Source: Acetivibrio thermocellus ATCC 27405
GTDB taxonomy: Bacteria; Bacillota; Clostridia; Acetivibrionales; Acetivibrionaceae
Reading direction: 5' to 3'
DNA: 64,000 nucleotides
Assembly (NCBI RefSeq): GCF_000015865.1
Contig: NC_009012.1
Span: forward strand, 806,001 to 870,000
Positions 1 through 64,000 of the stretch are shown piece after piece; the stretch's first letter is position 1, and each line of letters begins with the position of its first letter. The position numbers were made by a program, and so were the translations under genes. Under the pieces are notes generated by a model. The model saw only the letters and a program-made list of their open reading frames with translations. It ran no database searches and had not been told where the DNA came from.

Positions 1-117
1 AAAGGCATTTCTGTAATAGCAATAATTGTTGACGGCACAACTGATGAAATAGGGGCTCTTACAGGCAAGCTTGGCAACATAAACGGAGTGAAGGCAAAAG
101 TTGCTTTAACAAATTAA
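1..117 (+). CDS. C-terminal end of iron-only hydrogenase system regulator (TM1266-type, ACT-like), partial
   Basis: The first 117 bases read as an open frame of 38 residues ending in TAA; the start lies outside the window. The tail (motif VIAIIVDGTTDEIGALTGKL, then a GVKAK segment) has the beta-alpha-beta pattern of the small ACT/NikR-C-like proteins called putative iron-only hydrogenase system regulators. Its position directly before hydG supports this, since these small proteins are usually found beside hydrogenase maturation genes. The family assignment is from motif memory; what the protein senses is not known. Confidence 0.6.
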   Translation, partial: KGISVIAIIVDGTTDEIGALTGKLGNINGVKAKVALTN

Positions 118-180
118 AGCCCTTAAATTAAACTTGAATTAAAATGAAAATTTGATATTGGTTTCTAAGATGCAGGAATT

Positions 181-335
181 GTTAAAATTCTGACATCGAG
201 GAACGTATTTATGGTTTTACCTGACGTGACGGATTGCCATTTATGGTAACTACGGGAATCTGAGCGAAGGGGGAATAGATATGGTAGTTTTGTCTATAAA
301 CTCTTCCTGACTTATGTAGGTCACGAAGAGTTTTT
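181..335 (+). promoter_or_regulatory. structured leader with intrinsic terminator upstream of hydG (attenuator candidate)
   Basis: Between the regulator and hydG lies about 310 bases without a gene. Bases 301-330 form a terminator-like hairpin: CTCTTC pairs with GAAGAG and TGAC with GTCA, followed by TTTTTG. It stands about 95 bases before the hydG start, so it would stop transcripts entering hydG. Upstream, 225-230 (CGTGAC) is complementary to 320-325 (GTCACG), the 3' arm of the terminator, so the two pairings exclude each other. A small hairpin TGCCA/TGGTA lies at about 235-248. I could not match this leader to a T-box, SAM, TPP or other riboswitch class I know. Regulation by attenuation is inference; the element could also simply terminate the upstream gene. 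Confidence 0.45.
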
Positions 336-430
336 GTTTTTCTGATTCCATATAGTGGAACTGGCAAAAGGTAAATTTATACAATATGTGCCGATACAAG
401 GTTTGTAAATTGAAAGTGGGGGATATTCAA

Positions 431-1807
431 ATGGTTGAAAAAGTTGATTTTATAAAAGAAGATTTGATTTTTTCTCTTCTTGAAAAAGGTAAAATTACTG
501 ACAGGAATGAAATAAGAGAAATATTGGCAAAAGCCAGGGAGTGCAAGGGCATAAGCCTGGGAGAAGTTGCAAAGCTGCTTTACCTGGAAGACGAAGAGCT
601 GTTGGAAGAACTCTATGATGTGGCCAAATATATAAAAAACAAAATATACGGAAAAAGAGTGGTTTTGTTTGCTCCTTTATATACAAGCAATGAGTGTACA
701 AACAACTGCCTTTACTGCGGTTTCAGGCATGACAACAAAGAGCTTCACAGAAAGACTTTAAGTCTTGAAGAAATAGTGGAAGAAGCAAAAGCTATTGAAA
801 GACAGGGACATAAAAGATTGCTCCTTATTTGCGGAGAAGATCCCAGAAAGACTAATGTAAAGCATTTTACCGATGCAATGGAGGCAATATATAAATCCAC
901 CGATATCAGAAGAATCAATGTCGAGGCCGCGCCGATGACGGTGGAAGATTACAGGGAGCTGAAGAAAGCCGGTATAGGAACTTATGTGATATTCCAGGAG
1001 ACATATCACAGGGAAACCTATAGAATAATGCATCCTGTGGGCAAAAAAGCGAATTATGACTGGCGTATAACGGCAATAGACAGAGCCTTTGAAGGCGGTA
1101 TTGACGATGTGGGTGTCGGAGCGCTCTTCGGACTTTATGATTATAGATTCGAAGTTTTAGGCCTTTTGATGCATTGTATGCACTTTGAAGAAAAATATGG
1201 TGTAGGGCCGCACACCATATCTGTTCCGAGACTTCGTCCTGCCTTGGGAGCTCCTTTGAAAGAGATTCCGTACAAAGTTACCGACAAGGATTTCAAGAAA
1301 ATTGTGGCCATATTCCGAATTGCTGTTCCATATACGGGAATTATTCTTTCAACAAGAGAAAGAGCTGAATTCAGGGATGAACTTTTAAGTGTTGGAGTAT
1401 CTCAGATAAGTGCAGGTTCCAAAACCAATCCCGGAGGATACCAGGAGGATGACGACCATGCGGATCAGTTTGAAATAAGTGACAACAGGAGTTTGCCGAA
1501 AGTAATGGAAACAATATGTCAACAAGGTTATATTCCAAGCTTTTGCACCGCTTGCTACAGAAGATGTCGTACCGGGGAGCATTTCATGGAATATGCAAAG
1601 GCCGGGGATATACATGAATTCTGTCAGCCGAATGCCATTCTAACTTTCAAGGAAAACTTAATGGATTATGCCGATGAGCCTTTGAGAAAAATGGGTGAGG
1701 AAGTAATACTTAAGGCTCTGGAAGAAATTGAAGATGAAAAAATGAAGACTCTTACTATTGCAAAACTTGAGGAAATTGAAAAAGGAAAGAGAGATATTTA
1801 TTTTTAA
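431..1807 (+). CDS. hydG: [FeFe]-hydrogenase H-cluster maturase HydG (radical SAM tyrosine lyase)
   Basis: HydG cleaves tyrosine to make the CO and CN ligands (as an Fe-CO-CN synthon) of the hydrogenase H-cluster. The protein of 458 residues carries the radical-SAM triad CX3CX2C at C89, C93 and C96 (ECTNNCLYCGF) and the HydG-specific C-terminal CX2CX22C triad at C372, C375 and C398, which holds the second cluster; that second triad separates it from ThiH. Start: an ATG at 386 is in frame, but ATG 431 has a purine-rich GTGGGGGAT ribosome site eight bases upstream, so I prefer 431. The gene follows a hydrogenase-regulator tail and a structured leader. No hydE, hydF or hydrogenase gene is visible in this window. 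Confidence 0.95.
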   Translation: MVEKVDFIKEDLIFSLLEKGKITDRNEIREILAKARECKGISLGEVAKLLYLEDEELLEELYDVAKYIKNKIYGKRVVLFAPLYTSNECTNNCLYCGFRHDNKELHRKTLSLEEIVEEAKAIERQGHKRLLLICGEDPRKTNVKHFTDAMEAIYKSTDIRRINVEAAPMTVEDYRELKKAGIGTYVIFQETYHRETYRIMHPVGKKANYDWRITAIDRAFEGGIDDVGVGALFGLYDYRFEVLGLLMHCMHFEEKYGVGPHTISVPRLRPALGAPLKEIPYKVTDKDFKKIVAIFRIAVPYTGIILSTRERAEFRDELLSVGVSQISAGSKTNPGGYQEDDDHADQFEISDNRSLPKVMETICQQGYIPSFCTACYRRCRTGEHFMEYAKAGDIHEFCQPNAILTFKENLMDYADEPLRKMGEEVILKALEEIEDEKMKTLTIAKLEEIEKGKRDIYF

Positions 1808-1994
1808 AAGCTGAAAAATTTAAGTGATATTAGAAGCAATAAACTGAATATATATGTATATGAAAAAAGATTTAGAAACATAAATACAATTTGTTTTCCG
1901 GAATTTGTTTTCGATACCCGGACATTTTATTACAGAATATAGAACAGTTGGCAAACTCCTTGGATATTTATAAAAATTGTAAGGATGGAATAAA

Positions 1995-3140
1995 ATGATT
2001 TATCTTGACAATGCGGCAACTTCATATCCGAAGCCTGACAGAGTTTATGATGAAATGCTTTTATGTATGAAGGAATACTGTGCAAATCCCGGAAGGTCAG
2101 GGCATGAACTGGCAATAAAAACGGGAAGGGCGGTGTATGAAACCCGGGAAATTGTGTCAAGATTTTTCAATATCGAAAATCCTATGAGGGTCGTATTTAC
2201 CAAAAATGCAACAGAAGCTTTGAACCTTGCCATTAACGGAGTATTGAAAGAAGGGGAACATGTAATTACTACAAGCATGGAGCACAACTCTGTTTTAAGA
2301 CCTTTAAAAACGCTGGAGAGAAACAATATTATAGAGCTTACCATAGTATGGGGAAATTATTTCGGTGAAATTGATGTGGCGGATATAGAAAGAAGTATAA
2401 AAAAGAACACAAAAATGATTATATGTTCCCTTTCCTCCAACGTTAATGGTATAATAATGCCCGTAAAAGAAATAGGGAAAATAACCAGGGAAAGGGGAAT
2501 TTTATTTCTTGTTGACGCATCCCAAGGGGCAGGTTCTATAAAGCTGGATGTCCAGGAAATAAATGCAGATTTGTTTGCCGTTCCGGGCCATAAGGATTTA
2601 CTTGGTCCCCAGGGAGTAGGTGCACTTTATGTGAACGAAAATGTGGAAATAACGCCGATAATGCAGGGGGGTACAGGCAGTCGTTCTGAAAGTTTTTATC
2701 AACCGGAAATATTCCCCGATATGCTGGAAAGCGGAACCTTGAATGCTCCAGGCATAGTCGGTTTGGGATTTGGGATTAAATTTATAGAAAGTTTCGGAGT
2801 TGACAATATCAGAATTTACAAGCATATGCTTATAAAAAGATTATATGAAGGCATTGAAAATTTAAACGGAATAAAGCTTTACAGCCTGAAAGACATGGAT
2901 AAAAACTCCGGAATTATTTCCTTCAATTTTATAGGTGTGGATTCTACAAAAGTGAGTTTTATGCTTGACAGAATATACGGCATTGCTTCCAGGTCCGGCC
3001 TTCACTGTGCGCCTTTGGCCCATGAAACCATTGGGACAAAAGCAACCGGTACAGTGAGGCTAAGTGTGGGATGTTTTAATACCATTGAGGAAATAGATAC
3101 TACAATTGAAGCATTAAGAGAAATTTCCCAGGGATTATAA
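1995..3140 (+). CDS. cysteine desulfurase family protein (class V aminotransferase fold)
   Basis: PLP enzyme of 381 residues in the NifS/SufS/Csd superfamily. It starts with the typical MIYLDNAATSYPKP segment; the Schiff-base lysine is expected at K200 (PGHKDLLGPQG), and a conserved cysteine sits at C338 in SGLHCAPLAHETIG, the place of the persulfide-carrying cysteine. The pattern resembles the subfamily of stand-alone cysteine desulfurase-like proteins common in Clostridia and differs from a housekeeping IscS. No iscU or sufU partner follows. The substrate (cysteine or selenocysteine) cannot be told from sequence. The closest start ATG has only a weak GGAT ribosome site. Confidence 0.85.
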   Translation: MIYLDNAATSYPKPDRVYDEMLLCMKEYCANPGRSGHELAIKTGRAVYETREIVSRFFNIENPMRVVFTKNATEALNLAINGVLKEGEHVITTSMEHNSVLRPLKTLERNNIIELTIVWGNYFGEIDVADIERSIKKNTKMIICSLSSNVNGIIMPVKEIGKITRERGILFLVDASQGAGSIKLDVQEINADLFAVPGHKDLLGPQGVGALYVNENVEITPIMQGGTGSRSESFYQPEIFPDMLESGTLNAPGIVGLGFGIKFIESFGVDNIRIYKHMLIKRLYEGIENLNGIKLYSLKDMDKNSGIISFNFIGVDSTKVSFMLDRIYGIASRSGLHCAPLAHETIGTKATGTVRLSVGCFNTIEEIDTTIEALREISQGL

Positions 3141-3343
3141 AAAACTGACTTTTTATTTTCATAGTTCAAACAAAAGGGAAATATAGAAAAATAAAATGAA
3201 TTAATTTTTATATGGTGGAAATCTAAAAACTATTATGCTATAATTATTTATCATGTATATATATTAAAGGTGTATTATGTAAATTGATGAGTTTTGATGA
3301 CTGGTATTGTACCCCATTTTATTGACAAGATAACAATGTCTTA

Positions 3344-3381
3344 TTTTATTTTTAAATATATGTTTTATTTTTAAATATATG
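3344..3381 (+). repeat. perfect 19-bp tandem duplication upstream of pilM
   Basis: The unit TTTTATTTTTAAATATATG occurs twice head to tail (3344-3362 and 3363-3381) without a mismatch. It lies in the 305-base gap between the desulfurase-like gene and pilM. That gap otherwise shows AT-rich DNA, a TTGACA box at 3322-3327 without a convincing -10 at the right distance, and the second repeat pair just downstream. Confidence 0.85.
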
Positions 3382-3382
3382 G

Positions 3383-3419
3383 AAAGTTATAAAGTGTAAT
3401 ATATAAAGTTATAAAGTGT
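3383..3419 (+). repeat. 15-bp direct repeat pair immediately before pilM
   Basis: AAAGTTATAAAGTGT is present at 3383-3397 and again at 3405-3419, i.e. with a 22-base period, two helical turns. The second copy ends 27 bases before the pilM start. Spacing by whole helical turns is what a dimeric or cooperative DNA-binding protein would need, but this is inference only. Confidence 0.75.
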
Positions 3420-3446
3420 GCACTTTTAAGGGGGATAGATGTTTAA

Positions 3447-4553
3447 ATGCTGCTGGATTTGTTTATGAAAAAGACTTCAATGGTATGTATAGATGTCGGG
3501 TATCGAAATATAAAAGTTGTTGAAGTCGCCGTAAAGAAGAATAATAATATTTTTATTGAAAATTACGGTATTGTTCCGACCCCGCCTGATTGCATTAAGA
3601 ACGGTGCAATATATGACGTTGACAGGGTATTGAGCGTGATTAAAAGCGTTATAAGAGAGCAAAACATGAAAGCTAAAAATGCAAAAATTATAATGTCCGG
3701 AACAAACATAATAACAAGAATTTACTTAATTGACAAAGTACAGGGAGAAAGCGAAGATTTCACCGTAAAGAACAGTATGCCTCAATTTCTCCCCATTGAT
3801 ATAGATAATTACAGAGTTGACTATAAAATTCTTCAGACAATAAAGGAAAAAGGCAGTGAAAAATACAAAGTTTTTGTGACGGCAGTACCTAAAAACATCC
3901 TTCAAAGTTATGTTGACGTGTTGCAAGGTTTGGATTTAAAGCCTCTGGCTGTTGACATACCGGCAAATAGTACTGCAAAATTTTTTAACAGGGAAATTCT
4001 CACAAGAGATATGGATGAATATTATTCCAAGAGGAAGTATAAAAAAGTGGAAAGTGACACTTTTGCAGTATTGGACTTTGGATCTGAGACGACAATTGTT
4101 AATTTTCTTAAAGACAGAGTGCTTGAATTTAACAAAGTTATTCTTTCCGGAAGTTCCAATATTGACGAGCATATTGCAAGGGAACTCAATATAAGTCTTC
4201 AGGAAGCTGAAAGACTTAAGAAAACATATGGAATGACTCCCCCCAACAATCTTTCAAAAAGAGAACATGTAATAACTTACGGAAAAGTCAGCAATTTTAT
4301 TGAAAGGCTTACCCGGCAGATAGCAAAGTGTTTTGAATTTTATCTTGAAAGGTGTTATGGTACTCCGATTTCAAAGATTTTTATTATAGGTGGAGGTTCA
4401 CAGCTTAGCGGACTTAATCAATATTTGTTTTCAACGTTCAATGTCCCGGTTTATCCCGTAGGACTTTTGAATCTCAAAGGAGTTGAGCTTAAGAAAAATC
4501 TTGACAAAGATAAACTCAATTACCTGATAAATGCTGTGGGAATATCCCTTTAA
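3447..4553 (+). CDS. pilM: PilM-like actin-fold ATPase (type IV pilus assembly)
   Basis: Protein of 368 residues with the PilM/FtsA-like fold: an N-terminal phosphate-1 motif (VCIDVGYRNIKVVEV), a central phosphate-2 motif (FAVLDFGSETTIV), and a C-terminal adenosine motif (KIFIIGGGSQLSGL). PilM normally sits on the cytoplasmic face of the membrane and binds the N-terminus of PilN in type IV pilus machines. Here it stands alone: no pilN, pilO or pilB is next to it, so it may serve a remote pilus locus or have another role. A GGGGG ribosome site lies 12 bases before ATG 3447; an internal ATG at residue 7 is possible. Two pairs of direct repeats lie just upstream. Confidence 0.82.
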   Translation: MLLDLFMKKTSMVCIDVGYRNIKVVEVAVKKNNNIFIENYGIVPTPPDCIKNGAIYDVDRVLSVIKSVIREQNMKAKNAKIIMSGTNIITRIYLIDKVQGESEDFTVKNSMPQFLPIDIDNYRVDYKILQTIKEKGSEKYKVFVTAVPKNILQSYVDVLQGLDLKPLAVDIPANSTAKFFNREILTRDMDEYYSKRKYKKVESDTFAVLDFGSETTIVNFLKDRVLEFNKVILSGSSNIDEHIARELNISLQEAERLKKTYGMTPPNNLSKREHVITYGKVSNFIERLTRQIAKCFEFYLERCYGTPISKIFIIGGGSQLSGLNQYLFSTFNVPVYPVGLLNLKGVELKKNLDKDKLNYLINAVGISL

Positions 4554-4644
4554 TTCCTTTAATTTTTAGAAAGGTGAAAATTGTTTTTTTATTTTTGTCT
4601 ACTTAATTCAAAGGTAAAATCATTAAGTAAATGAAGTTTACAGC

Positions 4645-4680
4645 AAACTCCAGTTTTTGTTCACTGGAGTTTTTATTTTT
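4645..4680 (+). terminator. intrinsic terminator after pilM
   Basis: AAACTCCAGT (4645-4654) pairs perfectly with ACTGGAGTTT (4663-4672) around an 8-base loop and runs into TTTTTATTTTT. Confidence 0.85.
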
Positions 4681-4808
4681 ATTATCATATTTTGTTTTTG
4701 CATCAAATTAAACAAATTAACATATAAATAAAATAAATTAATTTTTTATTAGACAAAAATTAAAATTTATCGTATAATAAATTAAAAAAGTTAATAGAGG
4801 TGATTTTA

Positions 4809-4982
4809 ATGGAAAAGGAAAACACTATGGTTAAATCAATAATAACGATAATTGTTGCCATAATATTGCTGGTTATAGTCGTTAAATTGGTTTCATGGGC
4901 TGTTTACAAGCTTTTACCCATAGCTATAGTTATAATTGCGGCATACATAGTATACAAAGTTGTCACATCAAGGAAAAATTAA
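4809..4982 (+). CDS. small single-pass membrane protein, unknown
   Basis: 57 residues from ATG 4809, which has an AGAGGTGA ribosome site at a good distance; a GTG three codons earlier overlaps that site and is unlikely. After a short polar N-terminus (MEKENTMVK) almost the whole chain is hydrophobic Ile/Val-rich sequence, interrupted once near WAVYKLLP, so it may cross the membrane once or form a hairpin. It ends in a basic tail (SRKN). No family recognised. It stands alone between two terminators. Confidence 0.6.
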   Translation: MEKENTMVKSIITIIVAIILLVIVVKLVSWAVYKLLPIAIVIIAAYIVYKVVTSRKN

Positions 4983-4990
4983 ACATATAT

Positions 4991-5029
4991 TATACCCGGT
5001 ATTATCCAAGTTTTCCAATACCGGGTATA
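4991..5029 (+). terminator. 13-bp perfect hairpin after the small membrane protein
   Basis: TATACCCGGTATT pairs perfectly with AATACCGGGTATA around a 13-base loop. No long T run follows on either strand, so termination would depend on stem strength. It lies between convergent genes. Confidence 0.55.
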
Positions 5030-5068
5030 TACTTTGATTTCCAAAATTTATAAAACGAATTTGAACGT

Positions 5069-5668
5069 TTAAAGAATGAGCTTTATACATTCCCAAAGAA
5101 CATCGCATAGCTCCTTTGATTCAAAGTCGCTTCCATAGCCGGAAAGATTGTAGTCTTTGCTTCCCATTTCCACGGCAAATTGGCCGTTGTCAGCCAACAG
5201 GTAAAAATCGTACAACTTGGACTTGTGTTTGTCTAAAATTTCAATCATCTGAGCGATACTTAACAGAGGAAGGCAATCTTCTTTCGAAAAGGTAGTTGGA
5301 CGGATATATAAACTGTCAAAGTTTTCATTTTCGGTTGAATCTTCGTTAATATCATATTCGCTGTCGTAATTGTCGTCGAAATCCGAATCCAATTCTTCAA
5401 AATCAAAATCTTCTGAAGCTTCTTGTCCGGAAAAATTATCACTATTCGTATTGTTTAAAAACGCTAAATCATGGAGAACAAAGCGGTTGTGATAGACCGA
5501 GACATCTCCTACAACAAATTCGATTTGCTGGTATTCTTCTGTTTCCGCATTGGTACATATGTTGGCAACGGCAAGATCATATTTTTGGGGATACCACATT
5601 TCATTCAAATGCATTTTTTGAGCATCGGTAAGTTGTGCAAGATCTTCTTTTGTAATATACCTTTTCAT
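5069..5668 (-). CDS. hypothetical protein with a strongly acidic central linker
   Basis: 199 residues, no signal peptide or membrane segment. The N-terminal third (MKRYITKEDLAQL, then WYPQKYDL) and the C-terminal third (SIAQMIEILDKHKSKLYDFYLL, GSDFESKELCDVLWECIKLIL) look folded, while roughly residues 80-120 are a low-complexity run of Asp/Glu/Ser with repeated DFDD/DSEYD patterns. I do not recognise a family. GGAGGG stands 12 bases upstream of the ATG. Gene is alone on this strand. Confidence 0.65.
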   Translation of the reverse strand: MKRYITKEDLAQLTDAQKMHLNEMWYPQKYDLAVANICTNAETEEYQQIEFVVGDVSVYHNRFVLHDLAFLNNTNSDNFSGQEASEDFDFEELDSDFDDNYDSEYDINEDSTENENFDSLYIRPTTFSKEDCLPLLSIAQMIEILDKHKSKLYDFYLLADNGQFAVEMGSKDYNLSGYGSDFESKELCDVLWECIKLIL

Positions 5669-5880
5669 TTTAGAATCAATCCCTCCGTTTACTCAAAGCT
5701 TGCCTGACTTTGAGGCCATACTTGAGTTTTTGCTTATCGACCTTTATAAAAAATTTGCAGTATTATAATATCATATTTTGTTTCCAAATTATATATTTAG
5801 TTTTTAATTTGGTTGTCTGAATATTAGAATATTTATGTAAAAGTACAAATAAAATTAGTATTAGGGAGGTGTGAAATTAT

Positions 5881-6432
5881 ATGAAATGTCCTGTCTGTAA
5901 AAACATATTTCTTGAAAAAACGAGTTTGCTTGACGAGTTGTATGCATATTCCTGTAAGTCCTGCGGCGGAAACTGGATGAGATATGAAGATTATTGGAAA
6001 TGGCATGAAAGCAACCCTAATCCGGCAAACAAACCCCTTGATATAAAAACTCATTTGCCGGTGAATGACATCATCCAGGCCAAAATATGTCCGGATTGAG
6101 GTAGAATACTCATAAAATACAGAGTTGACAACAGGTTGGATTTTTATGTGGAGCATTGCGGCAATTGTAATGGAATATGGTTTGATAAAAACGAGTGGGA
6201 TAATATTAAGCTAAACAATCTGCACGGACAGATACACCACTTTTTTACAAAACCTTGGCAAAAAAGAATTCGGGAGGAAGCAGCCAGGGAAAACCTTCAA
6301 GACAAATATATAAAGAAGTTTGGACGTTGGGATTATGAAAGGTTGAAAGAAATGAGGGAATGGATATACAAACAGGAAAAAAAGAACGAAATGCTCTCCT
6401 ACCTTCTTGATGAAGATCCGTACAAAATATAA
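5881..6432 (+). pseudogene. double zinc-ribbon (zf-TFIIB-like) protein interrupted by an in-frame TGA
   Basis: One reading frame of 183 codons runs from ATG 5881 (GGGAGGTG ribosome site) to the TAA at 6430-6432, broken only by TGA at 6097-6099 (codon 73). The first half has ribbon 1 (MKCPVCKN ... YSCKSCGGNW); the second ribbon reads ICPD-TGA-GRILIKY ... HCGNCNGIWFD. The TGA therefore replaces the second cysteine of a CPXC knuckle, so TGC or TGT to TGA is the simplest explanation. The part after the stop continues with a charged helical region to DPYKI. A TTG at 6136 could restart translation but would lack half the ribbon. No convincing selenocysteine insertion hairpin follows the TGA. Function of the family is unknown. 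Confidence 0.75.
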
Positions 6433-6447
6433 AAGAATTGTCGTAAT

Positions 6448-6935
6448 TTATTTTTTGGCTTTATGGTCTAATTTTAAGTTAATCTTTTTGCAAATTTGTT
6501 TTTGTATAATGTAACCGGCAAATATTCCTATTGCCATGCAAATTAAAGGAAGCCACACCGGACCGAAAAGCACACCGTTAATATTAAAGGATGGGGAATA
6601 TACGGTGCCAACCGTTCCTAAGTATGCTGCAAACACATAAGGAAGAAAAGCCATAGGCGAATTATCTCCTTTTGCGTATTTGTAAGCATCCCAGATTACA
6701 TAAAGATATAATGACGGATAAAACATCAGCCATTGATAATTGGCATTATTGACAGCCTCAGCTATATTTCCTGTAAAACTGTATATTATGATACTGTTTA
6801 AATTGGAGTAATGATTTATTAACAGTTCGAGAATCAAAAAAAAATACCTTTAACTATTTGACCGTTCAGAAGTTGTCCAAGACCCGGAAAAGCTATACTC
6901 CACATCATTTTTTCAATTTTATCATTTATTTTCAT
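6448..6935 (-). pseudogene. small multi-pass membrane protein split by a one-base slip in an A9/T9 run
   Basis: Reading the minus strand from ATG at 6935 (GGAG 11 bases upstream) gives MKINDKIEKMMWSIAFPGLG, then QLLNGQIVKGIFF, and then a stop at the T9 run (plus-strand A9, 6836-6844). One extra T would continue in frame into LILELLINHYSN and 129 more residues with several membrane helices (SLYLYVIWDAYKYA, LICMAIGIFAGYII) and a basic tail (NLKLDHKAKK). The motif PGLGQLLNGQIVKG is typical of small TM2-like membrane proteins. Either the gene is a fresh pseudogene, expression depends on polymerase slippage at the run, or the run was miscounted. Confidence 0.75.
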
Positions 6936-7152
6936 AACTAAGTATACTCCATTGTATTTTTATAAATTTTCTATTTAAATAAAATAAAAAATTTATTTGT
7001 ACAATTAGTATTTATCCATGGTATGATATATATACATATGGATTATTTTATATTTTATGGATTTTACAATGGTCAAATGTATTGATTGCCTGAAGGAAAG
7101 CGGCTAATGTAAATTATAAATATAGAAACTGCTTACCAAGGAGAGAAAACAT

Positions 7153-9599
7153 ATGTTAAAGAAAAAACAATAATATCTCTTGTACTGGCAGCAATAATTC
7201 TGGGGAGTATTATTCAGCCTTTTGAAATTGCCAATGCTCAGTATTACCGTGAGGGAACGGGAAGTTATACCGTAGTTTTGCCACCGGGTGCTAAGGTACC
7301 TCAGGCAGAGATTTACAAGACATCCAATTTACAGGGGGCAGTTCCGACCAACAGCTGGGAAAGCTCAATTTTATGGAATCAATATTCACTTCCGATATAT
7401 GCTCATCCTTTGACATTTAAATTTAAAGCCGAAGGTATTGAAGTAGGAAAGCCTGCATTGGGAGGCTCGGGAATAGCTTATTTTGGCGCCCATAAAAATG
7501 ACTTTACCGTTGGACACTCATCTGTCTACACTTTTCCTGATGCAAGGGCGGATAAAATATCCGATTTTGCCGTCGATGCGGTTATGGCTTCAGGTTCAGG
7601 CAGTATCAAGGCTACATTGATGAAGGGAAGTCCTTATGCTTATTTTGTTTTTACAGGCGGAAATCCCAGAATTGATTTTTCCGGTACTCCTACAGTGTTT
7701 TACGGGGATTCCGGCAGCCAATGCCTTGGCGTTACAATAAACGGTGTAAATTACGGGCTTTTTGCTCCGTCTGGCTCAAAATGGCAGGGAATTGGAACAG
7801 GTACGATAACTTGCATACTTCCGGCGGGAAAAAACTATTTTTCAATTGCGGTTTTACCTGACAACACAGTTTCCACTCTTACATATTATAAAGATTACGC
7901 CTACTGCTTTGTGACAGATACAAAAGTGGAATGGAGCTACAATGAGACAGAAAGCACTCTTACCACCACTTTTACGGCAGAAGTTTCCGTAAAGGAAGGG
8001 ACAAACAAAGGCACAATTCTTGCCCTTTACCCTCATCAATGGCGAAACAATCCGCATATTTTGCCTCTTCCATATACTTATTCGACACTGAGAGGCATAA
8101 TGAAAACAATTCAAGGTACAAGCTTTAAAACTGTATACCGCTACCATGGAATTTTGCCCAATCTCCCTGACAAAGGAACCTACGACAGGGAAGCATTGAA
8201 CAGATATATCAATGAACTGGCTTTGCAGGCAGACGCTCCTGTTGCCGTTGACACCTATTGGTTTGGAAAGCATCTTGGCAAGCTTTCATGCGCCCTTCCC
8301 ATTGCGGAGCAGCTTGGAAATATTTCTGCAAAAGACCGCTTTATAAGCTTTATGAAATCATCTTTGGAAGACTGGTTTACCGCAAAAGAAGGAGAAACGG
8401 CAAAACTATTCTATTACGACAGTAACTGGGGAACTTTGATAGGTTACCCTTCAAGCTACGGAAGTGATGAAGAGTTAAATGACCATCATTTTCATTACGG
8501 TTATTTTCTTCACGCCGCGGCCCAAATAGCGTTAAGAGACCCGCAATGGGCATCCCGTGACAATTGGGGAGCAATGGTTGAGCTCTTAATCAAGGATATT
8601 GCAAACTGGGACAGAAATGACACAAGGTTTCCTTTCCTAAGAAATTTTGACCCCTACGAGGGCCATTCCTGGGCTTCGGGTCATGCCGGATTTGCCGACG
8701 GCAACAATCAAGAGTCATCATCGGAGGCCATCAACGCATGGCAGGCAATAATTTTATGGGGAGAAGCAACAGGAAACAAAACGATAAGAGACCTTGGAAT
8801 TTATCTTTATACCACTGAAGTTGAAGCTGTCTGCAATTACTGGTTTGATTTGTACAAAGACATATTTTCACCTTCCTATGGACATAATTACGCTTCCATG
8901 GTGTGGGGAGGCAAATACTGCCATGAAATCTGGTGGAACGGTACAAATTCCGAAAAGCATGGCATAAACTTTTTGCCAATCACAGCCGCTTCATTGTATC
9001 TTGGAAAAGACCCGAATTATATAAAGCAAAACTATGAGGAGATGTTAAGAGAGTGCGGAACGTCACAGCCTCCCAATTGGAAGGATATACAGTATATGTA
9101 TTATGCCCTTTATGATCCTGCGGCGGCTAAAAATATGTGGAACGAAAGCATTGTTCCGGAAGACGGAGAAAGCAAAGCCCATACTTATCACTGGATTTGC
9201 AACCTTGACAGTTTGGGGCTTCCTGATTTCAGTGTTACTGCAGACACACCCCTCTACTCGGTATTTAATAAAAACAACATCAGAACCTATGTTGTTTACA
9301 ATGCTTCATCGTCTGCAAAAAAGGTTACTTTTTCCGACGGAAAAGTAATGACGGTGGGGCCTCATTCCATGGCAGTTTCAACCGGCAGTGAAAGTGAGGT
9401 TTTGGCCGGAGATTTAAACGGTGACGGCAAAATAAACTCCACAGACATAAGCCTTATGAAGAGATACCTTTTAAAGCAAATTGTAGACCTGCCGGTGGAA
9501 GATGATATTAAAGCTGCAGACATAAACAAAGACGGCAAAGTTAATTCAACCGACATGTCGATTCTAAAAAGAGTGATATTGAGAAATTATCCGCTTTAA
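7153..9599 (+). CDS. cellulosomal GH81 endo-beta-1,3-glucanase with type I dockerin; signal peptide out of frame
   Basis: The catalytic region (about residues 1-690, counted from codon 7278) is a family GH81 laminarinase: PTNSWESSILW near the start, NDHHFHYGY with the expected catalytic Asp at D402, and NNQESSSEAINAW with conserved E479 and E483. A short linker leads to two dockerin repeats (about 711-773: DLNGDGKINSTDISLMKRYL and DINKDGKVNSTDMSILKRVI), which would anchor the enzyme to scaffoldin cohesins; the Ser-Thr pairs are the usual type I recognition residues. The frame is open from 7113, but no normal start precedes TTG 7278. ATG 7153, with an AAGGAGAG ribosome site, encodes MLKKK and would read into a signal peptide (ISLVLAAIILGS ... 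ANAQ) only if the A6 run at 7162-7167 had seven As. Confidence 0.9.
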
Positions 9600-9803
9600 G
9601 TTGAAGTTACAGGTGCAATATGAGAAAATATATAATGAAGTAATAAAGATAATATCAAAAGCATAAAGAATATTCCAAATTTTACTTAAACAGATTAGCT
9701 TATTTGTTTTGTGCTGGTTTGTAATAATGTGCATTTGTTATACCAATAAACGGCATGGGAATGCTGTTTTTAAGTATAGCGTCATTTATAGGGGGGAAGG
9801 AAA

Positions 9804-11519
9804 GTGGTAAAAAAGAATGTCGGATTGAGGTTTCTTTCAATCCTGATTCTTATGGCACTTCTCATTGGAAATGTCCAAAGTTTTAATGTGGCGGCGGCAG
9901 AAGGGGTTATAGTCAACGGAACTCAGTTTAAAGACACATCGGGAAATGTGATACATGCCCATGGGGGAGGCATGTTAAAGCATGGTGACTATTATTACTG
10001 GTACGGTGAATACCGGGACGACTCCAACTTGTTTTTGGGTGTAAGTTGCTACAGGTCAAAAGATCTTGTAAACTGGGAATACAGAGGAGAAGTGCTGAGC
10101 CGAAATTCCGCTCCTGAACTGAATCACTGCAATATTGAAAGACCGAAAGTCATGTACAACGCATCAACCGGTGAATTTGTCATGTGGATGCACTGGGAGA
10201 ACGGCATAAACTACGGTCAGGCAAGAGCAGCTGTTGCGTATTCCAAAACGCCCGACGGCAAATTCACATACATTCGAAGCTTTCGTCCCATGCAGGATAC
10301 CGGCGTTATGGATCATGGCCTTCCGGGATATATGTCAAGGGACTGCAATGTATTTGTGGACACTGACGGCAAGGGATATTTTATATCCGCAGCCAATGAG
10401 AACATGGACCTGCACCTTTATGAGCTGACACCTGACTATAAAAATATTGCATCCCTTAAGGCAAAGCTGTTTGTCGGACAGCAGAGGGAAGCACCATGCC
10501 TTATAAAGAGAAACGGCTACTATTACCTTATTACTTCCGGTTGTACAGGTTGGAACCCGAATCAGGCTAAATACGCATATTCCAAAGATTTGGCCAGTGG
10601 CTGGTCCCAGCTTTACAATCTTGGTAATTCAACCACCTACAGGTCACAGCCGACTTTTATCATTCCCGTTCAGGGAAGCTCGGGAACCAGTTATCTTTAT
10701 ATGGGTGACCGTTGGGCCGGTGCCTGGGGAGGAAAGGTTAATGACTCCCAATATGTATGGCTTCCCTTAAACTTCATATCCGATACAACACTTGAACTGC
10801 CCTATTATGACTCTGTAAAGATTGATGCTTCTTCAGGAATAATTTCCGAGTACATACCGGACACTACACGCTACAAGCTGGTAAACAAAAACAGCGGAAA
10901 AGTCCTGGATGTTCTTGACGGTTCTGTCGATAATGCAGCCCAGATAGTCCAATGGACCGATAACGGGTCTTTGAGTCAACAGTGGTACCTTGTGGACGTG
11001 GGCGGTGGTTATAAAAAGATTGTAAATGTAAAGAGCGGAAGAGCCTTGGATGTAAAAGACGAATCCAAGGAAGACGGTGGAGTATTAATACAATATACCA
11101 GCAACGGCGGATATAATCAGCACTGGAAATTCACAGACATAGGTGACGGGTATTACAAGATTTCCAGCCGCCACTGCGGAAAACTTATAGATGTGCGAAA
11201 ATGGTCAACGGAAGACGGCGGAATAATTCAGCAGTGGTCCGATGCCGGAGGAACAAATCAGCATTGGAAGCTGGTGCTTGTATCAAGTCCCGAGCCTTCA
11301 CCATCACCTTCTCCCCAAGTGGTTAAAGGAGATGTAAACGGCGACTTGAAAGTAAATTCAACGGATTTTTCCATGTTAAGAAGATATTTACTTAAAACCA
11401 TTGACAATTTTCCGACAGAAAACGGAAAACAGGCTGCCGATTTGAACGGAGACGGCAGAATAAACTCTTCGGATCTTACAATGCTGAAAAGATACTTGCT
11501 TATGGAAGTGGATTTGTAA
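9804..11519 (+). CDS. cellulosomal GH43 exo-beta-1,3-galactanase with CBM13 and type I dockerin
   Basis: 571 residues from GTG 9804, preceded by GGGGGGAAGG. Order: signal peptide (1-32, ending NVAAAEG), a GH43 five-bladed propeller (about 33-350; YYWYGEYRDD, GLPGYMSRDCNVFVD, QREAPCLIKRNGYYYL), a ricin-type CBM13 with three QxW-like repeats (about 355-490; LSQQWYL, YNQHWKF, TNQHWKL), a Pro/Ser linker (PEPSPSPSP) and a dockerin (about 505-571; DVNGDLKVNSTDFSMLRRYL, DLNGDGRINSSDLTMLKRYL). This layout equals the characterised C. thermocellum exo-beta-1,3-galactanase Ct1,3Gal43A as I remember it; it releases galactose from beta-1,3-galactan of arabinogalactans. It follows the GH81 gene by 204 bases in which I see nothing definite. 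Confidence 0.9.
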   Translation: MVKKNVGLRFLSILILMALLIGNVQSFNVAAAEGVIVNGTQFKDTSGNVIHAHGGGMLKHGDYYYWYGEYRDDSNLFLGVSCYRSKDLVNWEYRGEVLSRNSAPELNHCNIERPKVMYNASTGEFVMWMHWENGINYGQARAAVAYSKTPDGKFTYIRSFRPMQDTGVMDHGLPGYMSRDCNVFVDTDGKGYFISAANENMDLHLYELTPDYKNIASLKAKLFVGQQREAPCLIKRNGYYYLITSGCTGWNPNQAKYAYSKDLASGWSQLYNLGNSTTYRSQPTFIIPVQGSSGTSYLYMGDRWAGAWGGKVNDSQYVWLPLNFISDTTLELPYYDSVKIDASSGIISEYIPDTTRYKLVNKNSGKVLDVLDGSVDNAAQIVQWTDNGSLSQQWYLVDVGGGYKKIVNVKSGRALDVKDESKEDGGVLIQYTSNGGYNQHWKFTDIGDGYYKISSRHCGKLIDVRKWSTEDGGIIQQWSDAGGTNQHWKLVLVSSPEPSPSPSPQVVKGDVNGDLKVNSTDFSMLRRYLLKTIDNFPTENGKQAADLNGDGRINSSDLTMLKRYLLMEVDL

Positions 11520-11735
11520 ATTTACATGCAAAAATTACAAATAGTAACAAGCTATCTTTTGTCATACATCTTTGAACTGGCCAGGACGGCAAACACCCAG
11601 TTGATATGCCTTACTGGTCATATGCAGGTGGATATCTACATGCAGTTTGATGTGATGTACAGCCTCTTGCAAAGTAAAACACGAACAAATGACTCTGTTC
11701 TGAATAATCTGAATAATCAAAAATATAAAAAAATA

Positions 11736-11765
11736 AATCCTCAGGTCCAATCCTGGGGATTTTTC
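11736..11765 (+). terminator. terminator after the GH43 gene
   Basis: AATCCTCAGG pairs with CCTGGGGATT (one G-T pair) around TCCAAT and runs into TTTT. It overlaps the start of an 18-bp tandem repeat. Confidence 0.8.
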
Positions 11766-11811
11766 ATATTAGCAAGATTTTTCATATTAGCAAGATTTTT
11801 CACATTAACAG
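11759..11811 (+). repeat. 18-bp tandem repeat, two perfect copies and one decayed copy
   Basis: ATTTTTCATATTAGCAAG is repeated at 11759-11776 and 11777-11794, followed by a degenerate third copy (ATTTTTCACATTAACAG). The unit begins inside the terminator T tract, so duplication may have started there. Together with 11520-11758 this 315-base gap shows no convincing gene. Confidence 0.85.
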
Positions 11812-11834
11812 GATTCTCATATTAATAATCCATA

Positions 11835-12404
11835 TTAACGGTCGAGTTTTACTACAACTTTTTCTCCGTAGAGTATAGGGTCTATTTCCAACATAAGGTC
11901 TTTTGCATCTTCAGGTATTTCAAAAGCCACTTCACCTCTGACACTGTTTCCCGGTGTTATTTCACCGTCAACATTTCCTTTTAAATCGGGCACAAGTGCC
12001 GTGTCATAAGTTAATTTTTCTCCGTCAATCAACGTAAACATCAGCATTGAACTAAAATTAAAGGTTTCATTGCTCTTGTTCTCAATACTAACATCAATTG
12101 CATACCAGATGTTGCCGTTTTCGGGGGAAAGAAACCTGTTTTCAGGAACTTCTCTTGTACCATTCACAATAAATATTATGTTGTTTAGCTCAACAATATC
12201 ACCCAGATTATATGATTTTATCCTGCTTTCCTCCGAAACAGCAGGAGTCATGGGCTCAGCTGTTTTTGCTGCTGTATCAGGTTTATTGACACCGGTGCCG
12301 GTTGGCAGTGCTGTATCTTTTCCTGCATTTTGAGGAACAAAACCGCCGCATCCGACAAGCAGAAAAACGACCGTAAAAATCAGCAATGCTGCAAACTTTT
12401 TCAT
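11835..12404 (-). CDS. DUF4352 lipoprotein
   Basis: 189 residues. N-terminus MKKFAALLIFTVVFLLVGCG is a lipoprotein signal with lipobox LVGC, so the protein is anchored outside the membrane. A Thr/Pro-rich linker (about 25-60) is followed by an immunoglobulin-like DUF4352 domain (YNLGDIVELNNIIFIV, WYAIDVSIENKSNETFNFS, PGNSVRGEVAFEIPED). Such domains occur in telokin-like extracellular proteins of Firmicutes; no enzymatic role is known. GGAG precedes the ATG. It is transcribed towards the GH43 gene and may use the terminator hairpin between them. Confidence 0.85.
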   Translation of the reverse strand: MKKFAALLIFTVVFLLVGCGGFVPQNAGKDTALPTGTGVNKPDTAAKTAEPMTPAVSEESRIKSYNLGDIVELNNIIFIVNGTREVPENRFLSPENGNIWYAIDVSIENKSNETFNFSSMLMFTLIDGEKLTYDTALVPDLKGNVDGEITPGNSVRGEVAFEIPEDAKDLMLEIDPILYGEKVVVKLDR

Positions 12405-12560
12405 GTTACCACTCCTGGTTTACTTTTGGTTTTAAATATATAATTTTCAAGGGAGATTTGTACGGAAAAGACCTTTGTTAAGCTTGTACAGCTTTAAATT
12501 ATAGCGACAAAGTATTTTTAAATCAAATGAAAATAAAGGTACAGCAAAGTAAGGAATATA

Positions 12561-12601
12561 AAAACAGCGCCTTACTGCAATCTATGTAAGACGCTGTTTT
12601 T
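12561..12601 (-). terminator. terminator of tRNA-Pro (hairpin usable on both strands)
   Basis: AAAACAGCG-C-CTTAC pairs with GTAAG-A-CGCTGTTTT, a 14-bp stem with one mismatch. On the minus strand it lies just past the tRNA 3' end and is followed by TTTTATATT. Confidence 0.8.
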
Positions 12602-12603
12602 AG

Positions 12604-12681
12604 TGGTCGGAGTGACTGGATTTGAACCAGCGACCTCTTGCACCCCAAGCAAGCACTCTAACCAAGCTGAGCTACACCCCG
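12604..12681 (-). tRNA. tRNA-Pro (anticodon GGG)
   Basis: The minus strand folds as a cloverleaf: acceptor CGGGGTG with CACTCCG, D-arm with TAGCTCAGCTTGGTTAGAG, anticodon arm CTTGC-TTGGGGT-GCAAG giving anticodon GGG, T-arm GCTGGTTCAAATCCAGT, discriminator A, and an encoded CCA end. A TATAAT box lies about ten bases before the 5' end. Confidence 0.95.
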
Positions 12682-12814
12682 ATACGCTTTGTTATTATAG
12701 CATACTCTTTTTAAAATGTAAATACTAATTTAGATATTTTTTTATGTATAAAAATTGCAAAATGTGATGATAATTAAAATAAAAATAACCAAATTTTTTA
12801 AGGAGGACAAATAT

Positions 12815-13627
12815 ATGCTTAGCGATGATGTGACGTCATCAACTGAGCCTCAGAAGTGCAATAAAATTAACAAGGCAAACAGAATATACGGAATAATAAT
12901 ATATTTTTTATCTGTTGCTATAATCAGTCTGATAGTCAACAACATTATAATATACAATTGGTACAATGATACAAAAAAACGGTTTAAGGATACTTTTCTC
13001 AGAGTCCAAACCATGTCTGAGGAAAATATGAATTTGGAAACCTTAAATGAAACTTTGAAAAATGAGTATGCTTTGCTGAAGGAAGACTATGACAGGCTAT
13101 TGAATGAAAATGAAAGTATAAAAAAGGAGTTTGAAGAACTTAAGAAAAGAAACGCTGATATTGAGAGAATAAACAAAGAATTGGTAGAAGACAATATAGA
13201 ACTTCAAAATACATTAAAAATGGCTGCAGCAGCAGGAATAAAGCCTCAAAACTATACAGAATTTAAAGGACTGAGCTCAAGAAGCTCAATTGACAGAGGT
13301 GAATACATCGGAAAATTTTTAGGAACGGCGTATACCCCGTCTAAAGAAGAATGCGGCAATGATAACGGAATAACCAATTCCGGCAAACCTATAATTCCCG
13401 GAATATCTGTTGCAGTTGACAAAAATTACTGGCCTTTTGGAACTGTATTTTATATTAAAGGATTGGGGTATGCGGTGGCCATGGATACAGGCAGTGCAAT
13501 CAAAGGTAAATATAGATTCGACTTTGCAGTATTCGACAAAAACTTCGCAAACAAATTGGGAGCAAATTACTGGGATGTCTATCTGGTAAAAATGGGCAAC
13601 GGGAAAGTTGAAGACATCTCTCTATAA
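12815..13627 (+). CDS. membrane-anchored coiled-coil protein with C-terminal 3D (RlpA/MltA-like) domain
   Basis: 270 residues from ATG 12815, chosen because AAGGAGG stands ten bases upstream; the open frame reaches back 20 codons but without a ribosome site. A polar N-terminus is followed by one membrane helix (IYGIIIYFLSVAIISLIV), a long coiled coil (about 60-150; ENMNLETLNETLKNEY, NADIERINKELVEDNIEL), and a double-psi beta barrel with the 3D motif (VAMDTGSAIKGKYRFDFAVF). Similar 3D proteins act on or bind peptidoglycan in spore formers. An outward-facing enzyme such as a lytic transglycosylase is plausible but not shown. It stands alone, followed by a terminator. Confidence 0.8.
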   Translation: MLSDDVTSSTEPQKCNKINKANRIYGIIIYFLSVAIISLIVNNIIIYNWYNDTKKRFKDTFLRVQTMSEENMNLETLNETLKNEYALLKEDYDRLLNENESIKKEFEELKKRNADIERINKELVEDNIELQNTLKMAAAAGIKPQNYTEFKGLSSRSSIDRGEYIGKFLGTAYTPSKEECGNDNGITNSGKPIIPGISVAVDKNYWPFGTVFYIKGLGYAVAMDTGSAIKGKYRFDFAVFDKNFANKLGANYWDVYLVKMGNGKVEDISL

Positions 13628-13640
13628 AAAAGCTCCAAAA

Positions 13641-13668
13641 AGAAGTGCGTATTGGCACTTCTTTTTTT
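13641..13668 (+). terminator. terminator after the 3D-domain gene
   Basis: AGAAGTGC pairs with GCACTTCT around a six-base loop and is followed by TTTTTTT. Confidence 0.9.
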
Positions 13669-13756
13669 ATGACTTTTTAATTTGCGACTTTTTATTATTT
13701 TTATTAAATATTATTAATTTAAAGGAATTCATGCCTTAAAGGTAGAATAGGACTAA

Positions 13757-13800
13757 GGTGGCACAAACACAAGCGTATAACTTTTATCTAACAAGGGGGG
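13757..13800 (+). promoter_or_regulatory. hflK leader carrying a motif shared with the 22-kb small RNA
   Basis: Upstream of hflK, TGGCACAAAC followed by ACAAGCGTATA is 19-of-21 identical to TGGCAAAAAC followed by AAAAGCGTATA at the 5' end of the RNA candidate near 22027. In both places a -10-like box (TAGAAT here, TATAAT there) lies 7-10 bases upstream, so the motif would be at the transcript start. Its role is unknown. Confidence 0.4.
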
Positions 13801-13806
13801 AATGAA

Positions 13807-14775
13807 ATGGAAGCAATAAACGTGGGAGGCAATTTTAGAAAAGCTGCAAAGCTTCCAGTGAAACTGATTATTGGAGCAATTGTATTAGTAATCTTTGCAA
13901 TTCTTTTTTTTAACTCATTTTACACCGTAACCGATCAGGAACAGGCTGTGGTGCTTACTTTTGGCAAGGTTACAAGCATAGAAAGCGCGGGAATTCATTT
14001 TAAATTGCCATATCCGATACAGTCGGTTATAAAAGTACCGGTACAAATGACCCAAAAGCTGGAACTGGGCTACAGAGACCAAGGTGACGGCAGGTATGTA
14101 ACTGTGGATGAAGAGTCAAAAATGATTACGGGAGATTTTAATATAGTAAAGATTGACTTCTTTATCGAATGGAAGGTTTCCGATCCGAAAAAGTATCTTT
14201 TTAATTCAGAGGATCCCAAAAACATACTCAGAGACTCAAGTCTAAGTGCCGCACGTTCTGTCGTAGGTTCATCAACCATTGATGATGTGCTTACCAGCGG
14301 AAAAATTGCAATTGAGAACGAGATTAAGGAAAAGCTGATAGCAAGCCTTGATGCCTATGATATCGGAATTCAGGTGCTGGATGTAAAAATACAGGATTCG
14401 GAACCGCCCACGGAAGAAGTGAAGCAGGCATTCAAGAACGTGGAAAATGCAAAGCAGAGCAAGGAGACGGCCATGAATGAGGCAAACAAATACAGAAACA
14501 CAGAGATTCCAAAGGCCCAGGCGGAAGCCGACCGTATATTGCGCAATGCAGAATCTCAAAAGCAGACAAAGATAAATGAGGCCAGGGGAGAAGTGGCCAA
14601 GTTTTTAAAAATGTATGAGGAATACAAGAATTATAAAGATGTCACAAAGACAAGGCTTTATCTTGAGGCAATGGAAGAGATACTTCCGGGTATTACGGTT
14701 TATATTGAAGATAATTCTTCCGGTGTTCAAAAGCTTGTTCCGCTAAAGCCGTTTGATTCAGAGGGGGGCGAATAG
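13807..14775 (+). CDS. hflK: HflK, SPFH/band-7 membrane protease regulator subunit
   Basis: 322 residues. One N-terminal membrane helix (LIIGAIVLVIFAILFF) is followed by the SPFH domain (TVTDQEQAVVLTFGK, ... FIEWKVSDPKKYLF) and a charged coiled coil (about 210-270; NEANKYRNTEIPKAQAEAD). HflK and HflC form the large membrane cage that encloses and modulates the FtsH protease. Start ATG 13807 follows GGGGGG by six bases; an out-of-frame ATG lies between them. The hflC start is one base past the hflK stop, so the two are translated together. Confidence 0.9.
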   Translation: MEAINVGGNFRKAAKLPVKLIIGAIVLVIFAILFFNSFYTVTDQEQAVVLTFGKVTSIESAGIHFKLPYPIQSVIKVPVQMTQKLELGYRDQGDGRYVTVDEESKMITGDFNIVKIDFFIEWKVSDPKKYLFNSEDPKNILRDSSLSAARSVVGSSTIDDVLTSGKIAIENEIKEKLIASLDAYDIGIQVLDVKIQDSEPPTEEVKQAFKNVENAKQSKETAMNEANKYRNTEIPKAQAEADRILRNAESQKQTKINEARGEVAKFLKMYEEYKNYKDVTKTRLYLEAMEEILPGITVYIEDNSSGVQKLVPLKPFDSEGGE

Positions 14776-14776
14776 A

Positions 14777-15646
14777 ATGATAAAAAAGGCAGTTTTGGTT
14801 TGTACCTTGATATTTGCGCTGATTATATTGTTTTCCGGCATCTTTATTGTCACGGAAGGTGAATATGTATGCATAAGAAGGTTTGGAAAAATTATTGATA
14901 CAAAAGACTCTGCCGGGTTATACTTCAAGATGCCGTTTATTGACAGCAAGTTAACCCTTCCCAATAAAAAAATACTTTACAACCTTCCGGCGTCAAACGT
15001 ATTGACAAAGGACAAAAAAGACATGGTTATTGACAACTATGTTATCTGGCAGATATCCGACCCAGTGGAATTTGTCAAGTCAATAGGTTATATATCGGAA
15101 GCGGAAAGACGGATTGACGCAGCGGTTTACAATACCGTAAAAAATACAATGGGCACTCTTGAGCAAAACAGTATTATCAACGAAAAACTTTCCGGCAGAG
15201 GAAAATTCGATAAAATTGTAACCGATGAGGTCGCAAGGCAGCTTAGTGGTTATGGCATTACAGTGTATGATGTAAAAATAAAGAAGCTGGATTTGCCTGT
15301 TGAGAATGAAGAAACCGTATATGAGAGAATGATATCCGAAAGAGAAAAAATAGCAGAGCAATACAAGGCTGAAGGTGAATATGAGGCAAACAAAATAAAA
15401 AATGAAGTGGATAAACAGGTAAACATTATTATATCAGAAGCTAAAGCCAGCGCCCAGGAGCTAATCGGTGAAGGAGAAGCCGAATATATCAGGATTCTTT
15501 CCGAGGCATATTCAGGTGAGAAGAAAGAGTTTTATGAATACGTAAAAACCCTTGAAGCAATGAAAGCATCTCTTAAAGGCGAAAAGACGCTGATACTTCC
15601 CATAGATTCACCTATAACAAAATATTTTAGGAATATTGATAATTAG
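14777..15646 (+). CDS. hflC: HflC, SPFH/band-7 membrane protease regulator subunit
   Basis: 289 residues from ATG 14777, with GAGGGGGG inside the 3' end of hflK as ribosome site. N-terminal membrane helix (AVLVCTLIFALIILFSGIFIV), SPFH domain (VTEGEYVCIRRFGKIID, VIDNYVIWQISDPVEFVKSI) and C-terminal coiled coil (MISEREKIAEQYKAEGEYEA) ending in PIDSPITKYFRNIDN. Partner of HflK in the complex around FtsH. A strong terminator follows, so hflK-hflC is a two-gene operon. Confidence 0.9.
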   Translation: MIKKAVLVCTLIFALIILFSGIFIVTEGEYVCIRRFGKIIDTKDSAGLYFKMPFIDSKLTLPNKKILYNLPASNVLTKDKKDMVIDNYVIWQISDPVEFVKSIGYISEAERRIDAAVYNTVKNTMGTLEQNSIINEKLSGRGKFDKIVTDEVARQLSGYGITVYDVKIKKLDLPVENEETVYERMISEREKIAEQYKAEGEYEANKIKNEVDKQVNIIISEAKASAQELIGEGEAEYIRILSEAYSGEKKEFYEYVKTLEAMKASLKGEKTLILPIDSPITKYFRNIDN

Positions 15647-15691
15647 AACTCTTTTAAAGATAAGGAAACAAAAGTATACGAAAAGCAAAAG

Positions 15692-15732
15692 GAGTGCTGC
15701 CCAATTTAATAACAAAGCAGTGCTCTTTTTTT
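15692..15732 (+). terminator. terminator after hflC
   Basis: GAGTGCTGC (15692-15700) pairs with GCAGTGCTC (15717-15725) using two G-T pairs, then T7. Confidence 0.8.
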
Positions 15733-15832
15733 GTATATTTAGAAGTTTTGCGAACAATAATATGATTAGATATGGCACCGAAAGCAATATATATTTGAAT
15801 TATGACTTAGTTTCCTTAAGGAGTGTAAATAT

Positions 15833-17602
15833 ATGGCGGACTTAAAAAAACTGATTAAAGACATGTTTGTTTTCAAAGAGCCCGAACCTCGGGAAGAATT
15901 CATATTGGAGGAAAAAGAGTCTGAAAAAATTGTTAATGTTACGGACGCACATGATGAAACTTCGGAAAAAAAGAAAAAAGGTTCGTTAAGAAACCTTTTT
16001 TCAAAATCAGCCAATAGTGAAAAGAAAGACAGCGAGTCCGGCAAAGAAAGCAACAACACGGAAAATATGACATGTGTAAGCAAAAATCTTAAAGAAAATG
16101 TCGAGTATTTAAAGAAAAGGTTTTCAATTCCTATTAATGGAGATGTTGTTTTAAGAGAGTTTGATATTGTAATAAAAGACAGGAAAATTCCCGCATGCCT
16201 TATATTTTATGACGGAATGGTTAACGGCATGCTCATAAATCTTAATATTCTGCAGCCCCTTATGCTTCTTTCCAATTTGGATGTAAAGGGCAAGAACGGG
16301 GAAAAAGACATTGCCGAGTATATTCACAAAAGTCTGGTTACTCACAATCAGGTAAAAGTATCCCATGAGTTTGATGAAATTGTTGGAGAGATTAATTTTG
16401 GCGGTTGCGGGGTTTTCATCGACGGAATAGATGTTGCCTATGCCTGTGATGTAAAGGGATGGCAGCACAGGGGAGTGGACAGGCCAAACAACGAGATTGT
16501 TATAAGAGGTCCGCAGGAAAGCTTCAATGAGATACTCAGGGTAAACACCGCCCTTGTAAGGAAAATCTTAAAAGATGAAGATCTTGTGGCGGAAAGCATA
16601 GAAATAGGAAAAAGAAGTAAAACTCCTTGTTCACTTTTGTATATAAAGGATATTGCAAACGAGTCTTTGGTAAATGAAGTAAGAAGAAGGCTTCAAAACA
16701 TAAAAACGGATTACATATTTGACACCGGTGAGCTGGAGCAGTATATAGAGGACAATACCCTAATGTCCACTCCGCAAATAGTGGCCACGGAAAGACCCGA
16801 CAGAGTGGCATCCATGCTTGCTGAGGGGAAAGTGGCTGTGATTATGTCGGGAAGCCCATTTGCTCTGGTAATGCCTACTACCAACAATGATTTCCTTCAA
16901 TCGGCGGAAGATGCTTATGTAAGGTTTCCATATGCAAACCTGCTTCGGATAATGAGGGTTATAGCCATATTTATGTCACTGCTTTTACCTGGGCTGTATG
17001 TGGCAATAACAAATTATCATCACGAAATGATTCCAACAGACCTTCTTTTTGCCATAGAAGCTTCCAGGGAAAGAGTACCGTTTCCATCGGTTGTGGAAAT
17101 AATCATAATGGAATTTGCCTTCGAGCTTATTCGTGAAGCGGGTCTCAGAGTTCCAAGCCCCATAGGTCCCACCCTTGGCATAATTGGGGCTCTGATACTC
17201 GGGCAGGCGGCAGTTGCGGCAAATATTGTAAGCCCGATTCTTATAATTGTAGTTGCGGTTACCGGTATTGGGTCTTTTGCAATACCAAACTTTTCGTTGG
17301 GATTTTCTTTCAGGATTTTAAGATTTGCCTACGTTTTTCTAGCTGCTATGGCTGGCTTTTTGGGCATTACTTTTGGTTTGTTTGTGCAAAGCATTATTTT
17401 GTGCAATGCAAAATCTTTTGGAGTACCTTTTATGGCGCCTTTTGGACCGAAAACCAAGAGCCGTTTCCAGGATCAGTTCTTCAGGTCGCCTATTTGGAAG
17501 CAGGAAAAAAGGCCGGATTTTTTAAATACCAAAGATACTCAAAAGCAGCCTAAGATATCGCGGCAATGGAGAAAAAGCGAAAAGAAGAAAGGTAAGCAAT
17601 AA
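15833..17602 (+). CDS. GerA-type spore germinant receptor subunit A
   Basis: 589 residues. A charged, Lys/Glu/Ser-rich cytoplasmic N-terminus (about 1-85) precedes the two-lobed GerA soluble domain (about 90-340) and five or six membrane helices (from LLRIMRVIAIFMSLLLPGLY onward). Diagnostic stretches: VIMSGSPFALVMPTTNNDFL, PFPSVVEIIIMEFAFELIREAG and PSPIGPTLGIIGALILGQAAV. In spores the A, B and C subunits sit in the inner membrane, sense nutrients and release ions. First gene of a five-gene operon; AAGGAG precedes ATG 15833. Confidence 0.93.
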   Translation: MADLKKLIKDMFVFKEPEPREEFILEEKESEKIVNVTDAHDETSEKKKKGSLRNLFSKSANSEKKDSESGKESNNTENMTCVSKNLKENVEYLKKRFSIPINGDVVLREFDIVIKDRKIPACLIFYDGMVNGMLINLNILQPLMLLSNLDVKGKNGEKDIAEYIHKSLVTHNQVKVSHEFDEIVGEINFGGCGVFIDGIDVAYACDVKGWQHRGVDRPNNEIVIRGPQESFNEILRVNTALVRKILKDEDLVAESIEIGKRSKTPCSLLYIKDIANESLVNEVRRRLQNIKTDYIFDTGELEQYIEDNTLMSTPQIVATERPDRVASMLAEGKVAVIMSGSPFALVMPTTNNDFLQSAEDAYVRFPYANLLRIMRVIAIFMSLLLPGLYVAITNYHHEMIPTDLLFAIEASRERVPFPSVVEIIIMEFAFELIREAGLRVPSPIGPTLGIIGALILGQAAVAANIVSPILIIVVAVTGIGSFAIPNFSLGFSFRILRFAYVFLAAMAGFLGITFGLFVQSIILCNAKSFGVPFMAPFGPKTKSRFQDQFFRSPIWKQEKRPDFLNTKDTQKQPKISRQWRKSEKKKGKQ

Positions 17603-17635
17603 AAAATACTGAGACATTACGATAGGAGGACTTCT

Positions 17636-18745
17636 GTGGAAGGTAAGATAATTTTTGGAAAGAGAGAAGCAATATCACTTCTGATAATACTTATATGCAA
17701 TCAGTTAATTTTAGGATTTCCAAGTATTATGTCGAATAGTGTGGGAAGTGCAGGATGGATTTTGTCAATCTATGTATCCATACTTGCATTATGCCTTTTT
17801 CTGATAATATCAAAACTTTATTCCGCTTTTGAAGGAAAAGATTTATTGGATATAAGTGAATTCGCCGGCGGAAATATTGCAAGAATTATCGTCGGCTTGA
17901 TAGTTGTAATAGATTCGGTTCTTATAATTTCAGTCAAATTAAGAGAGTATACCGAACATATAAAAATAATAAGCTTTACCCAATCTCCTGTCAGTTTTAT
18001 AATGCTGTTTTTTGCTTTAGGAATGATTATCAGTGTCCATTTTGGCATAGAACCTTTGGTAAGAAGTACGACAATTGTTCTTCCGATTGTGGCAATCGGA
18101 GTTGTAATAGTCGTTGCAGGTTCTGTCAAAAATTTCGAACTTTCAAATATAATGCCGATTCTTGGCACAGGGCCTTATGATATTTTTGTAGGAGGCCTGC
18201 CAAGATTGTCAATATTTTCAGGGATTATTTCGCTTTTTTTTATACCTCCTTTCATGGGAGGTTACAAAAATATAAAAAAAATCGGCGTGTTGGTAATTAC
18301 CATATCCGGCATAGTTTTAACCGTGGGAGTCCTTGCTTATTTGCTTGTATTCCCATACCCTGTTTCTTCAAATAATGTTCTTGCCTTTTTTGAACTGTCA
18401 AGAGTTTTGGAATATGGCAGATTTTTTCAAAGGATTGAGTCAGTTTTTCTTCTTACGTGGTCATTGGCAGGCCTGTTGTATCTTAGCTCGGGATTGTATT
18501 TTGTAATATATGTATTTTCAAAAACCTTCAAGCTTAAATACTACAGACCGCTTATAATTCCTTTTACCTTGATAATATTTTCTTTAAGCCTCATACCTGA
18601 AAGTCTGATGGAGATAATGTATCTTGACAACAAAGTAATCAGGTATTATGCCTGGATAGTTGCTTTTGGTTTGCCGTTTGTCCTTTTGTCAATTGCGAGG
18701 CTTGTTAAAAGAAAAAGGAGGGGTATGGCAAAAAATGGGAAGTAA
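17636..18745 (+). CDS. GerA-type germinant receptor subunit B (first copy)
   Basis: 369 residues from GTG 17636, with TAGGAGGA upstream. About ten membrane helices in the APC-like fold of spore germination permeases: FGKREAISLLIILICNQLIL, GSAGWILSIYVSILAL, FEGKDLLDISEFAGG, VFPYPVSSNNVLAFFELSR. The B subunit is the part of the receptor thought to bind the germinant. The gene overlaps the next one by 11 bases, indicating translational coupling. Confidence 0.92.
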   Translation: MEGKIIFGKREAISLLIILICNQLILGFPSIMSNSVGSAGWILSIYVSILALCLFLIISKLYSAFEGKDLLDISEFAGGNIARIIVGLIVVIDSVLIISVKLREYTEHIKIISFTQSPVSFIMLFFALGMIISVHFGIEPLVRSTTIVLPIVAIGVVIVVAGSVKNFELSNIMPILGTGPYDIFVGGLPRLSIFSGIISLFFIPPFMGGYKNIKKIGVLVITISGIVLTVGVLAYLLVFPYPVSSNNVLAFFELSRVLEYGRFFQRIESVFLLTWSLAGLLYLSSGLYFVIYVFSKTFKLKYYRPLIIPFTLIIFSLSLIPESLMEIMYLDNKVIRYYAWIVAFGLPFVLLSIARLVKRKRRGMAKNGK

Positions 18746-20045
18746 AACCAAGAAAAGTTTCACGGTGCTTTTGGCATTTATTATGAGTTTTTCCGTGACA
18801 GGATGTTTTGACAAAAGAGAGATTGACGACCTGGTTAATCCTATAGCCATTGGATTTGACAAAGGTTCAAACCATTCTGTTCGAATGACTTTGCAGATTG
18901 CAATTCCAACTAAAGTTGCAGGCGGAGGAGAAGGCGGCGGAGGGGGCGGAGGTGAAGAATCCGTGTCCTATACAACCGTTGAAGCACCGTCAATTTACTC
19001 CGGACTGAATATGATAAATTCTTATGTAAGTAAACAGCTTAATATGTCGCAGATAAAAGTACTTGTTTTTTCTGAAGAACTGGCGAGGGAAGGCATTGAA
19101 AAATATATAAATGCTCTTATGCGGGGAAGAGAATTCAGACCTCATTCCTATGTAATAGTGGCAAGAGGTACCGGAAATGCTGCAGAGAGATATTTGAGGG
19201 CAGTGGAGCCGGAACTTGAATCAAATCCCGCCAAATACTATGAAATGCTGCTGAGTGCATACACCTACACAGGTTTTACAGCCAATACTTCCCTTACGAA
19301 TTTTTACAAAAATATGGTAAGTGAATCCACCCAACCTTTGGCGGTTCTGGCTGATATAAGCAAATTTGAAAAATCCGATGACATAAACATGGACAATTCA
19401 TCATACCAGGAAAAAGGAAGGGAATTTCCGTTGGAGGGAGACTTCAAGGCCGGAGATATGCCCAAAGTAGGTACGATAAAATCGGAAGTAATGGGGCTTG
19501 CCGTTTTCAACGGTTCAAAAATGGTGGGAGAGCTTGACGGTGAAGAAACACAGCTTCAATTGATGCTGGAGGGAAATTTCGGTTATTCGTATGTTACAAT
19601 ACCTGACCCCGAGGCGGAAGATTATGTGGTTCTGCTTAATATAAAGCAGAACAGAAAACCCAAGAGAAAAGTAGAAATAGTAGATGAAAAACCCCATATA
19701 AAAGTAAATATTTATCTTGAAGCGGATATACTTTCAATACAAAGCGGAGTTAATTACGAAAGCCTTGAAAAAGTGAAGATACTTGAAGATGCTGCAGAGA
19801 AATTTTTTGAAAAAGGATTTCTCAGAATGCTGAAAAAAACCGCAAAAGAGTTTAAAAGCGATATCGCAGGATTTGGAAAAGAAATGAAAGGCAAATTTTT
19901 AACCTGGGATGAGTGGACAAATTTCAACTGGATAGAAAAATATCCGGATTCTGAATTTGAAGTGGACGTTGATTTAAAAATAAGAAGGCCCGGACTTATG
20001 TTAAGGACATATCCGGCAGCCGGTACAGAGGTGGGTGAAGAATAA
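18735..20045 (+). CDS. GerA-type germinant receptor subunit C (lipoprotein)
   Basis: 436 residues from ATG 18735, where AAGGAGG inside the end of the B gene serves as ribosome site. The N-terminus is a lipoprotein signal with lipobox VTGC (Cys 24), followed by DKREIDDLVNPIAIGFDKG, which marks GerC proteins. A run of glycines (near residues 60-70, GGGEGGGGGGGEE) forms a flexible loop. The C-terminal domain contains the usual WDEWTNFNWIEKYPDSEF. The lipoprotein lies on the outer face of the spore inner membrane in complex with A and B. Confidence 0.92.
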   Translation: MGSKTKKSFTVLLAFIMSFSVTGCFDKREIDDLVNPIAIGFDKGSNHSVRMTLQIAIPTKVAGGGEGGGGGGGEESVSYTTVEAPSIYSGLNMINSYVSKQLNMSQIKVLVFSEELAREGIEKYINALMRGREFRPHSYVIVARGTGNAAERYLRAVEPELESNPAKYYEMLLSAYTYTGFTANTSLTNFYKNMVSESTQPLAVLADISKFEKSDDINMDNSSYQEKGREFPLEGDFKAGDMPKVGTIKSEVMGLAVFNGSKMVGELDGEETQLQLMLEGNFGYSYVTIPDPEAEDYVVLLNIKQNRKPKRKVEIVDEKPHIKVNIYLEADILSIQSGVNYESLEKVKILEDAAEKFFEKGFLRMLKKTAKEFKSDIAGFGKEMKGKFLTWDEWTNFNWIEKYPDSEFEVDVDLKIRRPGLMLRTYPAAGTEVGEE

Positions 20046-20048
20046 ATT

Positions 20049-20225
20049 ATGATTTTTATATTGAGAGTTATTCTGGCAATAATTCTGTTATGGGTGTTCA
20101 TAAAAACAATAAGCTACGGAAAGTGGACCTGGGATAAAAAAAACAGGCTTGGTGCCGTTATGATTTTTCTCATTGCATTGGCCGCTGTCATTCTTCCCAT
20201 ATTTGCATTCTATATAAGATATTAA
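20049..20225 (+). CDS. small two-helix membrane protein of the germinant receptor operon (D-type)
   Basis: 58 residues starting MIFILRVILAIILLWVFIK and ending LPIFAFYIRY: two membrane helices joined by a short polar loop (YGKWTWDKKNR). It starts three bases after the gerC-like stop and ends 14 bases before the second B gene. Some Bacillus ger operons contain a small two-helix D subunit that modulates receptor activity, and this gene fits that size and place; a functional match is inference. There is only a weak ribosome site (GAAGAAT), consistent with coupling to the upstream gene. Confidence 0.8.
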   Translation: MIFILRVILAIILLWVFIKTISYGKWTWDKKNRLGAVMIFLIALAAVILPIFAFYIRY

Positions 20226-20239
20226 AGGTGGTTTGAAGT

Positions 20240-21337
20240 ATGAACAACAATACTTTTGGAAGCCATGAAGCCATATGCCTTATGATTACCATGATTTCCA
20301 CAAAAGCCATACTAAGCTTTCCAAATATTATGGCAAAAATTGGAGGTTCTGCAGCATGGATTGTGGCAATATATATATCAATTCTTGCAATTATAGTCTT
20401 TTATATAACAAGTAAGCTGTATTCCAACTTTGAAGGCAAGGATATTATTGACATAGGTGAAATTTTGGGCGGAAAAGCCTTGAAAATCCCACTGGGTATT
20501 TTAATAATAGTTTTTCTTGTTGCTTTGTCTGCATTTTATCTTAGAAGCTTCAGCGAAGAAATGAAAACCATGAGTTTTACGATGTCTCCGATAGGATTTA
20601 TTATGTTGTTTTTTGTATTGGGCATGATCATAAGCGCTTATATAGGATTTGAAGCTTTGATAAGATTTCAGTCAATAATGGTTCCCATTAGTGTAATCAG
20701 CTTTACATTGTTTATTATTGCTTTGGCACCGTCCATGAACATTGACAATGTCAAGCCCATTTTAGGTTTGGGCCCGTATAACATCTTTGTGAAAGGAGCT
20801 GTTCGTATAGGGGATTTTGCGGAATTAATTTTTTTGTTCTTGCTCCCGCCTTTTATAAAAAAATGGGATATTTTTAACAGGGTGGGATTCATCGGCCTTG
20901 CAATTTGCGCAATAGTGCTCACAAGCATTACATTCACGTTTGTGAGCATATTTCCGTATCCGGTTTCTACAGATGATCTGCTGCCGACATATGAACTTGC
21001 CCGCATCATAAAATTCGGACGATTTTTTGAAAGGGCGGAAAGCATTTTGGTCATTACCTGGGCAACCATTGCTTTTATGTATTTGAGCACTGCGTTTTAT
21101 TTCTTACTGCATATATTTAAAAAAACCTTTGACCTTTGTTATTATCAGCCGCTTATACTGCCAATGGCTCTGGTGATTATGAGTTTAAGTCTTTTACCGA
21201 AAAGATTAATGGATTCCATTCTGCTGGAGGCTGAAGTTTTCAGGAACTACATATGGATAATAGCCTTCGCGATACCTCTTTTACTTTTGATTGTTGCCCG
21301 GGCTTTAAACAATAAAAAAAGCAGCAACTCTCCTTAA
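20240..21337 (+). CDS. GerA-type germinant receptor subunit B (second copy)
   Basis: 365 residues, the same fold as the first B subunit and clearly related (GSHEAICLMITMISTKAIL, GGSAAWIVAIYISILAI, FEGKDIIDIGEILGG, FPYPVSTDDLLPTYELAR). About ten membrane helices. AAGGTGG precedes ATG 20240. A second B in one operon with single A and C subunits could give a receptor with a different germinant range or a mixed receptor. Confidence 0.92.
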   Translation: MNNNTFGSHEAICLMITMISTKAILSFPNIMAKIGGSAAWIVAIYISILAIIVFYITSKLYSNFEGKDIIDIGEILGGKALKIPLGILIIVFLVALSAFYLRSFSEEMKTMSFTMSPIGFIMLFFVLGMIISAYIGFEALIRFQSIMVPISVISFTLFIIALAPSMNIDNVKPILGLGPYNIFVKGAVRIGDFAELIFLFLLPPFIKKWDIFNRVGFIGLAICAIVLTSITFTFVSIFPYPVSTDDLLPTYELARIIKFGRFFERAESILVITWATIAFMYLSTAFYFLLHIFKKTFDLCYYQPLILPMALVIMSLSLLPKRLMDSILLEAEVFRNYIWIIAFAIPLLLLIVARALNNKKSSNSP

Positions 21338-21360
21338 ATCAGCAAGGAGCGTTGTTGCTT
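21319..21360. terminator. bidirectional terminator between ger operon and CBO0543-type gene
   Basis: AAGCAGCAACTCTCCTT (21319-21335) pairs with AAGGAGCGTTGTTGCTT (21344-21360) with one mismatch and one G-T pair. It contains the stop of both convergent genes. Plus-strand tail ATTTT; minus-strand tail TTTTTTATT. Confidence 0.85.
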
Positions 21361-21818
21361 ATTTTAAAAAACCATTTGAAGTAAGCTCTTGACAAAAAGA
21401 AAGTAAGATAAACTGACAAAAAGGTGTAATACCATGTCCAGTTTATATATTTGATATTTTGAGTATATTTTTCCAGTATCACTTCAAAAACAGTAATTGC
21501 TGCAGTGTAAATGAAGTAATACAGTATTCTTTTAAACAAACTTTTTCTTTCAGGATAGTAAAGATTAAAAATAACGCAGATTGAGGGATATACAAAATAT
21601 TCAAATGTAAAGCTGGCCTTTGTGGCATTTGCAAACAGCCTGACAGGGTATTCGATCAGATTGAATTCTGCCACAAAAAGGCCAAGAAGCCATGTTATCA
21701 GCTGTTTAAAACAAAAAATGACACTTGCTTCACGTATTTTGTTTTTTGGAACGAAAATTAACAGCAAAGCGGCAGAAACAAACAAAGAAGATATTTCAAT
21801 TATAGTTTCCGCAAGCAT
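21339..21818 (-). CDS. CBO0543-type integral membrane protein
   Basis: 159 residues from the ATG at 21818, which has GGAGG six bases upstream on the minus strand; a start six codons earlier lacks one. Four to five membrane helices; motifs EYPVRLFANATKASFTFEYF, VYPSICVIFNLYYPERKS and YINWTWYYTFLSVYLTFF are the hallmark of the CBO0543 family found in spore-forming Firmicutes, often next to germination genes. No biochemical function known. Converges on the ger operon. Confidence 0.8.
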   Translation of the reverse strand: MLAETIIEISSLFVSAALLLIFVPKNKIREASVIFCFKQLITWLLGLFVAEFNLIEYPVRLFANATKASFTFEYFVYPSICVIFNLYYPERKSLFKRILYYFIYTAAITVFEVILEKYTQNIKYINWTWYYTFLSVYLTFFLSRAYFKWFFKISNNAPC

Positions 21819-21991
21819 TTTTATCCTCCATGGCAAAGTTAAATTTGAACAGACAGAGACATTGTATAAAGATTAGTTTGCCCAGGCCGGTTAATAATAT
21901 AAGGCTTTTTTAGTAATAAAATACCCTTGGAAATTTTATTAAATTTTTATTACTTAATATAATAATTTATATTACAATTATGTTACAACTA

Positions 21992-22018
21992 TTGACAAAA
22001 AGCGCAATTGGTTATAAT
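21992..22018 (+). promoter_or_regulatory. sigma-A-type promoter of the small RNA candidate
   Basis: TTGACA (21992-21997) and TATAAT (22013-22018), 15 bases apart, slightly shorter than the usual 17. It points into a gene-free stretch with strong hairpins. Confidence 0.6.
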
Positions 22019-22024
22019 CTTAGT

Positions 22025-22157
22025 TTGGCAAAAACAAAAGCGTATATGATGTCTTAGGATCATATACTGTTTTATGTTATTAACAATTTGCCTCACATGT
22101 AAAAAATACAAGATTTGCCCCCTTAAATAAGGTGCATTAAATATGCACCTTATTTAT
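22025..22157 (+). ncRNA. probable free-standing small RNA, about 130 nt
   Basis: A promoter at 21992-22018 and a terminator-like hairpin at 22125-22155 (13-bp perfect stem AAATAAGGTGCAT/ATGCACCTTATTT) bound a stretch without an open frame. Inside, GTATATGAT pairs with ATCATATAC (22042-22067), AAAACA with TGTTTT around it, and GGCAAA (about 22027) with TTTGCC (about 22086), giving a long rod with internal loops. A second TTTGCC at about 22113 offers an alternative partner. The next gene on this strand is 340 bases away, so it is not an mRNA leader. A rod shape recalls 6S RNA, but I cannot claim that family. The 480-base gap 21819-22289 holds nothing else visible. Confidence 0.5.
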
Positions 22158-22260
22158 ATGCATATTTTTAAATATTACTTTATTTATATTGTTTTGCGAA
22201 AATGTGATATGATGAAAATGTGATATGATAATAAAGGAACTTTGAAATGAAGCATTAAAA

Positions 22261-22288
22261 AAACCTGTTTCATTTCTGAAACAGGTTT
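22261..22288 (-). terminator. terminator of tRNA-Trp
   Basis: AAACCTGTTTC pairs perfectly with GAAACAGGTTT around ATTTCT; on the minus strand it is followed by more Ts. Confidence 0.9.
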
Positions 22289-22289
22289 G

Positions 22290-22365
22290 TGGCAGGGGCA
22301 GCAGGAATCGAACCCGCAACCAACGGTTTTGGAGACCGCTACTCTACCAATTGAGCTATACCCCT
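22290..22365 (-). tRNA. tRNA-Trp (anticodon CCA)
   Basis: Minus-strand cloverleaf: acceptor AGGGGTA with TGCCCCT, D-arm TAGCTCAATTGGTAGAG, anticodon arm GCGGT-CTCCAAA-ACCGT giving CCA, T-arm GCGGGTTCGATTCCTGC, discriminator G and encoded CCA. Confidence 0.95.
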
Positions 22366-22498
22366 TCGACGCTTTTTTAGTATACAACAGCTTTTCTCTT
22401 ATGTCAATGGTTTTTTTAAATTTTTGTGTAATTTTTGCTCTTGTTTGTGGTAAGATAGAAAAGGATAAACTTACCTGAGTTTCTGAAGGAGGAGAACA

Positions 22499-23314
22499 AT
22501 GAGTAATAGAATTGGTTTTATAGGTGCAGGCAATATGGGCGGTGCTATGATAACCAGCATAGCACAATCAGGCATTATTCCGGCGGAAAACATTTTGGTT
22601 TTTGATGTCGACAGGGACAAGCTTTCCGTACTAAGGGAAAAAACAGGAATAACCATAACGGACAGTGCGCTTGAGACTGTCCGAAAATCGGATATAATTA
22701 TCCTTGCGGTAAAACCAAACATGGTTAAAGCAGTTCTTAATGATATAAAGCCGGCTGTTGACAATAATAAAATTTTGGTTTCTGTTGCTGTGGGAATACC
22801 GATTAAATTCTACAAAGAAATGCTCGGAGAAAATATAAAGTTTATAAGAACAATGCCCAACACTCCTGCACTGGTGGGAGAAGGAATGACTTTAATGTGT
22901 TGTGACAAAAATGTTGATGAAAAAGAGGCTGAACAAGTAAAGAAAATATTTGAATGTTTCGGCAAAGTAGAATTTTTGGAAGAAAAGCTTATGAGTGAGG
23001 TAACTGCAGTTACCAGCAGCAGCCCTGCATATGTCTTTATGTTTATTGAAGCAATGGCAGATGCCGCAGTTCTTTCAGGCATACCAAGGAATCTGGCGTA
23101 CAAACTTTCTGCCCAGGCTGTTCTGGGGGCTGCAAAAATGGTTCTTGAGACCGGTAAGCATCCGGGAGAGTTGAAAGACCAGGTGTGCTCTCCTGCGGGA
23201 ACCACCATTGAAGCCGTACGTTCACTTGAAAAAAACCGCTTCAGATATGCCATAATTGAAGCAATGAGTGAATGCACGAAAAAAGCTTTGGAAATAGGCA
23301 AGATGTATGATTAA
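22499..23314 (+). CDS. proC: pyrroline-5-carboxylate reductase
   Basis: 271 residues. N-terminal Rossmann motif IGFIGAGNMGGAMITSI, then VDRDKL for the NADP region, AVKPN, the RTMPNTPALVGEG segment and the C-terminal dimer/active-site region (SSPAYVFMFIEAMADAAV, HPGELKDQVCSPAGTTIEAV). Catalyses the last step of proline synthesis, NAD(P)H-dependent reduction of 1-pyrroline-5-carboxylate. GGAGGAG ribosome site upstream. Downstream rnhA is 113 bases away. Confidence 0.95.
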   Translation: MSNRIGFIGAGNMGGAMITSIAQSGIIPAENILVFDVDRDKLSVLREKTGITITDSALETVRKSDIIILAVKPNMVKAVLNDIKPAVDNNKILVSVAVGIPIKFYKEMLGENIKFIRTMPNTPALVGEGMTLMCCDKNVDEKEAEQVKKIFECFGKVEFLEEKLMSEVTAVTSSSPAYVFMFIEAMADAAVLSGIPRNLAYKLSAQAVLGAAKMVLETGKHPGELKDQVCSPAGTTIEAVRSLEKNRFRYAIIEAMSECTKKALEIGKMYD

Positions 23315-23427
23315 TGTATGTATGATGTGAAATACAGTTGAATATTATATGATTTATGATTAATACTGTAATCAATACTATAATTTTTTTTTAAAAGCGG
23401 AAATACAAAAGTACATAAGGAGCTGCC

Positions 23428-23871
23428 ATGAAAAAAGTAAGTATCTATACTGACGGTGCTTGTTCCGGAAATCCGGGGGACGGAGGATGGGGAGCGATAC
23501 TGATATACGGAAATCATGAAAAAGAAGTGTCCGGATTTGAAAAAGACACTACAAACAACAGGATGGAGCTTGTTGCTGCCATTAACGCTCTAAAGATGTT
23601 AAAGGAACCGTGTGAAGTGGACCTTTACAGTGACAGTGCCTATCTTGTAAACGGCTTTTTGCAAAACTGGGTTGAAAAGTGGAAGAAAAACGGCTGGAAG
23701 ACTTCCAACAAAGAAGAGGTGAAAAATATGGAACTGTGGCAGGAACTTGACAGGCTGAGCAATATTCACAAAATCAGGTGGATTAAAGTAAAAGGCCACA
23801 GTGACAATGAATACAATAACAGGTGCGACAAGCTGGCCACAGATGAGATCAAAAAAAACAGCAAAAAATAA
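23428..23871 (+). CDS. rnhA: ribonuclease HI
   Basis: 147 residues with all four catalytic carboxylates of RNase [43 protein letters not shown] and CDKLATDE near the end. Has the basic handle region ([20 protein letters not shown]) like the E. coli enzyme. Removes RNA from RNA-DNA hybrids. Start ATG 23428 behind AAGGAGCTGCC. Followed by the nudix gene after 20 bases, so probably one transcript. Confidence 0.95.
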
Positions 23872-23891
23872 TTTCAGGAGGAGACGTTTTA

Positions 23892-24440
23892 ATGAACTAT
23901 GAAGAAAAAACCGTGTCAAAAAAGCATATTTACAGCGGGAACATAATAAGCGTGGAATGCGTCAATGTTTTGCTTCCCAACGGAAAAGAAGCCTCCCGTG
24001 ATGTAGTTCTGCACCCGGGAGCATCGGTCGTCATACCCATAAATGACAATAATGAAATTTATATGGTAAGGCAATACAGAAAGCCTGTTGAAAAGGAACT
24101 GCTTGAATTGCCTGCCGGAAAGCTTGACAAAGGTGAAGATCCCGAAGTTTGCGCAAGAAGAGAATTAAAAGAGGAAACGGGTCTTGAAGCCGATAAAATA
24201 AAGCATATTTTAAGTTTCTACTCCGGACCTGGCTTTACCAATGAAATATTGCATGTATATGCCGCCGTCGGACTTCATGAGGGAGAAGCTTGCGCCGACG
24301 AAGACGAATTTATTTCCACAAAAAAGTTTCCGATAAACAAGCTGGTGGAAATGGTACTAAATAATGAAATAACCGACGCCAAATCTATAATAGGCATACT
24401 TTTGGCAGAGAAAATAGTAAAAGGAGAAATAAAAATATAA
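23892..24440 (+). CDS. nudF: Nudix hydrolase, ADP-ribose pyrophosphatase type
   Basis: 182 residues. The Nudix box reads GKLDKGEDPEVCARRELKEE followed by TGLEADKI, matching GX5EX7REUXEEXGU. The preceding VRQYRKPVEKELLELPAGKLD is typical of ADP-ribose pyrophosphatases. It hydrolyses ADP-ribose to AMP and ribose-5-phosphate. Neighbouring spoIIM, xerD, deoB, pdp and dacF appear in a similar order in Bacillus subtilis, where nudF also begins the stretch. Confidence 0.88.
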   Translation: MNYEEKTVSKKHIYSGNIISVECVNVLLPNGKEASRDVVLHPGASVVIPINDNNEIYMVRQYRKPVEKELLELPAGKLDKGEDPEVCARRELKEETGLEADKIKHILSFYSGPGFTNEILHVYAAVGLHEGEACADEDEFISTKKFPINKLVEMVLNNEITDAKSIIGILLAEKIVKGEIKI

Positions 24441-24552
24441 AAAAATAAAAGTATAAAAAATAAAAATATAAAACGCACAAGATTATAAAACTGCAAAAAT
24501 ATAGGTTTGTCAAAATCCAAACCAACGGCCAGGCTGTTATTTTAAGTAAAGT

Positions 24553-24588
24553 TTACAATACATTTTGATGTATTGTAATTTTTTTTTA
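24553..24588 (+). terminator. terminator after nudF
   Basis: TTACAATACA pairs perfectly with TGTATTGTAA around TTTTGA, followed by about ten Ts. The rest of the 238-base gap 24441-24678 is A-rich low-complexity DNA. Confidence 0.85.
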
Positions 24589-24678
24589 TTTTCAAGCATA
24601 GAATCTTTAATGTAAAAGGCAATTGCCTGGAAGTCTTTGCACGAAGCTTTAATGGAAATAATACTAAGAGGGGATAAA

Positions 24679-25308
24679 ATGATAAAAAAAATACACGAGG
24701 TTCTTATTTCACATATAAAAAACAATATAAACACTTACTTTTTCCTTTTCCTGATGTACATAGGAGGAATATCCGCAGGAGCTTTTACCGTCAATGGATT
24801 AAGCTCACTTCAAAGGAATGAACTGATAAACTACTTTCAAGGATTTTTGGAACTTTTTGAGCATCAATGGGTTGACAGCAATGAAATATTAAGAATCTCA
24901 ATAATAGACAACGCAAGACTTGTAATTGCCTTATGGGTCCTGGGAGTAACTATCATCGGCATACCCTTTATATATCTTCTTGTTGGTATAAGGGGATTTA
25001 TTACCGGCTTCACGTCGGGATTTATAATTTACATTATGGGCTTTAAAGGTGTATTGTTTACATTTTTAACTATTCTTCCAAAAGAAATAATTATGGTTCC
25101 GTGTATTATTGCCCTTGGCGTAAACGGCATTAAATTTTCACTTAACATTGTTAAAGACAAATCAGCTAAACAAATGTCAAAGAACAGTCTGAAAACAAAC
25201 TTTTTTGCATACTGTTTTGTAACTTTGTTTTTTTCCTGCTTTTTACTTGTCGGGATACTGGTAGAAGCTTACATTTCGCCGGTTTTTATGAGAATGATGA
25301 TTTCCTGA
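24679..25308 (+). CDS. spoIIM: stage II sporulation protein M
   Basis: 209 residues from ATG 24679, with AGAGGGG upstream (the open frame extends 14 codons further without a ribosome site). Five membrane helices; the family patterns YFFLFLMYIGGISAGAFTVN, ALWVLGVTIIGIPFIYLLVG and RGFITGFTSGFI are present. SpoIIM works with SpoIID and SpoIIP in remodelling septal peptidoglycan so that the mother cell can engulf the forespore. Confidence 0.92.
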   Translation: MIKKIHEVLISHIKNNINTYFFLFLMYIGGISAGAFTVNGLSSLQRNELINYFQGFLELFEHQWVDSNEILRISIIDNARLVIALWVLGVTIIGIPFIYLLVGIRGFITGFTSGFIIYIMGFKGVLFTFLTILPKEIIMVPCIIALGVNGIKFSLNIVKDKSAKQMSKNSLKTNFFAYCFVTLFFSCFLLVGILVEAYISPVFMRMMIS

Positions 25309-25486
25309 AAGCTAAATCGCAGCAGACTGATAAAATATATTTCATGCATATAATGGTATTTAATGAATAATTTGATATAAATCATGGGTATAATTGCATT
25401 AATACTATTTTATTGTAAGTTATGCACAAAAAAAATTAAGAAAATTATTCAATATACCAAATTATTCTACATAACATGGGAAAATA

Positions 25487-25516
25487 TTGCATTGTAACTA
25501 GAAATTTTTATATAAT
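25487..25516 (+). promoter_or_regulatory. promoter candidate for xerD
   Basis: TTGCAT (25487-25492) and TATAAT (25511-25516), 18 bases apart, about 150 bases before xerD. The rest of the 356-base gap 25309-25664 is AT-rich with no gene visible. Confidence 0.55.
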
Positions 25517-25664
25517 GTAAAGGATGAATAAATATGTCCTCAACTTCAATGTTTCGATAATGGCACTGTTAAATATTGAAAATTAATATCATTTAATGTA
25601 TTGTGAATATGTAAAAACTTTATATTTAAAATAAATTTTGCGAATAAAAAGGAGTAGAATGCTA

Positions 25665-26549
25665 ATGGAAGAGTTGGTATTGCATTTTCTGGATTTTTTG
25701 AAAAATGACAAGCGATTGTCTCTCAATACTTTGCAATCATATAAAAGAGACATAGAACAGTACATTACATATTTGAAGGATATGAAGATTCAAAATATTG
25801 CAAATACGAATAAAACAACTGTTATAGCATATCTTTTGCACTTGCAGAAAAAGGGCAGGGCGACTTCCACCATATCCCGCAACCTTGCATCAATAAGGTC
25901 GTTCTATCAATACTTAACCAAAAAAGGGATAATATCTCAGGATCCTACGGAAAATCTGGAGTCACCGAAAGTAGAAAAGAAACTTCCACAGATTCTCTCA
26001 ACGAAAGAAGTGGAGCTTCTTTTAGAACAGCCAAAGTGTGATGACTTAAAAGGATACAGGGACAAGGCAATGCTTGAGCTTCTTTACGCAACAGGAATAA
26101 GAGTGTCTGAGCTCATTTCCCTTGATTTGGATGATGTAAACCTTGAAATGCAATATATAAGGTGCAACAAGGGAGCAAGGGAAAGAATTGTTCCGATTGG
26201 TTCAGTATCCGTAAATGCGTTGCAGGAATATTTGACGAAGTCTCGAAACCTTTTAATACAAAGACCTGATGAAAAGGCCCTGTTTGTTAATGTAAACGGA
26301 AAAAGGCTGACCAGGCAGGGATTCTGGAAAATAATAAAACAGTACAAAAATCAGGCAAAGATCAATAAAGACATTACTCCCCATACCTTAAGACACTCCT
26401 TTGCCGCACATCTTCTTGAAAACGGTGCGGATCTCAGATCAATACAGGAAATGCTCGGGCATTCCGATATATCGTCGACACAAATTTATGCTCAACTTGC
26501 CAAAAACAGGATAAAGGAGATTTATAAGAAAACGCATCCAAGAGCATAA
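25665..26549 (+). CDS. xerD: site-specific tyrosine recombinase XerD
   Basis: 294 residues from ATG 25665 (MEELVLHFLDFL), ten bases behind GGAG; ATG 25659 is also possible. N-terminal core-binding SAM-like domain (LSLNTLQSYKRDIEQYITYL) and C-terminal catalytic domain with Arg in ATGIRVSELI, the Lys loop, HTLRHSFAAHLLENGADL, GHSDISSTQIY with the nucleophilic Tyr. XerC/XerD resolve chromosome dimers at dif. The following deoB and pdp match the B. subtilis order xerD-drm-pnp-dacF. Confidence 0.92.
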   Translation: MEELVLHFLDFLKNDKRLSLNTLQSYKRDIEQYITYLKDMKIQNIANTNKTTVIAYLLHLQKKGRATSTISRNLASIRSFYQYLTKKGIISQDPTENLESPKVEKKLPQILSTKEVELLLEQPKCDDLKGYRDKAMLELLYATGIRVSELISLDLDDVNLEMQYIRCNKGARERIVPIGSVSVNALQEYLTKSRNLLIQRPDEKALFVNVNGKRLTRQGFWKIIKQYKNQAKINKDITPHTLRHSFAAHLLENGADLRSIQEMLGHSDISSTQIYAQLAKNRIKEIYKKTHPRA

Positions 26550-26611
26550 TTAAACAAATTTAACCAAAAAAAGAATGATTCATTAAATTTGAGATTTGTA
26601 ATATAATAAAA

Positions 26612-26642
26612 AGGTGGGATGAAGACATCCTGCCTTTCTTAT
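26612..26642 (+). terminator. terminator-like hairpin between xerD and deoB
   Basis: AGGTGGGATG pairs with CATCCTGCCT (two G-T pairs) around a GNRA-like AAGA loop; the tail TTCTTATTT is T-rich but interrupted. Confidence 0.7.
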
Positions 26643-26701
26643 TTATCCTCTTTTAATAAAAGAAAGGACCACTTCTATTTTGAACAAAGGAGAAATAGGC
26701 C

Positions 26702-27868
26702 ATGAAAAGAGCTATAATAATCGTTTTGGACAGTGTTGGCATGGGAGAGCTTCCCGATGCGGCAAAATACGGTGACGAAGGCAGCAACACATTAGGAAAT
26801 ATTGCAAAGAATTTACCTGATTTTAGTCTGCCAAATCTTGAGTCTTTGGGATTGGGAAATATTGACGGTATGACAGGCTATGAGCCTTCAAAAAATCCTT
26901 TAGGCTCTTACGGAAGAATGGCGGAAAAATCCGCGGGCAAGGACACAACAACAGGTCATTGGGAGATTGCCGGCCTGATATTGGATAAGCCTTTTCCGGT
27001 ATATCCAAACGGATTTCCCGAAGATATAATAAAAAGATTCGAAGACAGTATAGGAACAAAGACATTGGGAAATGTTCCGGCATCGGGGACAGAGATAATC
27101 AAGCTGTTAGGAGATGAGCATGTAAAGACAGGCTATCCAATCGTGTACACATCGGCCGACAGTGTGTTTCAAATAGCAGCCCATGAGAATGTAATACCCG
27201 TGGAGAGGCTCTATGACATGTGCCGGACGGCACGAAACATTCTTACCGGAGAACATGCGGTCGGACGGGTAATTGCAAGGCCTTTCATCGGCGAGTCGGG
27301 AAACTACAAAAGAACCGACAGAAGGAAAGATTTTTCTCTTGCTCCTGTAGGAAAAACACTTTTGGACTATGCAGTTGAAAATGGTTACAAAGTCAAGGCA
27401 GTCGGAAAGATTGAGGATATATTTGGCGGAAGAGGTATTACCGAGTCAGTCCACATTCACGACAACATGGATGGAGTGGACAGGACCCTTGAGTATATGA
27501 GGGATGATTTTGAAGGTATTCTTTTTACAAATCTTGTGGACTTTGACATGCTTTACGGGCATCGCAACGATATTGCCGGTTATGCCAATGCTTTGAAAGA
27601 GTTTGACCGAAGGATTCCGGAAATATTGGCAAATTTGCGGGAAGATGACCTTCTTGTTATAACTGCAGATCACGGCTGTGACCCATCCACGGAAAGTACC
27701 GATCATTCAAGAGAATATGTGCCTTTACTTGTATACGGAAAGAAGTTTAAAAGCAATGTAAACTTAGGTACGAGAAGCACCTTTGCGGATGTTGCAAAAA
27801 CTGTGGCCCACTATCTTGGAATCAGCAGCAATTTAGAGGGAGAAAGCTTTCTTGGAAGCATACTGTAA
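26702..27868 (+). CDS. deoB: phosphopentomutase
   Basis: 388 residues of the alkaline-phosphatase-like fold: [17 protein letters not shown] (metal-binding Asp), [15 protein letters not shown] with the phosphorylated Thr, and [20 protein letters not shown] with metal-binding His/Asp. It interconverts ribose-1-phosphate (or deoxyribose-1-phosphate) and the 5-phosphate. With pdp 31 bases downstream it forms a nucleoside salvage pair: the phosphorylase releases pentose-1-phosphate, the mutase feeds it to central metabolism. Confidence 0.95.
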
Positions 27869-27899
27869 AGCATAATGATTATTTTCGGAGGTTAAAACT

Positions 27900-29201
27900 A
27901 TGAGAATGGTTGATCTTATAAACAAAAAAAAGCGGGGAGAAGCTCTGTCCGCCGCTGAAATTGATTATATTGTCCAAGGCTATACAAAGGGCGAAATACC
28001 GGACTATCAGATGTCGGCATTTTTGATGGCTGTATATTTCAAAGGAATGAACAGAGAAGAGACGGCAAACCTTACTTTATCCATGGTCAATTCCGGTGAA
28101 ACGGTTGACCTTTCGATGATTGAAGGAATAAAGGTTGACAAGCATTCTTCCGGTGGCGTTGGAGACAAAATCAGTCTTGTAATAGTTCCGCTTTGTGCCT
28201 GTGTTGGGATACCGGTTGCAAAAATGTCCGGAAGAGGGCTTGGGCACACCGGCGGAACAATTGATAAGCTGGAATCCATAGAAGGATTTAGAACCGAGCT
28301 TACGAAAGAGGAGTTTGTGAACAACGTAAACAAATATAAAATGGCCATAGTAGGCCAATCGCCAAATCTCACTCCTGCGGACAAAAAAATATATGCTCTG
28401 AGAGATGTTACCGGTACGGTGGACAGCATACCGCTTATAGCAAGCTCAATAATGAGTAAAAAAATCGCCTCCGGGTGCGATTGCATTGTCCTGGATGTCA
28501 AGGTGGGATCCGGAGCCTTCATGAAGTCCGTGGACGAAGCCGTGATTTTGGCAAAAACCATGGTGGAAATAGGCAAAGCTTTGGGAAGAAGAACTGTTGC
28601 GGTTGTAACAGACATGAGCCAGCCTTTGGGATATGAAGTGGGAAACGCCAACGAAGTTAAAGAAGCAATAGAAATATTGAAGGGCCACGGTGCCGAGGAC
28701 GAGACAACGGTGGCACTCACAATTGCATCCCATATGGCGGTATTGGGCGGTGCTTTTTCAGATTATGAATCGGCTTACAACCATATGCGCAAATTGATAG
28801 AATCCGGCAAGGCAGTGGAAAAATTAAAGGAATTAATCAGAATACAGGGGGGAAATACCGATGTGGTGGACAACCCAAATCTTTTACCCCAGGCCGAAAA
28901 ACACATAGAAGTTAAATCCTCAACGGCAGGTTATATAAATTCTGTCAATGCCGAGGACATAGGAGTTTCGGCAATGCTTCTTGGAGCAGGAAGAAAGACC
29001 AAAAACGACAGCATAGATTTTTCAGCGGGCATCACAATGGTAAAAAAGATTGGGGATTGGGTTGATGAAGGTGATACTTTGTGCATACTTCACACAAACA
29101 AGTCCGACTTTCAAGAGGCAGAAAGGCTTTCCAAAAATGCTTTTGTCATAAAAAACACGAAACCTGAACCGATTAAATATGTTCACTGTGTTATTGACTG
29201 A
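27900..29201 (+). CDS. pdp: pyrimidine-nucleoside phosphorylase
   Basis: 433 residues. Phosphate-binding and family signature KVDKHSSGGVGDKISLVIVP, then AKMSGRGLGHTGGTIDKLES, and SSIMSKKIASGCDCIVLDVK; C-terminal lipoyl-like domain with SSTAGYINSV. Splits uridine and thymidine with phosphate into base and pentose-1-phosphate. CGGAGG upstream. Dimer family member of standard length (about 430). Confidence 0.95.
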   Translation: MRMVDLINKKKRGEALSAAEIDYIVQGYTKGEIPDYQMSAFLMAVYFKGMNREETANLTLSMVNSGETVDLSMIEGIKVDKHSSGGVGDKISLVIVPLCACVGIPVAKMSGRGLGHTGGTIDKLESIEGFRTELTKEEFVNNVNKYKMAIVGQSPNLTPADKKIYALRDVTGTVDSIPLIASSIMSKKIASGCDCIVLDVKVGSGAFMKSVDEAVILAKTMVEIGKALGRRTVAVVTDMSQPLGYEVGNANEVKEAIEILKGHGAEDETTVALTIASHMAVLGGAFSDYESAYNHMRKLIESGKAVEKLKELIRIQGGNTDVVDNPNLLPQAEKHIEVKSSTAGYINSVNAEDIGVSAMLLGAGRKTKNDSIDFSAGITMVKKIGDWVDEGDTLCILHTNKSDFQEAERLSKNAFVIKNTKPEPIKYVHCVID

Positions 29202-29292
29202 AAAAAACGTACAAACTTTTTTAAATTAAGTATATATATGCCTTTTCAAGCATAAAAATCTATTGATGATAAATGCTTGGAGGGGTCTTTAA

Positions 29293-30507
29293 GTGTTGAG
29301 AAAGGTTATAATCTGTTTTACAGCGGCGGTATTTTTGCTGAACATAATGGCAATATCCGTTCTTTCAGCTCCAGCTGTCGGCGAGCCGGTATACGATGTC
29401 GAAACCGTTGCTGATATAATGGCAAATACCAATGTATTTGAATTGCAGGCAAAGAGCTATGTTTTGATGGATGCCGAAACCGGTCAGATTCTTTTGGAAA
29501 ACAGAAGCCACGAAAGATTGCCCATAGCAAGTATAACAAAAATCATGTCCATGTTGTTGGTAATGGAAGCAATTGATTCGGGGAAAATCAACATGGATGA
29601 TATAGTGACGGCTTCAGAGTATGCCGCAAGCATGGGAGGTTCCCAGGCTTATATTGAGCCGGGCGAACAGTATACGGTAAGAGATGCTCTAAAAGCAGTT
29701 GCAACCCACTCATCCAATGACGTAACCGTTTCCCTGGCCGAACTTGTGGCCGGAAGCGAACAGGTGTTTGTGGTGCTTATGAACGAAAAGGCAAAAGAAC
29801 TTGGCATGAACAACACAAACTTCCTTGATTGTACCGGGCTTACGGATGAAGGCCATTACAGCACCGCATATGATGTTGCGCTTATGTCGAGAGAGCTTAT
29901 TGTAAAACACCCGAAAATTCTTGAGTTTACCTCCATCTGGATGGATACCTTCAGAAACGGAGAATTTCAGTTGGTAAACACCAACAAACTTGTTCATTTC
30001 TATGAAGGATGTGACGGACTGAAAACAGGGTTTACCCGTGCAGCAGGTCACTGTCTTTCGGCAACCGCCAAAAGAAATGACATGAGACTTATTTCCGTGG
30101 TGTTGGGTGAGCCGGATTCAAACACCAGATTTGCAGAAACGAGAAAACTTTTAGACTACGGATTTGCCAATTATGAATCAAAACAGGTAAACAAAAAAGG
30201 TGAAGTGGTCAACGAAATTGAAGTAAAAAGAGCATTGATTCCCAAAATAAAGGCCCTTTACGGCGATGATGTAAAACTCCTTTTTGCAAGAAGTGACAAA
30301 GGCAAGGTAGTAAGAGAAGTACGATTGAAAAGCTTTCTTACAGCCCCGGTGGCAAAAGGCGAGAAAGTGGGCGAAGTGGTATATAAAATAGGTGAAAAGG
30401 AGATTGCAAAAGTGGATCTTGTTTCCGACAGGGATGTAGAGAAGGCTTCTTTTGGAAAATTGTTTATAAACATGCTTTCAAGCTGGTTCAGTCTGGGAAG
30501 AAGTTAA
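29293..30507 (+). CDS. dacF: D-alanyl-D-alanine carboxypeptidase (DacF/PBP5-like)
   Basis: 404 residues from GTG 29293, with GGAGGGG upstream. Signal peptide 1-25; S11 peptidase domain with SxxK at S80-K83 (IASITKIM), SxN at S140-N142 (HSSND) and KTG at K244-G246 (DGLKTGFTRAAG); C-terminal beta domain (about 310-385). Trims the terminal D-Ala of peptidoglycan pentapeptides. The neighbourhood (xerD, deoB, pdp) matches that of dacF upstream of spoIIA in Bacillus; spoIIA is not in this position here. Confidence 0.92.
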   Translation: MLRKVIICFTAAVFLLNIMAISVLSAPAVGEPVYDVETVADIMANTNVFELQAKSYVLMDAETGQILLENRSHERLPIASITKIMSMLLVMEAIDSGKINMDDIVTASEYAASMGGSQAYIEPGEQYTVRDALKAVATHSSNDVTVSLAELVAGSEQVFVVLMNEKAKELGMNNTNFLDCTGLTDEGHYSTAYDVALMSRELIVKHPKILEFTSIWMDTFRNGEFQLVNTNKLVHFYEGCDGLKTGFTRAAGHCLSATAKRNDMRLISVVLGEPDSNTRFAETRKLLDYGFANYESKQVNKKGEVVNEIEVKRALIPKIKALYGDDVKLLFARSDKGKVVREVRLKSFLTAPVAKGEKVGEVVYKIGEKEIAKVDLVSDRDVEKASFGKLFINMLSSWFSLGRS

Positions 30508-30538
30508 ATGAAAGCCCGAAATAATCCGGCGGCAACTT

Positions 30539-30591
30539 ACCGTGCCACCCCAAAAGTTCTTATGAGGCTTAAAGGGGCACGGTTTTTTATT
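30539..30591 (+). terminator. terminator after dacF
   Basis: ACCGTGCC-A-CCCC pairs with GGGGCACGGT with a bulge, loop of about 22 bases, then TTTTTTATTTT. Confidence 0.8.
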
Positions 30592-30720
30592 TTATTGAAA
30601 CCGGTTAATTTTAAACAAGTTTGAAAAATCGTTTTGAAATGCGCAAGGATTTAGATATAATTATATACAAGTATAAAATCAGCATTAAAAACAGGGAATA
30701 TACCAAAAGGATTGATAGAC

Positions 30721-31374
30721 ATGGCTTTATGGGGAATTTTTATTAGCGCTTTTATTATAGGTTTTTCGGGAGCAATAATGCCGGGGCCAATGTTGGGAGT
30801 CACAATAGACGGAAGCCTGAAAAAGAGCTGGATGGCGGGACCGTTGATAGTGCTGGGACACGGAATACTGGAACTTTTGTTAATTGCCGTAATGACCTTT
30901 GGTCTTAAAGATTTCTTTTCCAATTTAACGGTTGCCGGATTTATCGGATTATTTGGCGGTCTTTTTCTTGCCTGGATGGGCTATGGTATGATAAAGTCCG
31001 CTGTAGGAAAATCAGTCTCTTTAAACGGCCAGAGAACAGGGAATAACTCATATTTGAGAAATCTTGTATTTACAGGCATATATGTGAGTGCAACCAATCC
31101 TTACTTTATTATTTGGTGGGCTTCAACAGGAATGGAGTCAATACGCCGGGCTTATGAGATAGGATTGCTTGGGGTTTTGTTTTTTTATGTCGGACATATT
31201 TTATCGGATTTTGCATGGTACACTTTGATATCTGTAGCCGTTTCAAGAGGAAAGAAGCTTGTAAGTGACGCTGTATACTCCAGGATTGTGCTGCTGCTGG
31301 GAATATTTATTATAGCTTTTTCATTCTATTTTATAGGCAGTGGATGTAAAATGTTATTAAACGGCGTGATGTGA
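30721..31374 (+). CDS. LysE/RhtB-family amino acid exporter
   Basis: 217 residues from ATG 30721 (AAAAGGA upstream). Six membrane helices in the LysE pattern: N-terminal FSGAIMPGPMLGVTIDGSL (the conserved G-x-x-x-PGP), a middle FIGLFGGLFLAWMGYGMIKS, and VSATNPYFIIWWAS in the fourth helix. The family exports lysine, threonine, homoserine or cysteine products; the substrate cannot be assigned. Single gene between terminator and the guaB promoter. Confidence 0.85.
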   Translation: MALWGIFISAFIIGFSGAIMPGPMLGVTIDGSLKKSWMAGPLIVLGHGILELLLIAVMTFGLKDFFSNLTVAGFIGLFGGLFLAWMGYGMIKSAVGKSVSLNGQRTGNNSYLRNLVFTGIYVSATNPYFIIWWASTGMESIRRAYEIGLLGVLFFYVGHILSDFAWYTLISVAVSRGKKLVSDAVYSRIVLLLGIFIIAFSFYFIGSGCKMLLNGVM

Positions 31375-31531
31375 ATGCTTTCTATATGTCTTTTTAAGCA
31401 TTTTCAACATTTTTTGGACTGTCAATGTATCGAATTATAAATAAGAAATCTGCTATCATAATTAATGAAATACAATAGGAAATATAATAAAGAAAAACTG
31501 ATTGCAAATTGCAGTGCTGTAAAAAAAATCT

Positions 31532-31560
31532 TTGACATTAGGCAAAAAATGATATAAAAT
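31532..31560 (+). promoter_or_regulatory. promoter of guaB
   Basis: TTGACA (31532-31537) and TAAAAT (31555-31560) with a 17-base spacer, about 30 bases before the start codon. No purine riboswitch fold is seen in the short leader. Confidence 0.75.
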
Positions 31561-31591
31561 ATTTTAAATTTATATGAGGAGGAAAGAAAGC

Positions 31592-33085
31592 ATGGCGTAT
31601 ATCTATGAAGAGGTGTCAAGAACTTTCAGCGAATACTTACTAATACCAAATCTTACAACGGAAAAATGTACTCCGGATAATATAGACCTTAGCACTCCTT
31701 TGGTAAAATTCAAAAAAGATGAAGAGTGTAGTTTAAAACTCAATATTCCTATAGTATCCGCCATTATGCAGTCGGTGTCCAACGACACACTGGCAATAGC
31801 TCTTGCCAGATGCGGAGGATTATCTTTTATATATGCTTCTCAGCCAATTGAAAGCCAGGCTGAAATGGTTAAAAGAGTAAAAAAGTACAAGTCGGGATTT
31901 GTTGTCAGCGACTCCAATCTCACCATCGACAGCACATTGAAGGATGTCATCGAGTTAAAGAACAGAACCGGCCATTCCACTATCGCAATAACGGACGACG
32001 GTACAGCTTCCGGAAAGCTTCTTGGATTGGTCACTACAAGGGACTATAGAATAAGCAGGGATCCTTTGGATAAAAAAGTAAAGGATTTCATGACACCCTT
32101 CTCAAAACTCGTTGTAGGTAAATTGGGTATCAGCTTAAGCGAAGCAAATGACATAATATGGGAAAACAAGCTTAATTGTCTTCCTATTGTTGACGATGAG
32201 CAAAGGCTTCACTATTTAGTTTTCAGAAAAGACTATGACGACCATAAGCAGAACCCTTATGAACTGCTTGACAGCAACAAAAGACTTAGAGTCGGAGCAG
32301 GAATAAACACAAGAGACTACAAAGAAAGAGTGCCGGCGCTGGTAGATGCGGGAGTTGACGTCCTGTGTATTGATTCGTCCGATGGATTTTCCGTATGGCA
32401 GAAATATACCCTGGATTATATAAAATCAAATTACAATATAAAAGTCGGTGCGGGAAATGTGGTTGACAGGGAAGGTTTCTTGTACCTTGCCGAGGCCGGA
32501 GCCGACTTTGTAAAGGTTGGAATCGGTGGAGGCTCCATTTGTATAACCCGTGAACAAAAAGGAATCGGAAGAGGACAAGCCACGGCCGTTATTGAAGTGG
32601 CAAAAGCCAGAGATGAATATTTTGAGAAAACCGGCGTTTACATTCCGATTTGCTCAGACGGCGGTATTGTTCACGACTATCACATTGTTCTGGCCCTGGC
32701 AATGGGTGCTGATTTCGTAATGATGGGAAGATATTTTGCAAGATTCGATGAAAGTCCCACGAAGAAAGTTAAGAGCGGAAACGGTTATGTTAAAGAATAT
32801 TGGGGGGAAGGCTCAAACAGAGCCAGGAACTGGCAGCGTTACGACCATGGAGGGGAAAGTACCAATCTGAAATTTGAAGAAGGTGTTGACAGCTACGTAC
32901 CTTATGCGGGTAAACTGAGAGACAACCTTGAAATTACACTGAGCAAAATAAAAGCTACAATGTCAAGCTGCGGCGCAGCTTCCATAAGCGAGCTTCAGAA
33001 AACCGCAAGGCTGACTGTGGTATCTTCCACAAGCATAATAGAAGGCGGGGCTCACGACGTTATATTAAAGGACAAGGATTATTAA
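31592..33085 (+). CDS. guaB: inosine-5'-monophosphate dehydrogenase
   Basis: 497 residues from ATG 31592, directly behind GAGGAGGAAAG. Order: N-terminal barrel start ([20 protein letters not shown]), two CBS domains (about 95-210; [20 protein letters not shown]), then the barrel with the active-site loop [20 protein letters not shown] (catalytic Cys) and [20 protein letters not shown]. Makes XMP from IMP with NAD, the committed step to guanine nucleotides. The C-terminus ([20 protein letters not shown]) follows a form common in Clostridia. Confidence 0.92.
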
Positions 33086-33101
33086 TTGCCGCTTTTTAGC
33101 T

Positions 33102-33152
33102 TGTGCCTCCCACGGGTTTTAGAAGAGTAAAACCTGTGCGGGGCACATTTTT
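33102..33152 (+). terminator. long terminator after guaB
   Basis: TGTGCC-T-CCCACGGGTTTTA pairs with TAAAACCTGTGCGGGGCACA (a few mismatches) around GAAGAG, then TTTTT. Confidence 0.85.
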
Positions 33153-33200
33153 ATACAATAGAAATTATTCCTGATTATTTTTGACAGAAACTATTTTGCA

Positions 33201-33230
33201 AAATAAAAATCTCCATAAAAGGAGATCTTT
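33201..33230 (-). terminator. terminator of the 33.4-34.4 kb minus-strand gene
   Basis: ATCTCC and GGAGAT pair around six bases; read on the minus strand the stem is followed by TTTTATTTT. The rest of the gap 33086-33394 is AT-rich without a gene. Confidence 0.65.
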
Positions 33231-33394
33231 ATGTATTATCATTTTAGTTAACAGTCCTTTCAATCAATAAATTTACCGTTCTTTCAGACATTATCAAACA
33301 ACTCCCTTCATTATCAGTATATTTTTTTTTTAAGTTTTGAGTGCTTGTCTTAAGTTTCTTTATACTTCTTTATTGTGGCACAAATTTTCGGATT

Positions 33395-34372
33395 TTAAAC
33401 ATGCTTTTTTTCACATTTTGTTATGGAAATTACAACACCGTCTCCGGGCAGAATCCAATCTTTAAAGCCGATTTCAATACCGTTGTCCATTGGTTCTTCA
33501 ATAATTCTGTCTTTATGATTTCCCATAAATCCGAAACTATGCCACGATAATTGATAAGAAGGGTCGTTTAATATGAAAATAACGCTGTATTCTTTGCAGG
33601 GACGGGTTATCTTGTTGGAAAAGCAAACGTCATTTAAAGGCACAATTGTTTCAATAACCATGTCTATGGTACATTTCTTTTTTACTTTTACATCCCAGAA
33701 GGTATGTACTTTAATGCAGTATGCATCGCTGTTTTCAAGGCAATTGTCCGAAATATCGATTCTTTCATTAATTTCTTTGGTAAAATCCACGGAATCAACA
33801 GCAAATTTTTTGATTTGATAGAGCTTATTGTTTTCCACCTGTCGGACTTTTTGCATTTCCGCGCCAAATGGAATTTTTATGGTACATTCTTTTTTTGACG
33901 GGTTTACAATCTCAAACTTTTTTCTTATGGTTTTGGTTATGTAGTTTTCTCCGATGTGACATTCTATTCTGGTTCTGTAGCTTTTATAATAACATTCGTT
34001 TAAAAGTGAAGAAAGTTCCCTTTCAAAAAAATTATAAAAATTGTCCTTGTCATGGTCATTGTCTCTAAAATAAAGTTCTGTTTCAATTTTTGCCTTCAAA
34101 TCCTTCATTTCTTTCTTCGTCAGCCTGTTGACAAAATCGTACTTGACCAGTGTTTCCGTAGATTCCACCCAAAATTTTATAAGGTTTATGAAAGTGGATG
34201 TAATAAGTGACACTCCCACACTTCTTATTGCCGTAAGAATAATATCCCCGAATATACCTAAATAAAAGGCATTCTTTGGAGGAAAGAACAACTCAAAATA
34301 AGAAGCGGACATTATTAATGTCGTTCCAAGTATAAGCGAAATCAGAGAAATTATCCTAAGCCTTTTAACCAC
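33395..34372 (-). CDS. hypothetical membrane protein with large cytoplasmic domain
   Basis: 325 residues from GTG 34372 (GGAGATGAT upstream). Two N-terminal membrane helices (IISLISLILGTTLIMSASYF and FGDIILTAIRSVGVSLITSTF) are followed by about 260 polar residues predicted mixed alpha/beta (LTKKEMKDLKAKIETELYFR, ECHIGENYITKTIRKKFEIV, RPCKEYSVIFILNDPSYQL). No nucleotide-binding or catalytic motif is evident. I do not recognise the family. It may be a sensor or scaffold at the membrane; this is speculation. Confidence 0.7.
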   Translation of the reverse strand: MVKRLRIISLISLILGTTLIMSASYFELFFPPKNAFYLGIFGDIILTAIRSVGVSLITSTFINLIKFWVESTETLVKYDFVNRLTKKEMKDLKAKIETELYFRDNDHDKDNFYNFFERELSSLLNECYYKSYRTRIECHIGENYITKTIRKKFEIVNPSKKECTIKIPFGAEMQKVRQVENNKLYQIKKFAVDSVDFTKEINERIDISDNCLENSDAYCIKVHTFWDVKVKKKCTIDMVIETIVPLNDVCFSNKITRPCKEYSVIFILNDPSYQLSWHSFGFMGNHKDRIIEEPMDNGIEIGFKDWILPGDGVVISITKCEKKHV

Positions 34373-34618
34373 AACATATCATCTCCGTAAAACTTGTCTT
34401 GGTATAATATATTATGTATAATAGAAAATTATTACAATTTATTTGTACAAACCTTTCAGGGACAGAATTGGCATAAATAAGCAACAGATAGAATTTTTGC
34501 AGGATTTTATCTTGACTCTTGCAAATATTAATGTTACGATTATCTATATTTATTTTGTTTGCATAATTTTTATTCAAATTGGATTTATTGATTAATGTTA
34601 ATGCGGAAGGTGGAAAAT

Positions 34619-35932
34619 ATGTTTGTTTCAAAAGCTTTAAAGGTTAACAGTAAAAATCACCTGGAAATCGGCGGATGTGATTGCGTTGATCTTGTAAACA
34701 ATTTCGGTACTCCCTTGTATGTAATGGATGAAAGTCTTATAAGGGAAAATTGCCGTATATATAAAAATGCACTGGACAAGTATTATAACGGAAACGGACT
34801 GGTACTTTACGCCAGCAAGGCTTTCTGTACAATGGCAATGTGCAAAATTGTCCAGCAGGAAGGCCTGGGTCTTGACGTGGTATCGGGCGGAGAGCTGTAC
34901 ACCGCGATTAAAGCGGGATTTCCCATGGAAAAGGTGTATTTTCACGGAAACAATAAAACCATTGACGAACTGGAGCTGGCGATTGACAACAATGTAAGAA
35001 GAATAGTAGTGGATAATAGGCAGGAACTTTTGCATGTAAACAGAATTGCAGCAGAAAAAGGCAAGACAGTAAACATTTCTTTCAGAATAAAACCCGGAAT
35101 TGATGCTCATACTCATGACTTTATCCGGACAGGTCAGATTGACTCAAAATTTGGTGTTGCCCTTGAAAACGGTGAGGCAATGGAAATAATAGGCGAAGCG
35201 GTGAAACTGAGCAATGTGAAGGTGGTTGGACTTCATTGCCACATAGGCTCTCAAATTTTCGAGCTTGCTCCTTTTGAGGAAGCTGCAAGGGTGATGCTTA
35301 CCTTTATTGCAAAAATAAAGGAAGAGCTGGGTATAGAAATTGAGGAGCTGAACCTTGGAGGAGGCTTTGGGATAAAATATACCCAGGATGACGACCCGAT
35401 AGAGTATGACCGTTATATAAAATCAGTATCGGAAGTTGTGAAAAGTGTGTGCGAAGACAAGGGAATAAAGCTTCCGTTTATAGTTATAGAGCCGGGAAGG
35501 TCCATTGTTGCATCTGCGGGAATAACGCTCTACAGAATTGGCACTATAAAAGATATCAAGGGTGTCAGAAAATATATCGCCGTTGACGGCGGAATGACCG
35601 ACAACCCAAGATATGCCCTCTATCAGTCAAAATATGAAGGTGTTATTGCCAATAAAGCTGATGCGGCAAAAACAGAAAAGGTTACAATTGCGGGCAAGTG
35701 CTGTGAATCCGGGGACCTGCTTGGCAAGGACGTATTGCTTCCCGAAGCGGAGGAAGGGGATATTTTGGCAATACTTGCTACCGGTGCATACAACTATTCC
35801 ATGTCCAGTAACTACAACCGTATTCCAAGACCTGCGGTGGTTCTTGTAAAAGACGGTAAAGCGCGGGTTATTGTTAAAAGGGAAGACTATAACGATATAA
35901 TAAGAAACGATATTATCCCTGAAGATCTGTAA
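34619..35932 (+). CDS. lysA: diaminopimelate decarboxylase
   Basis: 437 residues from ATG 34619 (AAGGTGG upstream; open frame extends eight codons further). PLP lysine in LVLYASKAFCTMAM, glycine-rich phosphate loop GLHCHIGSQIFE and LNLGGGFGIKY, C-terminal barrel with CCESGDLLGKD, where the active-site cysteine of the neighbouring subunit sits. Makes lysine from meso-diaminopimelate. Single gene with own terminator; no lysine riboswitch seen in the 246-base region upstream. Confidence 0.95.
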   Translation: MFVSKALKVNSKNHLEIGGCDCVDLVNNFGTPLYVMDESLIRENCRIYKNALDKYYNGNGLVLYASKAFCTMAMCKIVQQEGLGLDVVSGGELYTAIKAGFPMEKVYFHGNNKTIDELELAIDNNVRRIVVDNRQELLHVNRIAAEKGKTVNISFRIKPGIDAHTHDFIRTGQIDSKFGVALENGEAMEIIGEAVKLSNVKVVGLHCHIGSQIFELAPFEEAARVMLTFIAKIKEELGIEIEELNLGGGFGIKYTQDDDPIEYDRYIKSVSEVVKSVCEDKGIKLPFIVIEPGRSIVASAGITLYRIGTIKDIKGVRKYIAVDGGMTDNPRYALYQSKYEGVIANKADAAKTEKVTIAGKCCESGDLLGKDVLLPEAEEGDILAILATGAYNYSMSSNYNRIPRPAVVLVKDGKARVIVKREDYNDIIRNDIIPEDL

Positions 35933-35963
35933 AATCGACTTATGTTGATAAAATTATAAAACG

Positions 35964-35995
35964 AGAGCACATTTCAAATTTTGTGCTCTTTTTTT
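35964..35995 (+). terminator. terminator after lysA
   Basis: AGAGCAC pairs with GTGCTCT across a 12-base loop, then TTTTTTT. Confidence 0.8.
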
Positions 35996-36137
35996 ATATA
36001 TTCTGTTATAATGAATTTATAAAATTGTACAATGTTTTTGATTAGATTTGTAATTATGAATTTATAAATTATTAAAAATTTGCCAAAATAATCTATAAAT
36101 TAAAAATTAAAAAAGAGAATTTATCGGGGAGATGAAA

Positions 36138-38771
36138 ATGGAGATTATAACGGGCCATGTAAACAGCGATTTTGATTGTCTTGCATCCATGATAGCGGCA
36201 AACAAGCTTTATCCCCACGCCGTCATGGTAATTCCCGGAATAATAGGAAAAGATGTGAGAAAGTTTTTAAACCTTTACAGGGACTCATTTAATTTTTTGT
36301 CTGTAAAGGATATAGACATAGAACAAGTTGACAAAATAATTGTCGTGGATACAAACTCAAAATCAAGGCTTGAAAAACCTTTAGGCAAATTATTTGAAAA
36401 GCCGGGCGTTGACATCGTTGTATATGACCATCATCCGCCAAGCGAAAACATGATTGAAGCTCGAAAAGCCGTTATCGAAGATATTGGGTCATGTACTGCT
36501 TTGCTTGTTGATGAAATACAAAAGCTTGATATTGATATTACTCCTTTGGAAGCAACGGTTATGGCTCTTGGGATATATGCTGACACCAACTGTCTTACAT
36601 TGCCGAAAACCTCTTCAAAGGATGCTTACGCCCTTGCTTTTCTTTTATCCAGGAGAGCTAATTTGCAGGTTATAGATGACTATATGACAAATCCTTTGAA
36701 TTTGAACCAGCAGGCTCTTTTGGAAAAGATGGGCAGAAATATCAGGGTTGTTGATATAAACGGTTTTAAAGTCGCTTTTTCCGCAGTGGAAGTTGAAGAT
36801 TATGTGGACAATGCGGCTTTTCTGACAAGAAAACTGCTCGAGGAAAGAGATTATGACGCTTTCTTCTCTGTTCTCAGAATGGACAATAAAACATATATAA
36901 TCGGAAGAAGCCTTGAAGATGAAATTGATGTAGGGCATATAATGACTTTCTTCAACGGTGGAGGACATCCCGGTGCGGGCTCGGGAAAATCCGATGAGGC
37001 AGATCTTGCCAAGGTGGTGGATTTGCTCGAAAAAACTCTTAAGAAAAATATCCGACCCGTGGAACGGGCAAAAGATATAATGAGCTCACCGGTGAAAACG
37101 ATTTCTTTGGATTCCACAATAGATGAAGCCAATAAAATAATGTTAAGATACGGGCATTCCGGACTTCCCGTGGTAAAAGACGGTATTCTCTGCGGAATTA
37201 TATCCCGAAGGGACGTTGAAAAAGCACGCATACACGGCTTTGGAAACTCGCCGGTCAAAGCATATATGACAAAAAATGTAATCACGATAGATCCGGAAAC
37301 TCCGCTTAAAACCATTGAAAACCTTCTTGTTGAGCATAATATCGGAAGGCTTCCGGTGGTAGCCGGAAACAAGCTTTTGGGAATTGTTACAAGGTCGGAT
37401 GTTATTTCCACTCTCTTTGGGGAAAATTCTCCCAGGTGGTATAAAAAGAACTATATTGACAGCCAGGATTCCGCCTTGAGAAATCACAATCTGGCCGACA
37501 AAATAAATGCTCTTCCCGAAAGGGTTAAAAACATTCTTATTGAAGCCGGCAAAATAGCAGATGATGTGGGTTTGAACGCATATGTGGTCGGAGGGTTTGT
37601 GCGCGATCTCATACTTGGAGTGGAGAACTTTGACATCGATATCGTGGTAGAGGGAGACGCCCTGATGTTTTCTGAAAAACTTGCACAGCATTATCAGGCA
37701 CACCTTACAAAGCACGACAGATTTGGCACTGCGGTGGTGGTGCTGGAAGATGATTTTAAAATAGATGTGGTGACAGCCCGAAAAGAGTATTATGAATATC
37801 CTGCATCCCTTCCCGTAGTTGAGGGGGGAACCATCAAGGACGACCTTTTCAGAAGGGATTTTACCATAAACAGTATGGCAATAAAGCTGAACAAATCCGG
37901 CTTTGGCAATATAGTGGATTTTTACGGAGGCAGAAGGGATCTTCAGATGGGGCTTATAAGAATACTTTACAACCTAAGCTTTGTGGAAGATCCTACAAGA
38001 ATATTCCGGGCAATAAGATTCGAACAAAGGTATGACTTTAAAATGGAGGAAAAAACCGAGGAATTTGCGATAAAGGCAATAGAATCCGGCATTTTGGGCA
38101 AAGTGAGCCATGAGAGGATAAACTTTGAGTTTTTTGCAATGCTGAAAGAAAATAATATTTGGGCAATTTTAAAAAGAATGGAAGACTTGCGTATATTAAA
38201 AAATGTTTATCCTGAAGTTGTGCTTTCTGAGGACTTAAAGAAGCTTCTGAAAAATGCAGAGGAAAACCTTGCTTGTTTGAAAGAAAAGGTAAGTGTCCAG
38301 GAATCTTTGGACAGAACCCTTTTGTATTTACTAATTCTTTATTCAAACATGAGCTTTGAAAAAGCGGTAAAATTATCGGAAAAAATGAGGCTTTCGAAGG
38401 AATACAAAAGCGAAATACTGAAGTTTATTGAAGCAAATGACATAATTCTTTCAAATTTGTCCGGAAATATTGATATATCCAATTATGATGTTTATAATGA
38501 GTTAAAGGGATTATCTATGGAAATTTTATTTGTATTATGCATGCTGAGTAATGAAAAAAAATTCATTGACAGAGTAATCCTTTACATAAACAACCTCAAA
38601 AATATTAAAACATGTGTAACAGGCAAGGATTTAAAGGAACTGGGCGTAAAACCGGGGCCCGAATATGCGGTTCTTCTTGACAAGGTACTTGCAGAGAAAC
38701 TCAACGGCAATCTGCAAACTTATAATGATGAGCTTGAGTTCCTGAAAAAAATAATTCCGAAAAAAATATAG
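36138..38771 (+). CDS. DHH phosphoesterase - CBS pair - tRNA nucleotidyltransferase fusion
   Basis: 877 residues from ATG 36138 (GGGGA eight bases upstream; the ATG at 36132 is too close). Order: DHH domain (GHVNSDFDCLASM, VVDTNS, VYDHHPPSEN), DHHA1 part (NGGGHPGAGSGK, near 275), two CBS domains (about 310-430; SGLPVVKDGILCGIISRRDV, IGRLPVVAGNKLLGIVTRSD), then a class II nucleotidyltransferase head (AYVVGGFVRDLILG, FDIDIVVEG, RRDFTINSMAIKL) and RNA-binding helices. The NTase half adds CCA or A to tRNA 3' ends; the DHH half could be an oligoribonuclease or nucleotide phosphodiesterase, and CBS domains usually bind adenine nucleotides. Substrate split between halves is inferred. Confidence 0.88.
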   Translation: MEIITGHVNSDFDCLASMIAANKLYPHAVMVIPGIIGKDVRKFLNLYRDSFNFLSVKDIDIEQVDKIIVVDTNSKSRLEKPLGKLFEKPGVDIVVYDHHPPSENMIEARKAVIEDIGSCTALLVDEIQKLDIDITPLEATVMALGIYADTNCLTLPKTSSKDAYALAFLLSRRANLQVIDDYMTNPLNLNQQALLEKMGRNIRVVDINGFKVAFSAVEVEDYVDNAAFLTRKLLEERDYDAFFSVLRMDNKTYIIGRSLEDEIDVGHIMTFFNGGGHPGAGSGKSDEADLAKVVDLLEKTLKKNIRPVERAKDIMSSPVKTISLDSTIDEANKIMLRYGHSGLPVVKDGILCGIISRRDVEKARIHGFGNSPVKAYMTKNVITIDPETPLKTIENLLVEHNIGRLPVVAGNKLLGIVTRSDVISTLFGENSPRWYKKNYIDSQDSALRNHNLADKINALPERVKNILIEAGKIADDVGLNAYVVGGFVRDLILGVENFDIDIVVEGDALMFSEKLAQHYQAHLTKHDRFGTAVVVLEDDFKIDVVTARKEYYEYPASLPVVEGGTIKDDLFRRDFTINSMAIKLNKSGFGNIVDFYGGRRDLQMGLIRILYNLSFVEDPTRIFRAIRFEQRYDFKMEEKTEEFAIKAIESGILGKVSHERINFEFFAMLKENNIWAILKRMEDLRILKNVYPEVVLSEDLKKLLKNAEENLACLKEKVSVQESLDRTLLYLLILYSNMSFEKAVKLSEKMRLSKEYKSEILKFIEANDIILSNLSGNIDISNYDVYNELKGLSMEILFVLCMLSNEKKFIDRVILYINNLKNIKTCVTGKDLKELGVKPGPEYAVLLDKVLAEKLNGNLQTYNDELEFLKKIIPKKI

Positions 38772-38876
38772 AAATAATTGAAAAAATAAAAAAATAAAGA
38801 AATGATTAATGAAGAATAGAAGCTTTGGAAAATAATTGACATTATAAGAATAAAATAACATTATAAGGAGAAGAAA

Positions 38877-39548
38877 ATGTTGTTACAGCAATTTGGTGAC
38901 AATCCGGAATTAATAATTTACTGGTTTATGGTTTTTGCCTTTTCCATATCAGTCCATGAGTCGGCTCATGCTTACGCAGCCTATCTTTTGGGGGATCCGA
39001 CGGCTAAAGAGCAGGGAAGAATTACAATTGACCCATTAAAGCACCTTGATTTGTTTGGGACATTGATGATGTTAATCAGCTTTATAGGATGGGCAAAACC
39101 TGTGCCTATAAATCCGTCCAATTTTAAAAACAAAAAAGCAGGCACCATTTTGGTAAGTCTGGCAGGTCCGCTTTCCAATTTGATTTTGGCGGTGCTTTTT
39201 GCCGTTCCTTTTGCTTATGTGACTTTAAAATATTATCCTTTGGAAAATAATCCGCTAAATCCCGCGGTAATTGTTTATAACTTTGCCCTCTATGGCTTTG
39301 TTATGAATATATCGCTTGCGGTGTTTAATTTTCTTCCGCTGCCGCCTCTTGACGGTTCAAAAATATTTACGGCAGTTTTGCCCTCAAAATATTACTTTAA
39401 GATTATGCAATATCACAATGTAACTTTCATTATACTAATATTACTGTTGTATACCGGGTGGCTGAACAAAATAATAACTCCGGTAATTGGCGGAGTGCAA
39501 AGTGCCATTTTATCTGTAATTGTACCCATAATAAAACTCATTGTATAA
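38877..39548 (+). CDS. site-2 protease family (M50) membrane metalloprotease
   Basis: 223 residues, five to six membrane helices. Zinc motif HESAHAYAAYLLGD (HExxH) near residue 24 and the third ligand motif NFLPLPPLDGSKIF near residue 155. The DPLKHLDLFGTLMML and GWAKPVPINPSNFKN segments are typical of the short bacterial Rip-like/YwhC proteases without a PDZ domain. Substrate unknown. In Clostridia this gene is often beside trpS and scpAB, as here. Confidence 0.9.
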   Translation: MLLQQFGDNPELIIYWFMVFAFSISVHESAHAYAAYLLGDPTAKEQGRITIDPLKHLDLFGTLMMLISFIGWAKPVPINPSNFKNKKAGTILVSLAGPLSNLILAVLFAVPFAYVTLKYYPLENNPLNPAVIVYNFALYGFVMNISLAVFNFLPLPPLDGSKIFTAVLPSKYYFKIMQYHNVTFIILILLLYTGWLNKIITPVIGGVQSAILSVIVPIIKLIV

Positions 39549-39640
39549 AAATATGATTAGACTTTAACAGAAAAAAAAGATATAATTAATTATTGTAGAA
39601 TCAAATGATAAGATTTATTATACGGGAGTGTGAAGTCTTA

Positions 39641-40630
39641 GTGAAGAAAGGTACTATTTTGAGCGGCATGAGACCTACCGGAGCTTTGCATCTTGGCAAT
39701 TATTTCGGAGCTCTGGAAAACTGGGTAAAACTTCAGGATGAATACGAGTGTTATTTTTTTGTGGCTGATTGGCATGCCCTTACAACAGGATATGAAGATA
39801 CATCTCAAATCAAAAATAATATAAATGACCTTGTTATAGATTGGCTAAGTGCAGGACTTGACCCTGAAAAATGCGTCATATTTTTGCAGTCAAGTATAAA
39901 AGAACATGCAGAGCTTCATCTGTTGTTTTCCATGACAACGCCTCTTTCCTGGCTGCTTCGCTGTCCGACATACAAGGATCAGATTAATCAATTGAAGGAC
40001 AAGAATATTACGACCTACGGATTTTTAGGATATCCGTGTCTTCAGGCAGCCGACATATTAATTTACAAAGCCGGTTTTGTACCTGTGGGAGAAGACCAGC
40101 TTCCGCACCTTGAGTTGACGAGGGAAATTGCAAGAAGATTTAATTATTTGTTTGGCGAGGTATTCCCTGAGCCGCAGGCAATTTTGACCAAGGCAAAAGT
40201 ATTGCCCGGAACCGACGGCAGAAAGATGAGCAAAAGCTATGGCAATACCATAGCTCTGTCCGACAGTCCCGATACAATCAGAAAGAAAGTCAGCTCAATG
40301 ATAACCGACCCTGCAAGAATCAGAAAGGACGATCCCGGTCATCCCGAGGTGTGTACGGTATTTTCCTTCCACAAAGTATTTAATGAAAATGAAGTGCCTG
40401 AAATTGAGCAGCACTGCAGAGGCGGAAAAATTGGGTGTGTGCAATGTAAAAAGAACCTTGCTGACAAAATGGTGGAGCATTTGGAGCCCATATATGAAAA
40501 AAGGCAAAAGATAGTTGAAAATCCGTCCATAGTCAAAGAAATTCTCGCAGACGGAAATGAAAAAGCCAGAAAGGTTGCGCAAAAGACTCTTGAAGAAGTA
40601 CGAAAAGCCATGAAAATAGATTTTATTTAG
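39641..40630 (+). CDS. trpS: tryptophanyl-tRNA synthetase
   Basis: 329 residues from GTG 39641, with GGGAG 12 bases upstream; an ATG 12 codons earlier lacks a ribosome site. HIGH-type motif GALHLGNYFG, KMSKS motif GRKMSKSYGNT, and the class Ic dimer features (PCLQAADILIYKA, VPVGEDQLPHLELTREIARR). Charges tRNA-Trp, whose gene lies at 22.3 kb in this window. Only about 90 bases upstream, so no room for a full T-box leader. Confidence 0.95.
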   Translation: MKKGTILSGMRPTGALHLGNYFGALENWVKLQDEYECYFFVADWHALTTGYEDTSQIKNNINDLVIDWLSAGLDPEKCVIFLQSSIKEHAELHLLFSMTTPLSWLLRCPTYKDQINQLKDKNITTYGFLGYPCLQAADILIYKAGFVPVGEDQLPHLELTREIARRFNYLFGEVFPEPQAILTKAKVLPGTDGRKMSKSYGNTIALSDSPDTIRKKVSSMITDPARIRKDDPGHPEVCTVFSFHKVFNENEVPEIEQHCRGGKIGCVQCKKNLADKMVEHLEPIYEKRQKIVENPSIVKEILADGNEKARKVAQKTLEEVRKAMKIDFI

Positions 40631-40668
40631 CCTTTTTCCTGCGGGGTCTTAAAAGGTGGTGAACTTTT

Positions 40669-41463
40669 TTGGAAAGTGTGTTGTCAAAAGCATGCACTAT
40701 AAAAATACAAAACTTTGAAGGACCGTTTGACCTGCTGTTTCACCTTATCGAAAAGAATCAGATAAATATCTATGACATACCTATACACGAAATAACGGAC
40801 CAATACATGGATTACCTTTTTGCAATGCAGGAGCTTGATTTGGAGATAGCCAGTGAATTTCTGGTAATGGCAGCAACACTTCTTCACATAAAATCGAAGC
40901 TCCTACTTCCAAGTCCTAAACGGGAAAAAGAGGAGGACGAGCCTGACCCCAGGGAAGAGCTGGTTTTAAAGCTTATTGAATACAAAAAATACAAGAGATT
41001 TACTGAAATTTTGAAAACAAGAGAAAAAGAATGCGAGAAATATTTTTACAGAGGTCCTGAGGATATTGACATCAAATGTGAGGATGAACCTTTGGAATTG
41101 TCTTATGATGAGCTAAAGAGGGTCTACGTTGAGTTGATAGAAAGAAATGAAAGAAAAATGAACAAAAATACCGGAAAAATGACCCAGATAGTGCAGCATG
41201 AAAAAGTCACACTGCGCAGTAAAATCAGAGATATCATCAGGACTCTTCTTAAAAAGCCGATTTTCAAGTTTTCGGAGCTTTTTTCTCCAAAAACCAGATC
41301 CAGACTTGAAATTGTTACAGGCTTTCTCGCGATACTTGAGCTGGCAAAACTGAAAAAAATAACCCTGATACAGCCAAAACCGTTTGCGGATATTACTGTC
41401 TGCAAATGCGAAGATACCAATCTTGAGGATATTGACGATGAAAATGTGGCAGCGGAAAACTGA
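40669..41463 (+). CDS. scpA: segregation and condensation protein A
   Basis: 264 residues from TTG 40669, supported by AAAGGTGGTGA upstream and no nearby ATG. The N-terminal EGPFDLLFHLIEKNQINIYD and AAT-LLHIKSKLLLPSP segments are the ScpA signature; the C-terminus forms the winged helix that binds SMC. ScpA is the kleisin that bridges SMC heads in chromosome condensation. The scpB start lies 20 bases downstream. Confidence 0.93.
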   Translation: MESVLSKACTIKIQNFEGPFDLLFHLIEKNQINIYDIPIHEITDQYMDYLFAMQELDLEIASEFLVMAATLLHIKSKLLLPSPKREKEEDEPDPREELVLKLIEYKKYKRFTEILKTREKECEKYFYRGPEDIDIKCEDEPLELSYDELKRVYVELIERNERKMNKNTGKMTQIVQHEKVTLRSKIRDIIRTLLKKPIFKFSELFSPKTRSRLEIVTGFLAILELAKLKKITLIQPKPFADITVCKCEDTNLEDIDDENVAAEN

Positions 41464-41482
41464 CAGCAGTGGAGTGATACAA

Positions 41483-42079
41483 ATGGATCTAAAGAAACTC
41501 GAAGGAATATTCGAAGGTATGCTTTTTGCTTCAGGCGACAAAGTTTCGATTGAAAAATTAAGCAGCATAACAGGCATTGACAAAAAGACAGTAAAGCTTG
41601 TTATAAACAATATGATAGTAAAGTACAACAATGATCCCTCCCGGGGAATTACCATAAGGGAAATAAACAATGGTTATCAGCTTTGTTCAAAGCCGGAATA
41701 TTATGATTATATAAAACAGCTTTTTGAACCTAAACAACGCAGTGGTCTGTCCCAGGCAGCCCTTGAAACCTTGGCAATTATTGCCTATAACAGACCTATA
41801 ACCAAAGCAAAAATTGAGCAAATAAGAGGTGTAAACTCTGACAGTGCGATTACAAAACTTCTTGAAAAAAATTTAATCAGAGAAGCAGGAAGGCTGGATG
41901 CCCCCGGAAAACCGGTATTGTATGAAACCACTGATGAATTTTTCAGGAGTTTTGGTTTTAAGTCCGATGCGGATCTACCTATATTCGAACTAAATGATAT
42001 ACATGAGACTGTTGAAATCAATCAAAACAGTGAACAGGAAAAAGCAGATACAGAATTGGAGAAGCAGGAAAAGGCATAA
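41483..42079 (+). CDS. scpB: segregation and condensation protein B
   Basis: 198 residues from ATG 41483 (GGAGTGA upstream). Two winged-helix domains; LEGMLFASGDKVSIEKL, GYQLCSKPEYYDYIKQLFEP, LSQAALETLAIIAYNRPIT and IEQIRGVNSDSAITKLLEK are standard. Charged tail. Binds ScpA in the SMC complex. In the operon with scpA and probably the RDD gene. Confidence 0.93.
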   Translation: MDLKKLEGIFEGMLFASGDKVSIEKLSSITGIDKKTVKLVINNMIVKYNNDPSRGITIREINNGYQLCSKPEYYDYIKQLFEPKQRSGLSQAALETLAIIAYNRPITKAKIEQIRGVNSDSAITKLLEKNLIREAGRLDAPGKPVLYETTDEFFRSFGFKSDADLPIFELNDIHETVEINQNSEQEKADTELEKQEKA

Positions 42080-42109
42080 AACGAACAGCAATAATCTAGG
42101 GTGGTTTAA

Positions 42110-42679
42110 ATGAGTGAATACGATAGGAAAACTGACCCTCAAGGGTTTTACAACATATTTACCGTTCAACCGTGGGTGAGATTTTGGGCCAGAGTTATTG
42201 ACACTTTTATTATTGACACCATTGTGAGAATAACTCAGTTGCTTTTTTTCCCGGGCAGTACGTTCGAGCCCGTATTGCTTACTGTAGGAACATATTTTAT
42301 TTGGGCTCTTGCCGAGGCAAAATTAATTTCAACCTGGGGAACCACTCCCGGGAAGTGGCTGCTGAAAATAAAGGTGAGGTCCAATAATTCCCAAATACTT
42401 GATTTTAAAACAGCCCTTAAAAGAAGCATACTTGTTTGGATGCTAGGTATGGGCTTTGGAATTTTCACAACTATATCCTATATTTTTGGCTATTATGAGT
42501 TAACCAGGAAAGGCATTACGCCCTGGGACAGAATCAGTGAATGCACGGTACAATACGAAAAAATAAGTGAAAACAGACGAATAGCAGTGGTTTTAACAGT
42601 CATTGGACTCAGTGTCATGTATTTTGCACTGATTTTTGTGAATGCCCTTTTGTATTCAATAAAAGCTCATGGGCTGTAA
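42110..42679 (+). CDS. RDD family membrane protein
   Basis: 189 residues, RDD pattern WVRFWARVIDTFIIDTIV, then membrane helices and WGTTPGKWLLKIKV, ending in two helices (TVIGLSVMYFALIFVNALLY). RDD proteins have R and two D residues in the first helices; some move cations or act in stress tolerance. Role here unknown. GGGTGG upstream. Confidence 0.85.
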   Translation: MSEYDRKTDPQGFYNIFTVQPWVRFWARVIDTFIIDTIVRITQLLFFPGSTFEPVLLTVGTYFIWALAEAKLISTWGTTPGKWLLKIKVRSNNSQILDFKTALKRSILVWMLGMGFGIFTTISYIFGYYELTRKGITPWDRISECTVQYEKISENRRIAVVLTVIGLSVMYFALIFVNALLYSIKAHGL

Positions 42680-42783
42680 AATTTGTAAAAGCAAAACTTT
42701 ATAATTTAATTGCTGCGGAAAAATACACAATTTATGTGTATTTTTTGTTTTTATAGGCAAAAATAAGTAAATGAGGTGCGGCA

Positions 42784-43392
42784 ATGTTTTATAGAATCAT
42801 TTTTGTATTGATTATTCTTATACTAATAATTATGGTGTTTTTTGTAAAAATCAAAATTGTGATTGAATACAGAAAAGGCGGGCAAAATGACCACTTTGAA
42901 GTAGCTTTTTTTGTGTTAAAAAAAAGGTTTGGATACAAAAAAAACAAATCAACTGAAGAAAAGGACGGAATACTTACCGATTATAAAAAACTTATAAAAA
43001 ATATAGAAAAAAGTAGAAATTTTTATCAAAAAAATAAAGAAATAATAATGAAAATTCTAAACTATATTAAATGCCGAATATATGTTGAGAGACTGGAATT
43101 TAAGGCAGTAATCGGAACAGGAGATGCGTCTTCCGCCGCTATACTGGCGGGTGTTGCATGGAGCCTTGCGGGAATTTTGTTTTCCATACTTCACAGTTTC
43201 ACAAATGTGAAAAATAAAAAGGTGGAAATAAGGCCGGACTTTACAGGAAAGAAGTTTAATGTTGAACTGTATTGCATATTTAAGGTTAAAATTGTTTATA
43301 TTATTGTTATAGGTTTGATGATACTCAAGCACTTAATAAAAGCAAAAGTCGGTTTTACAAATGTAAAAAGAAGTATTGCAGTGTACAAATAG
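42784..43392 (+). CDS. DUF2953 protein (YtfI-like)
   Basis: 202 residues: N-terminal membrane helix (IIFVLIILILIIMVFFVKIK), a Lys-rich middle, EFKAVIGTGDASSAAILAGV, RPDFTGKKFNVELYCIFKVKIVYII, and a hydrophobic end. DUF2953 genes usually stand directly before ytfJ in spore formers, as here (gap 43 bases). Function unknown; sporulation-linked by context. AGGTGCGG ribosome site. Confidence 0.8.
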   Translation: MFYRIIFVLIILILIIMVFFVKIKIVIEYRKGGQNDHFEVAFFVLKKRFGYKKNKSTEEKDGILTDYKKLIKNIEKSRNFYQKNKEIIMKILNYIKCRIYVERLEFKAVIGTGDASSAAILAGVAWSLAGILFSILHSFTNVKNKKVEIRPDFTGKKFNVELYCIFKVKIVYIIVIGLMILKHLIKAKVGFTNVKRSIAVYK

Positions 43393-43435
43393 AATAAAGT
43401 CTTCGTAAAAATAATATACCAGGTGGTGACAAATA

Positions 43436-43924
43436 ATGGCAGAACATCCTATTCAAGGTCTAATGGAAACGGCAATGGAAAGCATTAAAGAAATGGTTGA
43501 TGTAAATACCATAGTAGGAGATGCAGTTCAGGCTCCGGACGGAACGGTAATTATACCTATTTCAAAAGTAACCTTTGGTTTTGCGGCAGGCGGCGGAGAA
43601 TTTGCTTCATGCTGCAGTGTGGACGAAAAAGGCGAAGACAGCTCAGACGACAGCAGCAAACCCGAAATCAAATTTCCCTTTGCAGGGGGTAGCGGCGCCG
43701 GAGTGAGTATAAACCCGGTGGCATTCATGGTGGTAGGCCAGGGACAGATTAAACTGCTGCCTGTAAATATCAATTCCTCTTTGGAGAAGATACTGGATTT
43801 GATTCCGGAGATTATTGAAAAGACGAAGGATTCTGTAAAGAAAAATCTCAAAGTGAAAAAAGAAATAAAGCCCGGTAACGGTGAGTCATGTGCTAAAAGT
43901 TCAAAAGAAGATGAGAATGAATAA
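43436..43924 (+). CDS. ytfJ: sporulation protein YtfJ (GerW family)
   Basis: 162 residues. HPIQGLMETAMESIKEMVD, TVIIPISKVTFGFAAGGGEF, GGSGAGVSINPVAFMVVGQG are the GerW/YtfJ signature. In Bacillus subtilis the protein is made in the forespore and is needed for SleB activity in germination. A Lys-rich tail follows. Terminator right after the stop, then the first IS copy 47 bases downstream. Confidence 0.92.
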   Translation: MAEHPIQGLMETAMESIKEMVDVNTIVGDAVQAPDGTVIIPISKVTFGFAAGGGEFASCCSVDEKGEDSSDDSSKPEIKFPFAGGSGAGVSINPVAFMVVGQGQIKLLPVNINSSLEKILDLIPEIIEKTKDSVKKNLKVKKEIKPGNGESCAKSSKEDENE

Positions 43925-43946
43925 GTGGGAAAAACCCACTTTTTCT
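43923..43946 (+). terminator. terminator after ytfJ
   Basis: AAGTGGG pairs with CCCACTT around five As, then TTTTCTTT. It begins at the ytfJ stop codon. Confidence 0.85.
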
Positions 43947-43958
43947 TTATAAATTTTT

Positions 43959-43971
43959 TTTATAAAAAAAT
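43959..43971 (+). repeat. target-site direct repeat, left of IS copy 1
   Basis: TTTATAAAAAAAT; the same 13 bases occur at 45358-45370 just beyond the other IS end. Confidence 0.85.
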
Positions 43972-45357
<1,386 letters not shown>

Positions 45358-45370
45358 TTTATAAAAAAAT
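45358..45370 (+). repeat. target-site direct repeat, right of IS copy 1
   Basis: TTTATAAAAAAAT, an exact match to 43959-43971. The 150 bases from here to rluB are AT-rich without a clear signal. Confidence 0.85.
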
Positions 45371-45520
45371 ATAAATAAATTAATTTGAATAATTTAAAAA
45401 CCCGTAAATTTATGATATATTAATATATTGCTGATGAATTTCTCATAATATCACAATACTTTTGATAAAAATTATCTTAGGTAAAAACAATAAAAATTTA
45501 TGAAGGATCGGGTTGTCTTT

Positions 45521-46240
45521 ATGAAAGAGATGAGGCTTCAAAAGTACCTTGCTGAATGCGGTGTTGCATCAAGAAGAAAGGCGGAAGAGCTGATAAGCCA
45601 GGGCAGAGTCAAGGTTAATGGTGAAACGGTCACGCAAATGGGGAAAAAGGTTTCCCAAAACGATGTGGTGGAAGTTGATGGAAAGCTGGTCAAAATGGAG
45701 AAAAGAAAGGTTTATATAGCATTAAATAAACCGGTGGGGTACATAAGCTCGGTAAAAGATCAGTTTGGCAGAAAAACGGTGATGGATCTGGTCAAGGATA
45801 TAAAGGAAAGGATTTTTCCGGTGGGAAGACTTGATTATGACACCTCCGGTCTTTTGCTGCTTACCAATGACGGAGATTTTGCCTACAGGCTTACTCATCC
45901 TAAGCATGAGATAAAAAAGGTCTATGAGGCTGATTTACTGGGTGTACCTTCAAAGGACGACATAATGCGTTTTAAAAATGGGTTATGGATTGATGATTAT
46001 TTTACAAGTCCGGCCGATTTTGAAATTTTGAAAAGTGACGGTAAAACGACGAAAGTTAGAATAACCATACACGAAGGAAAGAACCGTCAGGTAAGGAAAA
46101 TGTGTAATAAGATAGGCTGCCCGGTAATAAGGCTCAAAAGAATCTCCATCGGTGAGGTATCCCTGGGTGATTTAAAGGAAGGCTCCTGGAGGAACTTGAC
46201 TGAGAGGGAGATAAACTCTTTTTTGGATAATCAAAAGTAA
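45521..46240 (+). CDS. rluB: 23S rRNA pseudouridine synthase RluB-like
   Basis: 240 residues from ATG 45521 (GGATCGG ten bases upstream; ATGs at 45500 and 45530 are alternatives). S4 RNA-binding domain (MRLQKYLAECGVASRRKAEE), then the RsuA-family catalytic motif FPVGRLDYDTSGLLLLTNDG with the catalytic Asp, and IHEGKNRQVRKMCNKIGCPV. Isomerises uridine in large-subunit rRNA. In Bacillus the homologue lies a few genes after scpAB; here the IS separates them. Confidence 0.9.
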   Translation: MKEMRLQKYLAECGVASRRKAEELISQGRVKVNGETVTQMGKKVSQNDVVEVDGKLVKMEKRKVYIALNKPVGYISSVKDQFGRKTVMDLVKDIKERIFPVGRLDYDTSGLLLLTNDGDFAYRLTHPKHEIKKVYEADLLGVPSKDDIMRFKNGLWIDDYFTSPADFEILKSDGKTTKVRITIHEGKNRQVRKMCNKIGCPVIRLKRISIGEVSLGDLKEGSWRNLTEREINSFLDNQK

Positions 46241-46368
46241 GTAAAGTACAAATTTGGTGAAAAAGTAATCTGTTCTGATAAAGTTTTCCGCAAACTAAAA
46301 GTTACAGTTAATATGTATGCTCATTATTATTGCTAAACGAAAAAATACAACACGATTTTAATAATCTT

Positions 46369-46397
46369 TTGACAAAACATTATTTCCAATTTAAAAT
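46369..46397 (+). promoter_or_regulatory. promoter of the speE-speB operon
   Basis: TTGACA (46369-46374), 17-base spacer, TAAAAT (46392-46397), about 70 bases before speE. The remainder of the 225-base gap is unremarkable. Confidence 0.75.
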
Positions 46398-46465
46398 ATT
46401 AATGGCTGTAAAATGGACAGCAAAGTACACTTATTTAAAAATATATAGAACAGGAGTTGAAGCAA

Positions 46466-47293
46466 ATGGAACTTTGGTTTACAGAGTATCAGACCCCTAC
46501 ATTGGGAATCACTTGCAAGACAAAAAAGACTTTGCACAGTGAAAAAACAGAGTATCAGGAACTGGCAGTTATAGAAACGGAACAGTTTGGCAGAATGCTC
46601 CTTTTAGACGGAATAATTCAGACTACGGTTGCGGACGAATTTGTCTATCATGAAATGATAGCCCATGTTCCGCTGTTTACTCATAAAAATCCGAAAAAAG
46701 CGCTGGTTGTCGGAGGTGGAGACGGAGGCTCAATAAGAGAAATAGTAAAGCATCCATCCATTGAAAAGGCAGTTTTATGCGAAATAGACAGGCGTGTTAT
46801 TGAGGTGTCGAAAGAGTATCTTCCGGAAATCAGCTGCGCTTTGGATAATGAAAAAGTTGAGGTAGTTGTAGGCGACGGTATCAAATATGTAAAAGAACAT
46901 AAAAATGAATTTGATGTTATAATAATTGATTCCACAGACCCGATAGGACCTGCTGAAGGCCTGTTTGCCATTGATTTTTACAGGGCTGTATACGATTGTT
47001 TGAAGGAAGACGGTATATTTGTTGCACAAACCGAATCTCCTTTCATCGATAAAGAGCTTATAACAAGGATAATTAGAGATGTGAAATCATTGTTCCCGAT
47101 AACAAGGCTTTACACATGTGCAATTCCTACATATCCTACAGGATATTGGTGCTTTACCATGGGATCAAAGAAGTATGATCCTTTAGAAACCGACATAGAC
47201 TCCATACCGGATATCGATACGAAATATTACTGTCCGCAGATTCACAGAGCTGCATTCATACTGCCGAAGTTTGCAAAAGAATTAATAAAATAA
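46466..47293 (+). CDS. speE: spermidine synthase
   Basis: 275 residues from ATG 46466 (GGAG nine bases upstream). Aminopropyltransferase with [36 protein letters not shown] for decarboxylated [13 protein letters not shown], and the acidic [16 protein letters not shown]. Transfers an aminopropyl group to putrescine. The next gene makes putrescine from agmatine, so both steps are covered here, but no speA or speD is in the window. Confidence 0.95.
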
Positions 47294-47323
47294 TTTTTAA
47301 TTTGAATTTGATGAGGTACTGAC

Positions 47324-48193
47324 ATGAGTTTAAGAAACGGGAATTCTACATTGCCGACCAAATTTATGGCAAGCATTGACAGCTACGATGATGCATCCAT
47401 AGTCATGGCCGGTGTTCCAATGGACTTTACCTGCAGCTTCAGACCGGGAACAAGGTTTGGACCGCAGAAAATCAGGGAAGTATCCATAGGCATTGAAGAA
47501 TACAGCGTATACATGGACCGGGATTTGACCCAGTGTTCTTTCTTTGATGCCGGTGACTTGGATCTTCCCTTCGGTGACGTGGATAAAAGCTTGAAACTTA
47601 TCGGGGACGTGGCAGAAGAGATACTCAGCGACAATAAATTTCCACTCTTTATCGGTGGAGAGCATCTTATCAGCGTACCGGTAATAAAAAAGGTGTATGA
47701 AAAATACGGACCTGAACTGATAGTGGTGCAGTTTGACGCCCATGCAGACCTCAGGGAAGGATATCTGGGATGCCCAAACTCTCATGCTTCGGCTGTAAGA
47801 CGCTTGATTGACTTTATGCCGGGAAAAAATATTTATCAGTTCGGTATAAGGTCCGGAACGAAAGACGAGTTTGAATATGCAAAAAAACATACCAACATGT
47901 ATACTATCGACGTTTTTGAGCCGTTAAGCCGTGTCTTAGACGATATCAAGGACAAGCCCATATACATAACCCTTGACATCGACGTGGTAGACCCTGCATA
48001 CGCGAACGGTACTGGTACACCGGAGCCCGGCGGGATCAGCTCCAGGGAACTTTTGGATTCAATACATCTGTTCAAGGGAGCAAATCTTGTCGGATTTGAC
48101 ATTGTGGAAGTATCACCCCACTATGATCAATCTGACCGGACGGCGCTCCTTGCGGCAAAAATTATCAGAGAAATCATTATGATGGTCGGATGA
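47324..48193 (+). CDS. speB: agmatinase
   Basis: 289 residues of the ureohydrolase fold. Manganese ligands in GGEHLISVPV, VVQFDAHADLREGY and ITLDIDVVDPAYANGTGTPE. Hydrolyses agmatine to putrescine and urea. It lies 30 bases behind speE, with GAGG upstream of ATG 47324, and overlaps the next gene's earliest start. Confidence 0.93.
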   Translation: MSLRNGNSTLPTKFMASIDSYDDASIVMAGVPMDFTCSFRPGTRFGPQKIREVSIGIEEYSVYMDRDLTQCSFFDAGDLDLPFGDVDKSLKLIGDVAEEILSDNKFPLFIGGEHLISVPVIKKVYEKYGPELIVVQFDAHADLREGYLGCPNSHASAVRRLIDFMPGKNIYQFGIRSGTKDEFEYAKKHTNMYTIDVFEPLSRVLDDIKDKPIYITLDIDVVDPAYANGTGTPEPGGISSRELLDSIHLFKGANLVGFDIVEVSPHYDQSDRTALLAAKIIREIIMMVG

Positions 48194-48201
48194 GGCGGAT
48201 T

Positions 48202-48768
48202 ATGCAGACTATTAAGAATTCTCTGGGGCAGTCCCACGACTACATTAAAATGTTTGTCAAAGAAGGAGACACAGTGGTGGATGCGACCTGCGGAAACGGA
48301 AACGATACAGCTTTCCTCGCAAGTCTGGTCGGTGAAAACGGCAGAGTTTTCGGCTTTGACATACAGGATAAGGCAATAGCCAATACAACAAAGAAACTTA
48401 CGGATTTAAACCTTATTGACAGGGTAACACTTATAAAAGACGGACACCAGAACATGGACAAGTATATTGATTGTCCTGTAAAGGCGGTTATGTTTAATTT
48501 GGGCTACCTTCCGTCAGGAGACCACAGCATCTCCACCAGGCCCGAAACAACCATACAGGCTCTTTCAAAGGCAATGGAGCTTCTTGTTACAGGAGGCATT
48601 ATAACCGTTGTCATTTATTACGGAGGAGATACCGGTTTTGAAGAAAAGGAAAAAGTCCTGGAATTTTTAAAAGGTGTGGATCAAAAGAAATTTATCGTTC
48701 AGCGCACCGATTTTATAAATCAGGCGAACTGTCCTCCAATATTGGTTTGCATTGAAAAGATATCATAA
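48202..48768 (+). CDS. class I SAM methyltransferase, YtqB/MnmM-like (rRNA_methylase family)
   Basis: 188 residues from ATG 48202, where GAGGCGG gives a ribosome site and the N-terminus aligns in length with Bacillus YtqB; the ATG at 48190 overlapping the speB stop is an alternative. SAM motif VVDATCGNGNDTAFLASLVG, then FGFDIQDKAI and MFNLGYLPSGDHSISTRP. YtqB (MnmM) methylates the wobble-uridine side chain in tRNA; assignment by similarity. Last gene of the speE operon. Confidence 0.82.
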   Translation: MQTIKNSLGQSHDYIKMFVKEGDTVVDATCGNGNDTAFLASLVGENGRVFGFDIQDKAIANTTKKLTDLNLIDRVTLIKDGHQNMDKYIDCPVKAVMFNLGYLPSGDHSISTRPETTIQALSKAMELLVTGGIITVVIYYGGDTGFEEKEKVLEFLKGVDQKKFIVQRTDFINQANCPPILVCIEKIS

Positions 48769-48833
48769 GAAAATACAAATATAAAAGTGTAATTGATTGA
48801 TATCCAATAAATGAAATCAAAATACAGGCAAAT

Positions 48834-48860
48834 ATTTAAGGGGCTTGTTGCCCCTTAAAT
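48834..48860. terminator. terminator hairpin between the spe operon and the PilZ gene
   Basis: ATTTAAGGGGC pairs perfectly with GCCCCTTAAAT around TTGTT; it covers the stop codon of the converging PilZ gene. Tails are short on Ts (TGCTTTT on plus). Confidence 0.65.
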
Positions 48861-49598
48861 TGCTTTTGATGCAAACACTATAAAAATCAACAGAAAAATC
48901 CCAAATATGGATATTGCATATACGGAATACTTCAGCCTGTTAAACATTTTCCACTCCTGGGCAAGGTGTTTTTTTTGGGTTTGAAGATATTCAATCAGTT
49001 CGAATAAAAGGTTATGATTGGCATCATCTATATCAACAAGCTGCACTCCATAGTTGTAACCACCTTTTTTATCGGCGATTCTTCTGATAACTTTCCCGGT
49101 AAAAGATATCGTTATCTTAGGTGTTACAAACATATCAATACCTATGTTTTTTCCTTCCTCAAACAAATCATCTGAGTGTATCAGGCCTCCTCCAAGGCTT
49201 ATATCCGAAATGGACGCAATATATGATACGTTTTCTTCGTATCTTATCCGGCAGGGGTAGTTTACACGAAACCTTTCGTATTTTCTTTGATTATTGTAAC
49301 TCAATACTTTGTTTATCTGAATTGTAATGGCTTGCTTTCTTATGGAGATTACTTTTTTAGAAACGCTTCCGCTAAACAGTGTCTCAATATTTTCATCAAG
49401 GGATTTTACAACGATTTTACTTCCTTCGTTAAAATAGCTTTTAAAATATTTTGCAGAAAGGAATATCTCGGCAATATTTTTTTCCATGTTAATATACGTT
49501 ATTATGCCGTGAACCCATTTTTCATCGTTATTTATTGAAACTCTGCAGAAAATTGGAGAATCATTTTGAGGAAGCAAATCGTTTAACAATTTAACCAC
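48855..49598 (-). CDS. PilZ-domain c-di-GMP receptor with YcgR-like N-terminus and C-terminal membrane helix
   Basis: 247 residues. An N-terminal beta domain of the YcgR type (about 1-95), then PilZ (about 98-205) with the c-di-GMP motifs RKYERFRVNYPCRIRY (RxxxR) and SDISLGGGLIHS (D-x-S-x-x-G), and one C-terminal membrane helix (YAISIFGIFLLIFIVFASKAI). Probably a membrane-tethered c-di-GMP effector controlling motility or surface functions. Start GTG 49598; a TTG three codons later is better spaced from AGGGTGG. It sits next to IS copy 2. Confidence 0.85.
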   Translation of the reverse strand: MVKLLNDLLPQNDSPIFCRVSINNDEKWVHGIITYINMEKNIAEIFLSAKYFKSYFNEGSKIVVKSLDENIETLFSGSVSKKVISIRKQAITIQINKVLSYNNQRKYERFRVNYPCRIRYEENVSYIASISDISLGGGLIHSDDLFEEGKNIGIDMFVTPKITISFTGKVIRRIADKKGGYNYGVQLVDIDDANHNLLFELIEYLQTQKKHLAQEWKMFNRLKYSVYAISIFGIFLLIFIVFASKAI

Positions 49599-49728
49599 CC
49601 TGCCTTTTACAATTATTCATATCATAAATTTTATCGTCAAAAACGTTAAAATTCTAGACAAAAAACCGACATATATTTTGTTGATTTTATAAAGATTTAT
49701 ATAAAAGCATTAAAAGGCTGTGGTCCTT

Positions 49729-49742
49729 TTTTTATTTTTACA
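49729..49742 (+). repeat. target-site direct repeat, left of IS copy 2
   Basis: TTTTTATTTTTACA; the same 14 bases occur at 51129-51142. Confidence 0.85.
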
Positions 49743-49816
49743 GGTTCGTTGTAAAATTAAATGCAACAGTAAAATGAAATAAAAAATTGACAACCATAGT
49801 GAGAAATCATGTATGA

Positions 49817-50926
<1,110 letters not shown>

Positions 50927-50955
50927 GCCCTTCATCCAAGATATTTTAAAGCTCA

Positions 50956-51016
50956 TTTGAGGGTAGTCAAGGGTAAAGACTTTGTCTTATCTATCGATAA
51001 CCCTTGACTACCCTCT
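50956..51016 (+). terminator. long hairpin inside the IS after the transposase gene
   Basis: GAGGGTAGTCAAGGGT pairs with ACCCTTGACTACCCTC with about 28 bases in between; the same structure is in copy 1 at about 44085-44145. No T tract. It may stop read-through or shield the gene from outside transcription. Confidence 0.6.
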
Positions 51017-51128
51017 GCACTCGCTCAAGATAGTAGTTAAGAAGGGCTAAAAGATGATGTTGTACTTTAACACCTAAAATTATGGATGATTTCCACTATA
51101 GGTGTTGCATTTAATATTGCAATTTACA

Positions 51129-51142
51129 TTTTTATTTTTACA
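51129..51142 (+). repeat. target-site direct repeat, right of IS copy 2
   Basis: TTTTTATTTTTACA, exact match to 49729-49742. Confidence 0.85.
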
Positions 51143-51164
51143 TCATAAACATTTGGGGAAAATA

Positions 51165-51193
51165 TTGCAATATGAAATAAAGTAGGATATAAT
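51165..51193 (+). promoter_or_regulatory. promoter of the carboxyltransferase operon
   Basis: TTGCAA (51165-51170), 17-base spacer, TATAAT (51188-51193). It begins only 22 bases after the IS target repeat, and a leader of about 150 bases follows. Confidence 0.65.
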
Positions 51194-51349
51194 TGATAAT
51201 AATTATAACCAGGTAATAATATCATATAATAAATAAAAAGTAACAGATATAAATAAAAGTTGCAATTGTATTACTCAAAATGTATACGACTGCATTTGGA
51301 GGCTACTGGATACAAAACCAATAAATAAATGACAAGAGGTGGGAAACTG

Positions 51350-52900
51350 ATGGACAAAGTAGACAAGATCGGCCTTCTCCGTGAAAAACTGGCCCAGGTT
51401 GAACAGGGCGGAGGAGCTGAAAAAATCGCAAAACAGCATGATGCCGGAAAAATGACAGCAAGAGAAAGAATCCAGGCTTTATTTGATGAAAACAGCTTTG
51501 TTGAGATCGACACATTTGTTGAGACAAGAAGCATTGACTTCGATATGCAAAAAAAGAAAGTCCCGGGAGACGGTGTTGTAACAGGGTATGGTTCCATAGA
51601 CGGACGTCTGGTCTTTGTTGCGGCGCAGGACTTTACTGTAATCGGTGGGTCTTTGGGTGAAATGCATGCCGCAAAAATCACCAAAGTAATGGACATGGCA
51701 ATGAAAATGGGCGCACCGTTTATAAGCATTAATGATTCCGGCGGTGCAAGAATTGAAGAAGGAATTGACGCACTCAAGGGATTTGGAGATATCTTCTACA
51801 GAAATACTTTGGCTTCAGGTGTAATTCCCCAGATTTCAGTTATCATGGGACCATGCGCAGGCGGAGCGGTATATTCTCCTGCAATAACCGACTTTATATT
51901 TATGGTTGACAAAACCAGTCAGATGTTTATAACGGGACCCCAGGTAATTAAGTCCGTAACCGGAGAAGACGTGACTTTTGAAAAACTTGGCGGTGCGGAA
52001 ACCCACAACTCCATAAGCGGTGTTGCTCACTTCAGAAGTTCAAGTGAAAAAGAATGTATAGAGCAAATCAAAAAGCTTATTAGTTATCTTCCTGATAACA
52101 ATCTTTCCGATGTTCCGATTGTTCCAACTCAGGATGACATAAACAGAATTACTGACAACCTGGTCGATATCATTCCGCAGGACTCCAACAAGCCTTATGA
52201 CATGATGGAAATAATCACTTCCGTAGTTGACAACGGTGACTTTTTTGAAATTCAAAAAGACTTTGCAAAAAACATTATAATAGGTTTCGGCAGAATGAAC
52301 GGCGGAACCGTCGGTATAGTGGCAAATCAGCCAAAAGTTGCCGCAGGGGTTTTGGATGTGAACTCCTCTGACAAAGCCGCAAGGTTTGTTCGTTTCTGTG
52401 ATGCGTTCAACATTCCAATTATAACCTTTACCGATGTACCGGGGTATCTGCCCGGAGTAGGCCAGGAGCACAGCGGAGTAATAAGACACGGTGCAAAGCT
52501 TCTTTATGCTTTCTCTGAAGCCACCGTTCCAAAAATCAATGTTATTGTCAGAAAAGCTTACGGCGGTGCATATATTGCCATGAACAGCAAGCACCTTGGA
52601 GCGGACATGGTATTTGCGTGGCCTTCGGCGGAAATTGCAGTTATGGGACCGGAAGGTGCGGCAAACATCATTTTCAAGAAAGATATAGCTGCTGCCGATG
52701 ACCCAATGGAAACAAGAAAGAGGCTCATTGAAGAATATCGTGAAAAATTCTCCAATCCGTATGTTGCAGCTTCAAGGGGTTATGTTGATGATGTAATTGA
52801 TCCGGCAACAACAAGGATAAGACTGATTAGTGCCCTTGAAATGCTTGCAAGTAAGAGAGAAAACAGACCTGCCAAAAAGCATGGAAATATTCCATTATAA
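51350..52900 (+). CDS. mmdA: carboxyltransferase alpha subunit (methylmalonyl-CoA decarboxylase / propionyl-CoA carboxylase beta type)
   Basis: 516 residues from ATG 51350 (AGAGGTGGG upstream). Two crotonase-like halves: N-terminal [40 protein letters not shown] and [17 protein letters not shown] (acyl-CoA side); C-terminal [39 protein letters not shown] (biotin side). Transfers a carboxyl group between acyl-CoA and biotin on the carrier protein. With the genes that follow it forms a transcarboxylase-like set; no sodium-pumping beta subunit is present, so a soluble complex is likelier than a membrane decarboxylase. Substrate choice is inferred. Confidence 0.9.
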
Positions 52901-52927
52901 GTATGGATGTAGAGTAGGGAGGATTTT

Positions 52928-53098
52928 ATGAAAGAGCAAATAAATGAAGAAATTATTCTGGCAATATCAGCGGCCATTGCTGCTTTGGAAACAAGACCCG
53001 GATACAAGCTTGTAGTAAGATCATTTAAAAGAATACCCCAAACTTCTCCTGTATGGTCCGCTACAGGAAAAATCGAGAGAATCAGAAGAAGTATGTAA
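52928..53098 (+). CDS. small OadG/delta-like subunit of biotin-dependent decarboxylase, without membrane helix
   Basis: 56 residues from ATG 52928, behind TAGGGAGG. MKEQINEEIILAISAAIAAL is an amphipathic helix and the C-terminal VVRSFKRIPQTSPVWSATGK matches the conserved tail of OadG and methylmalonyl-CoA decarboxylase delta/epsilon chains (usual pattern R-x-x-P-x-x-SP-x-W). The usual N-terminal membrane helix is missing. It probably helps to assemble the complex. Its place between alpha subunit and biotin carrier supports the call. Confidence 0.75.
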   Translation: MKEQINEEIILAISAAIAALETRPGYKLVVRSFKRIPQTSPVWSATGKIERIRRSM

Positions 53099-53124
53099 AA
53101 TCTAATTTATAAGGAGGATTAAAC

Positions 53125-53523
53125 ATGAAAAAGTTTTTGATAAAGGTAAACGGAAATCAATATGAGGTTGAAGTTGAAGAAATCAGAGACGGTGCTTCAG
53201 CACCACAGGTTACTCTCAGCACACCTTCGGCTGCACCTGCGCCTTCACCGGCACCGGCTCAGGAAACGAAAACAGCTGCACCAAAGAAAGACAGCACAGT
53301 ACCGGCAGGTGCTACGGCAATTAAAGCTCCGATGCCGGGTACCATACTCGACATTCGTGTAAATCAAGGGGATACGGTAAAGAAAGGCCAAGTTCTTTTA
53401 ATTCTTGAAGCAATGAAGATGGAAAATGAAATAGTTGCTCCAAATGACGGTACAGTTGCATCAATTAATGTTTCAAAGGGTGCATCTGTAAACGTCGGAG
53501 AGGTTCTTGTCTCATTAAAATAG
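53125..53523 (+). CDS. biotin carboxyl carrier protein
   Basis: 132 residues: N-terminal KKFLIKVNGNQYEVEVEEIR, a Pro/Ala-rich flexible linker (about 30-60), and a biotinyl domain with the biotin-accepting lysine in LEAMKMENEIVAPNDG. Carries the carboxyl group between the alpha (mmdA) and 5S-type (next gene) enzymes. AAGGAGG ribosome site. Third gene of the operon. Confidence 0.93.
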   Translation: MKKFLIKVNGNQYEVEVEEIRDGASAPQVTLSTPSAAPAPSPAPAQETKTAAPKKDSTVPAGATAIKAPMPGTILDIRVNQGDTVKKGQVLLILEAMKMENEIVAPNDGTVASINVSKGASVNVGEVLVSLK

Positions 53524-53666
53524 TTTGATAGAAATGTTTTTGTGACGCAATTTGGCAAACAGCAACGATAAAAACAACAATGATTGAAAAACCTTAAGTT
53601 GTGGTAGATATAACGTAATGGATTAAACCACTTTTGTGGTTGTTCCCAAAAAGGAGGTAAGAACAA

Positions 53667-55064
53667 ATGGCTAAGGTAAAAATTACCGAAACGGCGCTGA
53701 GGGATGCCCATCAATCTCTCATTGCAACAAGAATGAGAATAGAAGAGATGCTTCCTATCATAGATAAACTGGACGAGATCGGTTATCATTCTTTGGAGGT
53801 ATGGGGCGGTGCAACCTTTGATGCCTGCCTGAGATTTTTGAATGAAGACCCGTGGGAAAGGCTTAGAATTATAAAAAGCCACTGCAAGAAAACTCCCCTT
53901 CAAATGCTTTTAAGAGGCCAGAATCTTTTGGGTTACAAGCATTATGCCGATGACGTTGTGGAGTACTTTGTACAAAAGAGCGTTGCAAACGGTATAAACA
54001 TAATAAGAATTTTCGACGCCTTGAATGACACCAGAAATATAGAAACTGCAATCAAAGCCTGCAAAAAAGAAGGCGGTCATGCTCAGGGAACGGTATGTTA
54101 TACAATAAGTCCCGTTCACAATCTTGAACTTTTTGTCAAAGATGCAAAGACTCTTGTGGAAATGGGAGCTGACTCCATATGCGTAAAGGATATGGCAGGA
54201 CTTCTGCTTCCATATGTTGCATATGACCTTATCAAAGCATTAAAAGAAAACGTAAAAGTGCCGATTCAACTTCATACCCACTATACGAGCGGTGTTGCTT
54301 CAATGACATATCTGAAGGCAATTGAGGCAGGGTGCGATGTTGTGGACTGCGCTATCTCACCAATGTCAATGGGAACATCCCAGCCTCCGACAGAACCTCT
54401 TGTGGCAACCTTAAAAGGCACGCCGTACGATACCGGACTTGACCTGGATAAATTAAGTGAAATCGCAGACTACTTCAGACCTCTCAAAGAAAAGTATATT
54501 TCAGAAGGACTTCTTGATGTAAAGGTTATGGGAGTTGACGTAAACACTCTCAAATACCAGGTACCCGGTGGAATGCTTTCAAACCTGGTGTCTCAGTTAA
54601 AGCAGTCCAATGCGGTTGATAAATTCGAAGAGGTTCTGAAAGAAGTGCCAAGAGTAAGAGAAGACTTCGGATATCCTCCGTTGGTTACACCTACAAGCCA
54701 GATTGTAGGTACTCAGGCAGTTTTAAATGTGGTAACGGGTGAAAGATACAAAATGGTTCCAAAAGAATCCAAGGCACTGATCAAGGGTGAATACGGCAGA
54801 ACACCGGCTCCGGTCAACCCTGAAGTTCAGAAGAAGATTTTAAAAGATGAAGAGCCGATTACAGTTAGACCTGCTGATTTGATAGAGCCCGAGCTTGACA
54901 AGATCAGAAATGAAATGAAAGAATACCTGGAACAAGACGAGGACGTTTTGTCCTATGCACTGTTCCCGCAGGTGGCAGAGAAGTTCTTCCAATACAGGAA
55001 AGCTCAAAAATATAAGATAGAACCGGACATGGTCGATTACGAAAACAGGGTTCATCCGGTTTAA
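53667..55064 (+). CDS. oadA: pyruvate/oxaloacetate carboxyltransferase (transcarboxylase 5S / OadA-type)
   Basis: 465 residues. TIM-barrel metal site: TETALRDAHQSLIATRMR, RGQNLLGYKHYADDVV, IFDALNDTRNIETAIKA, LHTHYTSGVASMTYLKAIEAG (His-X-His) and a lysine for carbamylation near CVKDMAGLLLPY. C-terminal PYC_OADA region (GVDVNTLKYQVPGGMLSNL). It lacks its own biotinyl domain, which is the previous gene. It interconverts oxaloacetate and pyruvate with biotin. Known C. thermocellum malate-shunt and oxaloacetate metabolism fit this role. A 143-base leader with an AACCAC-TTTT-GTGGTT hairpin precedes it. Confidence 0.92.
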   Translation: MAKVKITETALRDAHQSLIATRMRIEEMLPIIDKLDEIGYHSLEVWGGATFDACLRFLNEDPWERLRIIKSHCKKTPLQMLLRGQNLLGYKHYADDVVEYFVQKSVANGINIIRIFDALNDTRNIETAIKACKKEGGHAQGTVCYTISPVHNLELFVKDAKTLVEMGADSICVKDMAGLLLPYVAYDLIKALKENVKVPIQLHTHYTSGVASMTYLKAIEAGCDVVDCAISPMSMGTSQPPTEPLVATLKGTPYDTGLDLDKLSEIADYFRPLKEKYISEGLLDVKVMGVDVNTLKYQVPGGMLSNLVSQLKQSNAVDKFEEVLKEVPRVREDFGYPPLVTPTSQIVGTQAVLNVVTGERYKMVPKESKALIKGEYGRTPAPVNPEVQKKILKDEEPITVRPADLIEPELDKIRNEMKEYLEQDEDVLSYALFPQVAEKFFQYRKAQKYKIEPDMVDYENRVHPV

Positions 55065-55128
55065 AGTAGAGTATTGAGCCATTTGTCTCAGAAATACAAT
55101 AAAAGCTTGAATTTATGATTCAAAATAA

Positions 55129-55163
55129 AAAACTCAGGACCTGACATGGTGCCTGAGTTTTTT
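55129..55163 (+). terminator. terminator of the carboxyltransferase operon
   Basis: AAAACTCAGG pairs with CCTGAGTTTT and continues in TTTTTT. Confidence 0.88.
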
Positions 55164-55317
55164 GCTGTATTCAAATTCATTAAAACTAATACTTTTTTTT
55201 ATTAAATAACAATAGACAAAAATAAATTGAATATGATAAAATATGGATTGAAAATCAATTATTAAAAATAAAATAGTTATATGTAAAAACAATATATTTT
55301 TCTATGAGGTATTCGTT

Positions 55318-55845
55318 ATGAGAAAAATATGTTGCTTGTTGTTTGCTGTATTCATTCTTTGTATTTCAGCGTCATGCTATCAAAGAAAAGAAACACGAAT
55401 AAGCCAACCTGTTATAATGCCTGCCATCCAAAGCCCTGAAGATATTGATGATTACATAGGGGAAAAGGGATATGAGATTTTAGAGTCTAAAGGAAAGACT
55501 GAGGAATACACATTAGACAAAAAAAGGGTGTATAACAATTGGCAAATTTGGGCTGTTCAGTACCCGGAGCCGGACCATTATCTCGGGAAGGAAATATCAA
55601 TTTATTCGTATATAATAAGAAATCATCCTTTAGATGACAAATCCCCCAATAAAAAAACCTATTTATCCGTAATGATTTGTGAAAATACAATCATTGGCGG
55701 ATATTCAAGTCCGTATTACGAAGAAAAAGACATTTCGCTGGTGCCGATAGGAGGAGTTTATTCACTGGAAGGCAAGAATTTTGAAGAAATTAAAAATATT
55801 AATTTTGATAGGTGGAGAAAAAGATTTATTAAAAAATATGAATAA
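55318..55845 (+). CDS. hypothetical lipoprotein
   Basis: 175 residues. N-terminus MRKICCLLFAVFILCISASC is a lipoprotein signal with lipobox SASC. The rest is a polar domain with YIGEKGYEILESKGKTEEYT and KKTYLSVMICENTIIGGYSS; pattern resembles small DUF4830-like or secreted regulatory proteins but I cannot place it. GAGGTATT ribosome site. Alone, about 250 bases after the previous terminator, in which I see nothing but AT-rich DNA. Confidence 0.75.
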   Translation: MRKICCLLFAVFILCISASCYQRKETRISQPVIMPAIQSPEDIDDYIGEKGYEILESKGKTEEYTLDKKRVYNNWQIWAVQYPEPDHYLGKEISIYSYIIRNHPLDDKSPNKKTYLSVMICENTIIGGYSSPYYEEKDISLVPIGGVYSLEGKNFEEIKNINFDRWRKRFIKKYE

Positions 55846-55962
55846 TGTGAATATAAAAAATAATATCGGAAAAATGAATAAAAACCTTGAAAACAAAAAT
55901 TATTTTTGGTATTATGTTTGAAGTAAATCTTTTATTTTACGGCTCATCGGGAGGACATAAAA

Positions 55963-56205
55963 ATGGATCAAAAATCTTTTGAACTTCTCGCAAACATGTA
56001 CCACGAAATAAAAGAACAACTTTCCGAAATTAGCAAGAAGCTGGATAAAAAGGCAGACAAAAGTGACATTGTCCGGCTGGAAAATGAACTCACCCCCAAA
56101 ATTCAAGCTTTGTTTGATGGATACAAGCAGCATACTGACATTTTGGAACGCATTGAAAATGAAGTTATGAAGCAGGATGAAATCATCATGAGACGTGTTA
56201 AATAA
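55963..56205 (+). CDS. small coiled-coil protein
   Basis: 80 residues with GGGAGGA upstream of ATG. Almost the whole chain is amphipathic helix with heptads (LANMYHEIKEQLSEISKKLD, KSDIVRLENELTPKIQALFD, HTDILERIENEVMKQDEIIM). Such small proteins are common in Clostridia and have no assigned role. Confidence 0.7.
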   Translation: MDQKSFELLANMYHEIKEQLSEISKKLDKKADKSDIVRLENELTPKIQALFDGYKQHTDILERIENEVMKQDEIIMRRVK

Positions 56206-56265
56206 CATACCAATCATCGGCAGCAAAATATTAAATCATGGCAGCAAGTGTCAGCCAACCCGGCA

Positions 56266-56913
56266 TCAACATTCGTGGCATTTACTGTGAAGATAGACAA
56301 AATGCTCTTTGTTACTTACAAATCGCAAAATCTTTATTCTACTGCCTTTCCTAATATGTTTTCCGCATTTTAGGCAAAATATATGAGAATACTTCATCAC
56401 ATCGTCATGAACCTCTCGTTGAATTCCTTCATACTTTGCCCAGCTCTGCCATCCGGTTTTGCACAAAGATATCCTGTTGTTGTAGTCTGCAAAAACCCAG
56501 CGCAAAAGCTTGTGAAAATGAAAGGGGTATTTTGTGTATTTTAGATAGGCTTCCGGTACCCCAAGTCTCATTGTGTAGAGCATGAAATTCTGCTCTACAA
56601 TTTCCTGAATACGGCCGCTTATATGGGTTCTGTACCAGCAGTAGCCGTTGGCGTCAAGCCAGTGCCTTAATTTCTCAAACATGTATCCGCGGCATATTTC
56701 AACCGTTTCGCTTTTATGTACGTTCAATGCTTTAAAAGCTTCTTCAACTATATCTACCACCGCGTCAAGATAAAGTTTTTTCTTAAAGTTTTCCTTGTTA
56801 TAAAGTTCAACAGGGATAATTTCAAAAAAATATTCATTCGTTTCCGGTCTGTATACTCCAATACATGTTCCCCCGACAAAGCTTCCACTGCCTGCATCGT
56901 CAATTTGTATCAT
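56266..56913 (-). CDS. conserved hypothetical protein with C-terminal zinc-knuckle
   Basis: 215 residues from ATG 56913 (GGGGTGG five bases upstream); GTG 56922 is the alternative. N-terminus MIQIDDAGSGSFVGGTCIGV has an Asp-rich strand recalling an RNase H-like fold: an Asp on the first strand and an Asp later in KLYLDAVVDIVEEAFKAL. C-terminal cysteines CLKCGKHIRKGS and SKCHEC probably bind zinc. Without a search I do not assign function. Common neighbour-type protein in Clostridia, by memory. Confidence 0.65.
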   Translation of the reverse strand: MIQIDDAGSGSFVGGTCIGVYRPETNEYFFEIIPVELYNKENFKKKLYLDAVVDIVEEAFKALNVHKSETVEICRGYMFEKLRHWLDANGYCWYRTHISGRIQEIVEQNFMLYTMRLGVPEAYLKYTKYPFHFHKLLRWVFADYNNRISLCKTGWQSWAKYEGIQREVHDDVMKYSHIFCLKCGKHIRKGSRIKILRFVSNKEHFVYLHSKCHEC

Positions 56914-57092
56914 CCGCGCCACCCCGATGTAGTATTTGCTAATATTTAAAAATTATAACTTTGTTGTAATGTTCAATATTCTCATGTCTGTGTTACAGAT
57001 AAAATTTGCCGTATAGGTTCTGAATGCAGGAACTTGATTTTTATACTGCAAAATTGTATATTAAAATAAAAAAGCATTTACGGAGGATAAAT

Positions 57093-57260
57093 ATGGATCT
57101 TGATGATAAGTTGGAGCTTAAAGCTACAGTAGAAGTATCTGCAAATTTGGAATTATATAAAGTAGTTGATTTTCTCAACAAAAATCTTAAAGATAAAAAA
57201 CTGATTTTCGGTCTATCCAAAAAAGACAACAAAATGATAATTTCAATTTATGAAACGTAA
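57093..57260 (+). CDS. DUF4264 protein (YpmA-like)
   Basis: 55 residues from ATG 57093, with CGGAGGA upstream. MDLDDKLELKATVEVSANLE then LYKVVDFLNKNLKDKKLIFG matches Bacillus YpmA (DUF4264) in length and pattern (VDxLNKxLKDKxLxFGL). Function unknown. The RpiR gene begins 25 bases later, so co-transcription is likely. Confidence 0.8.
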   Translation: MDLDDKLELKATVEVSANLELYKVVDFLNKNLKDKKLIFGLSKKDNKMIISIYET

Positions 57261-57284
57261 TATCAGACATGAGGGGATATGGCA

Positions 57285-58184
57285 ATGGATATGGATAAAG
57301 AGCAGGATTTGTTGAAAAGAATTCAAGCCGGTATGCCGGGTTTTAGCAAAGGTCAGAAGCTTATAGCAAATTTCATTATAAATCATTACGACAAAGCAGC
57401 TTACATGACTGCGGCCAAACTGGGAGAAGAAGTGGGAGTAAGCGAGTCAACGGTTGTAAGGTTTGCCAACGAAATAGGATTTGACGGTTATCCAAAACTA
57501 CAAAAAGTTTTAAGAGAAATGAATAAGAGCAAGCTTACTGCCGTTCAGCGTATTGAAGTAACTTCCAGTAGAATTAACGAGGGAAACATATTAAAAAGCG
57601 TTCTTCAATCAGACATGGAAAAAATAAAGGCAACTTTGGAAGAAATTGACCAGGAAAGCTTTAATAATATTGTTAAAAGTATTTTAAACGCCAGAAAGAT
57701 ATACATTCTCGGGGTAAGGAGTTCTGCTCCTCTTGCAAGTTTTCTGGGCTTTTACTTCAACCTGATATTTGACAACGTAAGGCTTGTACACACTACAAGT
57801 GTCAGTGAAATGTTTGAGCAGATAATTCATGCTTCCCGCGGAGATGTAGTTATAGGAATAAGCTTCCCGAGGTATTCCAAAAGAACAATAAACGCCATGC
57901 GTTTTGCCCAAAACCAGGGAGCCACCGTTGTTGCAATCACGGACAGCCTTTATTCTCCTTTGGCAAAAAACGCGGATCATGTTATTACAGCAAGAAGCGA
58001 CATGGCTTCTTTTGTTGACTCACTGGTTGCACCTTTGAGTGTAATAAATGCATTGATTGTGGCCATTGGAATGAGCAGAAAACCGCATGTACAAGAAACC
58101 TTCGAACGTCTTGAGAAGATATGGGACGAGTACAAAGTGTATGAAAAACAAGATTACGATTCCAATTACGGAGAGGAAGATTAA
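57285..58184 (+). CDS. MurR/RpiR family transcriptional regulator
   Basis: 299 residues from ATG 57285 (GAGGGG eight bases upstream; ATG 57279 is closer to it). N-terminal helix-turn-helix (AAKLGEEVGVSESTVVRFAN) and C-terminal SIS sugar-phosphate domain (KIYILGVRSSAPLASFLGFY, GDVVIGISFPRYSKRTINAM, ATVVAITDSLYSPLAKNADH). Usually senses a phosphosugar. No sugar genes lie beside it; the phosphatase gene follows by five bases and may share its transcript. Confidence 0.88.
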   Translation: MDMDKEQDLLKRIQAGMPGFSKGQKLIANFIINHYDKAAYMTAAKLGEEVGVSESTVVRFANEIGFDGYPKLQKVLREMNKSKLTAVQRIEVTSSRINEGNILKSVLQSDMEKIKATLEEIDQESFNNIVKSILNARKIYILGVRSSAPLASFLGFYFNLIFDNVRLVHTTSVSEMFEQIIHASRGDVVIGISFPRYSKRTINAMRFAQNQGATVVAITDSLYSPLAKNADHVITARSDMASFVDSLVAPLSVINALIVAIGMSRKPHVQETFERLEKIWDEYKVYEKQDYDSNYGEED

Positions 58185-58188
58185 GAAA

Positions 58189-58818
58189 GTGACAGTATTG
58201 TATCTGGTTCGCCACGGCCAAACCGACTGGAACAAGGAAAATCGATGTCAGGGACGTATAGACACGGAACTTAACAGTGAAGGAATTCTTCAGGCTGAAG
58301 CCATAGCTCAAAGACTTGCCGGTGAAAACATAGACGTTATTTATTCCAGTGCCTTAAAAAGAGCCTACACCACCGCTGAGATTATAAACCGCAAGCTGTC
58401 CAGAGAGCTTGTCAGAAATGAGGCATTAAACGAAATTGATTTTGGCGAATGGGAAGGCCTGACGTTTGAAGAAATGCGAAAGCGCCCTGATTATAGTTAT
58501 GAGCAGTGGAGGCTGATGCCCCATCTTGTCACATTTCCCGGAGGAGAGAAAAGCCTTAAAAACGTCCAGGACAGGGCCATGAAATTTGTTAATGAAATAA
58601 TTGAAAAGCATAATGGAAATAATATTTTAATAGTATCCCATGGCGGTGTTATAAAATTAATTATATTGGGCATGCTGGGTATAGGCCTTGAGGCTTATAA
58701 CAAATTTTTCATCGCAAATGCATCCTTGAGTATTGTTGTTATTGAAAGTGACAGAGCATTCTTAAGAACGCTTAATGACACATGCCATATTAAAAATTTG
58801 ATTACCGCTAAATCTTGA
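58189..58818 (+). CDS. histidine phosphatase (phosphoglycerate mutase-like)
   Basis: 209 residues from GTG 58189, five bases after the RpiR stop, with GAGAGGAAG upstream. RHG motif LYLVRHGQTDWNKENRCQGR with the phosphorylated His, SALKRAYTTAEII, EIDFGEWEGLTFEEM and the second His in ILIVSHGGVIKLIIL. The cofactor-dependent PGM superfamily also includes CobC and broad-specificity phosphatases; the sequence alone does not decide. Followed by the FAD gene after 22 bases. Confidence 0.85.
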   Translation: MTVLYLVRHGQTDWNKENRCQGRIDTELNSEGILQAEAIAQRLAGENIDVIYSSALKRAYTTAEIINRKLSRELVRNEALNEIDFGEWEGLTFEEMRKRPDYSYEQWRLMPHLVTFPGGEKSLKNVQDRAMKFVNEIIEKHNGNNILIVSHGGVIKLIILGMLGIGLEAYNKFFIANASLSIVVIESDRAFLRTLNDTCHIKNLITAKS

Positions 58819-58840
58819 AATAACGGAGTAATACTAAAAA

Positions 58841-60070
58841 ATGGGAAAGAAAGTTGTTGTAATAGGAGCGGGACCCGGCGGTATCATGGCCGCCGGCAAA
58901 GCCGCGGAACGTGGACATAACGTCACACTTTTTGAGAAAAATGACAGAATCGGAAAGAAAATTCTCATATCGGGCAAGGGAAGGTGCAATATCACCAATA
59001 ATACCGATATTGAAGGATTAATTGAGAATATTCCTGGAAACGGGAATTTTTTATATTCTGCCTTCTACACCTTTTCAAACCATGATTTGATTGAGTTTTT
59101 TGAACAATACGGTTTAAAAACCAAGGTTGAAAGGGGAGGCAGAGTATTTCCCGTTTCAGATGATGCAAAAGATGTTAATAATGCATTGTTAAAGTTTTTG
59201 AACAAGGCAAAGGTTAATCTCAGACTAAATTCGCCTGTTCAGGAGATAAAAGCAAAGAACAATACTGTGACGGGTGTGGTTTTAAAAGACGGCACTGAAG
59301 TTCCCTGTGATGCTGTAGTGCTTGCCACAGGGGGTGCTTCATATCCCGGTACCGGCTCTACCGGAGACGGCTATGTTATGGCAAAAAAACTTGGACACAC
59401 CATTGTAGACCTAAAGCCCTCCTTAGTTCCCCTTCTTGCAGAGGAAGAGTGGGTAAAGGAGCTTCAGGGTCTTTCTTTAAAAAATGTTTCTATAACCATA
59501 TTAAGCAAAGCAGGCAAAAAAATTTATACCGATTTCGGCGAAATGCTTTTTACACATTTTGGAGTCTCGGGACCGATTATTTTAAGTGCAAGCCGGCACA
59601 TTCTTGACTATGATTACAAAAATGTCAAACTGGTTATTGATTTAAAGCCTGCCCTTTCAGAGGAAAAACTTGATGAAAGAATACTGAGGGACTTTGAAAA
59701 GTATTCAAGAAAACAGTATAAAAACTCACTGGATGACCTTCTTCCCAAAAAAATGATTCCGGTGATAGTAAAGCTTTCAGGTATTGAACCGGAAAAGTTT
59801 GTAAACCAGATAAAAAAAGAAGAAAGAAGGGCTTTAGTGCGGCTTCTCAAAAATCTTACCCTCAACATAAACGGTTCAAGGCCTATTAAAGAAGCCATTG
59901 TTACGGCCGGAGGAGTTTCAACCGACGAAATCAACCCTTCAACAATGGAATCAAAACTTGTAAAAGGCCTGTACTTTGCCGGAGAAATTATTGACGTGGA
60001 TGGTTATACGGGCGGCTTTAACCTTACCATTGCATTTTCCACAGGTTATCTTGCAGGTGTCAGCTGCTGA
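58841..60070 (+). CDS. HI0933/YhiN-type FAD-dependent oxidoreductase (aminoacetone oxidase family)
   Basis: 409 residues. N-terminal FAD loop VVVIGAGPGGIMAAGKAAER, then KNDRIGKKILISGKGRCNIT, VVLATGGASYPGTGSTGDGY and C-terminal GLYFAGEIIDVDGYTGGFNL. The family is widespread; a few members oxidise aminoacetone, but the substrate here is unknown. CGGAG precedes ATG. Likely the third gene of the RpiR-phosphatase transcript. Confidence 0.85.
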   Translation: MGKKVVVIGAGPGGIMAAGKAAERGHNVTLFEKNDRIGKKILISGKGRCNITNNTDIEGLIENIPGNGNFLYSAFYTFSNHDLIEFFEQYGLKTKVERGGRVFPVSDDAKDVNNALLKFLNKAKVNLRLNSPVQEIKAKNNTVTGVVLKDGTEVPCDAVVLATGGASYPGTGSTGDGYVMAKKLGHTIVDLKPSLVPLLAEEEWVKELQGLSLKNVSITILSKAGKKIYTDFGEMLFTHFGVSGPIILSASRHILDYDYKNVKLVIDLKPALSEEKLDERILRDFEKYSRKQYKNSLDDLLPKKMIPVIVKLSGIEPEKFVNQIKKEERRALVRLLKNLTLNINGSRPIKEAIVTAGGVSTDEINPSTMESKLVKGLYFAGEIIDVDGYTGGFNLTIAFSTGYLAGVSC

Positions 60071-60106
60071 TTTTGCGTAAAGCTGCAATCAAGGTGTGTT
60101 TTAAGT

Positions 60107-60163
60107 GTATTTTTTAATGGATTTGAGCATATTATTCTATAGTAAAATCCATTAAAAAAATAC
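60107..60163 (+). repeat. 18-bp inverted repeat before the 60.2-kb gene
   Basis: GTATTTTTTAATGGATTT (60107-60124) pairs with AAATCCATTAAAAAAATAC with one bulged A and a 20-base loop. Its end touches the CGGAG ribosome site of the next gene. It may end the upstream transcript or fold over the translation start. Confidence 0.6.
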
Positions 60164-60175
60164 GGAGTGATTGGG

Positions 60176-60676
60176 ATGAAAGTGATTGTTTTCAGAGCAA
60201 ACACGAAAAAGAACAAAAAGACTCATGCAAAAGCCGTAAATCCCAGATTCGGATTTGAAAGATTTTTGTTCTTTTCGTTTATAATTTTGTTTTCGGCTCT
60301 GGTTTTGGTACAGGCAGCTTTAATGAATCCTGCAACTCGAACCTTTCTGGTAAATGATAACGGGCTTGAGGGTTCTCCTTTGCAGTTTGAAGAATACCTT
60401 TACAGTGAAGGGGAGATTTCCGTAGCTTTGTGCAGTGCCGACGTTGACGAAAACCTGAAGCTTCTTGTAAACGGAGAGGAAGTTGCTGTATTTTCACAAA
60501 ACGTGATAAATCTCAAGGTAAAAGAAGGAGACGTTGTTTCCGTGGACGGAAGCTCTACAGAAGAAGCGGAAGTTGCAATAGTTTACGCAACAGACAACAT
60601 AAAGCTGGATAACATAGGGGAGAGAATAAAAGTAAATTCCGAAGTAAAGCATATTGCACGAATAATAATTGAATAA
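60176..60676 (+). CDS. hypothetical single-pass membrane protein
   Basis: 166 residues from ATG 60176 (CGGAGTG upstream; TTG 60167 is too close). Basic cytoplasmic start (FRANTKKNKKTHAKAV), one membrane helix (FLFFSFIILFSALVLVQAAL), then an external beta-rich domain (EISVALCSADVDENLKLLVN, VVSVDGSSTEEAEVAIVYAT). The pattern suits a membrane-anchored protein with an Ig-like or beta-sandwich domain. Not recognised further. Confidence 0.7.
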   Translation: MKVIVFRANTKKNKKTHAKAVNPRFGFERFLFFSFIILFSALVLVQAALMNPATRTFLVNDNGLEGSPLQFEEYLYSEGEISVALCSADVDENLKLLVNGEEVAVFSQNVINLKVKEGDVVSVDGSSTEEAEVAIVYATDNIKLDNIGERIKVNSEVKHIARIIIE

Positions 60677-60692
60677 TTCTTCAATTTTTTTT
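60667..60692 (+). terminator. terminator after the 60.2-kb gene
   Basis: AATTGAA pairs with TTCAATT around six bases, then T8; the stem includes the stop codon. Stem is AU-rich and weak. Confidence 0.6.
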
Positions 60693-60813
60693 ATTGTCTA
60701 AATTTCATTATTAAAGTATAATATAATAGTGCTTGTTCTGATGAGAGTTTGTAAAAGACCAAAAATAAAGGCTTATATAATTATTACATTAATGGGTGGC
60801 TTGAGAGGTAAAT

Positions 60814-61248
60814 ATGGCAAACGATACTATTGACGCAGGAAAATATGGAAGCAAGGAGATTGCAGCTGCAGCAATTGAAATAGCTTTAACAAAAGACAGA
60901 GTTTCGGAAAAACGGTTGCAGTCTGAGTACGGCAAAATCGGCATACGCACTGCTACGGTGGACTACGGAGGAGAGTTTATCACCTCTGTTATGAAAATAA
61001 TAGAAAGGGCTGTTGTATCGTCTAAAAGAGAAGGTGTCATTACTGACAATCATGTGGAAGAGGGAGCCGTTGCCGGTGCCACAAGGGAGGCATTGTCACA
61101 AATTATGCCCAAAGCACTGGGACTTAATGTCGGCGGTAAAATTGGTGTTGCACGATACAAAGATCATATTTCCGTAGCAGTCTTTTTTGGAATAGGCCTG
61201 CTTCATTTGAATGAAGTTGCCATAGGTTTGGGCCACAGGGTTGTTTAG
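60814..61248 (+). CDS. hutP: HutP-family RNA-binding antiterminator
   Basis: 144 residues. SKEIAAAAIEIALTKDRVSE, DNHVEEGAVAGATREALSQI and the end IGVARYKDHISVAVFFGIGL with HLNEVAIGLGHR are the HutP signature; His residues in the last motifs bind the divalent metal needed for RNA binding. In Bacillus HutP with histidine and Mg blocks a terminator before hutH. Here no hut gene is nearby; the next gene is aroH. AGAGGTAAAT ribosome site; TATAAT-like boxes lie about 90 bases upstream. Confidence 0.85.
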   Translation: MANDTIDAGKYGSKEIAAAAIEIALTKDRVSEKRLQSEYGKIGIRTATVDYGGEFITSVMKIIERAVVSSKREGVITDNHVEEGAVAGATREALSQIMPKALGLNVGGKIGVARYKDHISVAVFFGIGLLHLNEVAIGLGHRVV

Positions 61249-61330
61249 ATTTGAAAATTATAAGCCGTATGATTGCCAAAAATGTTGGCAGGCAGGATGG
61301 TAGAACGGTATACAGGAGGATTTGATTATA

Positions 61331-61687
61331 ATGGTATGGGCTATCAGAGGTGCGACCACTGTTTCAGACAACACTGCGGATGAAATAGTGGCTGAAACTC
61401 AAAAACTGCTTAAAGAAATGGCCGAAAAAAACGGACTTGAGGAAGATGACATAATAAGTATTATTTTTACCGTTACAAAAGATTTGGATGCTGCATTCCC
61501 GGCAATTGCAGCAAGAAATATGGGATGGACAAGTACGGCACTTATGTGCATGAACGAAATAGATGTTCCGGGAAGCCTGGAGAAATGCATCAGAGTAATG
61601 ATGCACGTAAACACCGATAAAGACAAGAAAGATATAAAACATGTATACCTTAACGGTGCAAAGGTGTTAAGGCCGGATTTGACTTAA
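61331..61687 (+). CDS. aroH: chorismate mutase, AroH type
   Basis: 118 residues from ATG 61331 (AGGAGG nine bases upstream). MVWAIRGATTVSDNTADEIV, IISIIFTVTKDLDAAFPAIA, RNMGWTSTALMCMNEIDVPG and CIRVMMHVNTD match the trimeric AroH fold with its catalytic Arg and Glu residues. Converts chorismate to prephenate for Phe/Tyr. Not fused to a DAHP synthase. A TGCCAA/TTGGCA hairpin lies in the 82 bases before it. Confidence 0.93.
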   Translation: MVWAIRGATTVSDNTADEIVAETQKLLKEMAEKNGLEEDDIISIIFTVTKDLDAAFPAIAARNMGWTSTALMCMNEIDVPGSLEKCIRVMMHVNTDKDKKDIKHVYLNGAKVLRPDLT

Positions 61688-61754
61688 AAATTGAGATACT
61701 TTGAAAATTGGGGTAAAAAATTGAAATAAAATTTGTTTTCTTTGGGAGACAAAC

Positions 61755-62438
61755 ATGAACGGAAAAGCCAGAATTTCAATTGCCATTGACGGACCTGCCG
61801 GGGCAGGAAAGAGTACAATTGCAAAGATTATTTCGAAAACTTTGAATATATTGTATTTAGATACCGGGGCAATGTACAGGGCAGTTGCTTTAAAAGCCAT
61901 AAGAGAAAGCGTTGACACGTTGAACCGTGAGCAAATGTCAAAGCTTGTTGAAAACATTGACATAAAAATTGCCCATTCTGAAGATATTCAGCGCATTTTC
62001 TTAGACGGTGAGGATGTAACCGACTTTATAAGGACTCCCGAGGTCTCTATCGGTGCATCCAATGTGGCTACTGTTCCGGCAGTAAGGCTCAAAATGGTTG
62101 AGCTTCAACGGGAAATAGCCAAAAAGAACAGTGTCGTGATGGACGGTAGAGACATAGGTACATACGTATTGCCCGATGCAACGCTCAAGTTCTTTCTTAC
62201 TGCTTCTGTTGAAGCCAGGGCAATAAGAAGATATAATGAGCTTTTGTCCAAAGGAATAACTCAGATAACTTTGGAAGATGTAAAAAAAGATATAGAATAC
62301 AGGGATAAAAACGACAGCAACAGGGAATTTGCTCCTTTGTCAAAAGCTCCTGATGCTATTGAAATTGATACCACCGATTTGACTATAGAACAAGTTGTAA
62401 ATAAAATTATGGAGTATGCAAAGGACTATGTATGCTAG
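61755..62438 (+). CDS. cmk: cytidylate kinase
   Basis: 227 residues. P-loop SIAIDGPAGAGKSTIAKIIS, LYLDTGAMYRAVALKAI, VVMDGRDIGTYVLPDATLKF and RRYNELLSKG. Phosphorylates CMP and dCMP. GGGAGA precedes ATG 61755. The plsC frame begins inside its 3' end, and ispH-rpsA follows, an order (cmk-plsC-ispH/rpsA) common in Clostridia and Bacillus. Confidence 0.95.
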   Translation: MNGKARISIAIDGPAGAGKSTIAKIISKTLNILYLDTGAMYRAVALKAIRESVDTLNREQMSKLVENIDIKIAHSEDIQRIFLDGEDVTDFIRTPEVSIGASNVATVPAVRLKMVELQREIAKKNSVVMDGRDIGTYVLPDATLKFFLTASVEARAIRRYNELLSKGITQITLEDVKKDIEYRDKNDSNREFAPLSKAPDAIEIDTTDLTIEQVVNKIMEYAKDYVC

Positions 62439-63039
62439 TTTGAAGAATATATACTATGGTTTTCTGAGGGCAATTATTACTACGTTTTTTGACTTGTTTT
62501 ACAGGGTGAGTATTATCGGTATAGAAAACGTTCCGGTAGAAGGTCCTGTACTTTTGTGTGCAAATCACATTGCTGAAATGGATATGTTTTTTATAGGATA
62601 CAGGCTGAAAAGACTGGTTAGATACATGGCCAAGGAAGAACTCTTCAGAATTCCCTTAGTATCTTCATTTATAAAAAGCCTTGGCGCTTTTCCTGTAAAG
62701 AGGGGAAAAGGAGATGTCGGAGCAATCAAAACCGCTTTGAAACTCCTTGAGGAAGGTCATATTGTCGGTATTTTTCCCGAGGGCACAAGGCTTAAAAATA
62801 AAAAAGGCAAAAATATAAAAGCCAAACCCGGGGCCGCACTTTTGGCACAGAAATCAGGTGCTCCGATTTTGCCTGTGGCAATTTCAGGACGTTACCGTCC
62901 TTTCAGTAAAATAAAAGTTGTTTTTGGGAAACCATTTACTCTTGATTTAGACAAAAATACGAAATATACTAATAGTGAATTGGTTGAATTCAGTGAAAGT
63001 ATAATGAAAAAAGTTTATTCACTTTTGGGGGAGTATTAA
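62416..63039 (+). CDS. plsC: 1-acyl-sn-glycerol-3-phosphate acyltransferase
   Basis: 207 residues if ATG 62416 is used (overlapping cmk by 23 bases); ATG 62428 is equally possible, both with close-set ribosome sites GGAG or AAAGGA. Motifs: I (LLCANHIAEMDMFFIGY, HX4D), II (KSLGAFPVKRGKGDVGAI), III (VGIFPEGTRLKNKKGK), IV (APILPVAISGRY). Makes phosphatidic acid at the membrane. Coupled to cmk and followed by ispH after one base. Confidence 0.9.
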   Translation: MQRTMYASLKNIYYGFLRAIITTFFDLFYRVSIIGIENVPVEGPVLLCANHIAEMDMFFIGYRLKRLVRYMAKEELFRIPLVSSFIKSLGAFPVKRGKGDVGAIKTALKLLEEGHIVGIFPEGTRLKNKKGKNIKAKPGAALLAQKSGAPILPVAISGRYRPFSKIKVVFGKPFTLDLDKNTKYTNSELVEFSESIMKKVYSLLGEY

Positions 63040-63040
63040 T

Positions 63041-64000
63041 TTGGAGATAATAGTTGCTAAATCAGCCGGTTTTTGTTTCGGGGTAAGTAACGCAGTTAAA
63101 ACCGTCAATAATCTTCTGGAAAATCAAAAAGAGCCCATATACACATACGGTCCTATTATTCACAATGCGCAAGTAGTAGATCTTTTTACTTCCAAAGGTG
63201 TTAAAAAAATTGATGATATTGACGAAGCAGAGCCCAACGGTCATATTGTAATCAGGGCTCATGGTGTTACACCGGACATTTATAAAAAAATTTCAGACAA
63301 GGGGTTGATTTTGGAAGATGCTACATGTCCATACGTAAAAAAAATTCACAACCTTGTAAAGGAGAAAAGTGAGGAAGGCTACAAGATAATAATTGTAGGC
63401 GACAGGAATCATCCTGAAGTTATAGGGATAAATGGATGGTGTAACAACCAGGCATATATAGTTGACAGTGTTGACGATGTAGAAAAATTTCCCACAAGCG
63501 ACGAAAAAGTTTGCGTAGTTGCACAAACAACGATAACAAACGAAAAGTGGCTCGAGGTAAACACGGCATTAAAAAAGAAATTCAAAAATATTTTAAAATT
63601 TGATACAATATGTAGTGCAACCAGCAGAAGACAAAACGAAGCAGAAGAAATAGCAAAAAATGTTGATATGATGATTATTATCGGGGGAAAAAACAGTTCA
63701 AACACCCAAAAGCTTTATGACATATGTAAAAAGCATTGCAATCTGACGTATAAAATTGAGACTTCCGGTGATTTGCCACCGGTAGACATAAAAAAAATAA
63801 AAAAAGTAGGTATTTCTGCCGGAGCTTCTACGCCGGACTGGGTAATTGAGGAGGTTATTAAAAAAATGAGTGAATTAAACAAACAAGGAATGGTCGATAT
63901 TTTAGAAAATGATGGTGAAATAGATTTCGCCAATGCTTTTGAGAATTCGTTTGTCAGAATACATGCAGGAGACACTGTAAAGGGAAAAATAATTGGCTTT
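63041..64000 (+). CDS. ispH: HMBPP reductase IspH fused to ribosomal protein S1 domains, partial
   Basis: Open frame from TTG 63041 (GGGGGAG upstream) to the window end, 320 codons without stop. IspH part (about 1-285): iron-sulfur ligands in SAGFCFGVSNAV, EDATCPYVKKI and DTICSATSRR; also VIRAHGVTPD and NHPEVIGINGWC. It makes IPP and DMAPP in the MEP pathway. After about residue 285 the chain continues (MVDILENDGEIDFANAFENS then FVRIHAGDTVKGKIIGF), the start of an S1 RNA-binding domain, as in the bifunctional IspH-S1 proteins of many Clostridia. The S1 repeats lie outside the window. Confidence 0.93.
   Translation, partial: MEIIVAKSAGFCFGVSNAVKTVNNLLENQKEPIYTYGPIIHNAQVVDLFTSKGVKKIDDIDEAEPNGHIVIRAHGVTPDIYKKISDKGLILEDATCPYVKKIHNLVKEKSEEGYKIIIVGDRNHPEVIGINGWCNNQAYIVDSVDDVEKFPTSDEKVCVVAQTTITNEKWLEVNTALKKKFKNILKFDTICSATSRRQNEAEEIAKNVDMMIIIGGKNSSNTQKLYDICKKHCNLTYKIETSGDLPPVDIKKIKKVGISAGASTPDWVIEEVIKKMSELNKQGMVDILENDGEIDFANAFENSFVRIHAGDTVKGKIIGF

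Follow-up and report, generated by a model that had tools for sequence, protein, structure and literature searches.

In Acetivibrio thermocellus ATCC 27405, a small conserved gene for a double zinc-ribbon protein carries a single in-frame TGA at a zinc-ligand cysteine codon, and this TGA is not a recoding event but an ordinary disabling point change, whether real or apparent and ordinary either way. We favour, with a probability of roughly 0.6, a real and recent strain-level mutation, which would be one of three lesions within 1.1 kb. The window analysed here, the whole stretch of 64,000 nucleotides, corresponds to positions 806001-870000 of the single-contig genome (3,843,301 bases), and its relevant features are listed in Table 1.

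Table 1. Coordinates of the interrupted gene, its parts and the affected neighbouring genes (window numbering unless stated otherwise).
Feature	Position	Strand	Remarks
Interrupted double zinc-ribbon protein gene	5881..6432	+	183 residues; PF13453 (Zn_ribbon_TFIIB) twice, plus helical C-terminal part
In-frame TGA, codon 73	6097..6099	+	TGC/TGT (Cys) in close relatives; second ligand of second CxxC...CxxC ribbon
TGA in genome numbering	812097-812099		
Pre-stop open part, 72 codons	5881..6096	+	first zinc ribbon retained: C3, C6, C25, C28
Post-stop part	6100..6432	+	remainder of second ribbon (C93, C96) and helical region
Probable small membrane-protein gene, split	6448..6936	-	one-base shortfall at T run near 6838-6847 (coding strand GGTATTTTTTTTTGATTCTC)
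GH81 glucanase-dockerin gene	7153..9599	+	ATG 7153-7155 one base out of conserved frame, past AAAAAA near 7163-7168

Translation of the frame gave 183 residues with one internal stop, located where the sequence reads ICPD-stop-GRILIKY, in agreement with the first-pass annotation, which had described the frame as broken by this TGA only. The protein has eight ribbon cysteines (residues 3, 6, 25, 28, 70, 73, 93 and 96), of which number 73 is replaced by the TGA, so that the placement of the stop at a zinc-ligand codon of the second ribbon, as proposed at the outset, is also borne out. With an X at the stop, the frame scored 46.1 bits against PF13453 (cut-off 22) in two matching stretches, and the protein of an intact relative scored 44.8 bits against the same cut-off; the gene product is thus a double zinc-ribbon protein of this family, with two CxxC...CxxC ribbons above the Pfam cut-off. 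A confident AlphaFold model of the Acetivibrio straminisolvens protein (29 sequences; mean pLDDT 89.5) consists of two beta ribbons followed by helices.

A tblastn search with the entire frame, including the part beyond the TGA, detected homologues without any stop in four species of the same genus; they share 73-88% identity with it along 182-183 residues. Overall, matches to the protein were present in nine of 60 related genomes, the source genome counted among the nine, in collections holding one genome per species; viral contigs scanned for the DNA of this gene yielded no match. Codon 73 is TGC or TGT in all six closest complete relatives (TGC in A. mesophilus, A. straminisolvens and two others, TGT in two), from which a single change would suffice to give TGA, as had been suggested from the sequence of the window. 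Among 35 homologues from GTDB genomes of diverse phyla, the codon is TGC in 22, TGT in 10, a Ser codon in 3 and TGA in none. Whether all homologues carry Cys at this position, a question raised by the first-pass annotation, is therefore answered affirmatively for 32 of the 35 and negatively for the three with Ser. The PF13453 proteins of A. mesophilus and A. straminisolvens share their length, eight-cysteine pattern and C-terminal part with the window copy (88% identity), but have Cys73 where the window copy has the TGA. As in a recent nonsense allele, the stop is missing from the relatives and the remainder of the frame is open. A distant homologue in another genome of the order (1501-1878 of its piece), whose match is confined to its second half, contains an in-frame TAA and is possibly another, independent broken copy.

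The part of the frame beyond the stop has a dN/dS of 0.014-0.022 against the two closest species. In the lineage of the window, we counted 0 amino-acid-changing and 16 silent changes past the stop, where neutrality would predict approximately 72 changing substitutions alongside the 16 silent ones; the downstream codons are indeed undamaged, as had been noted. If the post-stop part has been neutral since the stop arose, these parsimony counts limit the time since the stop, as a rough bound, to no more than roughly 4% of the branch. Because of this imbalance, the stop appears either to be younger than that or to be absent from the DNA, i.e. the damage is, as judged from substitution counts, very recent or not in the DNA at all.

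The location of a UGA exactly at a cysteine codon is what a selenocysteine codon would look like, since bacterial selenoprotein genes likewise have a TGA aligned to the Cys of their homologues. Nevertheless, insertion of selenocysteine at this UGA, one of the readings put forward by the first-pass annotation together with a search for sel genes, has a negligible probability in view of the genome content. No match to selA was found in the source genome or in any of six relatives; E. coli served as the positive control. For selB, nothing exceeded the cut-off of 242: the best match (191.8 bits) is a 421-codon frame adjoining an EF-G-like match, and its length and neighbour indicate EF-Tu. The best selD match remained at 83 bits (cut-off 125) and probably represents HypE or related proteins, and the best tRNA-Sec match, at 44 bits (cut-off 47), is a tRNA-Ser with anticodon UGA. 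No SECIS-like fold follows the TGA, as the first-pass annotation had observed: between 6085 and 6170, the RNA is no more stably folded than shuffled sequences (z 0.65), and Rfam gave no match over 4500-8000. Unlike in bacterial selenoprotein genes, neither Sec machinery nor SECIS accompanies the window case, no homologue has a TGA at this position, and Cys73 is a structural zinc ligand, not part of a redox-active site, whereas selenocysteine is usually located at redox-active sites (PMC1794560).

The alternative decoding of TGA as Trp or Cys, which had also been considered, is rejected on the basis of the translation apparatus: none of the 56 tRNAs, all typed with ARAGORN, has a UCA anticodon, and prfB (RF2) is present above cut-off. 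Genome-wide UGA recoding is dismissed as well, given that across 221 orthologous ORFs (∼340 kb) compared with A. mesophilus the zinc-ribbon gene is the only clean case of TGA for Cys. Of the internal stops flagged in this comparison, most belong either to antisense ORFs or to over-long ORFs, in which they precede the true start. Two instances of TGA opposite Trp were seen outside the window. One belongs to a decayed gene ∼1.5-1.9 kb before the window (genome ∼804.1-804.5 kb) that also contains a frameshift and whose counterpart in A. mesophilus is an intact ORF of 218 residues; the other lies ∼211.8 kb before the window (genome ∼594.2 kb), in a locally divergent N-terminal stretch relative to a 335-residue A. 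mesophilus ORF, and probably reflects a difference in start site or in local reading frame.

Ordinary read-through was weighed separately. Low-level decoding of the stop by a near-cognate tRNA could supply some full-length protein that selection tolerates or uses; the complete conservation of the downstream part agrees with this, and a basal level is compatible with the sequence data. However, the stop is missing from all relatives, so that a conserved read-through programme does not exist; in addition, no structure lies downstream of the TGA, TGA followed by G is not a classic leaky stop context, and near-cognate insertion would not reliably place Cys at a zinc ligand. We therefore consider this reading improbable. 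Still more remote, albeit not to the same degree as selenocysteine, is a scenario in which the UGA is read through by an unrecognised route, requiring neither Sec machinery nor a UCA tRNA, and often enough to keep the full-length protein under selection. Re-initiation past the stop was rejected too: translation from the next start, TTG 6136, would yield a product lacking the initial half of the second ribbon, and no well-spaced Shine-Dalgarno sequence was seen upstream of it.

The two genes downstream are affected by one-base lesions of their own (Table 1). The counterpart of the probable membrane-protein gene is an intact 170-residue ORF in A. straminisolvens and is missing at this place in A. 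mesophilus. In the GH81 gene, the ATG with the signal-peptide start is in frame in four relatives and off by one base here, where the sequence is a base short following the A run, and the conserved frame contains no ATG, GTG or TTG upstream of 7278. Lineage-specific changes in the GH81 gene amount to 33 changing and 190 silent, compared with 42 and 190 in the sister lineage, and both genes look otherwise maintained. Altogether, three one-base lesions fall in adjacent genes within 1,075 bp, with few others in ∼340 kb. When 4-10 lesions were placed at random over 310 kb, the simulated chance of such a cluster was 0.0002-0.004, in a test that is post hoc, having been framed with the cluster in view and with the neighbouring genes inspected more closely than the rest. 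A cluster by chance is thus unlikely, and the clustering would reflect either recent damage in this region or low-quality reference sequence.

These two possibilities are the ones between which the evidence has to be divided. That the reference contains a base-call or finishing error, and that the gene of the living strain is intact with TGC or TGT at codon 73, is a serious though clearly less probable alternative to a real mutation. The total lack of decay past the stop and the presence of three one-base lesions within 1.1 kb of adjacent, otherwise conserved genes also fit a poor reference patch, and resequencing of wild-type ATCC 27405 found 20 putative differences from the reference (PMC3804516). 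The same figure is genome-wide, however, and corresponds to a low error rate; moreover, the region has no general excess of odd substitutions, as the absence of changing substitutions beside the 16 silent ones illustrates.

Published proteomics bears on the same question through the GH81 gene. This gene corresponds to Cthe_0660, and the adjacent GH43 dockerin gene to Cthe_0661, in a table from the literature (PMC6083626); papers retrieved for locus tags around the zinc-ribbon gene deal with the GH81 gene only. In the cellulosome of ATCC 27405, the GH81 protein went undetected in every condition (PMC2668762), whereas it was detected in strain DSM 1313 (PMC5604425), as a real frameshift would give. 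This contrast speaks for a real lesion and against a reference error, but the non-detection may simply be due to low expression, GH81 counts being very low (PMC3990059). Peptide evidence for an already annotated pseudogene, left unnamed in the main text, is given in a re-annotation paper (PMC3880215). On balance, a real recent strain lesion is the most likely explanation and is favoured over a reference error. Of the four readings offered by the first-pass annotation, a recent nonsense mutation and a sequence error thus survive, based on the conserved Cys, the undamaged downstream part and the two adjoining lesions, while recoding does not.

Taken together, these results suggest a model in which a one-base nonsense change from Cys TGC or TGT to TGA would have hit a zinc-ribbon gene on which purifying selection had apparently acted strongly until very recently. 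RF2 would end translation after codon 72, so that only the first zinc ribbon would be made in full and the second one would be lost along with the helical C-terminal part; owing to this loss, the truncated protein is probably non-functional in ATCC 27405. That the stop falls on a zinc ligand calls for no particular explanation, because TGC and TGT are one change away from TGA and a short protein with eight ligand codons offers several such targets. Similar to recent single-lesion bacterial pseudogenes (nonsense or frameshift alleles), one disabling base interrupts a frame that is otherwise undamaged; unlike in the usual cases, three adjacent genes are hit within 1.1 kb, and an error in the reference keeps a substantial minority share of the probability.

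What is new here are the lesions in the two downstream genes. The case also calls for caution, as a TGA at a Cys codon can resemble selenocysteine in a genome that nonetheless lacks the Sec machinery. The lesion cluster may explain why the GH81 protein escapes detection in ATCC 27405 and is found in DSM 1313; alternatively, it may be the signature of faulty sequence in a widely used reference genome.
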